This document shows, piece by piece, positions 1 through 47,854 of a DNA stretch of 47,854 nt. A model generated the notes under the pieces. It searched no databases, was not told the origin of the DNA, and was given only the letters and a program-made list of their open reading frames with translations. Made by a program: the position numbers and the translations under genes. Source of the DNA: Synechococcus sp. SP2 MAG (lineage in GTDB: Bacteria > Cyanobacteriota > Cyanobacteriia > PCC-6307 > Cyanobiaceae); the NCBI GenBank assembly GCA_030756895.1, contig JAVBIX010000071.1, positions 1-47,854 of the forward strand. Reading direction: 5' to 3'. Every line of letters starts with the position of its first letter. Within the stretch, counting starts at the first letter, position 1.

Positions 1-453
1 CTGGGGCGCTGGCGCGATTGATGGGGGCGCTGCAGAACGGGACCAGCGCTCCACACGAAAGCTTTCGTCATCAGGCCAGCTGTTGTCATCCTCGCGGTAG
101 GTGGGCTGAGACTCAGACACGGGCGCCACAATCTGCCGGCGTGAGATCGCATCGAGAGGCCGCTTACGACTTGATGCAGAAGGCGATTCAGTCCGCAGGG
201 GTGGCTGAACCGGATCCCTCCAGTCTTCTTCTTCATCCATAAGCCAATCGATCTTGTCGCCGACCCAGCGACCCACTGTTTCGAGGTCCATTGAAGGACG
301 CACACCACCGGCAGAACGTCGACCAGGTCGCGTGCCAGCCACACCATCCACAAGCTGACGGCCGGTTTCAATCCACTGATCCAGTCTCCGATCACCAGAA
401 TCCTGACTGCGCTGCCCCTGACTGCGCTGCCGCGGTTGAAAACGTCCATCCAT
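1..453 (-). CDS. Conserved picocyanobacterial protein of unknown function (partial)
   Basis: The reading frame starts at ATG 453 and runs off the left edge, leaving 151 visible residues. It begins MDGRFQPRQRSQ and is hydrophilic. An Arg/Gln-rich start with a repeated QRSQ unit is followed by a conserved-looking block (DQWIETGRQLVDGVAGTRPG) and an acidic Trp-containing stretch near residues 65-80. The rest is Pro/Ser/Arg-rich and looks disordered. No signal peptide, membrane helix or catalytic motif is visible. It lies 9 bp downstream of a 31-aa peptide gene and a SprT-like protease gene on the same strand, so the three may be cotranscribed. I do not recognise a function. The C-terminus is missing. 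Confidence 0.6.
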   Translation of the reverse strand, partial: MDGRFQPRQRSQGQRSQDSGDRRLDQWIETGRQLVDGVAGTRPGRRSAGGVRPSMDLETVGRWVGDKIDWLMDEEEDWRDPVQPPLRTESPSASSRKRPLDAISRRQIVAPVSESQPTYREDDNSWPDDESFRVERWSRSAAPPSIAPAPQ

Positions 454-462
454 TCTTTGACC

Positions 463-558
463 TTAACGACGACGCTGCTGCAGCCAACGCTCCCGTTGCC
501 AACCAATTAACGCGATCGACACCCCACCAGCTTCTAGGACCCAAAGAAACAAATCCAT
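463..558 (-). CDS. 31-residue putative single-helix membrane peptide
   Basis: ATG 558 to TAA 463 encodes a 31-aa peptide. It has a hydrophobic stretch (about residues 3-20, LFLWVLEAGGVSIALIGW) followed by a strongly basic tail ending QQRRR, the pattern expected for a small N-out/C-in membrane peptide. The start codon lies one base after the TGA of the SprT-like gene (TGA-G-ATG), a spacing that suggests translational coupling. The next gene begins 9 bp further on. Position and composition are the only support. It could also be a chance ORF inside an operon. Confidence 0.4.
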   Translation of the reverse strand: MDLFLWVLEAGGVSIALIGWQRERWLQQRRR

Positions 559-559
559 C

Positions 560-1108
560 TCAATCCTGAGCGGGGGCAGGTACATAACTGAGTAGACAAC
601 TCACATGCCAGTGACCGTCATGATGCCGATCACAGCACAACCTGCAAGCTGCTTGCCTAACCCGGCGCCGATACGGCGTCCGCTGCCCACAGATAGGGCA
701 GATGGCAATCCAGCGAGGGGGGGTCTGCTGAACCGGAAAACGATGCCGAATGCTCACCTTGAATCGGGATTGAGAGGCATTAATCGCCGCCATCTGAGCC
801 CGAAAACAAGGGCCATGACTCTCCCGTTGACCCAACACCAGATCCACCCAGGCATGAATCATTTCATGACAAAGAGTGCTTTCGGTGGCGCAGCGAGGCA
901 AGGGATCCAGCAAGGGTTTTGAGAGCACAATCTCCCGTCCAAGTGGGGGAGCCACCGCCGGTCCGCGGCGGTAAAAGCCTGCCGTCTTTCGCATCCGCCC
1001 ATCACTCCAACGCAAAGCAACCAGCGGGCCCATGCCGCGCACAAGGCGGCCATCAAAGTGTTCTCGATTGAGCCTGTGAAACAGCGGCAGCAGGGGCTCG
1101 AGGGGCAT
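560..1108 (-). CDS. SprT-like zinc metalloprotease family protein
   Basis: This is a predicted metal-dependent peptidase of the SprT family. An HEMIH sequence (HExxH, residues 81-85 from the chosen start) sits in CHEMIHAWVDLV, and a further His at about 98 (SHGPCF) is a plausible third zinc ligand. The C-terminal part carries a CPxC...CxxC zinc ribbon (Cys 137, 140, 155, 158), as in SprT proteins. The open frame extends upstream to 1285 and would overlap the divergent neighbour. I place the start at the ATG at 1108 (MPLEPLLPLFHRLNREHFDG), where family-like sequence begins, giving 182 aa. Substrate is unknown; eukaryotic relatives (Spartan) cut DNA-protein crosslinks, and that role is not shown here. 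Confidence 0.8.
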   Translation of the reverse strand: MPLEPLLPLFHRLNREHFDGRLVRGMGPLVALRWSDGRMRKTAGFYRRGPAVAPPLGREIVLSKPLLDPLPRCATESTLCHEMIHAWVDLVLGQRESHGPCFRAQMAAINASQSRFKVSIRHRFPVQQTPPRWIAICPICGQRTPYRRRVRQAACRLCCDRHHDGHWHVSCLLSYVPAPAQD

Positions 1109-1206
1109 GGGGACTGCGAAAGAAGCCAAACAGGACGAAAGCCGGCCCAGTCTGCCTCGTTCCTGCATCCGGTCAGTCAGAATCTGCACTACTTCGGATG
1201 CACCCG

Positions 1207-3730
<2,524 letters not shown>

Positions 3731-3903
3731 ATAAACACCAATCAGACCTGCCTCAGCCTTTAAAGAACCTGGGATTTTTCACTGCCACTCTGCTGAACAA
3801 ATCTCAGAATGATTATTTTTAGTCTTTCTGCATTATCAATGCACTCTATTTGGTACACACCCAAACTATTCTTCAACCACACCATCACTGAAGACAAACA
3901 ACA
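3731..3903. other. Intergenic region after ligA
   Basis: This is the first part of a 474-bp gap between the ligA stop and the stop of the minus-strand TVP38 gene at 4205. It is AT-rich, with no convincing coding frame and no strong hairpin plus T-tract. The only plausible frame in the gap is the 52-codon ORF at 3904-4062. The remainder (4063-4204) shows nothing recognisable. Confidence 0.4.
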
Positions 3904-4062
3904 ATGAACTCACCCAAAGCCTTCCGCTGGATCAAAACAGACTGTGGTCGTGCAAAATATATTGATCTCTCCTCTCGCAATGGTGTCATTGCCAGCCTGA
4001 GGCTGGGATGGTTTGTACTTATTGCTTGCATTCGAGATATCAATCTGCCCAACCCAGATTAA
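3904..4062 (+). CDS. Possible 52-aa protein of unknown function
   Basis: ATG 3904 to TAA 4062 encodes a 52-residue, mildly basic peptide starting MNSPKAFRWIKTDCGRAKY, with a hydrophobic stretch near residues 31-43 (ASLRLGWFVLIAC). It is the only plus-strand frame of note in the gap between ligA and the TVP38 gene. No Shine-Dalgarno sequence is obvious. I do not recognise the family and it may not be translated. The call rests on length and amino-acid composition alone. Confidence 0.25.
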   Translation: MNSPKAFRWIKTDCGRAKYIDLSSRNGVIASLRLGWFVLIACIRDINLPNPD

Positions 4063-4204
4063 CCACTCAGAATAGGGTTTTATTCTGGCATTCACTTGTA
4101 CATGCAAGAACACAGTATTTCAAGTTGCAAGTCATCATCCAAACCATTGATACGAAAGATTTTTGAAGATAAAGACAGGCCCACGTCACGTGCTTACATC
4201 AAAA

Positions 4205-4852
4205 TTAGTGGTCCGTTGTTTCATCACTTAAAGCATTCTTTGCTGCGCGCCCAACCAACCAAACGACCGCGACCGTAGCTAACACGCCCACCACCCTCAG
4301 GATCCAGCCCTGTGCTGAGGCTTCCCCAGCGAGCACCTCACCAAAACGAGCAGCATCACCTGCCAAGGCGCCCAAAGCACAAAACAAAATGGTGCCGGGA
4401 ATGATGCCAATTAAACCGATGCTGTAATCACGCAAGCTCACCTCACTGAGGCCATAGACCAAGTTCAATAATGAGAACGGAAACGCTGGAGATAGACGCG
4501 TTAAAAGCACAAGTTTGAGACCCTCCCGGCTCACGGCCCGTTCCACAGCCTGAAGCTTTGGGTATTGCGTCAAACGCTTGCTCGTCCAATCACGCAACCA
4601 ATATCGGCCAAGCAAAAACGCTGCCTCTGCGCCGAGACTGGCCCCCACAAACACAATCAGGCTCCCCCACCAAGTGCCATAAAGAGCTCCAGCCAACATC
4701 GAAGCCCATACCCCTGGAAGCAACAGCGTCACCCAAACCGCATAAAGCGGGATGAAAACCATTCCACCCAAAGGAGAGCGCAGCCAGAGCATCAATGGCT
4801 CAAACCAGGACATTCCCTCAATCATGTGTTCCACACCACCCGAGGCCACCAT
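4205..4852 (-). CDS. TVP38/TMEM64 (VTT/DedA-like) family membrane protein
   Basis: A polytopic inner-membrane protein of up to 215 aa with about five hydrophobic segments. The VTT-domain core is visible: a Gly-rich segment (LAGALYGTWWGSLIVFVGASLGAEAAFLLGR, interrupted by loops), then RLSPAFPFSLLNLVYGLSEVSLRDY and GIIPGTILFCALG, typical of TVP38/TMEM64 proteins. Relatives have been linked to lipid scrambling and membrane homeostasis; the role here is unknown. The N-terminus is uncertain because ATG codons at 4825 and 4813 would give shorter products that begin nearer the first helix. It is divergent from the lipoprotein gene at 4929, with no operon partner on its own strand. Confidence 0.85.
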   Translation of the reverse strand: MVASGGVEHMIEGMSWFEPLMLWLRSPLGGMVFIPLYAVWVTLLLPGVWASMLAGALYGTWWGSLIVFVGASLGAEAAFLLGRYWLRDWTSKRLTQYPKLQAVERAVSREGLKLVLLTRLSPAFPFSLLNLVYGLSEVSLRDYSIGLIGIIPGTILFCALGALAGDAARFGEVLAGEASAQGWILRVVGVLATVAVVWLVGRAAKNALSDETTDH

Positions 4853-4928
4853 TCCATCGTGATCGTTTTGGTGCCAAAGGGGAGCATGCCCACTTTTACG
4901 CTAAAGATTGGACAACTGTTCTAGAGGT

Positions 4929-6197
4929 ATGGAAGCAAACCGCGTTTGTGCTCCGATCAGAAGGAACAGGTGCAGCATCGCTCTCGTGCTGAGCACATCG
5001 TTACTCGGGGGCTGCGCCATCACCGATAGCCAAGGATCGATCGTATTGAAGGTGGCTCAAGCCAGCAATGAAAACGAACAACACTCCTCTCATCGTTTTG
5101 AAGCAGAACGGAAGATCACCAGAGATTTTCAACATCAATTAATTCAAAAGCAGCCTGGGATCAAGCTGCATCCCTCGATCTATCCCGAAGAGTCTTTGGA
5201 GAGGGAGCTCAAAGTTCAAACCAATAGCGGCCTAGGACCAGACCTCGTGATTGCAGACAGCAATCAAGCCTTGAGCCTTCTTGCCTTGGGTCTGACCGAG
5301 CCGATCAAGTTGACGAAAGAACGTCAAAACTTGATTAATCCAGCAGCCCTAGAGCGCGTTAAAACAGCCACTGGATCTTTAGCGGGGCAACCGGTCTCGC
5401 AGTTTCTACAACTGGCTTGCTTCGATAAACGCAAACTCAAAAAAGCACCCACAACCTTGTCGGAACTGTCCGCAGACAGTGGCAAGGGCAAGATTTTTGG
5501 GATGGTCACCAACCTCCAGGATCTGTACTGGAGCCTTGGGAGCTTCGGGGCGGGCGAAGCACTAACTGCCTCGTTAGCAGGCAAAAAAGCCACTGAGGCG
5601 GCCCATGAACGGCTCACTCTTTGGATGCGTTGGCTCAAGGCATCCAGCTATCAGCAAAATATTGTGTTTTTGAGAAATCAAGCCGCCCTTCGAAAGGCAT
5701 TCATCCAAGGCGAAATGAGTTGGATCAGCTGTTGGAGTTCCCAGCTACCGCAACTTCGTAAAGAGCTCAAAGATCATCTCGGCATTGCCCCATTACCCAG
5801 TGGAAACTTTGGACGAGCAACACCAATCACTCGCTTGCAGGTCTGGGCTCTTGGCAAGAACTCAAGCAAACGTCAACGAGCAGAAAGCCTGAAATTGCTC
5901 AATTTCATGGTGCAACCCTGGGCTCAGAAAACCTACGCCCTCAAATACCAGACGGGCTTTCCTGTCAATCCGGCGGCGGCACTGATCGTCAGCAAACAAT
6001 TACCTGCAGGATTCTCTAAATTCAGTGAAGACGAAAACAAGCGCGTAAGCCGTGGTGATGCAATTGTCTCAGCAATTAATGCCAAGCCAAGATTAAGAAA
6101 AGATATTCAATCCACACTCAACAAGTTAATTTTTGATGGATTATCTCCTGAGAAGGCGGCTACTGAACTCCAAAATCAGATGAAAGCGAATCGATGA
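4929..6197 (+). CDS. Extracellular solute-binding lipoprotein (family 1-like)
   Basis: A predicted exported lipoprotein with a basic start, a hydrophobic stretch (IALVLSTSLLGG) and the lipobox LLGGC, so the acylated Cys is about residue 29. The mature part resembles family 1 ABC solute-binding proteins (sugar or polyol type). It has a GPDLVIADSNQALSLLALG segment near the N-lobe, an acceptance loop around GEMSWISCWSS, and a C-terminal region with KLLNFMVQPWAQK. An ATG at 4908 is an alternative start. No ABC permease or ATPase of the sugar type lies nearby. Its stop overlaps the start of an MscS channel gene (ATGA), so the two are probably made together. The ligand is unknown. Confidence 0.8.
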   Translation: MEANRVCAPIRRNRCSIALVLSTSLLGGCAITDSQGSIVLKVAQASNENEQHSSHRFEAERKITRDFQHQLIQKQPGIKLHPSIYPEESLERELKVQTNSGLGPDLVIADSNQALSLLALGLTEPIKLTKERQNLINPAALERVKTATGSLAGQPVSQFLQLACFDKRKLKKAPTTLSELSADSGKGKIFGMVTNLQDLYWSLGSFGAGEALTASLAGKKATEAAHERLTLWMRWLKASSYQQNIVFLRNQAALRKAFIQGEMSWISCWSSQLPQLRKELKDHLGIAPLPSGNFGRATPITRLQVWALGKNSSKRQRAESLKLLNFMVQPWAQKTYALKYQTGFPVNPAAALIVSKQLPAGFSKFSEDENKRVSRGDAIVSAINAKPRLRKDIQSTLNKLIFDGLSPEKAATELQNQMKANR

Positions 6198-7564
6198 CTC
6201 TATCTATGCCTTACCTCATCACTATTAACCCAGGGGCAATTCTCAACGAGCTCCTGAGCTGGTTGTCATATCTGAACCGGGGCACCGTTCTCCTCCAACT
6301 CTTTTTAGTTGGCATTGTGATGGTGGCAGAGCAACGGGGTGCGCTTCGACGGCGCATGGAGCTCAGGCTAGTTCCTGAATACATCCGAGTTCTGATTGGC
6401 CCCCTACTTCTCTTAATCAGTTCAGGGCTTTTCCTTCTAGTGGGCTTGCCATGGGGATTGCTGCGCTATTTCGGACTGCTCTGGCTGGGCTGGATGTCAT
6501 TCACACCACTGAAAATACTACTTCTAAGTATCAACAAAAAATTCCCAGTTGATGAATTAGAAAGCACATTTTTAAGACCCGTCTACTTCATTGTGGCCAC
6601 CATGTCCTTCATAAGACTGATGGGAAGTACGGAAAACTTGGCGCAAACTCCAATCGCTAATTTATTTGGAGTTGAGCTAACGCTAGGAAGAATTTATCTT
6701 GCAATCATAGCCATCTATGTCATTATGACCCTCTCCTCAAGGCCTGCAACATTTCTCGCATGGCTTAGTGGAGTGCTGTTTGGTGTCCGTCCCAAAAACA
6801 GGCGAGGAATGGAGCTTCTGTTCCGTTACAGCGTGATCATCATTGGCATCATTGGGGTGGCTTACTTCATCGGCATCGATGGCACAGCATTCATTGCCAT
6901 AGCAGGTGGATTGTCTGTCGGAATAGGCTTTGGTATAAAAGAAATCATCTCAAATTTCATCAGCGGCATCTGGCTCCTGTTTGAAGGGTCAGTGCGCCCC
7001 GGAGAGATTTTGATGGTCAACGGCGACCCCTGCACCGTACGCAAACTGGGGTTAAGGGCAACACAATTACGTCGGGGACGCGATGGAGCTGAGCTGTTAA
7101 TCCCGAATCAGATCTTCTTCACACAAGAAGCCACATCCTTCACCGCAACAGAAACATCCAGACGTGACAGTGTGGTGGTTGGCGCAGCCTATGAGCACGA
7201 CCCAGATATTATCGTTGAGTTATTAATAACAATTGCCAAAGAGCACAAAAAAGTTCTAGAATATCCCCCAGTCAAAGCCTTTGTCATCGACTTTGCAGAG
7301 TCTTCTATAAACTATAAGGTTCTCTTTTGGGTAGCCAACCCCCTCGATTCCTTTGAAATTGGCAGTGATATTCGCCGAACAATCTGGAAACAATTTGAAC
7401 AAAAAGGAATCACCATTCCGTTCCCGCAACGTCAGATCTATCCAATGGAATGGCCACCAAGTCTTCAACAAAGCATGCATTCAGCTGGAGGCGGAGGTGT
7501 AGTGACGCAAGGCATAGAACCAGAACTGACGGGCAGCGACGAAAAAGCCAACGGCGAGGCCTAA
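6194..7564 (+). CDS. MscS-family mechanosensitive ion channel
   Basis: A 456-aa membrane protein predicted to open under membrane tension and release solutes during osmotic downshock. Several N-terminal helices precede the pore-lining helix region (about residues 225-265, with TAFIAIAGGLSVGIGFGIKE), followed by the MscS beta domain (NFISGIWLLFEGSVRPGEI, then LLIPNQIFF). A cytoplasmic alpha/beta domain ends in IPFPQRQIYP. The start codon overlaps the stop of the upstream lipoprotein gene (ATGA). The Gly-rich C-terminal tail overlaps the 3' end of the convergent exporter gene by 84 bp. With six or so helices it is longer than E. coli MscS. Confidence 0.92.
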   Translation: MTLSMPYLITINPGAILNELLSWLSYLNRGTVLLQLFLVGIVMVAEQRGALRRRMELRLVPEYIRVLIGPLLLLISSGLFLLVGLPWGLLRYFGLLWLGWMSFTPLKILLLSINKKFPVDELESTFLRPVYFIVATMSFIRLMGSTENLAQTPIANLFGVELTLGRIYLAIIAIYVIMTLSSRPATFLAWLSGVLFGVRPKNRRGMELLFRYSVIIIGIIGVAYFIGIDGTAFIAIAGGLSVGIGFGIKEIISNFISGIWLLFEGSVRPGEILMVNGDPCTVRKLGLRATQLRRGRDGAELLIPNQIFFTQEATSFTATETSRRDSVVVGAAYEHDPDIIVELLITIAKEHKKVLEYPPVKAFVIDFAESSINYKVLFWVANPLDSFEIGSDIRRTIWKQFEQKGITIPFPQRQIYPMEWPPSLQQSMHSAGGGGVVTQGIEPELTGSDEKANGEA

Positions 7565-8269
7565 CCCAAGCCACAACATGGGAGTGCTAGCTCGCCCCAG
7601 CACAACTTCAGCCGGAACAGTTGTGAGAAATGCCACCGGAATCACCAAGGTAAAGAGCAAACGCAAAGGAGCCGGATAAGCCGCTACGGGATAACGACCT
7701 GAGGCCAACACAGCGCGTAAAACCTCAGTGGCATTCCAGGTTTTCACAAACCAAATGCTGGTCGCTGCAATCAAAAACCAGAGCGAATACAGGATCAATC
7801 CACCAGCCAAGAGCATCAGCAACACCACCGCAATGCCTCCTGGCGACAAAGAAGCACCAGCCTGATGCCCGCCCCAAATCACCAGTAATAAGCCAAGAGC
7901 GATCTCCGGCAACCCGGCTGGCGAGATGGTGCGCAATGACAACCAGAACTGACTGTCAATCGGCTTGAGTAGCACGAAATCAAGGGTGCCTTCGCGCACA
8001 TGGGTCACGATCGAAGAGAGGTTGGGGCGCAACCAAGTGCTGGCCATACCATCGAGAACCGTATAAAAGCCCTGAACAATCAAGGCTTCATGCCAGCTCC
8101 AGCCACCCAACGCACGCCCTGGACCAAAAAAGAGAGAGAGCATGAACAGGCTGCCAAGCAAACTCAAGCCAACGGCAACCAGCTCAATCACAACGTTGAG
8201 TTGGTACTCCAGCTGCGAGGCCACGGCTGTTCCCCAGAATCGCCGGAGACTTTTGAAGTAACGCCGCAT
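7481..8269 (-). CDS. ABC-2 type exporter permease subunit (DUF990-like)
   Basis: A 262-aa protein with about six transmembrane segments, lacking an ATPase domain. The sequence HVREGTLDFVLLKPIDSQFWLSLR after the second helix is characteristic of the ABC-2 permease group once called DUF990 (COG3694-type). Its ATG directly follows the TGA of the preceding permease gene (TGAATG). With that gene and the ATPase further upstream it forms a complete three-gene exporter, with two different permeases and one ATPase. The cargo cannot be read from the sequence. The last 84 bp overlap the convergent mscS gene. Confidence 0.87.
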   Translation of the reverse strand: MRRYFKSLRRFWGTAVASQLEYQLNVVIELVAVGLSLLGSLFMLSLFFGPGRALGGWSWHEALIVQGFYTVLDGMASTWLRPNLSSIVTHVREGTLDFVLLKPIDSQFWLSLRTISPAGLPEIALGLLLVIWGGHQAGASLSPGGIAVVLLMLLAGGLILYSLWFLIAATSIWFVKTWNATEVLRAVLASGRYPVAAYPAPLRLLFTLVIPVAFLTTVPAEVVLGRASTPMLWLGLGLAVGFFVAARQFWFYALRHYTSASS

Positions 8270-9067
8270 TCAGGCCCCCATCGCGCTGTAACGCCGCACC
8301 CCAGCGCGCCAAAACAGAAGAACAAGTGGCAACAGCAGCACGATCCAGGCCGACTGGATGGCAAATCCAGCCAACAAGTCCACAGGCTGTTCGGCTAAAA
8401 CACGCGCCGGGAAGTCAATCAAATAAGGGAAAGGAGTCCACTGAGCCAAGGTACGCACAAAGGGTGGGAATGCCGTGAGCGGAGCAAGCAGTCCAGACAA
8501 GAAAAGGAAAGGAATGAACAACAACCTCTCGAGAGCACTGGCCTTCTCACTCCAAAAACAAAGGGAGGCAATCAGGCTTTGCAACAGAAAAGCAATCGAA
8601 AATGCCATCCATGTGGCCAACCAAGCCAGCACAAAATGACCAAACGATGGCAACCAGAAAGCATTGGGCTGAATTAGAAAAAAGATCGCGGTAATCACCG
8701 CAGCAAAAGGCAAACGCGTGAGCTGCTCGCCAAGATGACTTGCCACGTAACGCCAGAGCGGGTGTAATGGCTGAAGAAGATAAGGAGACAATCTGCCCGT
8801 GAGAGCATCCTCTTCAAAGGCATAAATCATCCAAACAACAGAAAACTGACGCACTAAAAAGGCGCTCAAGAAATAACGATCAAGGCCCACACCATCCATC
8901 CCCAACGCATCGCGTGCATCACTGCCATTCCAAAGGCTGAGCATGATGAAAGGGAGCACTCCGGAAAGAGCCCAAAGGGCAATTTCAGCGCGGTATTCCA
9001 ACATATGGGCGTATTCCGTTCCTAAGAGAACACGAATAATCTTGCGATTGAGTCCAAAAATACGCAT
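8270..9067 (-). CDS. ABC-2 type exporter permease subunit (DUF990-like, second)
   Basis: A 265-aa protein with about six transmembrane segments. It has the paralogous pattern to its downstream neighbour: an N-terminal amphipathic start (LLGTEYAHMLEYRAEIALWALSG), then a cytoplasmic loop with EEDALTGRLSPYLLQPLHPLWRY, equivalent to the REGTLDFVLLKP loop of the partner. It resembles the COG4587-type subunit that heterodimerises with a COG3694-type subunit. Its start overlaps the stop of the ATPase gene by one base (9067), which supports a single translationally coupled operon. Substrate unknown. Confidence 0.87.
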   Translation of the reverse strand: MRIFGLNRKIIRVLLGTEYAHMLEYRAEIALWALSGVLPFIMLSLWNGSDARDALGMDGVGLDRYFLSAFLVRQFSVVWMIYAFEEDALTGRLSPYLLQPLHPLWRYVASHLGEQLTRLPFAAVITAIFFLIQPNAFWLPSFGHFVLAWLATWMAFSIAFLLQSLIASLCFWSEKASALERLLFIPFLFLSGLLAPLTAFPPFVRTLAQWTPFPYLIDFPARVLAEQPVDLLAGFAIQSAWIVLLLPLVLLFWRAGVRRYSAMGA

Positions 9068-10041
9068 TACACCTTTCCCTGCCGAAACAGCTCACCGATC
9101 AGCTGATCAATCGGAGGATCATTCACTTCCAGATCCCGCACCTCAAAGCGGTCAAGCAGTTGTGCCACCACAGCCGTGAGCTCATCAGGCTGGACTCGCA
9201 AGTTCACCTCGCAGTCGCAGCAGCTGTCGAGCCGGCCAAGGCCAGCAAACGCCTCAGCCCCCACTGGTGCAGCAAGTTCCAAACGAACATGGCGCTCAGG
9301 GGCGAGCCGACTTGCCAAGCGATCAAGCGGACCGTCATGGAACAAATTCCCCTGATGAATCAACAACACGCGCGGACATAGGGCAGTGATATCGGCCATG
9401 TAATGGCTCGTGAGCAGCACAGTGGCACCAGTTCTTTGGTTGTAATCCGCCAAAAACTTGCGCACCCGGGCCTGCGCATTCACATCCAAACCAAGCGTGG
9501 GCTCATCAAGGAACAACACATCAGGTTGGTGCAGCAAGGCAGCGAGTAACTCAGCTTTCATGCGCTGGCCCAACGACAACTTGCGAACAGGGCGCGTGAG
9601 CTCCTCACCCAACTCCAATAAATCCGACAGCTCGGAGATACGGCGCTTGGCATCCCGATCACTAATGCCATACACAGCAGCATTCACCCTCAAGGAATCC
9701 ATCGGGGGGAGATCCCAAAGCAATTGCTGCTTCTGGCCCATCACCAGAGTGATCCGACGCAAAAAATCGGGATGACGCTTTTGCGGTTGATGACCTGCAA
9801 CGACCACCTGACCTGCACTGGGATAGATCAACCCACACAACATCTTCAAGGTGGTGGTTTTCCCGGCGCCATTGGCACCAAGAAATCCCACCATCTCTCC
9901 CCGAGCGATCGTAAAAGAAACATTGCTCACCGCACACACATCACGGTGGCGCCGGCGCATGAAGTGCTGCAAGGTTCCACCCAAACCCGGTTGCTTGTCG
10001 GCAACCCGGTAAATCTTGCTGAGACTTTCAACCTCAATCAC
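9067..10041 (-). CDS. ABC exporter ATP-binding subunit
   Basis: The ATPase that powers the two ABC-2 permeases encoded just downstream. From the proposed GTG start at 10041 it has 324 aa and begins IEVESLSKIYRV. Walker A is GANGAGKT (about residues 55-62), the ABC signature LSLGQRMKAEL, Walker B VLFLDEPTLGLD, and the switch His follows in LLTSHYMAD. A C-terminal regulatory extension of about 90 residues contains a Cys-rich stretch (LDSCCDCEVNL). The frame is open back to an ATG at 10137, which would crowd the divergent mscS-like gene; hence the shorter start, with moderate certainty. Confidence 0.88.
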   Translation of the reverse strand: MIEVESLSKIYRVADKQPGLGGTLQHFMRRRHRDVCAVSNVSFTIARGEMVGFLGANGAGKTTTLKMLCGLIYPSAGQVVVAGHQPQKRHPDFLRRITLVMGQKQQLLWDLPPMDSLRVNAAVYGISDRDAKRRISELSDLLELGEELTRPVRKLSLGQRMKAELLAALLHQPDVLFLDEPTLGLDVNAQARVRKFLADYNQRTGATVLLTSHYMADITALCPRVLLIHQGNLFHDGPLDRLASRLAPERHVRLELAAPVGAEAFAGLGRLDSCCDCEVNLRVQPDELTAVVAQLLDRFEVRDLEVNDPPIDQLIGELFRQGKV

Positions 10042-10180
10042 AACAGAACCATCAGCAACTCGTGGGTATAGCGAACGCGATGGCACACCACCAAGTGAAA
10101 GTTTAAAAGCTGAAGCATTCAGCCTGATCCAATGCAAAGGAGGAGGCAGACTGCATGCAGCAGGTCACGGTGATGACGCA

Positions 10181-11254
10181 ATGAAAGAAAGGATCATTCA
10201 AGACGTGGATGTGATTCACTCCAATACCGGAGTATTGATTGGCACTGTTGTTCTTGTACTGCTCTGGCTTGTCCTTGGGCTAATGGAGCGGAGAGGACAA
10301 CATCTTGGAGGGATGATCGCTAGAGCAATCCGCAAGCCATTGCTTCTAGGGCTCAGCGCCTCTCTGTACTTGGGCTGGCTCGGACGAGAAATCGCCAGCA
10401 ACGTGGAGTGGCTGCATGGCAGCAATGCTTTAAAGCTCTCCGCCACAATCACAATCCTCGCCGTCATGTGGGCGCTGAGCCAATTGGGCCACACCGTCAT
10501 GAAGACCAGACGTTTTGAAAGATGGCTCCAGATGGACGACCAGAAAGATGTGTCGATGGCCATCAGTTTTCTGGGCAGGATTTACACGATCTTGATTCTG
10601 GTGATTGGCGCTGGCGCATTGATGATCACCTTCGGCGTTCCCGCCACTGCCCTCGCCGCTCTAGGAGGAGGCGCTGGAGTCGGCCTCGCCTTCGGAACGC
10701 AAAACATCTCCCAAAACTTCTTCTCCGGTTTCATGCTGTTCTTCAACCGTCCCTTTAAGGAGGGGGACTGGATCAGTACGGACGGAATGGAAGGAACCGT
10801 TGAAAATATCGGCTGGTATCACACACGCCTACGCACCTTTGACCGCCGACCGATGTATATCCCCAACGCAGTTTTTGCCACCAATAGCATCATCAATCCT
10901 GGGCAGATGTATAACCGAAGAATCCTGGCAAATATTGGTTTGCGCTATGAAGATATACCTGCCATGGATACTATTACCAAGCAAGTTCGCGAACTTTTAA
11001 AAAGCCACAACGCCATTGACAACGGTCAAATAATTCTCGTGCATTTCAATGCATGGGAAAGCTCATCACTCAACCTTCAGATTTACTGTTTCACTAAAAC
11101 CACAAACTGGCAGGATTACTTAGATATTCAGCAGGAGGTATTTCTGGAGATTGCGAAAATCGTGAAATCTAATAATGCCGACTTTGCTTTCGACTGCACC
11201 ACCCTTTATCCAGCGCCAAATTTAAAACCAGCACAGCTCTTCCCATCGGCATGA
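10181..11254 (+). CDS. MscS-family mechanosensitive ion channel (second copy)
   Basis: A 357-aa MscS-type channel starting at the ATG at 10181. Four N-terminal hydrophobic segments lead to the Gly/Ala-rich pore helix TALAALGGGAGVGLAFGTQN (about residues 160-180). The canonical beta-domain start (ISQNFFSGFMLFFNRPFKEGD) and MYIPNAVFATNSIINPGQMYNR follow. It is closer to the standard MscS pattern than the copy at 6194 and is not its duplicate: the pore helix and tail differ clearly. It is divergent from the ABC exporter operon. The frame is open upstream to about 10016, but that part reads into the exporter gene and has no good start. Confidence 0.92.
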   Translation: MKERIIQDVDVIHSNTGVLIGTVVLVLLWLVLGLMERRGQHLGGMIARAIRKPLLLGLSASLYLGWLGREIASNVEWLHGSNALKLSATITILAVMWALSQLGHTVMKTRRFERWLQMDDQKDVSMAISFLGRIYTILILVIGAGALMITFGVPATALAALGGGAGVGLAFGTQNISQNFFSGFMLFFNRPFKEGDWISTDGMEGTVENIGWYHTRLRTFDRRPMYIPNAVFATNSIINPGQMYNRRILANIGLRYEDIPAMDTITKQVRELLKSHNAIDNGQIILVHFNAWESSSLNLQIYCFTKTTNWQDYLDIQQEVFLEIAKIVKSNNADFAFDCTTLYPAPNLKPAQLFPSA

Positions 11255-11264
11255 CAGGCACGAT

Positions 11265-14009
11265 TCATCCCAAATCCACCAACCGTCTGCGCGCCAAGTC
11301 AGCCTGAGCCTCCGCTTCGGCAAGATTGGCCTTGCATTCAGCGACCACAGCGGCTGGCGCCTTATCGGCAAAGTTGGGATTACTGAGGCGTCCCGCCAAT
11401 CCCTTGATCTCCTTCTCCGCCTTGGTGATGTCTTTTTCAAGACGGCCCTGAAGCGCTTCAAGGTCAACCAGGCCTTCGATGGGCAGCAGCACCTGCAACT
11501 CACCGCTGACGCCAGCGAGTGCTTTGGCAACAGGAGCAGCTTCGGCCTGAGCCTGCGTCATCAACTCCACGGATTCCGCTCGGGTGAGCGCGGTGATATC
11601 AGCCGTCCCTTCCTTCAACACTGCCATTAGCTCTGGGCGGCTCGTCACGAAACGAACGGGCACCGATTGAGATGGCTTCAAACCCGCAACAGCTCGCAAA
11701 TTACGGACCACTCGGATCGCAGCGATCAACTCAGAGAAGGACGCTTCCAAGCCATCATCCAAAGCGCCCTCGTCCACTGCCGGCCAAGCCTGAAGCGCTA
11801 AGAAGGTGATTTCGGGCTCAGCAGTCACGCTGTGCCACAGCTCTTCGGTGAGGTGGGGCATCAACGGATGCAACATCAAATGCATTTGGCTGATCACCTT
11901 GGCCAGCACCTGTTTGGCCGTGTGCTGATCCGCCAAAGCTGCAGCGCTGGGCTCCTCTCCTGGATTCAAACGACGCTTGCTCAGTTCCAAATACCAGTCA
12001 CAAACATCGTTCCAAGCGAATTCATACAAACCTTTTGCAGCTTCACCAAGGGCATAACTGCTGTAGCGGGATGCGGTTTCCCGGTTCACACGCGCCAAGC
12101 GCGACAAAATCCAGCGGTCGGCAAGCTGCAATGCCGAAGGATCAGGCTCACCGAGCTGTGCTGGTGTGCCCCCTCCCAGATTCATCAGGGCAAACCGGGT
12201 GGCATTCCAGAGCTTGTTCGCAAAGTTACGAGAGGCCTCAACCGTGGCAGATGTGTCCTTTTTTCGGTCGTAATCGAGGCGAATGTCTTGACCCGCACCG
12301 GCCACCTCGCGCACTAAAGCGAAACGCAGGGCATCGGTGCCATAGCGCTCAATCAACAACAGGGGATCGATCCCATTCCCAGCGCTTTTGCTCATCTTGC
12401 GGTTCTGCTCGTCCCGCACCAGCCCATGGATATAGACGTCCTTAAAAGGCATCTCACCAGTGAAAGCACCGGCCATCATCGTCATCCTGGCGACCCAGAA
12501 AAAGATGATGTCGAAGCCTGTGATCAGGGTGCTGGTGGGATACCAACGCTGAAAGTCAGCTGCATTCGCATCGGGCCAACCCAGGGTTGAAAATGGCCAA
12601 AGGCCACTGGAGAACCAGGTGTCGAGCACGTCTTCGTCCTGCTCAATGCGGGCCTCCGCTCCAAACTTTTCTTTGGCTTGGGCAAGCGCATCGGCTTCAT
12701 TCCGAGCCACCACATAAGGCGTGGTGTCGGTGTAGGAGCCGCCGGTTTCACTAATCACAAACCAGGCGGGGATGCGATGGCCCCACCAAAGCTGACGGCT
12801 GATGCACCAGTCGCGAATATCCGTGAGCCAGTCGCGGTACACCTTCTCCCAGCGGTCTGGCAGAAAGCGCGGATCCTGCTGGGCGAGCGCCTCCCGACAA
12901 CGGGCAGCCAAGGGCTCCGTTTTCACAAACCACTGGGTGGAGAGCAACGGCTCCACCGGCACCTTGCCGCGCTCCGAATGGGGAACGCTATGGCGGTACT
13001 CCTCCACCTTCACCAACAATCCTTCCGCTTCGAGTGCAGCAACAACGGCTTTCCGCGCTTCAAAACGATCTAAACCTTCAAACCGCCCGGCTGCGGCATT
13101 CATCGTGCCGTTCTTGCGCATCACGGTGATCTGTGGAAGACCATTCCGCTGACCGATCGCAAAGTCGTTGGGGTCGTGGGCCGGTGTGACCTTGACGCAG
13201 CCTGTCCCAAAGTCCTTTTCAACGTGGTCGTCCGCGACGATCGGGATCTGACGACCGACAAACGGAAGATCAAGGGTTTGTCCCACCAGGTGGGAATAAC
13301 GCTCGTCGCTGGGATTCACAGCCACCGCCGTATCACCCAACATCGTTTCGGGGCGCGTGGTGGCCACTTCTAAAAAACCATCCCCACTGCTGAGCGGATA
13401 GCGGAAATGCCAGAGATGGCCATCCACCTCCTTCATCTCCACCTCCAGGTCACTCACCGCGGAGCCCGATGCAGGACACCAATTCACCAGGTATTCACCG
13501 CGATAGATCAAGCCCTGCTGATGGAGACGAACGAAGGCCTCTTTCACCGCCTCGCTAAGACCTTCATCCAACGTGAATCGTTGTCGCTTCCAGTCGACGG
13601 AATACCCCAACCGGCGCAACTGATCGACAATGCGACCTCCACTTTCTGCTTTCCACTGCCAGGCCCGCTCCAAGAAGGCCTCGCGGCCAAGGTCATGGCG
13701 CGTCTTGCCCTCCTCCTTCAGCTGCTTCTCAAGGATCGTCTGCACTGCGATCGAGGCGTGATCCGTGCCAGGCAGACAAAGCACATTTTTGCCCGCCAAC
13801 CGTTGATAGCGCACGATCGTATCGATCAGAGCTGTATTAAAGGCATGCCCCATGTGCAGGCTGCCGGTGACGTTGGGCGGCGGAATCACCACAGCAAACG
13901 GTTCGCCCTCAGCCGCAGGATCCGGATGAAAGGCCCCCTCGGCCTCCCAGGCCTTCTGCCATCTGGCTTCCGTACCAACCGGGTCATAGGTCTTGGCCAG
14001 ATCCGACAC
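11265..14009 (-). CDS. valS: Valyl-tRNA synthetase
   Basis: Class I synthetase charging tRNA-Val, with an editing domain that removes mischarged Thr. From GTG 14009 the protein has 914 aa and starts [18 protein letters not shown], matching the usual cyanobacterial N-terminus; the frame itself extends to 14078. The HIGH-type motif is [15 protein letters not shown] (HMGH about residues 52-55) and the KMSKS motif is present as [14 protein letters not shown]. The C-terminal anticodon-binding domain and a coiled-coil tail ([18 protein letters not shown]) are complete. The 3' end lies 10 bp from the convergent mscS stop. Confidence 0.96.
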
Positions 14010-14100
14010 GGGTAGAACCCATACACACCATTCATGGTCGCAAAAGGGGTTTTCAGGCGGCTTGACAGCGATGATCAAACAGCATCAATGCCAAGGATCC

Positions 14101-14388
14101 ATGGGCTCAACATCCAACGATCTCAGCACTGCCATCCAGCAGATGCTTGAAGCTGTGGCCCAGAACGATTAGCTCAAGAGGGGCTTGCGGATGGCCACCA
14201 CAGCTGCTGCCGTTAGCGAGGTTGCAGCACAGGCAGGAATCCACATCGAACCTGCCGCACTGGTGAAGCATTACGCCCAAAGCATGCTCGATGCTTCTGA
14301 TGCAACCGCAATCCACAATTTCGATCTCTGCAGCTGGGATGCCGGAGAGCTTCTCTGGACCATGAAAAATTGGCGTGTTCAGGACTGA
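14101..14388 (+). pseudogene. Small conserved protein split by in-frame TAG
   Basis: ATG 14101 opens a frame reading MGSTSNDLSTAIQQMLEAVAQND and then meets TAG at 14170-14172. The same frame continues without further stops to TGA 14388, encoding AAAVSEVAAQAGIHIEPAALVKH... and an ending GELLWTMKNWRVQD. The two halves read as one protein of about 95 residues (acidic helical start, then an AxxAGxxI block somewhat like Nif11-type leader domains). One CAG-to-TAG change would explain the split. Re-initiation at TTG 14185 or ATG 14191 could still yield the C-terminal part. The 3' end overlaps the convergent oxygenase gene by 10 bp. Function unknown. Confidence 0.6.
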
Positions 14389-15011
14389 GCAAGCCGCTTG
14401 AGGTAATCCTGCTGAGCGCCCGCATTGATCCAACCCGTGGCAATGGTCTTACTCAAATCTGGATTCACCCTGCCGCGGTGAATGTGAGATGGGCCCGCTG
14501 GGAATATCACTAATTTGCCTCGTTCAGCCGGTTCGTGATGGTTCTGCCAATGGAATTCCGTGCCTGCCTCTTCCACGCTGTCGCAATAAAGAATCCAAGC
14601 CAACACCCGATGCACGGGCTCAGTCGCTTCATCGCTGATGGTCCAATCGCAATGCCACTGCTTAAAACCTTCTCCAGGGGCATACCGCTGCAAGTTGAAG
14701 ATCGGCATCACAAACAACTCTTGATCGGGGCAGACCGAACGAAACAGAGGTCTTTCATGCACATAGCGCTCTAATCCAGCAGCAACGCCACGCAAGATCA
14801 CCTCAGACAATCCGAAGGCATCTGGATCACTGCGATCAATCGCGACCAAGCTGATATCCGTTGACACCTTGGCCGGCTCCACTCCACCGCCAGGCCCGAA
14901 AGCCACACCAGCCCGTTGCAAATCGGTGCGGCGATCAAAAAAGGCCATGGCACCATCCGCCACCGCTTCAAAACCGGCGTTGCAATACCGGGCGATCAGG
15001 TCAGTGGACAT
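14379..15011 (-). CDS. 2OG-Fe(II) oxygenase (prolyl 4-hydroxylase-like)
   Basis: A 210-aa protein with the facial triad and co-substrate residues of the 2-oxoglutarate/Fe(II) dioxygenases. His120 and Asp122 lie in QWHCDWTIS, the distal His is about 178 in HIHRGRV, and Lys188 (SKTIATGW) is placed to bind 2-oxoglutarate. The segment FNLQRYAPGEGFKQWHCD is typical of P4H-like bacterial enzymes. Its start overlaps the stop of the upstream gene by one base (TGATG), so the two are translationally coupled. The substrate is not evident; protein hydroxylation is a guess from the family. Confidence 0.83.
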   Translation of the reverse strand: MSTDLIARYCNAGFEAVADGAMAFFDRRTDLQRAGVAFGPGGGVEPAKVSTDISLVAIDRSDPDAFGLSEVILRGVAAGLERYVHERPLFRSVCPDQELFVMPIFNLQRYAPGEGFKQWHCDWTISDEATEPVHRVLAWILYCDSVEEAGTEFHWQNHHEPAERGKLVIFPAGPSHIHRGRVNPDLSKTIATGWINAGAQQDYLKRLAQS

Positions 15012-15469
15012 CAGGATTCAGGCCGTTTCCAAGGGATCGCAACAACGCCATCGAGGGCTTGCCACTCACTTTGATCAGCCGTCACACGCTCGAGCAAATC
15101 AACCCGCTCTAAGGCACGGGTTAGACGTTCCGGGGCCAGCACCGAGGGATCTTGCGGGGCTTGAGACAGCAACAGCACTTGAGCATCAGCTGGATCCGCA
15201 AACACATGGAGCTCAAGATCGCCCAACTCTCTTTCAAAAAATGTGCGACGCATCCGCATCGTGATCGTCTCCCCCAGAGACGTCGCGAAGTGCTCAAGGC
15301 TTGCGGTATCCCCGGAAAGGCCGCAATTCAAGGCAAGCCAAATCATCAATTTCGCCCAGCCATCAACCGTCCAAAGCGGTTGAAAACTGAGCCTGTGCTG
15401 TCGAATCAGCTCCAAAAGCGCAAAGTCCACAAGGGTTCCTTGCAGCTGATCAGGATCCGGAAGGCTCAT
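15011..15469 (-). CDS. Conserved hypothetical protein coupled to 2OG oxygenase
   Basis: A 152-aa soluble protein from ATG 15469 (MSLPDPDQLQGTLVDFALLEL); the frame extends to a TTG at 15511 and another ATG at 15478. It is helical and acidic, with Trp-rich central segments (LWTVDGWAKLMIWLALNCG) and a conserved-looking ending ALDGVVAIPWKRPES. There is no catalytic motif or signal peptide. The stop overlaps the start of the 2OG oxygenase gene, so it may act as a partner or substrate of that enzyme (inference from coupling only). I do not recognise the family. Confidence 0.65.
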   Translation of the reverse strand: MSLPDPDQLQGTLVDFALLELIRQHRLSFQPLWTVDGWAKLMIWLALNCGLSGDTASLEHFATSLGETITMRMRRTFFERELGDLELHVFADPADAQVLLLSQAPQDPSVLAPERLTRALERVDLLERVTADQSEWQALDGVVAIPWKRPES

Positions 15470-15540
15470 ATCAAACATCTTCTTCGAGACATCTTCCCTG
15501 CCGAAGGTCAAAATGGTGGTGCTATCGATCGACTGTGGCC

Positions 15541-15798
15541 ATGACCCTGGATCTCAACGATCCCGAACTCGAGTTCTCGGATCTGGTGTACGCCTATCAG
15601 AGCTGGGTGATGGCCGTCATCAATGACGAGAAGCTCGAAGGCGATGACCTCCTCCTGACAGATGAGATCGCCGAGGATGCTCTCAACGCCATGAGATTCC
15701 TTCCAGGCGAAGTCACCAGTGCAATTGAAACGTCTCTTGCTCGTGTCTACGACGTCGATGCCGACGAACTAGCGGAACTGCTCTTCCCCGAAGACTGA
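15541..15798 (+). CDS. Short acidic conserved cyanobacterial protein
   Basis: An 85-aa, strongly acidic protein beginning MTLDLNDPELEFSDLVYAYQ. It is predicted to be mostly helical and ends DADELAELLFPED. A GTG two codons upstream (15535) is a less likely start. There are no Cys residues, membrane segments or catalytic motifs. The sequence is well-formed and uses ordinary codons, so I take it as a real gene of a picocyanobacterial family whose function I do not know. It is divergent from the oxygenase pair and lies 39 bp before the SDR gene on the same strand. Confidence 0.7.
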   Translation: MTLDLNDPELEFSDLVYAYQSWVMAVINDEKLEGDDLLLTDEIAEDALNAMRFLPGEVTSAIETSLARVYDVDADELAELLFPED

Positions 15799-15837
15799 TC
15801 CCAACAGCGAGACTGGATCTTCTTTGACGCCTGCTCC

Positions 15838-16758
15838 ATGGGTTGGACCCTGAAGGACATCCCAGACCAAACTGGTCGCGTGGCCCTCGTCACTGGGGCC
15901 AACAGCGGCTTGGGTTTGGAAACGAGTCGTGCGCTCTTAGGGAAAGGCGCAACCGTGCTCATGGCTTGCCGCAGCCAACGCAAAAGCGAAGAGGCACGAC
16001 GTGACTTGCTGGATCAAGGCACCACGGGTGTTGACCTGTTGGATCTTGATTTGTCCGATCTCAATAGTGTTGAGCGCTGCGCCAACGTTGTTCAAGAGCG
16101 TTATGGCCGCCTGGACCTGTTGATGAACAACGCTGGCCTGATGGCGCCTCCTCGTCAGCTGAGCGTCCAAGGCTTCGAAATGCAGTTTGCCGTGAACCAT
16201 CTCGGGCACATGGCACTCACCCAACAGCTGCTTCCACTGATGGAAGGCCGCCAGGATGCTCGGGTGATCACTGTGACGTCTGGAGCGCAATATTTCGGCA
16301 AAATGGCGTGGTCAGATCTGCAGGGCGAGCGGCGCTATGACCGATGGAGCGCCTACTGCCAGAGCAAATTGGCCAATGTGATGTTTGCACTTGAGCTCAA
16401 TCAGCGGCTTGAGCAGCAAAACAGCAGCGTGATCTCTCTCGCCGCCCATCCAGGCCTGGCCCGGACCAACCTTCAACCGGTCTCCGTCGCCGCGACCGGA
16501 GCCTGGCAAGAGTCTCTGGCCTACAGGCTCATGGACCCTTTATTTCAAAGCGCAGCGATGGGCGCACTCCCCCAACTCCATGCAGCAACAGCAAGCAGCG
16601 TTAAAGGTGGAGAGCACTTCGGTCCAGGAGGCTTTGCATCCATGCGTGGAATGCCAACACGTCAGCCTGTGGCCGGTTTAGCCAAAGACCCCGAACAACG
16701 GGAACGGCTTTGGACGACCAGCGAAGACCTGATCCAATCCAATACGAGCAAGGTCTGA
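15838..16758 (+). CDS. Short-chain dehydrogenase/reductase
   Basis: A 306-aa SDR with the NAD(P)-binding TGANSGLG motif (residues 19-26), an Arg after beta-2 (CRSQRKS) that suggests NADP(H) preference, NNAG at 97-100 and the catalytic Tyr173/Lys177 pair (YCQSK). The layout and the LAAHPGLARTNL segment resemble retinol dehydrogenase- and protochlorophyllide-reductase-like SDRs of cyanobacteria. It is not POR itself, since the family's Cys-rich substrate motifs are not seen. The substrate is unknown. A Fur-family gene follows 6 bp later on the same strand. Confidence 0.88.
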   Translation: MGWTLKDIPDQTGRVALVTGANSGLGLETSRALLGKGATVLMACRSQRKSEEARRDLLDQGTTGVDLLDLDLSDLNSVERCANVVQERYGRLDLLMNNAGLMAPPRQLSVQGFEMQFAVNHLGHMALTQQLLPLMEGRQDARVITVTSGAQYFGKMAWSDLQGERRYDRWSAYCQSKLANVMFALELNQRLEQQNSSVISLAAHPGLARTNLQPVSVAATGAWQESLAYRLMDPLFQSAAMGALPQLHAATASSVKGGEHFGPGGFASMRGMPTRQPVAGLAKDPEQRERLWTTSEDLIQSNTSKV

Positions 16759-16764
16759 ATCACC

Positions 16765-17163
16765 ATGACGACCAAGCCGACAGCGAGCCGACAACGACAG
16801 CAACGCCTTCTTGACGCTTTGCGTAGCTGCGGCGACGAAATGAGTGGGCAACAGCTGCATCGGCTTTTAGAAAACGGATCCAGCGCCATGGGACTCGCCA
16901 CGGTTTATAGAAACCTCAGGCAACTCCAGCAGCAGGGTCTTGTGCGCTGCCGGCATTTACCCACCGGGGAGGCCCTTTATGCCCCGATTGAGCAGGACCG
17001 CCATCACCTCACGTGTGTGGACTGTGGAAGCACCAAAGCATTAGACCACTGTCCGATTCACGGACTCTCAATCTCAACCGAAGACCAGTCTGGTTTCAAG
17101 ATGTTGTTCCACACTTTGGAATTCTTCGGGATTTGCTCTGAGTGCCAACACAATCACCCCTAG
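16765..17163 (+). CDS. Fur-family metalloregulator (Zur-like)
   Basis: A 132-aa DNA-binding repressor. The winged-helix recognition segment is GLATVYRNLRQLQQQGLV (43-60). The dimerisation domain has HHLTCVDCG (Cys84, Cys87) and CSECQ (Cys124, Cys127), forming the structural zinc site of the family. The short length and His/Cys arrangement look more like Zur or PerR than cyanobacterial FurA, but the metal cannot be decided by eye. It directly follows the SDR gene (6 bp gap). No Zur-type transport genes are adjacent, so its targets are elsewhere or unrecognised. Confidence 0.87.
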   Translation: MTTKPTASRQRQQRLLDALRSCGDEMSGQQLHRLLENGSSAMGLATVYRNLRQLQQQGLVRCRHLPTGEALYAPIEQDRHHLTCVDCGSTKALDHCPIHGLSISTEDQSGFKMLFHTLEFFGICSECQHNHP

Positions 17164-17202
17164 AACGCCAATTGCGGCCTGCCAAGAGAATCACAAGCAT
17201 CA

Positions 17203-17394
17203 ATGGAAGAATCAACCAAACGCATGAGCAGGGATCATGGACAAAAACCACAATCAAACATTGGCTATGTAGCAATGCAGGGCCAGAAGTACGCGTTGCG
17301 GGAGCTCAAGATGATGGTCTCATTGGTCCAGACGATTGGGATCCAAGGAGATTTGAATCGCAAGCTGATCCCTATTCCCAAGCAAAGCCAATAG
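17203..17394 (+). CDS. Possible 63-aa protein downstream of the Fur-family gene
   Basis: ATG 17203 to TAG 17394 encodes 63 residues. The first 25 are polar and basic, followed by MQGQKYALRELKMMVSLVQT, a plausible amphipathic helix. It starts 39 bp after the regulator's stop and may be cotranscribed. Competing frames (an 88-codon frame over the same bases) are present, so coding status is uncertain. No family recognised. The stretch from here to 17648 otherwise holds nothing I can name. Confidence 0.28.
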   Translation: MEESTKRMSRDHGQKPQSNIGYVAMQGQKYALRELKMMVSLVQTIGIQGDLNRKLIPIPKQSQ

Positions 17395-17648
17395 AGATTT
17401 CCAGTTAAGACAATAAAAAACCCTCTCAACACGGGGCATAGGACGTTAGATCCAGCCTGCCCAGCGAGGTACTGATCTTCAAAACGATCCGGGCAGAACA
17501 TTTGGACGCTTAAACAAGACCAACAAACCCAACCAATCGAACGTATCAACAGTCCAGCTGAAACGCGTGTTCGGCCGATGGGGGGATTTCACTGTCACGC
17601 ATCGACCAATCAGCTAGCGATGGTGATTGGGTTCTAAATGAATCCCAA

Positions 17649-17819
17649 ATGTCTACTGAAATTCGTAATTGGGATGTTGTTGCTAAAGCCATGGAGGCAT
17701 CAGGTGCAACATCGAGTCAAATGTATCAACGCGCCAAAGCATTAGCGCAAGGCAAGCTTGATCCAATGCCAACAAGTTTTCCAGAGGCTCCTTACAGCAT
17801 CTCGGCTATTACCGGTTGA
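17649..17819 (+). CDS. 56-aa protein of unknown function
   Basis: ATG 17649 to TGA 17819 encodes MSTEIRNWDVVAKAMEASGA and continues with a helical, soluble sequence ending YSISAITG. A helix-turn-helix-like spacing is conceivable (VVAKAMEASGATSSQMYQRA), but this is only an impression. The frame stays open upstream to about 17562 without a standard start codon, so either this ATG is right or the gene has lost its beginning. No Shine-Dalgarno sequence is visible. It lies in a sparse, AT-rich stretch of small genes. Confidence 0.4.
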   Translation: MSTEIRNWDVVAKAMEASGATSSQMYQRAKALAQGKLDPMPTSFPEAPYSISAITG

Positions 17820-17920
17820 TCACGGCACATCACGCGTTCAGCCTTACAAGGTGTCTGGCCGCCTTCACCAGAGGCCAGACATATTCCAATCAGATTCAAC
17901 AACAGTTCTGCGGAAGTTTT

Positions 17921-18103
17921 ATGAACAGCCATCAGACCTTCAAACGCTATGCAATTCGATACCGCGACTCATCCGGCTGCAGCTACGAAGACAATGTCTA
18001 TGCCTCAGACGCAATGGAGGCACAAAATTTAGCTATGGAATTCAACGAAGAACTCCAGCGAAGGCCCCACAGCATCACTGCTATTTTACAAACTCCCGAT
18101 TAG
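17921..18103 (+). CDS. 60-aa conserved hypothetical protein
   Basis: Starts at ATG 17921 with CGGAAG nearby upstream, and ends at TAG 18103. The product reads MNSHQTFKRYAIRYRDSSG, then SYEDNVYASDAMEAQNLAME, and ends SITAILQTPD. This is the strand/helix alternation of a small alpha/beta fold. The YRDSSG...YASDA...AMEFN pattern recalls a short family I believe is common in marine Synechococcus, function unknown. The frame runs further upstream to 17816, but that part looks non-coding. Confidence 0.55.
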   Translation: MNSHQTFKRYAIRYRDSSGCSYEDNVYASDAMEAQNLAMEFNEELQRRPHSITAILQTPD

Positions 18104-18297
18104 GGAATCCGCGTTGCCAAATAAAGGAATTGGAGTAAGAAGTATCGCAGAGAATCCTCGCTTAATCCGACTCTTCTCGGACAATATAATAGCAAACCTT
18201 TTAACCAAACAAATCATCAAATAATTGCTTGATGGAGTCTTATCTTGTTTGAAACCAGTGGTCGAACAGGCGGGATGAATGCATTGGGCGTTGAAAC

Positions 18298-18325
18298 GTA
18301 GAGGTATAACAAAATTCCCCTCTAC
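18298..18325 (+). promoter_or_regulatory. Hairpin in AT-rich leader upstream of the hli gene
   Basis: A 7-bp perfect inverted repeat GTAGAGG ... CCTCTAC with a 14-nt A-rich loop. It lies in the 335-bp gap between the 60-aa gene and the hli gene, and 7 bp before a 25-codon ORF (18333-18410). It could form in a 5' leader or be an operator. No T-tract follows, so it is not a typical terminator. The rest of the gap shows nothing recognisable. Confidence 0.3.
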
Positions 18326-18438
18326 TCACAACATGACCGCTCAGGCAGTTCCTAAAACCGAACTTTCTGTTACGGCTGCCCCCCTTCCAGGGTCAGAGAA
18401 GCAGCTCTAGACCGATCAGGTCCCAATCGGAGATAGCT

Positions 18439-18672
18439 ATGACTTCATCAACACTCCGCGCACCAGCGGGTCTCGTTACCAGAGATGGCGAGGGTCACGG
18501 CAATGTTTACGCCAAAGAACCACGCATGGAATACGCATCAGCAGATGCTGGCTGGGGCTTCCATGAGCGGGCAGAAAAGCTCAATGGACGATTAGCGATG
18601 CTCGGATTCGCTGCTGCCTTAGCCACAGAACTGATGACTGGAGAAGGCTTACTACGCACCATCGGGCTTTAA
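18439..18672 (+). CDS. High-light-inducible protein (Hli/Scp)
   Basis: A 77-aa single-helix chlorophyll-binding-like thylakoid protein. The C-terminal half has the family motif ERAEKLNGRLAMLGFAAALA (Glu and Asn-Gly-Arg being the pigment-ligand residues of the LHC/ELIP superfamily), followed by TELMTGEGLLRTIGL. The N-terminus is a soluble Gly/Glu-rich extension. GGAG lies about 6 bases before ATG 18439. Members protect photosystem assembly under high light or nutrient stress. Stand-alone; the next gene encodes a small secreted protein. Confidence 0.9.
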   Translation: MTSSTLRAPAGLVTRDGEGHGNVYAKEPRMEYASADAGWGFHERAEKLNGRLAMLGFAAALATELMTGEGLLRTIGL

Positions 18673-18708
18673 CAAAGTCAATTCAGATCAATCCATTGGA
18701 CGATCAAC

Positions 18709-18888
18709 ATGAAATTTTTCTCGGCAATTGCTGCTATCACCCTCATGACAACTCCAGCCCAGGCAAATATGGGGATGAAAGCCCCAAACCTACTAGTGGA
18801 AAAGCTCTATTACGCCGAAGGACGTCAACACCCTGACCATCCACTCCATGGATCTTTTTCTGGACTCTGTTGTGGCTTAGATAGTTGA
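18709..18888 (+). CDS. 59-aa putative secreted protein
   Basis: ATG 18709 to TGA 18886-18888. The N-terminus MKFFSAIAAITLMTTPAQA is a good signal peptide with an AQA-type cleavage site at about residue 19. The mature peptide has about 40 residues, contains NLLVEKLYYAEGRQHPDHPLHG, and ends with a Cys pair (SGLCCGLDS). It lies 36 bp after the hli stop and may be on its transcript. The intact signal peptide argues for a real gene. Function unknown. Confidence 0.55.
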   Translation: MKFFSAIAAITLMTTPAQANMGMKAPNLLVEKLYYAEGRQHPDHPLHGSFSGLCCGLDS

Positions 18889-19091
18889 AGCTATCAACAA
18901 ATCTCAAGCCATGTGAAAACTGGGTGCGCTCAGAACAAAAAAGTCAATAAAATAATGCCATCAAAGCAGGATCGACTAACAATCATGATTAATAAAATTT
19001 TACTAAACCTCCGCATTCAAGAAGCCAGCAAAAAAATATTCAGCAGGCCATCTCATTCTGGCTAGCATCTCTCTACTAAGCAAGGATTAAC

Positions 19092-19385
19092 TCAATAAAG
19101 CTCATCTTCTGCATTTGCAGACACTGAACAGTCACTAACGGGATACGAAACACACAAAAGGGCAAAACCTGCAGCAATCTGGTCATCATCCAGGAAACTT
19201 TGATCACTTTGATCGATAGAGCCAGTCGTTACCTTCCCAGCACAAGTTGAGCATGCACCTGCTCGACAGGAATATGGCATATCAATTCCATGCTCTTCAG
19301 CAGCATCAAGGATATATTGATCATCTGGGCAATTGAAAACTTTTTCAGCACCATCAACAAGGAGTGTCACCTTAAAATCAGCCAC
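19092..19385 (-). CDS. Plant-type [2Fe-2S] ferredoxin
   Basis: A 97-aa soluble electron carrier with the full chloroplast-type cluster ligand set Cys40, Cys45, Cys48 (CRAGACSTC) and Cys78. The acidic surface (DDQ, EDELY end) suits docking to photosystem I and FNR. The sequence is somewhat divergent from the major photosynthetic ferredoxin, for example [18 protein letters not shown] and the [11 protein letters not shown] tail, so it may be an alternative isoform. It stands alone in an AT-rich region, with no operon partner. Confidence 0.93.
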
Positions 19386-19656
19386 TTAATGAGTTGCAAT
19401 TGAATTAAGTTTTAGCAATTCCTACTTTGCGAATGCGAAAAATCAACAACTCCACACCTGAACATAGCTTTGAATCATTAGCTACATCAGTGGGCCGTGA
19501 AGTCGCTAACGGCATAGCCCTAATCTAAAAAAAGACACTTCACATTCAACATCAATAGTTAGATACAAATGCTTATTAAATGCCAAATCACGAAAATTAC
19601 CTTAATTGCGCCTATTAATTCAATTTAATTCCTAAAACAGATATGCCAGGCGCACC
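19386..19656. other. AT-rich intergenic stretch
   Basis: About 270 bp between the ferredoxin start and the stop of the 66-aa gene. It is clearly AT-rich, with no coding frame, no strong inverted repeat and no recognisable regulatory motif. It presumably holds the ferredoxin promoter on the minus strand. Confidence 0.4.
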
Positions 19657-19857
19657 TTATCCGGCTTCCATTTCAAACGACTGCTCAAGCAAACACCTAA
19701 AGAGCTGATCTTTGCTTTCAGCCAAAAACTGTTGTTCCAGAGGATCACCTCCAGGCCAATTACGAAGCGCGTCACAAGTGGTTTTGTACGCTAATCGCAA
19801 TGCCTCAAGGTTCAAATGAACGGTGGCAACAATTTCACCAGAATAATCTTGTGACAT
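19657..19857 (-). CDS. 66-aa conserved hypothetical protein
   Basis: A 66-residue soluble acidic protein beginning MSQDYSGEIVATVHLNLEAL and ending LLEQSFEMEAG, predicted helical. Its start lies 11 bp after the stop of another tiny minus-strand gene (19869-20027), so the pair probably forms one operon. No motif or family is recognised. Confidence 0.55.
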   Translation of the reverse strand: MSQDYSGEIVATVHLNLEALRLAYKTTCDALRNWPGGDPLEQQFLAESKDQLFRCLLEQSFEMEAG

Positions 19858-19868
19858 TGAATGACTCG

Positions 19869-20027
19869 TTATTTTTCTGAAATGACGCGGGCTGTGGCGG
19901 CCTTTTGCATGAAGTAAAGGTCTAAAAGCTGTCCAGCGACTTCCTTGAGCTCATTCATGTCACTGGCTTGCTGGATAGCCCCCTGAAGCTGAAGCTTTTC
20001 GAATTGAAAGTGGAGAGGCAGACTCAT
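19869..20027 (-). CDS. 52-aa conserved hypothetical protein
   Basis: ATG 20027 to TAA 19869 encodes MSLPLHFQFEKLQLQGAIQQ, continuing with ELKEVAGQLLDLYFMQKAAT and ending RVISEK. It is a compact helical peptide with regular amphipathic spacing. The sequence looks conserved and resembles short proteins I recall from other cyanobacteria, without known function. It is cotranscribed with the 66-aa gene downstream, and tRNA-Val lies upstream on the same strand. Confidence 0.6.
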   Translation of the reverse strand: MSLPLHFQFEKLQLQGAIQQASDMNELKEVAGQLLDLYFMQKAATARVISEK

Positions 20028-20231
20028 GGCGCAGCGGTAGCTCCAGACGAATGTAAAGAACTATCAAGATTCAATTGGTAGTCATTTCTACTCAAAGCCA
20101 ATCAGCTTCAAAACATGCGGCGCTATCCAAGCTGTGCCGCAACCTCCCGCACGCAATACAAAAACGAGCATCGCCCATTAATGAGCGATCAAACAGCCGA
20201 GTGCTACTGGGCTATTGAAGGTGAGCTGAAA

Positions 20232-20303
<72 letters not shown>

Positions 20304-20362
20304 TTACACAGGGATTCTGCCTGAAGATGCCAGGCTATGTCCAACACGGTGCTTCAACAAGC

Positions 20363-20875
20363 ATGGCTTCCGGCCGGGAGCACGATCGAGCCACCTGTTT
20401 GCTGGCTTTGTTCTATGGGGTCATTTGGTGGCCATGGCTAGGGATCAGCGGTGCCGTCTGCAGTGGACTGGCCTTTTTGTTCGGCGGACTCTTCCTTTCA
20501 CCTGATCTCGATATCAATTCCAGGCCCTACCAACGTTGGGGTGCACTGCGCTGGCTGTGGTGGCCCTACCAACGCCTGATCCGTCACCGCTCGGTGTTGT
20601 CGCATAGCCCATTTCTTGGAACGGCCATTCGGATCATCTATCTCAGCTTTTTAGTGGCAGCCATGAGTTGGATAGGCAGCCGTTGGGGCACCCCCACGCC
20701 AGAGCAATGGCGGAGCTTGCTTCAACAGACCTGGAACGACTCATCCAACGCCGTTCTGATCGCACTGATTGGCCTTGAAGCGAGCGCTTGGCTGCATCTG
20801 ATTCAAGACGGTGACCCCATGCCAAGACTGCCGATCAAGCTTCAGCTGCCTCGCAAGCGAAGACGCCGTCGCTGA
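20363..20875 (+). CDS. DUF2227-like predicted metal-binding membrane protein
   Basis: A 170-aa protein from ATG 20363 (MASGREHDRATCLLAL); an ATG at 20327 is the other option. Conserved-looking His/Asp residues in SGREHDRAT, LSPDLDINSRP and RHRSVLSHSPF match the metal-binding pattern of DUF2227/YdjM-like predicted metal-dependent proteins. Hydrophobic segments near residues 15-50 and 90-115 indicate membrane association. The tail is very basic (LPRKRRRRR). Its biochemical role is unknown. Confidence 0.78.
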   Translation: MASGREHDRATCLLALFYGVIWWPWLGISGAVCSGLAFLFGGLFLSPDLDINSRPYQRWGALRWLWWPYQRLIRHRSVLSHSPFLGTAIRIIYLSFLVAAMSWIGSRWGTPTPEQWRSLLQQTWNDSSNAVLIALIGLEASAWLHLIQDGDPMPRLPIKLQLPRKRRRRR

Positions 20876-20957
20876 CTCACTACATCTGTTTAACCGCCTC
20901 TGGTTCAGTCGAAGGCTTGCCTAGCACCGACACTTAAAGACTCCTCGACCTGCCCCC

Positions 20958-21806
20958 ATGAGCGACGCCATGCACGATCTGGTCGAGGTGGTCGCGCAAT
21001 TGCGCGACCCCAACCACGGTTGCCCTTGGGACCTCAAGCAAACGCATCAGACGTTGGTGCCCTACGTCTTGGAAGAGGCTCACGAAGTCGTGGATGCGAT
21101 CCGCCATGGCGATGATCGACACCTCAAAGAGGAGCTAGGCGATCTGCTCCTGCAAGTCGTTCTGCACGCCCAACTCGCTCAAGAACAACAGCGCTTCGAT
21201 CTCGACGCGATTTCTCGTGGAATCACTGAGAAGTTAATTCGCCGCCATCCGCATGTCTTTGGCAATGCAGAGGCCCATGACAGCGAAACCGTCTCAGCGA
21301 ATTGGGACGCCATCAAAGCCGCAGAACAAACCGAGCGGGGCGAAAGTCCCTCCGAATCCACCAGCCCGTTGAGTGATCAACTCATCAGAAAAATTCGCGG
21401 ACAACCAGCTCTGGCTGGAGCCATGACCATCTCGCGCAAAGCCGCCAAAGCAGGGTTTGAGTGGGATGACATGAAGGGGGTTTGGGACAAAGTGCATGAG
21501 GAGCTTGATGAACTCAAGGAAGCGGTTTCCTCCGGTGATCCAAAGCACGCTCAGGAAGAGCTCGGCGACCTGCTGTTCACGCTTGTGAACGTGGCTCGCT
21601 GGTGTGACATTCAGCCGGAAGAAGGACTCGCAGGCACCAACCAGCGCTTTCTCGATCGCTTCTCTCGCGTGGAAGCCGCTCTGGGGGGTGACCTCCAAGA
21701 ACGCAGCATCAAGGAACTGGAAACGGTTTGGCAGCAAGCAAAACTGGCCATCCGTGCCGAACAAGCCTCCAGCACCCCACCTCACAACAACCATCCCGAT
21801 TCGTGA
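20958..21806 (+). CDS. mazG: Nucleoside triphosphate pyrophosphohydrolase MazG
   Basis: Hydrolyses NTPs and dNTPs to NMP plus PPi, thought to cleanse the nucleotide pool and affect (p)ppGpp levels. The 282-aa product has two tandem MazG domains. The first contains DPNHGCPWDLKQTHQTL, the metal-binding EEAHEVVDAI and ELGDLLLQVVLHAQLA. The second contains GFEWDD, EELDELKEAV and EELGDLLFTLVNVARW. ATG 20958 is used; ATG 20970 is possible. It is convergent with the ArfB-like gene, 16 bp apart. Confidence 0.94.
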   Translation: MSDAMHDLVEVVAQLRDPNHGCPWDLKQTHQTLVPYVLEEAHEVVDAIRHGDDRHLKEELGDLLLQVVLHAQLAQEQQRFDLDAISRGITEKLIRRHPHVFGNAEAHDSETVSANWDAIKAAEQTERGESPSESTSPLSDQLIRKIRGQPALAGAMTISRKAAKAGFEWDDMKGVWDKVHEELDELKEAVSSGDPKHAQEELGDLLFTLVNVARWCDIQPEEGLAGTNQRFLDRFSRVEAALGGDLQERSIKELETVWQQAKLAIRAEQASSTPPHNNHPDS

Positions 21807-21822
21807 GCATGCTCCCCATCGT

Positions 21823-22257
21823 TCAATCGTCCAACGACGGACGCTGTTGACGATTTTTTTTGATCTGACTGCGACGCCCCTTGGCCTCAAGGCGTCGCTT
21901 CACAGCACCTCGTCCTGGACGCGTGGCCCGGCGCTGTGGAGGCGGTGGCTTCAAACCTTCTCGCAACAAGTCAGCCAGCCGAGCCATCGCTCGCTGGCGG
22001 TTTTGCCACTGAGAGCGCTCCTCTGCAGCCACCACACGCACGCAGCCATCTGCTATTCGAGATGCCAGGACCTCCATCAGCCGTTGTCGCCGAAACGGAC
22101 CCAACACCGCCGAATTGGCAAGATCAAACACCAGCTCAACCCGAGAATCCGTGGTGTTAACGCCCTGTCCTCCAGGACCTGAGGCGCGGGAAAATCGCCA
22201 TTGAAGCTCCCTCGAAGGGATCACCAGGCGAGCATTCACGGTGAGATCCTGGGGCAT
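21823..22257 (-). CDS. arfB: Peptidyl-tRNA hydrolase ArfB-like (ribosome rescue)
   Basis: A 144-aa stand-alone release-factor-like protein. The catalytic GGQ motif is at residues 29-31 in SRASGPGGQGVNTTDSRVEL, as in YaeJ/ArfB/ICT1 proteins that free peptides from stalled ribosomes. The C-terminal tail is rich in Arg/Lys (RRLEAKGRRSQIKKNRQQ), fitting the tail that enters the empty mRNA channel. No stop-codon-recognition domain is present. It is a single gene between mazG and speE. Confidence 0.88.
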   Translation of the reverse strand: MPQDLTVNARLVIPSRELQWRFSRASGPGGQGVNTTDSRVELVFDLANSAVLGPFRRQRLMEVLASRIADGCVRVVAAEERSQWQNRQRAMARLADLLREGLKPPPPQRRATRPGRGAVKRRLEAKGRRSQIKKNRQQRPSLDD

Positions 22258-22379
22258 CGATCCAGCACTCCTTCAGTGCATCCATCGCTGAGCGAGCGAC
22301 TGACACCCTTGACCTTGGCATCACGCCATCCAACCGGTGCTGGTTTTAGCTAGATGGAGCGAACGTCCAGCGCCCCGCC

Positions 22380-23243
22380 ATGACCACTGCACCTGAAACC
22401 AGTGGCAACTGGATCGATGAGCACCACAACGGCGTGCGCTATGGCCTAAAAGGCCGCGTGCTGGTGGAGGAACAAAGCGACTTTCAGCGAATCACTGTGA
22501 TCGATAGCCAGCGCTACGGGAAGGGACTCCTATTAGACGGCTGCTGGATGACCGCTGAGCACCAGGAACGCCACTACCACGAATCCTTAGTGCATCCTGC
22601 GCTCTGCACGGCCGCGGCCATCGAGCGCGTGCTGGTGATCGGCGGCGGTGATGGCGGAACCGCCCGCGAATGCCTGCGCCACCCAGGGGTGAAGCACCTC
22701 GACCTGGTGGAGATCGACGGCCGGGTTGTGGATCTCAGCCAAGAACATCTGCCCTCGATCGGAGGCGGGTGCTGGAACGACCCCCGCTTCCACCTGCGCG
22801 TTGCTGATGGGATCGCTTGGGCCGCTGAAGCCGAAGACGCCTCTTATGACGTTGTTTTAGTGGATGGATCAGACCCCACAGGGCCCGCCGAAGGCCTGTT
22901 TAACCGAGCCTTCTTCAGCAACTGTTGCCGCATCCTCAAGCCGGGGGGGGTGTTTGCCACCCAAAGCGAATCACCCGAAGCCTTCCGCCAAGTGCACATC
23001 GACATGGTGAAGCTCATTCGCGAACTATTTGGCCACGCTGATCCTCTCTACGGCTGGGTCCCGATGTATCCAAGTGGCTGGTGGAGCTGGACCTTTGCAG
23101 CCAAGGATGGGCCCCGCTATCTCACTGTTCAAAGCGAGCGCGCCGCAGCCGTGGCCGAAGGCTGTGCAATCTGGAGTCCCCGCTGGCAGCAAGGAGCCTT
23201 CAACACCATTCCAGCCTTCATTGAACGGGAACTCAATCCATGA
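22380..23243 (+). CDS. speE: Spermidine (polyamine) synthase
   Basis: Transfers an aminopropyl group from decarboxylated S-adenosylmethionine to putrescine. The 287-aa product has the class I methyltransferase-like fold with [18 protein letters not shown], the acidic EIDGRVV, and the catalytic [14 protein letters not shown] motif. Tyr/Trp residues of the substrate pocket are present ([14 protein letters not shown]). Its stop overlaps the speB start (ATGA), so polyamine synthesis genes are coupled here. Exact polyamine specificity cannot be read by eye. Confidence 0.93.
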
Positions 23244-24118
23244 CCAATCCCACAACCCAACCGATTGATCAGAGCCTGTTTGACGATGAGGGTGCCATTT
23301 TCATGGGAGCACGCCGCAATCCAAAGGGATGCCGAGTGGCCTTATTTGGCGTTCCCTATGACGGCACTACCTCATTCCGCCCTGGCACCCGATTTGGCCC
23401 AGCCGCAATTCGTGAGGTGAGCACAGGTCTTGAGACCTACTGCCCCCAGCTGGATCGAGACCTCGAAGACATCGCTTACGCCGATATTGGAGCCGTTGAG
23501 ATTCCCTACGGCGATCCGGAGCCCGTTGTGGATGCCGTGTGCCATGCCACCAGCACCGTGCTTGCTGCAGGCATGAAGCCGCTGATGCTTGGCGGTGAGC
23601 ATTCGATCAGTTCTGGTGCGGTTGCGGCTGTAGCGAAACAGCACCCCGATCTCGTGCTGGTGCAACTCGATGCCCATGCCGACTTACGGCATGAGTGGCT
23701 TGGGGCCCGTCACAGCCATGCCTGCGCCATGCGCCGCTGTTTGGAGGTGCTTCCCAGCCAGCAGCTCATGCAGATTGCGATCCGCAGCGGCACCTGTGAT
23801 GAATTCAAAGAGCTCCACAGCAGCGGACGCCTGATCTCAGTGCAAGACATTCCAAATCGGATGAGCACGCTCAGGGGACGGCCGATCTACCTCACGGTGG
23901 ACCTCGACTGGTTTGACCCTGCTGTGATGCCAGGGACAGGGACCCCAGAACCAGGTGGATTTGTTTGGAACGATTTTGCAGCTGTGATCAACGAGCTACG
24001 CCATCACCGCTTAATGGGCGCAGACGTGGTGGAGCTCGCGCCCCAACTCGATCCGAGTGGGATCAGTAGCGTTTTAGCTGCCAAAGTCACACGAAGCCTG
24101 CTGCTGTTGATGACTTAG
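23240..24118 (+). CDS. speB: Agmatinase (ureohydrolase family)
   Basis: Releases urea from agmatine to give putrescine, the substrate of the coupled spermidine synthase. The 292-aa arginase-superfamily protein keeps all six Mn ligands: His121 (GGEHS), Asp144, His146 and Asp148 (DAHADLR), Asp221 and Asp223 (DLDWFDP). The N-terminal [19 protein letters not shown] motif is typical. Start overlaps speE by 4 bp. A related ureohydrolase such as guanidinobutyrase is possible; the speE context favours agmatinase. The urea produced could feed the urease encoded at 44-47 kb. Confidence 0.9.
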
Positions 24119-24310
24119 TAGGTCGCTCGATCAACGGCTCATGCATCTAGGCGACGCTATTCATCCGCTTCAGCTTCATTATCGATGCTGCAGTTAGTCA
24201 AAGGACTGAACACAACAAGACATCAGCAACAAACAAGTCGTTAGCGGATGTTTATCTATAGCTAGCCCAAACGCCTCAACGAAAAATCAAATCAAGGCGA
24301 GAACTCATTT

Positions 24311-24347
24311 GATTCCACATTCAAAGTCGAACTTTGAATGTGGAATC
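24311..24347. repeat. Perfect 17-bp inverted repeat with 3-nt loop
   Basis: GATTCCACATTCAAAGT, then CGA, then its exact reverse complement: 34 of 37 bases paired. No T-run follows on either strand, so it is not a standard intrinsic terminator. It lies in the 620-bp gap between speB and gcvT, and the last codons of a weak minus-strand ORF run into it. The gap left of it (24119-24310) shows nothing I can name. It could be a bidirectional transcript end, a repeat-family copy or a protein-binding palindrome. Confidence 0.85.
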
Positions 24348-24680
24348 CTGATCAGACGTTTGCATCGAATCACAAAAATCCAGCTGACGATCCAAGGGAA
24401 CCAATAAGGGCTCCTGAAGATTGAACTCAGGAAGAGATGGTGGGCGACTCGTCCAGTGGTGACAGAACACCTGGTTCGCCAACTCCGCATGAACAGAAAG
24501 TCGTCGTAAGCGACACCACCCAGAACCTGTTGCTGCAGGGGGTGTGCAATGCACGCAGGATTGGCAACTTGACTGAGTCACATCACACCTGCTGAAACGT
24601 GAGACCAGACTAAGGACGCTTGCCAAAGCGGACCATAAAACCGCCACAATCTGCTGCTTTGCTTCCAATTCCAGGATCAA
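24321..24680 (-). CDS. Doubtful ORF in the speB-gcvT gap
   Basis: TTG 24680 (or GTG 24554) to TGA 24321 gives 119 or 77 residues. The C-terminal half (LSVHAELANQVFCHHW, then LPEFNLQEPLLVPLDRQLDF) has a protein-like composition, while the first 40 residues look random. The stop codon is inside the perfect palindrome at 24311-24347. It may be a real small gene, or a decayed one whose N-terminus has lost its frame. No family recognised. Confidence 0.28.
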   Translation of the reverse strand: MILELEAKQQIVAVLWSALASVLSLVSRFSRCDVTQSSCQSCVHCTPPAATGSGWCRLRRLSVHAELANQVFCHHWTSRPPSLPEFNLQEPLLVPLDRQLDFCDSMQTSDQDSTFKVRL

Positions 24681-24739
24681 TTCCTATCAGCGCGCAAATT
24701 GGTTCATAGGATTTGAGCGCTAGCGCCTCGGCCTCGGTC

Positions 24740-25849
24740 ATGGACCAGAACTTCACACCGCTCCATGACCTCTGCATCGCCGCCGGAGGTCGAATGGTGT
24801 CTTTTGCTGGATGGGAAATGCCCGTTCAGTTTTCAGGGCTCATGGCTGAACACAAGGCCGTACGCAGCGATAGCGGCATGTTTGATATTTCCCACATGGG
24901 AGTTCTGCGGATTGAAGGTGCCAATCCCAAAGATGCTTTGCAACATCTTGTTCCGAGTGATCTGCACCGAATCGGCCCTGGCCAAGCCTGCTATTCGGTC
25001 TTGCTGAATGAACAAGGCGGAATCATTGATGACTTAATCATTTATGACCTCGGGCCATCGTTGCTGGACGCAAGCCACGAAACCCTGCTGATTGTGATCA
25101 ATGCAGCTTGCGCAGAAACCGACACAGCCTGGATTCGCCAACATCTTGAGGAAGCTGATCTGCAGGTCCTCGACGAAAAGAAGGACGGCGTGTTGCTCGC
25201 TCTCCAAGGGCCAAAGGCAATCAGCCTTCTGGAGCGATTAAGTGGCAGCGATCTCAGTGAACTGCCGCGATTCGGCCACTGCAGTCTCAACATCCAAGGA
25301 CTCACAGCTCCAGTCTTCACAGCGCGCACGGGCTACACCGGAGAGGATGGCGTGGAGTTGCTGCTCACGGCAGACGACGGACGCACGCTTTGGCAGCAAT
25401 TGATCGAGGAGGGCGTGACACCCTGCGGCCTCGGCGCTCGCGACACCCTGCGTCTGGAGGCAGCCATGCATCTCTACGGCCAAGACATGAACGCTGCCAC
25501 CACACCTTTTGAAGCCGGCTTGGGGTGGCTTGTGCATCTGGAAATGCCCGCCACTTTCATCGGACGTAAAGCCCTTGAGCAAGCGGCTGAACAAGGACCT
25601 TCCAAGCGTCTGGTGGGCTTGAAACTGCAAGGCCGTTCAATTGCCCGCCACGATTACCCCGTCATCCACAACGGATCGACCGTGGGGGTGGTGACGAGCG
25701 GCAGCTGGTCCCCCACTCTCGAAGAGCCCATTGCCCTCGCCTCCCTTCCACCAGCCCTTGCCAAGCTCGGCACAGAGCTCAGTGTGGAGATCCGCGGGCA
25801 GCTACAACCGGCCACCGTGGTGAAGCGTCCCTTCTATCGCCGTTCTTAG
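24740..25849 (+). CDS. gcvT: Glycine cleavage system T protein (aminomethyltransferase)
   Basis: Transfers the methylene group from aminomethyl-lipoyl H-protein to tetrahydrofolate in glycine cleavage, part of photorespiratory glycine use. From ATG 24740 it has 369 aa; an in-frame TTG at 24713 adds nine Ser/Ala-rich residues. Family segments are clear: [59 protein letters not shown] and [17 protein letters not shown]. The other gcv genes are not adjacent. I saw no glycine-riboswitch sequence in the leader. Confidence 0.94.
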
Positions 25850-25910
25850 TCGGGGCACAGGCTTCTTGGCACAGGCTGTGGGAAACTCTGCTCTCTCCAG
25901 CGAAACTCCC

Positions 25911-27746
25911 ATGCGCAGCAACGGATGCGGCGACCTGCGCGACACGCACATCGACGAAACCGTTCAGCTCTGCGGCTGGGTGGATCGCCGCCGCGATCAT
26001 GGCGGGGTGATCTTTATCGACCTACGCGACCGCAGCGGCACGGTTCAAATCACCGTGGATCCGGACCTTGGCGCTGATGCCTTTGCCGTCGCAGAACACT
26101 TGCGTAGCGAAACCGTCTTGCAAGTCCAGGGCAAGGTTCGGGCCCGTCCCGGTGAGTCGAAGAATGACCGCCTTGCCACCGGTGCGGTGGAGGTTTTAGC
26201 AAGCAGCATCCACGTGCTCAACAGCGTGAAAGGCACGCTTCCGTTCCCAGTATCTGTCCATGACGAGGAAAACACGCGCGAAGAACTGCGCCTCCGCCAC
26301 CGCTTTTTAGATCTGCGCCGTAAGCGCATGAGCGACAACCTGCGCTTGCGTGCCAAAACGATCCAAACGGCGCGCCGATTCCTCGAAGACGAAGGCTTTA
26401 TCGAAGTAGAAACTCCGGTGCTGACCCGCTCAACACCAGAAGGCGCCAGGGATTACATCCTTCCAAGCCGCGTCTGCGGTGGTGAATGGTTCGCACTTCC
26501 CCAGTCCCCGCAGCTGTTTAAGCAGCTGCTGATGGTGGGCGGCATTGAGCGGTACTACCAAGTGGCTCGCTGCTTCCGCGATGAGGACCTGCGGGCAGAT
26601 CGACAGCCTGAGTTCACGCAACTGGACATGGAGATGAGCTTCATGGGCCAGGAGCAGATCCTCGAGCTCAATGAACGTTTGATTGCTGCCATTTGGAAAA
26701 CGGTTAAGGGGATTGATCTGCCTCTGCCGTTTCCACGCCTGACCTGGCACGAGGCGATGGAGCGCTATGGAACGGATCGCCCCGACACCCGTTACGGCAT
26801 GGAGCTCACCAATGTGAGCGACATCGTGAAAGACATGGGTTTCAAGGTGTTCAGTGGAGCCGTGAAGTCCGGCGGCTCCGTGAAGTGCATTGCGGTTGTT
26901 GGAGGCAATGACGCTGTGTCCAATGTGCGCATCAAACCCGGTGGTGACGTGTTTAGCGAAGCCCAAGCGGCAGGAGCCGGTGGCCTGGCCTTCATCCGGG
27001 TGCGTGAGGGCGGCGAAATCGACACGATCGGCGCCATCAAGGACAACCTGTCAGAAGAACAGAAGCAAACCCTGCTGCAGCGCACCGGGGCTCAGCCCGG
27101 AACCCTGTTGCTCTTTGGTGCTGGAGACACCGCAACAGTGAACAAAGCTCTTGATCGCGTGCGCCAATATCTCGCCAAAGAGATGGGGCTCGTAAAGCCC
27201 GACAGAGACAACGATCAGTGGAATTTTCTGTGGGTCGTCGATTTCCCGATGTTCGAATTCAATAAGGACGAAAATCGGCTCGAAGCCCTGCACCATCCCT
27301 TCTGCGCCCCGAACACCACCGACCTTGGCGATAAGCCTGAGGAGTGGGCCAAAACCCTTCCCACAGCTCGCGCCCAGGCCTACGACCTGGTTCTCAACGG
27401 CTTGGAACTAGGAGGGGGCTCCCTGCGTATTCACGACTCCGCCCTGCAGCGAGAAGTGCTGAACAGCATCGGGCTTGCTCCGGAGGAGGCCCAAGAGCAG
27501 TTCGGATTCTTGGTCGATGCGCTCGACATGGGAGCACCTCCCCACGGTGGACTGGCTTTTGGAGTGGACCGAATGGTGATGCTGCTCGCTGGAGAGGACT
27601 CGATCCGCGACACAATCGCGTTCCCAAAAACCCAGCAGGCACGCTGCCTGATGACCTCAGCACCCGCAGGCGTCTCTGCGCGCCAGCTCGACGATCTGCA
27701 TGTCGCCAGCACCTGGGTGGATCCCGTGACAGAGAACACTGACTAG
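25911..27746 (+). CDS. aspS: Aspartyl-tRNA synthetase
   Basis: Class IIb synthetase for tRNA-Asp (possibly also Asn). From ATG 25911 the product is 611 aa and begins [20 protein letters not shown]; the frame opens further up at 25866. The OB-fold anticodon domain ([18 protein letters not shown]), motif 2 ([25 protein letters not shown] region), a bacterial GAD insertion and motif 3 ([22 protein letters not shown] region) are all present. The length is typical of bacterial-type AspRS. It lies 61 bp after gcvT on the same strand. Confidence 0.96.
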
Positions 27747-27839
27747 CCGCAACGCAAAACCCGAACACAAACCAACGTTTCTGCAGACCAAGTGGCTTAA
27801 ACCGAGACCCTTGAGGCATCTCCTCGAATTCTCAGTCCT

Positions 27840-28970
27840 TTGTCCGCCAGCTCCTCATCAACGGGATCAGCCCCGATCCGCTGGAGCGGCGGCAATGACC
27901 TGTTGCGTCTCTACCTGAAGGACATCGGTCGGGTGGACCTGCTCACCGCTGAAGACGAGGTGTTGTTGTCGCGGCTCGTGCAGCAATACGAGCGCCTGAA
28001 GAGCGAAGAACGTCACTTAGCCGAAGATCATCCAGCGATCGAACGGTTGCTGTGCCTAGAGGAACTGCAGTTAAGAGAGGCCAACCATCTCTCTCACTGG
28101 CCCACAAGACAGGAATGGGCACGGGCCGCCGAGATGCCTTTGCAAGAACTGAACCAGGCCATCACCAAGGGCTATGAAACCTGGGCGGGTCTGATTGACT
28201 CCGACAGCCGCGAGCTTCAGCGGCGTCTCCGCGAAGGGCGAAAGGCTCGTGACCGGATGATCCAGGCCAATTTGCGCTTGGTGGTGGCCGTAGCGAAGAA
28301 GTACCAGCACCGAGGCATGGAACTGCTGGATCTGGTGCAAGAGGGCACCTTGGGACTCGAACGGGCGGTTGAAAAATTTGATTCCACCCGTGGCTTTCGC
28401 TTCAGCACCTACTCCTATTGGTGGATTCGCCAAGGGATCACACGGGCGATCGCCACCCAAAGCCGCACCATCCGCCTCCCCGTCCACATCACCGAAAAGC
28501 TCAACCGAATCAAACGGGTGCAGCAAGAGATCGCCAGCAATGAAGGGCGCACTGCGTCGATGTCAGATCTTGCCAGGGAGCTCAGCGTCAGCGAAGACAC
28601 GGTGCGTCAAACCCTGGCTCGCGTTCCACGGTCTGTGTCTCTGGAAACCAAGGTGGGCCGGGATCAAGAGACCCAGCTTGGGGAGCTCTTAGAAGACGAA
28701 CACGCCACACCAGAGCAGACCCTCACCCGCGATGCACTCCACGACGATCTCGAACATTTGCTTGATGAGCTGACCCCGAGGGAAGCCACCGTGATTCGTT
28801 GTCGCTTTGGACTAGAAGACGACACCCCCCGAACCCTCGCCCAAATCGGCGAAGACATGAACCTCTCCCGCGAACGGGTGCGTCAGATCGAAACCCGGGC
28901 TCTGTTGAAACTGCGCCAGCCCCAGCGCCGGAGCAAGGTTCGTGATTACATCCAATCCCTGGATTCTTAA
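27840..28970 (+). CDS. RNA polymerase sigma factor, sigma-70 family (group 2-like)
   Basis: A 376-aa sigma factor starting at TTG 27840. Region 1.2 (NDLLRLYLKDIGRVDLL), region 2 with the core-binding and -10 recognition helices (MIQANLRLVVAVAKKY, then GFRFSTYSYWWIRQGITRAI), region 3 (RLPVHITEKLNRI) and region 4 with the -35 helix-turn-helix (LAQIGEDMNLSRERVRQIE) are all intact. A 90-residue spacer between 1.2 and 2 and the absence of a long region 1.1 fit a non-essential group 2 factor (SigB-E type) rather than the housekeeping RpoD/SigA. It may be involved in stress, light or nutrient responses. Confidence 0.92.
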   Translation: MSASSSSTGSAPIRWSGGNDLLRLYLKDIGRVDLLTAEDEVLLSRLVQQYERLKSEERHLAEDHPAIERLLCLEELQLREANHLSHWPTRQEWARAAEMPLQELNQAITKGYETWAGLIDSDSRELQRRLREGRKARDRMIQANLRLVVAVAKKYQHRGMELLDLVQEGTLGLERAVEKFDSTRGFRFSTYSYWWIRQGITRAIATQSRTIRLPVHITEKLNRIKRVQQEIASNEGRTASMSDLARELSVSEDTVRQTLARVPRSVSLETKVGRDQETQLGELLEDEHATPEQTLTRDALHDDLEHLLDELTPREATVIRCRFGLEDDTPRTLAQIGEDMNLSRERVRQIETRALLKLRQPQRRSKVRDYIQSLDS

Positions 28971-28981
28971 ACCAACCACTC

Positions 28982-29107
28982 GTTTCAATTCCCATCAACA
29001 TCGGCATCAGCAGCGCACCACGGGAAGAGATCGCTGCTGAATTCAGCCAATGGCTACAGATCCACGAAAGAACAGCCTGGATGCTGCGCAGCCTGCTGGA
29101 GAACTAA
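28982..29107 (+). pseudogene. Probable dps remnant with internal deletion
   Basis: The frame ending at TAA 29107 reads ...PINIGISSAPREEIAAEFSQ then WLQIHERTAWMLRSLLEN. From memory of cyanobacterial Dps (ferritin-like DNA-protection) proteins, NIGIS-x-x-x-R-x-x-IA is the usual N-terminus, and LQ(I/V)HE(K/R)xAWMLRSLLE the usual C-terminus. The roughly 110 residues between them, with the ferroxidase ligands, are missing. There is no ATG, GTG or TTG ahead of the remnant in frame; it begins 12 bp after the sigma stop. So it reads as a deletion relic, not an expressed gene. Confidence 0.6.
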
Positions 29108-29110
29108 CCA

Positions 29111-29845
29111 TCACTCCAGGCTGGAGCTGACAGCAAGCTCAAAGGGGACGGCACGATTGGGAAGTCTCAACAGTTCAGCGCTCATCGAAGCGATGTCTTC
29201 GGGCTGAGTCATCGCTTCAGCGTCCATCGATTGCGTTGGCCAGCGGTCGCTCGGACCGCTGCGCACAGCAGCAGCCATATCCGTATTAACCCAACCAGGA
29301 CAAATCGCCGTCACCCGAATTCCGGCAGCCCAACCCTCGTTACGCATGGTTTGGCACAGACCAAGCAGGGCAAATTTGCTAGCGCTGTAGGCGGCCAGGC
29401 GACCTTTGCTGCGCTTCCCGCTCATCGAAACCAAAACCTGAATGCGACCTTCTCCGTGGGATGCCAACTGCGGCCAAGCGGCACGCGTCAGCCACCACGG
29501 TCCCATCAGGTTCACATTGATGGTGTGAGCGATTTCTTGTTCTTCACTGGGATCAAACAGGAGCGGCACGCGGCTGAAGATCCCAGCGCTATGGATCACG
29601 CTGTCGAAGCCGCCGAAATGATTATTGGTGGCCTCAACCCAAGCCTGGGCTGCCGCAGGCTCCTCCGCCGCATAGGGATACAGCAAAACCCGTTCGCTCC
29701 CAGCCAGGTCGGGATCCAGGGGCGTTTGCTTCAACGCTGCAAGATCGCGCAGCCCAAGGCTGAGGCGATGGCCATCGGCAAGAGCTCGTTCCGCGACCGC
29801 ACGACCAATCCCACGGCTTGCACCACTAATCAGGAGAGTGCGCAC
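29111..29845 (-). CDS. Short-chain dehydrogenase/reductase (second)
   Basis: A 244-aa SDR starting at GTG 29845. The cofactor motif is SGASRGIGRA near the N-terminus. A HSAG segment stands in place of the usual NNAG. The catalytic residues are Ser in VSMSGKRSKG and Tyr/Lys in YSASK, followed by CPGWVNTDMA. The overall pattern resembles FabG-like oxidoreductases, but a fatty-acid role is not implied. It is divergent from pyrG (53 bp gap) and ends 3 bp from the dps remnant. Substrate unknown. Confidence 0.88.
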   Translation of the reverse strand: MRTLLISGASRGIGRAVAERALADGHRLSLGLRDLAALKQTPLDPDLAGSERVLLYPYAAEEPAAAQAWVEATNNHFGGFDSVIHSAGIFSRVPLLFDPSEEQEIAHTINVNLMGPWWLTRAAWPQLASHGEGRIQVLVSMSGKRSKGRLAAYSASKFALLGLCQTMRNEGWAAGIRVTAICPGWVNTDMAAAVRSGPSDRWPTQSMDAEAMTQPEDIASMSAELLRLPNRAVPFELAVSSSLE

Positions 29846-29880
29846 GGCTACCAGGGTGAGGGTCTACAGCGGTAAATTGA

Positions 29881-32177
<2,297 letters not shown>

Positions 32178-32193
32178 TTGTGCCACATCCAAT

Positions 32194-32715
32194 TCAAAGC
32201 TTCACCGCTTCCTGCTGACGGGTCTCCGCTTTCCAAACTCGCCAGCGCAACTCCACCCCGTCTGGCAGATCCACCACCACCGGCCAAGACGCGTTGTAGG
32301 GAATCAAATAGGGCTGCTTACCAAGTGAAAGGAAAGATTTGCCTTTGGCTTGTTCCGGCCTGCAAGCCATGCGTGTACTCAGCACAAGCACTGGCCCACT
32401 CACTTCAAACAGGGCTTTCCCAGAGGCTTTAGGGAGTCGTTGCATCGACAAAGACGGACCCGATAAGCGTTTGACATTGCAATCAACGTCTACCTCCTTC
32501 CCCACGATCAACTGGACACGCCAATCGAGTGGATGGGCCGAAATCATCGCGTCTTCACTCTTTGGCAGCAAGCCCGAAGGCTGTATCACCCAACGCTTCA
32601 GACCTTGCTTGGCTGCTGGGTAACCACTTAAGTCAAGACGGGGAATTGCAACAGCAGGAGCTGAGGCCGCAACCATCAGCAGGGGCAGTGCCAGCCTCAA
32701 GAATCCCAGGCCCAT
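32194..32715 (-). CDS. eco: Ecotin-family serine protease inhibitor (secreted)
   Basis: A 173-aa protein from ATG 32715 with a signal peptide ([20 protein letters not shown]). The mature part matches ecotin: [15 protein letters not shown] at the N-terminus, VDCNVKRL with Cys79, the inhibitory loop LSTRMAC with Cys118 (the Cys pair that makes the family disulphide), and the ending LRWRVWKAE. By memory alignment to E. coli ecotin (loop STMMAC, P1 Met84) the P1 residue here is Arg115, suggesting trypsin-like targets. The frame is open upstream into queC. It is divergent from queC with only 31 bp between starts, and convergent with queE. Confidence 0.88.
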
Positions 32716-32746
32716 GGTCGTACCCCTACAGCAACAGAATGCAAGC

Positions 32747-33427
32747 ATGACCGATTCCACCGCGATTGCCCTGCTCTCAGGCGGGCTTGATTCCGCAACG
32801 GCAGCTGCTTTGGCCATCAAGTCAGGCTTCCGCGTGATTGGCCTCTCCTTTGATTACGGACAGCGCCATCGACGGGAGCTTGATGCCGCCGTGGACATCG
32901 CCAAAGCTCTGAACCTGGCTGAACATCACACCATCCATGTGGATTTAGCGATGTGGGGAGGCTCCTCACTCACCGATCACGCCCAAACTCTTCCCACGAG
33001 CGGCGTGGAGGAGGGCATCATCCCGAATACGTATGTCCCAGGGCGAAACACCGTGTTCATTGCGATCGGACTCAGCCTCGCCGAAGCGCGAGGTGCGGAT
33101 CGACTCGTGCTGGGGGTGAATGCCGTGGACTACTCGGGCTATCCCGACTGCCGGCCCGATTATCTGGAGGCGTTTCAGGATCTCGCAGACCTCAGCAGCC
33201 GCGTTGGACGAGAAGGCCATGGTCCAACGCTATGGGCACCACTAGTGGAGTGGAGTAAACAGCAAATTGCAGAGGAAGCACTACATCTAGGGGTTCCCAT
33301 CGAACGCACCTGGAGTTGCTACAGCGGAGGCGACGTGCCCTGTGGTCTCTGCGATAGCTGCCGAATCCGTGATGAGGCGCTGCTCGCCGCCGGACGGCCG
33401 GACCTATGCAGCCCAGGCAATCGATGA
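32747..33427 (+). CDS. queC: 7-cyano-7-deazaguanine synthase
   Basis: ATP-dependent enzyme turning 7-carboxy-7-deazaguanine into preQ0. From ATG 32747 it has 226 aa. The PP-loop motif [11 protein letters not shown], the [11 protein letters not shown] segment, [11 protein letters not shown] and the C-terminal zinc site ([15 protein letters not shown]) are complete. Its stop overlaps the start of the pabB gene (ATGA), and pabC follows with another ATGA, so queuosine and folate branch genes, both GTP- or pterin-linked pathways, form a coupled operon. Confidence 0.95.
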
Positions 33428-34767
33428 ACTCCAATCAAGCCGGTCTCCGAACACTGATTCGTAGCAAGCATCCCTGGATCGAACCTGATGTAGTCGCCCA
33501 AGGGCTCGCTCAAGAGCATGGAGAAGCGGGCTTGATCTGGCTGGACGGGGATGGCAGCGACCTGGGCCGTTGGCTCACCCTGGCAGCTGACCCTCTCGAG
33601 CAACGTTGTTGCCGGGGATTACCGGGAGAAGTTGGTTCCAGCAATCCGTTTGAAACGCTGCGCTCCCTTGATCCGGGGCATTGGACGGGCTGGCTGAGTT
33701 ACGACGCCGCCGCCTGGCTCGAACCCACAAACACCTGGCGAAGCGATGCCATGGCGAGCCTTTGGATCGGACGCCACGACCCCGTTCTGCGCTTTGACCT
33801 TCAACAAAGGGAGATTTGGATTGAGGGGCTTGATGCCAAGCGCCATGCCGCAATGGAGCGCTGGATTCTGGGACTGAGTGAACGGTTCAATCAAGACCCT
33901 CCTGCGCGACCCAACCCCAAACCCCTGCATACAGGCTGGGTCCGCCACAGCGACAGGACGGCCTATGCCAGGGGCGTTGAGCACATCCGTGAGTTGATCG
34001 CGATGGGTGATCTCTTTCAAGCCAATCTCACCAGCTGCACCAGCACAACATTGCAGGAATCGATCAACAATCTGGAGCTGTTTCGGCGCCTGCGTCGAGC
34101 TTGCCCGGCACCCTTTGCCGGTTTGGTCATTGCCAGCGGTGATGCCAAGGGCGAAGCACTCCTGTCCACATCACCCGAGCGCTTCATGGAAGTGCTGCCC
34201 AATGGAGCTATTCAAACAAGACCGATCAAGGGAACACGCCCTCGAGATTCCGATCCACAACGGGATGCCGATCAAGCCGCTGCATTGGTGTGCAGTGAAA
34301 AAGACCGTGCTGAAAACGTGATGATCGTCGACTTGCTGCGCAATGACCTTGGCAGGGTTTGCGTGCCTGGCAGCGTCGATGTTCCACAGTTGGTTCATCT
34401 CGAAAGCTACGCCCGGGTCCACCACCTCACCTCAGTGGTGAACGGCCAGCTCAGGGACGGACTGAACTGGGTGGATCTGCTGGAAGCGAGCTGGCCTGGT
34501 GGGTCGATTAGTGGTGCACCAAAACTGAGAGCATGCCAAAGGCTTCAGGAATTAGAGCCCAAAGGTCGCGGTCCCTACTGCGGCTCCTTGCTAACGCTGA
34601 ACTGGGATGGGCGATTCGACAGCAACATTTTGATTCGCACCGTTTTACGCAAAAACAATCAGCTTCGGGTGCATGCAGGCTGCGGAATCGTTGCCGACTC
34701 GGATCCTCAAGCAGAAGCCGACGAACTGGACTGGAAATTGCTGCCACTTTTAGAGGCACTGGAATGA
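33424..34767 (+). CDS. pabB: Aminodeoxychorismate synthase component I
   Basis: Converts chorismate plus ammonia to 4-amino-4-deoxychorismate for folate synthesis. The 447-aa chorismate-binding protein has [41 protein letters not shown] and [10 protein letters not shown]. The motif [10 protein letters not shown] contains the Lys (about residue 269) that in PabB acts as nucleophile; anthranilate synthase TrpE has Ala there (PIAGT). So PabB is preferred over TrpE, and the following pabC supports it. It overlaps queC and pabC by 4 bp each. Confidence 0.91.
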
Positions 34768-35630
34768 CAGCATCTCAGCCACAACCCTCCATCGCCTGGA
34801 TCAACGGAACCTGGGGGCGGCCCGCAGAGCTGGCACTGCCACTGAGCGACCGGGGGCTGCAGCTCGCCGATGGACTGTTTGAAACGGTCCTCATTGATCA
34901 CAATCGCCCCTGCCTACTAGACGCACACCTCCGCCGATGGGAAGAAAGTTCTGAACTTTTGGGAATGGCACCACCCCCAAAAAGGTCCTGGTTGGATCCA
35001 TTGATTCAAGAAGCGATCGCACGCCTTGGACTCGAGCAGATGTGTGGGGCCTTGCGCCTGAACTGGAGTCGAGGCGATGGAAACAAGCGAGGAATTGGGC
35101 TCGATCACCACTCTGCCGACCCCTCCAGGCATCGCTTTTGGCTGACGTTGCAAACCCATACGCCAACCTTTGAGTCGGTACGTACATGGATCAGTTGTCA
35201 TGAATATCGGCATGCCTCCAGCCTGATGAGCCGATGCAAAACCTTTTCCTATGGACAAGCGATTCAAGTGCGCCGGGAAGCTCAACAGAGGGGAGCTGAG
35301 GATGGATTGATGCTCAGCACCAATGGCACTCTGTGCTGCGGGAGCAGCGCCAATCTTGTTGTGCAACGCCATGGCCAATGGCTCACACCCCCCTTAAGTG
35401 ATGGCTGCCTGCCAGGAGTGATGCGGGGCCAAGCCCTCAATCAAGGACTAATGCAAGAGCAGTCGCTTTCAGTAGAACCGCAACCTGGTGATCAATGGTT
35501 ATTAATCAACAGCCTTGGCTGCCGGACAATCAGCCAAGTGAATGGAGAATCACTCAGGAACAGTGGAAATGGAGAAGCTTTTTGGAAATCCTTATTGCCC
35601 TCTCATTCTGAGAATTCATTGCCATCCTGA
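34764..35630 (+). CDS. pabC: Aminodeoxychorismate lyase (class IV PLP enzyme)
   Basis: Cleaves aminodeoxychorismate to p-aminobenzoate and pyruvate. The 288-aa fold-type IV PLP protein starts at ATG 34764, overlapping the pabB stop. It has the family start INGTW...LPLSDRGLQLADGLFET, the PLP lysine Lys159 in SRCKTFSYGQ, and cofactor-loop sequences (AEDGLMLSTNGTLCCGSSANL). A branched-chain or D-amino-acid transaminase would look similar; the operon position after pabB decides the call. Confidence 0.86.
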   Translation: MTASQPQPSIAWINGTWGRPAELALPLSDRGLQLADGLFETVLIDHNRPCLLDAHLRRWEESSELLGMAPPPKRSWLDPLIQEAIARLGLEQMCGALRLNWSRGDGNKRGIGLDHHSADPSRHRFWLTLQTHTPTFESVRTWISCHEYRHASSLMSRCKTFSYGQAIQVRREAQQRGAEDGLMLSTNGTLCCGSSANLVVQRHGQWLTPPLSDGCLPGVMRGQALNQGLMQEQSLSVEPQPGDQWLLINSLGCRTISQVNGESLRNSGNGEAFWKSLLPSHSENSLPS

Positions 35631-35654
35631 GCGCCATAGAACGCGATCGGATGT

Positions 35655-37250
35655 ATGGAATTACGGCGTGACTTAAGCCTCACAAGCCTCACCCTGACCG
35701 TTGTCACCGGAACCATTGGCTCGGGATGGTTGTTTGCCTCCTATTACGCCGCTCGCATAGCTGGACCCGCAAGCCTGCCCGCCTGGCTGCTCGGGGGATT
35801 GGTTTCCTTCCTGCTCGCTCTGGTGTTTGCGGAGTTGGGCTCACTCATCAACAGTTCCGGCGCACTGGCCCAGATTCCACTTCTCAGTCATGGGCGCTTG
35901 TCTGGCTTCATCGGTGGTTGGAGCATCTGGATCAGCTACTTGTGCGTCCCAACGATCGAGCTGATAGCCATGCTCGATTATCTGGATAGCAGCCTGCCCT
36001 GGCTCACGCAGGATCAGAACGGCACGCAAGTCCTCAGCGGAGGCGGTCTGGCTATCGCCATCGTGTTGATGGTGTTCTTCACCTGGATCAACCTCAACGG
36101 CGTGAAGGGCCTGGCCCGCTGGATCGACAACCTCACCATCTGGAAGTTGATCGTGCCGCTTCTGGTGGCGAGTGTGTTGATGCTGCTCAGTCAGCACTGG
36201 GGGAATCTGAGCATCCCGGTCACGATTGGCAGCGACCCATCTGCCATCAAAGCTGGCAGCGGTACGGAACTTGTGAATGCCGTAGGAAGCGGCGGCATCC
36301 TGTTCTGCCTCCTTGGCTTTCGCACAGCCGTTGACCTCGCTGGAGAAGCGCGCAACCCCCAACGCAATGTGCCGTTAGCCATGGGTCTAGGGCTAGGCAT
36401 CAGCTTGCTGATTTACCTCGTGCTGCAGTGGTCTTTCCTGGTGAGCGTGCCACCGGAAGCCCTCCAACAGGGGTGGGGCCAACTCAGCCTCAGCCAACAT
36501 GGCGGTCCGCTTGCAGCCATCGCCCTTGGTCTTGGGCTCAGCTGGATGGTGGTGCTCTTACTCATCGACGCAGCACTTTCCCCAAGCACAACAGCAATGG
36601 CTTATCTAGGGGTATCGGCTCGAGTGAGCTGGATGATGGGTCGCTGCAAACTGCTCCCTGAGTCCCTGAATCGGGTTAACAGAAATGGAGTGCCGGATGT
36701 TGCCGTCGTCAGCAGCTTGGTGGTCGGCTGCACCCTGTTCTTGATCGGTCCAGGCTGGCAACAAGTTGTGGCCTTCCTCACTGCAGCCCAAATGATCGCC
36801 CTAGCCATGGGACCAGCAAGCTTGTTAGCCCTGCGCCAACAACTCCCGAAAGAGAGAGGCCATTTTCAGATTCCCTATCCCACGGCCTTGAGTGCCTTGG
36901 CCTTCGTGATGGCGACATGGGCGACGAACTGGTGTGGGCGCACAGCATTAGAGGGAGCGGTGCTCGCCATCGGAATCCCAAGCCTGCTCTTTGCGCTTCA
37001 CAACTGGAGGAAACAACAGCCGATAGAAACCAAAGAGGGGCTTTGGTGGGGGCTGTATCTCGGACTTCTCGTTTTAGATATGGAGCTCTTTAGCAAGGGC
37101 CAACCCCTAGAGCTTTCGAACCTGGCCCATCTCGCTGTGCTGGCAGGGATGGCCCTTCTGGTGCTACCGATCGCGGTCAACAGCGCTCTGCCTGAGGTTT
37201 CACCCCACGCGCTCACACACTTAGGAAACGATCCACAACATCTTGACTGA
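35655..37250 (+). CDS. APC-superfamily amino acid permease
   Basis: A 531-aa polytopic membrane protein with about twelve to fourteen hydrophobic segments. The first helix has the unwound Gly-rich substrate/cation motif VVTGTIGSGWLFASYYAA of the APC fold, and the region after helix 5 reads GFRTAVDLAGEARNPQRNVP, the APC consensus. The last two helices are probably extra. Substrate not predictable by eye. It begins 24 bp after pabC and may be on the same transcript. Its last 38 bp overlap the 3' end of convergent urtE. Confidence 0.87.
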   Translation: MELRRDLSLTSLTLTVVTGTIGSGWLFASYYAARIAGPASLPAWLLGGLVSFLLALVFAELGSLINSSGALAQIPLLSHGRLSGFIGGWSIWISYLCVPTIELIAMLDYLDSSLPWLTQDQNGTQVLSGGGLAIAIVLMVFFTWINLNGVKGLARWIDNLTIWKLIVPLLVASVLMLLSQHWGNLSIPVTIGSDPSAIKAGSGTELVNAVGSGGILFCLLGFRTAVDLAGEARNPQRNVPLAMGLGLGISLLIYLVLQWSFLVSVPPEALQQGWGQLSLSQHGGPLAAIALGLGLSWMVVLLLIDAALSPSTTAMAYLGVSARVSWMMGRCKLLPESLNRVNRNGVPDVAVVSSLVVGCTLFLIGPGWQQVVAFLTAAQMIALAMGPASLLALRQQLPKERGHFQIPYPTALSALAFVMATWATNWCGRTALEGAVLAIGIPSLLFALHNWRKQQPIETKEGLWWGLYLGLLVLDMELFSKGQPLELSNLAHLAVLAGMALLVLPIAVNSALPEVSPHALTHLGNDPQHLD

Positions 37251-37920
37251 GCTCAGACGTGGAGCCACTTGCGACAATTCCCCCGCGCTGCATGGCGTAA
37301 TAGCGATCCGCCTGTCGAACGAAATGCAAATGCTGCTCAACAAGCAAAACACCAATCCCTTTCTCCGCAATAATTCGCTGAACAGCAGCTTCAATATCCT
37401 GGACAATATTGGGTTGAATACCCTCAGTAGGCTCATCAAGAAGCAATAATTTAGGCTGACCTAAAAGAGCACGAGCAATGGAAAGTTGCTGCTGCTGACC
37501 ACCAGATAGATCCCCACCCTTACGTGAAAGAAACTCCTGGAGAATTGGGAAAAGCTCATAAACAAAAGGATCGATACGATGATTTCGAGCAAGACCTCCT
37601 GGAAGGGCCTCCATCCCCAGCATCAAATTCTCTTCAACAGTGAGTTGAGGAATAATTTCTCTCCCTTGAGGCACATAACCGATTCCTGACCTTGCTCGCC
37701 GATGAGGAGGTTGACGCTCCATTCCATTGCCTTCAAAGACAATCTCACCAGACCGTGGTTTAAGCAAACCGATCAGAGACTTCAGAAGAGTGGTCTTACC
37801 CACGCCATTGCGACCAATGAGGCAGACCATTTCCCCTGCAAGGACCCTCAAATCAACATCTCGAAGGATGTGACTCTCGCCGTAATAGGTATTAAGGCCC
37901 CGAATCTCCAGCATTGTCAT
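37213..37920 (-). CDS. urtE: Urea ABC transporter ATPase UrtE
   Basis: One of two ATPases of the high-affinity urea importer. The 235-aa LivF-like protein has Walker A GRNGVGKT (36-43), signature LSGGQQQQLS, Walker B LLLLDEPTEGIQPN and the switch His in LVEQHLHF. The TEGIQPNIVQDIE motif is characteristic of UrtE as against generic LivF. Its start overlaps the urtD stop by 4 bp (ATGA). It is the last gene of the urt operon, and its end overlaps the convergent permease gene. Confidence 0.93.
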   Translation of the reverse strand: MTMLEIRGLNTYYGESHILRDVDLRVLAGEMVCLIGRNGVGKTTLLKSLIGLLKPRSGEIVFEGNGMERQPPHRRARSGIGYVPQGREIIPQLTVEENLMLGMEALPGGLARNHRIDPFVYELFPILQEFLSRKGGDLSGGQQQQLSIARALLGQPKLLLLDEPTEGIQPNIVQDIEAAVQRIIAEKGIGVLLVEQHLHFVRQADRYYAMQRGGIVASGSTSELSQDVVDRFLSV

Positions 37921-38690
37921 TGAGCGTCGTCCTCCTTGGTTCCTAAATAAACTTCAATCACGCGAGGATCCTGTTGCACCTGGTCCATCGATCCCTCACA
38001 AAGAACATGGCCCTGATGCAACACCGTCACAGGACTCTCAAGACGACGGATGAATTCCATATCGTGCTCAATCACTAAGACAGTGTGATCTCCAGCCAAA
38101 GACTTCAGCAAATCAGCCGTAAGGTCAGTTTCCTCATCAGTAAGACCTGCCACTGGTTCATCCACCAGCAAGAGGTCTGGATCCTGACCAACCAACATCG
38201 CAATTTCCAACCACTGTTTCTGTCCATGAGACAGAGCTCCTGCCCTCCAGTCGGCACGAGGCTGAAGATTAACGATGTTCATGAGATGGTGAACTTGGTC
38301 GCGCTGTTCGGCACTAATTCGACCAAAAAGCAAGGTCCAAGGCTGCTTAGACCGACTAACAGCCAATGCCAAGTTGTTTTGGACCGTTAAATCTTCAAAC
38401 ACGCGAGGGCTTTGGAATTTGCGTCCGATTCCAAGTCGAGCAATGCGGTGTTCTGGAATTCCAACCAGAGAGCGACCTTTGAAGAGCACGCCTCCTGAGC
38501 TAGGCGCAACCTTTCCAGTGATGACATCTAGAAACGTGGTCTTCCCAGCTCCATTGGGACCAATCACCGCCCGCAATTCCCCAGGCCGCAAGCTGAGATT
38601 AAGGTCCCGAAGGGCAAGAAAACCATCAAAACTAACTGTGATGTCCGTGAGCTCCAGCAGCGGCCTGGAGCCAGAAACGATTCTGCTCAT
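37917..38690 (-). CDS. urtD: Urea ABC transporter ATPase UrtD
   Basis: Second ATPase of the urea importer, LivG-like, 257 aa. Walker A is GPNGAGKT (44-51), the signature is LSHGQKQWLEI, and Walker B LLLVDEPVAGLTDEE. The VAGLTDEET and GRKFQSPRVFEDLTV segments fit UrtD. Both ends overlap neighbours by 4 bp (ATGA with urtC and with urtE), so the three genes are translationally linked. Confidence 0.93.
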   Translation of the reverse strand: MSRIVSGSRPLLELTDITVSFDGFLALRDLNLSLRPGELRAVIGPNGAGKTTFLDVITGKVAPSSGGVLFKGRSLVGIPEHRIARLGIGRKFQSPRVFEDLTVQNNLALAVSRSKQPWTLLFGRISAEQRDQVHHLMNIVNLQPRADWRAGALSHGQKQWLEIAMLVGQDPDLLLVDEPVAGLTDEETDLTADLLKSLAGDHTVLVIEHDMEFIRRLESPVTVLHQGHVLCEGSMDQVQQDPRVIEVYLGTKEDDAQ

Positions 38691-39814
38691 GGCTGCACCT
38701 CATCATTACCATCAACTTCAAGTTGCGGATACGTACCGATAGGCCGAGAAAAGCCCAGACGAGACATCAGATTCCTGGGACCTTCTCCACGGAACCAACC
38801 AATCACACCCTCAGGTAATGCTGTCACCACAAGAATGAACAACCCGCCTTGGATAAACAGCCAACTCTGAGGCAAAGCTTCGCTCACCAGGCTCTTGGCG
38901 TAGTTGATCGCAACTGCTCCAAGGATCGCGCCAACAAGGGTGCCGCGACCACCAACAGCAACCCAAATCACCATCTCGATTGAGAACGGCACCGTCATGA
39001 ATTGGGGGGACACAATTCCAGACTGAACGGTGTAAAGAGCCCCACCAATGCCAGCCAAACTGCCAGCAATGGCAAAAACTAACGTCTTAAACAACGTCGG
39101 GTTGTACCCCGCGAAACGCAGGCGCGGTTCATCATCTCGAATCGCAATCAGCACATCGCCAAAGCGACCACGCACCACCCAGCGCACAAGCAGCCACATC
39201 AGGATCACCATCACAGCAGTGACCCAAAAAAAGCCACGCTGCATCTCCGCCGACCCCACCATCTGTCCAAACAACTGAGTCACATCGGTCTTGAGGCCAT
39301 TGGTGCCATTAATCAATTTCTGCTGACCATTGAAGAAGTTAAAAAACACCAACAACGCCGCTTGGGTAAGGATTGAGAAATAAACACCCTTAACGCGATT
39401 TCGAAAAACCAGGTTGCCGAGCAGGCCAGCCAACAGCCCAGGGATCAGCCAAATCGCGACCAGGGTGAACCAGGGTGAATGGAACGGCTGCCAGAAAGCA
39501 GGCAAACGATCCACTCCATAGAGGGTGAAAAACTCAGGGATGCCATTGAGTAAATCTCCCGAACTATTTAGCTGCAAGTACATCGCAGCGGCATACCCAC
39601 CGAGTGCAAAGAAAATTCCTTGGCCAAGGCTGAGCAAGCCAGTGAAACCCCAAATTAAATCGATTCCTAAAGCAACAATGGCCAACGCAAGGAAGCGGCC
39701 CAAAAGATTGAGTCGAAACACGGGCAACACCGATGGTGCCGCCACGATTGCCGCAATGATCAACACCCAGAGAATCACCAGGGGCCATCGGCGTTGTTGA
39801 AAAGCATTCATCAT
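38687..39814 (-). CDS. urtC: Urea ABC transporter permease UrtC
   Basis: LivM-like inner-membrane permease subunit, 375 aa, with about ten hydrophobic segments. The family segment DLIWGFTGLLSLGQGIFFALGGYA and the coupling region RDDEPRLRFAGYNPTLFKT are present, then VWVAVGGRGTLVGAILGA. Its start is a pair of adjacent ATG codons, three bases after the urtB stop. It pairs with UrtB to form the urea channel. Confidence 0.94.
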   Translation of the reverse strand: MMNAFQQRRWPLVILWVLIIAAIVAAPSVLPVFRLNLLGRFLALAIVALGIDLIWGFTGLLSLGQGIFFALGGYAAAMYLQLNSSGDLLNGIPEFFTLYGVDRLPAFWQPFHSPWFTLVAIWLIPGLLAGLLGNLVFRNRVKGVYFSILTQAALLVFFNFFNGQQKLINGTNGLKTDVTQLFGQMVGSAEMQRGFFWVTAVMVILMWLLVRWVVRGRFGDVLIAIRDDEPRLRFAGYNPTLFKTLVFAIAGSLAGIGGALYTVQSGIVSPQFMTVPFSIEMVIWVAVGGRGTLVGAILGAVAINYAKSLVSEALPQSWLFIQGGLFILVVTALPEGVIGWFRGEGPRNLMSRLGFSRPIGTYPQLEVDGNDEVQP

Positions 39815-39817
39815 TTT

Positions 39818-40972
39818 TTAAGCCTCCACCATGCGTCCCTTCTGCGGGAAGAGGCCCGCTGGACGGAACTGCAAGAACACCACAATCAAGGCGAACACCA
39901 AGACCTGGGCCATGCTTGTTGTGGCAAAAAAGGTCACAGTTCCAGCCAAAGGCGACGGCATATCTGGCCAGATCGTGAGCAACCGTCCGGCTCCAATGAG
40001 ATCCGTTAGCAAGCCGATCGCAAATGACGCAAGAACGGTGCCGAGCAAATTGCCAACACCTCCGAGCACCACAACCATGAAACAGCCAACGATGTAAGAA
40101 CCACCAACATTGGGGCCGACAGAACCCAAAAGTGACACCGCGACACCCGCCACACCGGCCAGGCCAGAGCCAATGCCAAAGGTGAGCACATCAACGGTGT
40201 CGGTAGGAATCCCAAGGCAATCACTCATCGAACGGTTCTGAGTTACGGCGCGAATGCGCATCCCCCAGACGCTTCGATTAAGGAACCAGGTAACACCGAC
40301 CACCGCGACGATCGTCATCACAATGATCACCAAGCGTGGAACCGGGAACGTGATATCCATCCACTCGATGCCACCCCGCATCCACTTTGGTGCCGTGACG
40401 TCGACATTGCGGGATGTGGCCCGAGCAATACGACTGATCTGCGACGCCAAAACACCAGCAAGCAAGACCCCGCCAAGAGCAGACATCGCCCAGGTGATGG
40501 CGCGGTTGATGCGTGCCCGAGCTCCTTCAAAAAACCGATGAGGCAGCACCAATGGCAAACCAAATCCCAGCACCAAAGCCAGGATCAGACCAGCCGCATG
40601 CGCTAGAGGAACACTGCGAACAAACTGCTGCAAAATCAAACTCACACCCCAAGTCGCCAACAACGTCTCCAAAGGACTGCCGTAAAGACGTCGAATCACT
40701 GTGCGTTCAAGAAGGATCCCAACGACTCCACTGACAACGAATGCCAAAGGGATTGCCACCAATACATAGAGGCCATAAATAGATTGAAAAGCGGGAAGTT
40801 TGAAGACCATTTGCACCACGTAGGTGGTGTAAGCCCCAAGCATCATCAACTCACCATGGGCAAGATTGATCACACCCATCAAACCAAAAACAATGGCCAA
40901 TCCAAGAGCGGCCATCATCAGCACTGAGCCGATTGCGACACCATTGAAGAGGCTTTCTAGCAGCAGTTGCAC
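39818..40972 (-). CDS. urtB: Urea ABC transporter permease UrtB
   Basis: LivH-like permease subunit, 384 aa. The conserved start is SVLMMAALGLAIVFGLMGVINLAHGELMMLGAY, the coupling segment RAVTQNRSMSDCLGIPTDTVD, and the end GRLLTIWPDMPSPLAGTVTFFATTSMAQVLVFALIVVFLQFRPAGLF. A central insertion between the two halves (about residues 170-215, mostly polar) is usual in UrtB. It follows urtA after a 98-bp gap containing a hairpin terminator or attenuator, so its level is probably lower than that of UrtA. Confidence 0.94.
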   Translation of the reverse strand: MQLLLESLFNGVAIGSVLMMAALGLAIVFGLMGVINLAHGELMMLGAYTTYVVQMVFKLPAFQSIYGLYVLVAIPLAFVVSGVVGILLERTVIRRLYGSPLETLLATWGVSLILQQFVRSVPLAHAAGLILALVLGFGLPLVLPHRFFEGARARINRAITWAMSALGGVLLAGVLASQISRIARATSRNVDVTAPKWMRGGIEWMDITFPVPRLVIIVMTIVAVVGVTWFLNRSVWGMRIRAVTQNRSMSDCLGIPTDTVDVLTFGIGSGLAGVAGVAVSLLGSVGPNVGGSYIVGCFMVVVLGGVGNLLGTVLASFAIGLLTDLIGAGRLLTIWPDMPSPLAGTVTFFATTSMAQVLVFALIVVFLQFRPAGLFPQKGRMVEA

Positions 40973-41004
40973 GAGCTGAAATCAGGGATAAAAACAAAGC
41001 AAAA

Positions 41005-41030
41005 GGAGGAGTCCGTAACCGAACTCCTCC
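41005..41030 (-). terminator. Hairpin plus T-rich tract between urtA and urtB
   Basis: Read on the minus strand, an 11-bp stem GGAGGAGTTCG / CGGACTCCTCC (one G-T pair) with loop GTTA is followed by TTTTGCTTTGTTTTT. It has the form of a Rho-independent terminator. Its place inside the urt operon, after the binding-protein gene, suggests partial termination or 3'-end protection that raises UrtA over the membrane subunits. Confidence 0.8.
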
Positions 41031-41070
41031 CTTGAATCACAAAAAGATCAAGATGTCTGAGATAAAGAGA

Positions 41071-42366
41071 TCAGAGCTTGTACTTGCCACCTTTTGATGC
41101 ATCAGTCCAATCACAGGCAAAGCCTTTGGAATCTGGGTGAATTTGGTTCCAGGCCTGTGGTGCAATAGGTCCATCGGTCTCTTCGAGGATGTCGAACTGA
41201 CCATCAGCTGTGATTTGACCGATACGGACAGTCTGAGACAGGTGGTGGTTTGGCATCACTTCCACAGGACCCTGAGGTGCATCAAAGGTGATGCCAACTA
41301 GAGCTTCACGCACTTTGTTGTCATCGAAGGAGTTGGCCTTCTCAACAGCTGCTTTCCACAGATAAACCATGTTGTAGGCAGACTCCTGGGGGTCAGCGAC
41401 CTGACGGTCATCACCATATTTAGCCTTGAAGTCTGCAGCAAACTTCTTGGATGCAGGAGTGTCGATCGACATCATGTAGTTCCAAGCGCCGTAATGACCT
41501 TCCAGGAACTCAGATCCAATCGTGCTGATCTCTTCTTCCGCAATGGAGTAGTTCATCACGTAGTAGCCATTGGCTGGTGTGATGCCAGCGTCCTGGATCT
41601 GCTTAAAGAAGGCGACGTTCTGGTCACCATTCAGAGTGTTGATGATGACACCGCCGTCAGGTAAAGCCTTTTTGATTTTGGCGATAATCGGCGCAACTTC
41701 TGTATTGCCGAGTGGAAGGTAGTCCTCACCAACAACAGTTCCACCAAGCTGCTCAACTTGGGATTTAGTAATCGTGTTGGACGTCCGAGGGAAGACGTAA
41801 TCAGAACCAACTAAGAAGAAAGGCTTGCCAGCGGCAGGCGACTTCTCATACATAAATTTGGTTGCGGGCTCCGACTGCTGGTTCGGAGTCGCTCCGGTGT
41901 AAAAGATGTTGTTAGAACACTCCTGTGCTTCGTACTGAATCGGGTAGTAGAGGAAAGCATCCTTCGATTCGTAGACCGGAAGCATGGCCTTGCGGCTAGC
42001 AGAGGTCCAGCCACCAAAAACAACAGGTACTTCGTCCTGATCGATGAGTTTTTTGGACTTCTCAGCGAAGGTGGGCCAATCAGAGGCACCGTCTTCAACG
42101 ATGTAATCAATTTTGTACTTCTTGCCATCAACCTCAACACCACCGGCTGCATTGATTTCATCAATGGCCATCTTTTCTGTATCCACCAAGGTGGACTCAG
42201 AAATCGCCATGGTGCCCGTCAAGGAATGAAGGATGCCAACAGTGACGTTGTCGTCATATTCGACGTTGGAGGCCTTCTCATCGCCACCACCGCACGCAGT
42301 GACGGCTAGACCCAGCGACGCTGCGGCCATGCCGGCAAAGAGACGCTTGGACAATGATGAACTCAT
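41071..42366 (-). CDS. urtA: Urea ABC transporter substrate-binding lipoprotein UrtA
   Basis: Periplasmic, membrane-anchored receptor for urea. From ATG 42366 it has 431 aa, with a signal peptide and lipobox ending at Cys25 (LGLAVTACGGG). The mature type I periplasmic-binding fold has VTVGILHSLTGTMAISESTLVD, VVFGGWTSASRKAMLPVYE and YYPIQYEAQECSNNIFY, all characteristic of UrtA. The frame extends upstream three codons to a TTG (42375). The 119-bp region to ureG contains two small inverted repeats. Confidence 0.95.
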   Translation of the reverse strand: MSSSLSKRLFAGMAAASLGLAVTACGGGDEKASNVEYDDNVTVGILHSLTGTMAISESTLVDTEKMAIDEINAAGGVEVDGKKYKIDYIVEDGASDWPTFAEKSKKLIDQDEVPVVFGGWTSASRKAMLPVYESKDAFLYYPIQYEAQECSNNIFYTGATPNQQSEPATKFMYEKSPAAGKPFFLVGSDYVFPRTSNTITKSQVEQLGGTVVGEDYLPLGNTEVAPIIAKIKKALPDGGVIINTLNGDQNVAFFKQIQDAGITPANGYYVMNYSIAEEEISTIGSEFLEGHYGAWNYMMSIDTPASKKFAADFKAKYGDDRQVADPQESAYNMVYLWKAAVEKANSFDDNKVREALVGITFDAPQGPVEVMPNHHLSQTVRIGQITADGQFDILEETDGPIAPQAWNQIHPDSKGFACDWTDASKGGKYKL

Positions 42367-42389
42367 GAGTACCAAAAAATAAGGAGAAT

Positions 42390-42405
42390 CGACGTTTCAA
42401 CGTCG
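42390..42405. repeat. Short perfect palindrome in the urtA leader
   Basis: CGACGTT-TC-AACGTCG, a 7-bp perfect stem with a 2-nt spacer, 24 bp upstream of the urtA ATG. A second, weaker inverted repeat (AGATC-AGGA-GATCT, 42421-42434) lies 15 bp further upstream. They may be operators or leader hairpins. I did not find a full GTA-N8-TAC NtcA site in this region. Confidence 0.5.
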
Positions 42406-42485
42406 GAGCACGAAAGGTACAGATCAGGAGATCTAAGTTCCTGTATCAATAAAAACAATTTGGCTATTAAGCGCCTAAATACGCT

Positions 42486-43088
42486 TCATTCTTGTATCTG
42501 TTGCAACACAAATGCTTCCACACGATCGAGTCCTTCTCCCGTCCGAAGGTTGGTAAAACACCAAGGTCGATCTCCGCGCATCCTCAATGTGTCCTGTTCC
42601 ATTACGCCCAAATCGGCACCAACGAGGGGAGCTAAATCAATCTTGTTAATGACCAATAAATCGGACCGTGTAATTCCAGGTCCGCCCTTACGAGGAATCT
42701 TGTCCCCAGCCGCTACATCAATCACATAAATACAAAGGTCCACTAATTCGGGACTAAAGCTGGCCGCAAGATTGTCACCGCCGCTTTCAACCATCACCAG
42801 ATCAAGCCCGGGAAATTGCTGCTCCAGTTCACTCACAGCAGCTCGATTGATGGAGCAGTCTTCTCGTATCGCCGTATGCGGGCACCCCCCTGTTTCAACA
42901 CCACGGATGCGCTCAGGCTCCAACGCACCTGAGCGCGTGAGGAATTGGGCATCCTCTTGCGTGTAAATGTCATTGGTCACAACCGCTAATTGCAGACGAT
43001 CACGCAATCGCCTGCAGAGCGCTTCCACGAGCGCTGTTTTGCCTGAGCCAACCGGGCCGGCGACACCAAGCCTGAGTTTGCTGCTCAT
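42486..43088 (-). CDS. ureG: Urease accessory GTPase UreG
   Basis: GTPase that drives nickel insertion into urease together with UreD, UreF and UreE. The 200-aa SIMIBI-type protein has P-loop GPVGSGKT (11-18), [35 protein letters not shown] and the nucleotide-specificity motif INKIDLAP. The ETGGCPHTA metal-binding Cys-x-His segment is intact. Start overlaps the ureF stop by one base (TGATG). The 3' end lies 119 bp before urtA on the same strand, so the two loci might share some transcription. Confidence 0.95.
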
Positions 43089-43756
43089 CAGCTCCGGAAC
43101 AAACGTGAATACAACTCAGCATGAGCCAACTGGGCGAGCCCTGCACCAGCACCACCACACCAAAGTGCGCGCGGATCTTGATCCTTCAAAACACTCGCCT
43201 GATCACGAATCATCGGCAACAGTTGCTGCAGGATCCGTTGAGCCGTGGTGGGACCAAGCGGCACCAAGCGGACCGCCGCACTGAGCTGATTCGCAACCCA
43301 GCCATAGAGATAACCCTCCACCATCTCCAGCTCAGAAATCTTCAACGACAAGGCAGCCCAAGCCCAGGCCGCTGGCCAAGCCAAAGCCAATGGCTGAGGT
43401 AATGAATGTCCAAGATCAGCCATCAATTCCAACAACGAACCGCCCATCTGTTTTTGCTGGGCACGCATCTCTGCCGACTCCCTCAAAGCCAGCAACCAGC
43501 CATCCAAAGAGATCAACTCAGTTGGCCTCTCTGACTGTTTGTCCTCCCAGCTTTGAAACTGAACACGCAAGGGATTTAACGCTGCAGCCTCCAACCTCAA
43601 TGCACCCCTTTGAAGCTCAGCTTCAATCCAGTCTTGAAGATCGAATGCATCGATCAGAGAACCGTTTTGGATCAAAACTTCAAGACCCTCGGAATAACTA
43701 AACGCGCCAACGGGCAAGGCAGGACTCACCAACTGCAACAACGCAAGCGATGTCAT
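43088..43756 (-). CDS. ureF: Urease accessory protein UreF
   Basis: Scaffold of the UreG-UreF-UreD nickel-delivery complex. From ATG 43756 it has 222 aa and begins [26 protein letters not shown], the family N-terminus. It is largely helical, ending with the [26 protein letters not shown] segment. The start overlaps the ureE stop by 4 bp (ATGA). The open frame continues upstream to 43810 inside ureE, which I take as non-coding in this frame. Confidence 0.93.
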
Positions 43757-44232
43757 GAGTGCTGATGGCCGATGTAGGCGCCACCTTCGGGCATGAATGG
43801 ACGACAACACCGTGTCACCTTTAATCCACGACCGTTGAGCATGGTGGCGAGTACGGAGTCGTTGAGCAACAACAGCTCATCCTCATGCAACTCAAGCGCC
43901 ACATGGCGGTTGCCTAAGTGATAAGCAGCCTCCAGCAATGCCAGCGACGTTGCTGCCTCCACTCGCAATAACTCCTCAGCAGCAGCGGTCACCAACACAT
44001 GCACCTGCTCATCTGAATCGGTGAGGCGATCACCAGGCATCAGGGCTCGCTCTCGCGGCAGCTGCAACAACACCTCTCGACCACAGGCTGTGCGACGACG
44101 GCCGCGCAGCACCGTGCGCTGATCCGCGCTCAGCGGCAACTCCATCAACGCGGGGGTGGAGTTCGGCAATAACTTCTCAGACAAGAAGCGATGGTCCAAC
44201 ACGATCAAGCCAACATCCAAGAGTTCAGACAA
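43753..44232 (-). CDS. ureE: Urease accessory nickel chaperone UreE
   Basis: Nickel carrier for urease maturation, 159 aa. The N-terminal peptide-binding domain has QRTVLRGRRRTACGREVLLQLPR and the metal-binding domain has AAYHLGNRHVALEL with the central conserved His. The C-terminus ends [10 protein letters not shown] and lacks the long poly-His tail of some homologs, so nickel storage capacity is probably small. First gene of the ureEFG operon. Its start faces ureD across 97 bp that carry an NtcA-type site. Confidence 0.92.
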   Translation of the reverse strand: MSELLDVGLIVLDHRFLSEKLLPNSTPALMELPLSADQRTVLRGRRRTACGREVLLQLPRERALMPGDRLTDSDEQVHVLVTAAAEELLRVEAATSLALLEAAYHLGNRHVALELHEDELLLLNDSVLATMLNGRGLKVTRCCRPFMPEGGAYIGHQHS

Positions 44233-44281
44233 CCAACGAGATCACACAACAAAGAGTGCCCAAACAGCACGCCATCGTTTG

Positions 44282-44295
44282 GTAGTGCTTGCTAC
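44282..44295. promoter_or_regulatory. NtcA-type binding palindrome GTA-N8-TAC
   Basis: The sequence GTAGTGCTTGCTAC is an exact match to the cyanobacterial NtcA consensus GTA-N8-TAC, here extended to GTAG-N6-CTAC. It lies in the 97-bp divergent region between ureE (start 44232) and ureD (start 44330). It is well placed to link both urease operons to nitrogen status. No clear TAN3T -10 box at the usual 22-nt distance is visible on either strand, so promoter architecture is unresolved. Confidence 0.7.
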
Positions 44296-44329
44296 AGAGC
44301 CGAGGAGAGTTGGCGTCGAGCGTGCATCC

Positions 44330-45220
44330 ATGCATCGACTTAATCCATGGCACGGCACCTGCAACCTGCAGTTTTTTGCAGGCAGGAGTGGCAGTCAGCA
44401 TCAAGGGGGCTGCACCGCCCCCTTGAAATTGATGCGCGCCGAACGGGGTGAGAACGGGCGTTGCGAGCTTCCCCTGCTTCACACCGCTGGCGGTCTTGTG
44501 GGGGGAGACCAATTGAGCATCAACCTCGGCTTGAGGCCGAGCAGTCGCTGCTTGCTCACCAGCGTGGCCGCGCAAAAGGTTTATGGATCAGTGGGTCGCA
44601 GCCAGCTCCATCCCCAGGGAGCTTGGGCCCGCCAACAGGTCTTGGCAGAGCTTGATGCAAATAGCGATTTGGAGTGGCTTCCCCAAGAACTTGTGCTCTA
44701 TGCCGATGCTCTATTTGAACAAAACCTCAGCGTCACCTTGCCGATGGATGGTTCGTTTCTCAGCGCAGAAATTGTGCGTCTCGGACGCACCGCCGCAAAC
44801 GAAACATTGGGCCGCGGATGCTGGAGATCAAGCCTTCAAATCCAACGCCAAACGTCTGAGGGAAGACGCTGGGAACTTGTTGATCGGCTCGAAATCACCG
44901 ACGAAGCGCTGAAGGCAATCCATGGACTCAATCAACAACCCGTCTTCGGCACCTTGGTTTGGGCAGCCCCCTTCCCTCTAAAAACAGACCTGATCAACAC
45001 CATCCTCGAGGACGTTCGGCAGGATCGAAACGAACTCGAAGGAACCATGCATTGCGGCGTTCTCCCCCAGGGACTGATCGCCCGTTACAGCGGCGAGTCA
45101 AGCCGTGATGCCCGTTTTTGGTTCAGCAGGATTTGGGCTCGCACCCGTCAAGCAAGAAACCTGGCAGCGCCGCAGATTCCTAGGGTCTGGCCCTTACAAG
45201 AACATCCATTGAGGACCTAA
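44330..45220 (+). CDS. ureD: Urease accessory protein UreD (UreH)
   Basis: Contacts apo-urease and, with UreF and UreG, delivers nickel. From ATG 44330 the product is 296 aa (MHRLNPWHGTCNLQFFAGR); the frame opens further upstream across the NtcA site and into ureE, unlikely as coding. Family segments include LMRAERGENGRCELPLLHTAGGLVGGDQL, TSVAAQKVYGS and LEWLPQELVLYADALFEQ. First gene of the ureDABC operon; ureA follows after 63 bp. Confidence 0.92.
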   Translation: MHRLNPWHGTCNLQFFAGRSGSQHQGGCTAPLKLMRAERGENGRCELPLLHTAGGLVGGDQLSINLGLRPSSRCLLTSVAAQKVYGSVGRSQLHPQGAWARQQVLAELDANSDLEWLPQELVLYADALFEQNLSVTLPMDGSFLSAEIVRLGRTAANETLGRGCWRSSLQIQRQTSEGRRWELVDRLEITDEALKAIHGLNQQPVFGTLVWAAPFPLKTDLINTILEDVRQDRNELEGTMHCGVLPQGLIARYSGESSRDARFWFSRIWARTRQARNLAAPQIPRVWPLQEHPLRT

Positions 45221-45283
45221 GCGTTCAAATTGAACATTCCGTTGGCCCAGGGAGATAGAAACTAAAAGGAGTGCAAGGTCACC

Positions 45284-45586
45284 ATGCACCTCAGCCCCCA
45301 GGAAAAAGACAAGCTGCTGATCGTCACGGCTGCGCTTTTGGCAGAGCGTCGACTCCAGCGCGGCCTCAAGCTCAACCACCCGGAAGCTGTGGCATGGCTC
45401 AGCTTCTTGGTTTTAGAGGGAGCACGCGATGGGAAGAATGTGGCCGACCTTATGCAGGAAGGCAGCACTTGGTTAAGCCGCGACCAGGTGATGGAGGGCA
45501 TTCCAGAGTTGGTCGATGAAGTCCAAATCGAGGCTGTGTTTCCCGATGGAACCAAGCTCGTGACCCTGCATGACCCCATTCGCTAA
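45284..45586 (+). CDS. ureA: Urease gamma subunit
   Basis: A 100-aa structural subunit of the urease trimer-of-trimers. The sequence starts [20 protein letters not shown] and includes [20 protein letters not shown] and [22 protein letters not shown], full family length and ends. A purine-rich AAGGAG and AAGG stand upstream of ATG 45284. It is separate from the beta subunit gene, as in most bacteria (Helicobacter has them fused). Confidence 0.96.
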
Positions 45587-45597
45587 GGCTTCTTCTG

Positions 45598-45918
45598 ATG
45601 GCACCCCTGATCCCCGGTGAATTGATACCGGAACCCGGCGAACTGGAGCTCAACGCCAATAAAGAGGTCACAACCCTCAGCGTTGCCAACAGTGGCGACC
45701 GCCCCGTACAGGTGGGATCCCACTTCCATTTCCAAGAAGCCAATGCTGCTCTGATCTTTGACCGTGACGCTGCACGCGGTCAAAGGCTTGACATTCCAGC
45801 CGGTACGGCCATTCGCTTCGAGCCCGGTGACAACCGCGACGTGAATCTGATCCCGTTTTCTGGAGCACGCCGCGTGGTGGGCTTCAACGGACACATCAAC
45901 GGACCCCTCGACGCCTGA
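45598..45918 (+). CDS. ureB: Urease beta subunit
   Basis: A 106-aa beta-strand-rich subunit of urease, starting [20 protein letters not shown] after MAP. It has [40 protein letters not shown], the conserved core, and ends [14 protein letters not shown]. It lies 11 bp after ureA and 3 bp before ureC, so the three structural genes form one tight unit. Confidence 0.96.
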
Positions 45919-45921
45919 TTC

Positions 45922-47631
45922 ATGCCCTATCGCATCTCCCGCCAGGCCTACGCCGAAACCTACGGGCCAACCACTGGAGACCGAATTCGCCTAGCGGACA
46001 CCGAACTCATCCTCGAAGTGGAGAAGGACTTCACCACCTACGGCGATGAAGTGAAGTTCGGCGGCGGAAAGGTCATTCGCGATGGGATGGGCCAATCCCA
46101 AACCTCGCGGGCTGGAGGAGCCGTTGACACCGTGATTACCAATGCCCTCATCCTTGATTGGTGGGGCATCGTCAAGGCAGATATCGGCCTAAGAGATGGC
46201 CGCATCGTTGGCATCGGCAAGGCCGGCAACCCCGACATCCAAGAGGGCGTCACCATCGTGATCGGACCCGGTACCGAAGCGATTGCCGGTGAAGGGCACA
46301 TCCTCACCGCTGGGGGAATCGACACCCACATCCATTTCATCTGCCCCCAACAAATCGAAACGGCACTCGCCAGTGGTGTGACCACCTTGATGGGCGGCGG
46401 CACCGGACCAGCCACGGGGACCAATGCCACCACGTGCACCCCTGGTGCATTTCATATCAGCCGAATGCTCCAGGCCGCCGAGGGGCTGCCCGTGAACCTG
46501 GGATTTTTCGGGAAAGGAAACGCCAGCACGCCTGAAGCACTAGAGGAGCAAGTACGCGCTGGTGCCTGTGGGCTCAAGTTGCATGAGGATTGGGGCACAA
46601 CGCCGGCCGCCATTGATGCCTGCCTATCGGTAGCCGATCAAATGGACGTGCAGGTTTGCATTCACACCGACACGCTCAACGAAGCCGGCTTCGTTGAAGA
46701 CACCATCGCCGCGATCAAAGGCCGCACGATCCATACCTTTCACACAGAGGGTGCAGGCGGCGGCCATGCACCAGACATCATCAAAATCTGCGGCGAAGAA
46801 AACGTGCTTCCCAGCAGCACCAATCCCACCCGGCCCTACACCCGCAACACCCTCGAAGAACACCTCGACATGTTGATGGTGTGCCATCACCTCGACCCAA
46901 AAATCCCAGAAGACGTGGCCTTTGCGGAATCACGAATCCGCCGCGAAACCATTGCTGCTGAAGACATCCTTCACGACCTGGGCGCTTTCTCGATCATCGC
47001 CAGCGACTCCCAAGCGATGGGACGGGTGGGAGAAGTGATCACACGCACCTTCCAAACAGCCCACAAAATGAAGGTTCAACGCGGCGCCTTACCCGAGGAC
47101 TCAAGCCGAAACGACAACCACCGCCTGAAGCGCTACATCGCAAAAGTAACGATCAATCCAGCAATCGCCCATGGCATCAGCAGTCAGGTGGGGTCAGTAG
47201 AGACAGGCAAACTCGCCGATCTGGTGCTCTGGAAGCCAGGATTCTTTGGGATACGCCCTCAACTCGTTGTGAAAGGCGGTTCGATCGTCTGGGCCCAAAT
47301 GGGTGATGCCAACGCCTCAATCCCCACACCAGGTCCAGTGCATGGACGACCGATGTTTGCGGCCTTCGGCAAAGCCCTTGCCCCAAGTTGCCTCACCTTC
47401 ATGAGCGATGCTGCCATGAACGACAACATCCAAAGCAAACTTGGGCTGGAACGCACCTGCATTGCCGTAGAAAACACCCGTAACGTTGGCAAAAGCGCTC
47501 TGAAACTCAACTCAGCACTGCCAAAGATGAGCGTGGATCCACAGACCTATGAGGTATTCGCCGATGGTGAGCTTCTGACCTGCGAACCAGCAGAAGTTTT
47601 GCCACTCGCCCAGCGCTATCTACTGCTTTGA
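45922..47631 (+). CDS. ureC: Urease alpha (catalytic) subunit
   Basis: Catalytic subunit hydrolysing urea to ammonia and carbamate at a di-nickel centre. The 569-aa product has the nickel-ligand pair in [12 protein letters not shown], the carbamylated Lys in [12 protein letters not shown], further His ligands in [12 protein letters not shown] and [13 protein letters not shown], the flap Cys/His region [22 protein letters not shown] and the catalytic Asp in [15 protein letters not shown]. All look intact. Start ATG 45922. Its stop overlaps the TTG of the next gene (TTGA). Confidence 0.97.
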
Positions 47632-47854
47632 TCACGAACGCCCCCACCTTGCTGGTGGTGCAGCACATCGATCGAGAAGGCCCTGATCTCATTGCGGAAA
47701 TAGCAATGGAGCAAGGGATGGCCATTCAAACAATCCGCCCTGATCAGGGGGAGCCTCTCCCAAACCCCACCAGCACTCAAAACACAATTGCACTGCTGCT
47801 AGGTGGTCCGATGAGTGTTGGAGAGCGACATCAAGATGCTCTGGCATGGATGCA
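47628..47854 (+). CDS. Class I glutamine amidotransferase-like protein (partial)
   Basis: A frame starting at TTG 47628, overlapping the ureC stop by 4 bp, runs off the right edge after 75 residues. It reads [20 protein letters not shown], then [22 protein letters not shown], which is the N-terminal pattern of GMP-synthase-like glutamine amidotransferases (GGPMSV before the nucleophile-elbow domain). The catalytic Cys would lie beyond the window. Coupling to ureC suggests co-expression with urease, perhaps in nitrogen metabolism; the substrate is unknown. Confidence 0.7.

Follow-up and report, generated by a model that had tools for sequence, protein, structure and literature searches.

A gene for a MalE-type solute-binding lipoprotein (SBP) that is directly followed by a gene for an MscS-family channel protein is a conserved cyanobacterial gene pair, and it is far more general than the single window in which it was noticed ("the window" being the whole 47,854 nt stretch of Synechococcus sp. 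SP2 MAG DNA that was analysed). Since the neighbourhood and the overlap of the two genes are conserved, the pairing is more than chance. The sequence data suggest that the SBP senses an outside solute for the MscS channel rather than feeding a pump. Tentatively, with slightly less than even weight, we consider the two proteins to be one module, in which a dedicated extracytoplasmic ligand sensor would modulate its own channel.

The gene pair in the window

The window corresponds to contig C69 of the source genome (2.22 Mb, 88 contigs). The SBP ORF extends from an ATG at 4929 to a TGA at 6195-6197, with an in-frame TTG upstream at 4908, and the MscS ORF extends from an ATG at 6194 to a TAA at 7562-7564 (Table 1). 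A stop-start overlap had been reported in the preliminary description of this DNA, and the junction indeed reads ATGA. The term "translationally fused" that was used there has to be withdrawn: the genes encode two separate proteins, no examined ORF matches both the SBP and the MscS models, and profile models revealed no SBP-MscS fusion among the 187 SBP and 186 MscS ORF matches in the fetched loci. Neither protein was matched by defence-system models.

Table 1. Features of the SBP-MscS gene pair (positions refer to the window)
Feature	Position	Strand	Basis
MalE-type (SBP_bac_8) solute-binding lipoprotein (SBP), 422 aa	4929..6197	+	ORF, Pfam, AlphaFold model
Codon of lipobox-type Cys29	5013..5015	+	Cys invariant in alignments A2 and A3
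ATGA stop-start overlap	6194..6197	+	Sequence
MscS-family channel gene, 456 aa	6194..7564	+	Pfam; PDB by sequence; hydrophobic segments

Closest to the pair lie a gene of VTT/DedA type and a set of ABC-2 type genes. The MscS gene and an opposite-strand ABC-2 type gene overlap tail-to-tail by 84 bases (7481-7564), and in loci L020-L023, too, the ABC-2 gene ends inside the MscS gene. A second MscS-family gene is found on the same island (10016-11254), where it is not preceded by an SBP gene.

The SBP is assigned by Pfam to SBP_bac_8 (2.7e-22, 80.3 bits, cut-off 27) and to SBP_bac_1 (28.1 bits, cut-off 26), and a MalE-like NCBIfam match is below its cut-off. From residue 37 through to its C-terminus, the AlphaFold model (pLDDT 81.2, pTM 0.79) fits binding proteins of maltodextrin type, with Thermotoga maritima MalE3 as top PDB match (VIA; Z 33.3, rmsd 4.0 over 357 residues). 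No ligand was indicated by the fold-match lists. The full SBP fold and many conserved residues are retained. According to a heuristic analysis of 117 SBPs, 110 have a lipobox-like Cys, four have a hydrophobic N-terminal segment without Cys, and three are unclear. Lipid anchoring was dropped as a trait peculiar to the paired SBP because another SBP from the same genome (L167) also looks lipoprotein-like when inspected by eye.

The channel protein matches PF21082 (54 bits, cut-off 21) and PF00924 (40.5 bits, cut-off 20.2), while PF21088 scores just below its cut-off (21.4 versus 23.1). With the MscS beta-domain and the C-terminal domain above the Pfam cut-off, the protein belongs to the MscS superfamily by sequence, and opening by membrane tension is predicted. 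An MscK-like NCBIfam match is under the cut-off, and the closest solved channel by sequence is MscK (PDB 7uw5, 1.2e-40). Several hydrophobic segments, the first of which begins near residue 24, precede the MscK/MscS-like core. The large periplasmic N-terminal domain of MscK type is absent from the channel protein, which has 456 aa in total. Confidence in its structure model is low (pLDDT 65.5, pTM 0.38); a Foldseek search with this model had MscK structures 7ux1 and 7uw5 on top (423 and 434 columns), at TM-scores of at most 0.29.

Conservation of the pairing in the order and beyond

For the order to which the window belongs, 299 genomes were surveyed, and in a first pass a pair was called when an MscS match was located at most 500 nt downstream of an SBP match on the same strand. 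SBP matches occur in 118 and MscS matches in 279 of these genomes, the latter number including other MscS classes. Among the 150 SBP matches listed, 133 were paired with MscS in the first pass, and among the best 150 MscS matches, 132 were paired with SBP; some of the 150 listed places are pieces of broken genes. The unpaired matches were re-read, for the SBP matches with profile HMMs. MscS proved to be directly downstream in 16 of the 17 remaining SBP matches (L085, L094-L097, L207-L217), the exception (L193) ending at a contig edge. A more divergent SBP is encoded directly upstream of 17 of the 18 remaining MscS matches (L079, L091, L093, L098, L194-L206), and here the exception (L192) starts at a contig edge. 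Counted by genome, a pair was read in 115 of the 118 that have SBP matches; in G101 contig ends separate the two genes, and G058 and G203 were outside the reading. An SBP match is lacking from 181 of the 299 genomes, including two from the window's own genus (G004, G121), and the module is therefore dispensable in many lineages.

An HMM search across 386 genomes of the phylum yielded 22 class-level SBP matches in 21 genomes and three more distant ones. All 21 strong SBP matches outside the order (E 6.6e-25 or better; 16 loci read first and five added later) precede an MscS gene of the window class. All four weak matches outside the order (E 1.3e-6 to 1.4e-4) are unpaired, and three of them are located beside ordinary ABC permeases. 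The contrast between strong, paired and weak, unpaired matches is a useful internal control.

A scan of genome contigs retrieved 21 loci, all but one titled Synechococcus or Prochlorococcus. The SBP gene is immediately upstream of the MscS gene in 18 of the 21 (being broken in L154); at L159 the tail of the SBP gene alone is present at the contig start, and at L162 the first base of the contig is already inside the MscS gene; the third exception, L164, is described below. One of the loci (L147) is from the complete genome of Synechococcus WH7803 (record CT971583.1), with the pair at L147:4760-7341. Two MAG contigs, titled Rhodopirellula (L158) and Prochlorococcus (L165), carry Synechococcus-like pairs and are probably mis-binned.

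These surveys clearly rule out that the adjacency is limited to one strain, the outcome that would have spoken against the preliminary description; the pairing is widespread in the order and beyond.

Geometry of the junction

The junction was analysed in 117 pairs after removal of repeats, 101 from the order (including contig-scan loci) and 16 from outside. Left out were SBP matches covering less than 250 model positions (including the broken genes of L092 and L154), MscS matches below 150 bits, repeats in which a 200-residue stretch of MscS was identical, and the five outside-order loci added later. Start codons were picked by position, and choosing the nearest start biases the following counts toward small distances. 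Within the order, an (A/G)TGA overlap is found in 78 of 101 pairs (74 ATG, 4 GTG); the others show a 1-base overlap (8), an 8-base overlap (1) or a gap of 2-24 nt (12), and the junction is unassignable in two pairs with one broken gene (L024, L217). The SBP stop codon is TGA in 96 of the 101. The 16 outside-order junctions consist of 12 gaps of 1-18 nt, three 20-base overlaps and one gap of 138 nt. The stop-start overlap is thus conserved in the window's order.

Genomic setting, duplication and decay

Gene order and strand of the pair are kept across several cyanobacterial families, with flanks that vary by lineage. In Synechococcus the flanks comprise ligA, DUF389, VTT and ABC-2 type genes, and valS. 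Elsewhere, the pair is accompanied by genes for an NADH-dehydrogenase-type membrane subunit and a flavoprotein (L129), by a DUF1400 hydrolase gene (L138), or has a ResB-like gene on one side and a gene for a TPP enzyme on the other (L131, L132). The latter setting may resemble a ccs1-ilvG neighbourhood of Synechocystis.

Several genomes carry more than one pair, with three each in L079 and L080 and two in L081 and L086. The SBP and MscS trees are correlated (r 0.93 over 95 pairs), and the nearest neighbour is identical in 64 of the 95. True partners score better than swapped ones in all four genomes with two retained pairs, with a small margin in L081 (0.910 versus 0.895) and with two of the other three genomes representing one genus. 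The SBP and MscS genes have duplicated and diverged as a pair. The congruence of the trees indicates co-duplication rather than binding, because operon-linked genes are congruent even without contact between their products.

In a few cases one partner is broken beside an intact-looking one. The SBP gene is in three pieces in G035 (L092), in two overlapping pieces in G094 (L024), and broken in the MAG locus L154, each time with an intact MscS ORF. At L217, the MscS gene is in two pieces next to an intact-looking SBP gene. Dependence of one protein on the other may therefore not be absolute, unless these cases reflect assembly errors or recent decay. A different situation is found beside valS in Synechococcus sp. 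AG-679-B05 (L164:5568-6526), where an N-terminal SBP remnant is followed by an N-terminally truncated MscS gene. The remnant is similar to residues 1-47 of related SBPs alone (tblastn E 1e-4 to 9e-4), and the MscS sequence resumes at residue 175, a few bases past it. A single deletion appears to have run through both genes.

It might be argued that the pair is just an old two-gene operon which is inherited as such, by selfish-operon effects and without a shared function. Linked genes do travel together in horizontal transfer, and the broken partners just described would fit. Against this, every testable strong match had its partner, and two or three diverged copies have stayed paired within one genome. 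We consider operon inheritance alone to be highly improbable.

Importer genes near the pair and elsewhere

A CUT1-class permease is expected as the partner of a MalE-type SBP. Importer genes were sought with a permease model built from 14 permease segments of the source genome. This model had no match anywhere in the window. The earlier claim that no ABC permease is nearby thus stands for the window itself; it does not extend to WH7803 and G260, where a permease and an ATPase adjoin the pair. Sources with an SBP match numbered 172 (a redundant set with unequal flank lengths that includes the window), and five of them (L147, L028, L216, L083, L133) were matched by the permease model, L028 through fragments. 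Among the loci examined, none had an identified CUT1 permease next to the pair.

In WH7803 (L147:1627-4763), the SBP gene is preceded by genes for an NtrB/SsuC-like permease (609 aa) and an AAA_assoc_C ATPase (575 aa). The stop codon of the ATPase gene overlaps the SBP start by four bases (ATGA-type), so that permease, ATPase, SBP and MscS genes form one run. At the same place in G097 (L028) the ABC genes are reduced to fragments, with SBP and MscS intact, and in G260 (L216) a duplicated NtrB/SsuC-like permease and an ATPase are encoded after MscS. At L133, a dehydrogenase gene separates a weaker permease-model match from the SBP gene, and the permease near the pair at L083/L233 (the same place) has its own NMT1-type SBP. 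The combination of an AAA_assoc_C ATPase with a duplicated permease of NtrB/SsuC-like type is found, intact or in fragments, at L147, L028, L219 and L228. In G190, the NtrB/SsuC-like ABC pair is located between ligA and valS, which are landmark genes also around the window pair.

These loci bear on the possibility that the SBP works in trans as receptor for an ABC importer, which might be the one formed by the NtrB/SsuC-like permease and the AAA_assoc_C ATPase, with MscS as an operon passenger. The four-gene run of WH7803 and the ABC genes behind MscS in G260 argue for it, as does the observation that the ABC pair may lack a linked SBP: none of six ORFs which flank it at four loci (L219, L220, L222, L224) codes for one. 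However, the ATPase is found at E 1e-111 or better in only 14 of the 299 genomes, compared to 118 with an SBP match, NtrB/SsuC-like permeases are not of the CUT1 class, matches to the permease model are as rare as given above, and in G097 it is the ABC genes that decayed. We regard this possibility as improbable. An ABC importer is not the general partner of the SBP, and an importer may be linked to the pair in two lineages. As the preliminary description had implied, the SBP gene goes with the MscS gene and not with a linked importer, the pairing being conserved in the order and outside.

In the source genome, a single CUT1 sugar-type ABC system is complete and has an SBP of its own (on C30), and parts of another are scattered; a cognate sugar permease elsewhere in the genome, the second outcome that would have spoken against the preliminary description, may thus exist. 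The complete system is called Ggt-like here; its NCBIfam matches are below cut-off. The idea that the paired SBP is a recent paralogue of the Ggt-like SBP was rejected because their pairwise similarity is not significant (E 0.045).

A second way to connect the pair with an importer does without contact between the two proteins. The MscS channel would vent osmolytes on downshock and the SBP would catch the leak for a separate sugar ABC transporter, with the gene overlap ensuring co-expression. In line with this, all 118 genomes that have SBP matches also have at least one CUT1-type permease match according to a hand comparison of tables, and the modelled fold and the conserved residues suggest that ligand binding has been kept. 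Release of compatible solutes through Msc channels has been proposed for Synechococcus (PMC9948718). On the other hand, the Ggt-like system of the source genome already has an SBP, and mere co-regulation need not have preserved the neighbourhood through changed settings in several families. Furthermore, 34 of the 118 genomes match the Ggt-like permease weakly (1.8e-20 to 4.9e-29) and never strongly (the tally was sorted by hand from a table and includes G203, where the pair was not read); weaker CUT1 matches are nevertheless present in all 34. The Ggt-like system is therefore unlikely to be the general partner. Overall, we judge release and recapture to be unlikely.

A possible sensory module and its relation to known systems

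We return to the reading of SBP and MscS as one module. The membrane-tethered MalE-type SBP would sense a solute in the periplasm, probably a sugar-type osmolyte, and would alter either the tension threshold of the MscS-family channel that belongs to it or the time for which this channel stays open. In favour of this reading are the conserved pairing in differing genomic settings, the stop-start overlap, the duplication as a pair, the joint loss at L164 and the kinship of the channel with MscK; the broken partners, the importer genes beside the pair in WH7803 and G260 and the many genomes of the order that lack an SBP match speak against it. We infer protein-protein contact, ligand-dependent gating, and a sugar-like osmolyte as putative ligand; the fixed stoichiometry proposed in the preliminary description may likewise apply. 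In its simplest form, the SBP would be the detachable sensory part of the channel. A more specific version, which we consider possible and more doubtful than the module as such, is that the SBP docks on the outer face of MscS and that its load of sugar or osmolyte sets the opening tension, so that venting would depend on whether the outside solute is lacking or present. This gating idea is plausible.

The channel that is closest to the window protein by sequence among those solved, E. coli MscK (KefA), is described as requiring both membrane tension and external K+, and its chain includes roughly 500 aa of periplasmic domain (PMC9653487). The window channel differs in that it is devoid of such a domain and has a separate SBP gene adjoining. 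The SBPs of MalE/CUT1-type ABC importers are similar to the window SBP with respect to SBP_bac_8/SBP_bac_1 assignment, fold and lipoprotein-type signal; the gene partner of the window SBP, however, is a channel. In GluR0-type glutamate receptors, an SBP-like module controls a K+ channel pore within a single chain. If the SBP controls the channel, the window pair would be comparable, except that it consists of two genes and has an MscS pore. GluR0 structures are tabulated in PMC8786288. Loaded SBPs are also described to act on chemoreceptors, kinases and diguanylate cyclases (PMC9602780), which parallels the proposal made here for the window pair, namely a separate SBP acting on a membrane protein. 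The word "channel" does not occur in the main text of that article on SBP-stimulated receptors.

Picocyanobacteria have been reported to have 24 types of MscS, the presence of which differs among freshwater, brackish and marine strains (PMC9361551), and several SBP clusters of unknown function as well as orphan urtA genes are listed in PMC8786288. We found no description of SBP-MscS pairing in the open-licence literature searched (supplementary tables not covered), and it is not described in the accessible portions of PMC9948718, PMC7522525, PMC9361551, PMC7771541, PMC7434838, PMC8670252, PMC9653487, PMC9602780, PMC8786288, and PMC4005912.

Were the gating proposal correct, the SBP would be a gating subunit of a channel, a role distinct from uptake by ABC, TRAP and TTT systems and from that in signalling receptors. 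For the most part, the tension-gated channels of bacteria are regarded as simple safety valves. A channel class equipped with an extracellular binding protein of its own would tie venting to the chemistry outside the cell, in abundant photosynthesisers of the ocean whose released organic solutes feed other microbes. Unassigned picocyanobacterial binding proteins would gain a candidate partner other than an importer. The proposed module is testable in a cultured strain, WH7803. In this strain and in several of its relatives, a further MscS gene immediately follows the pair.
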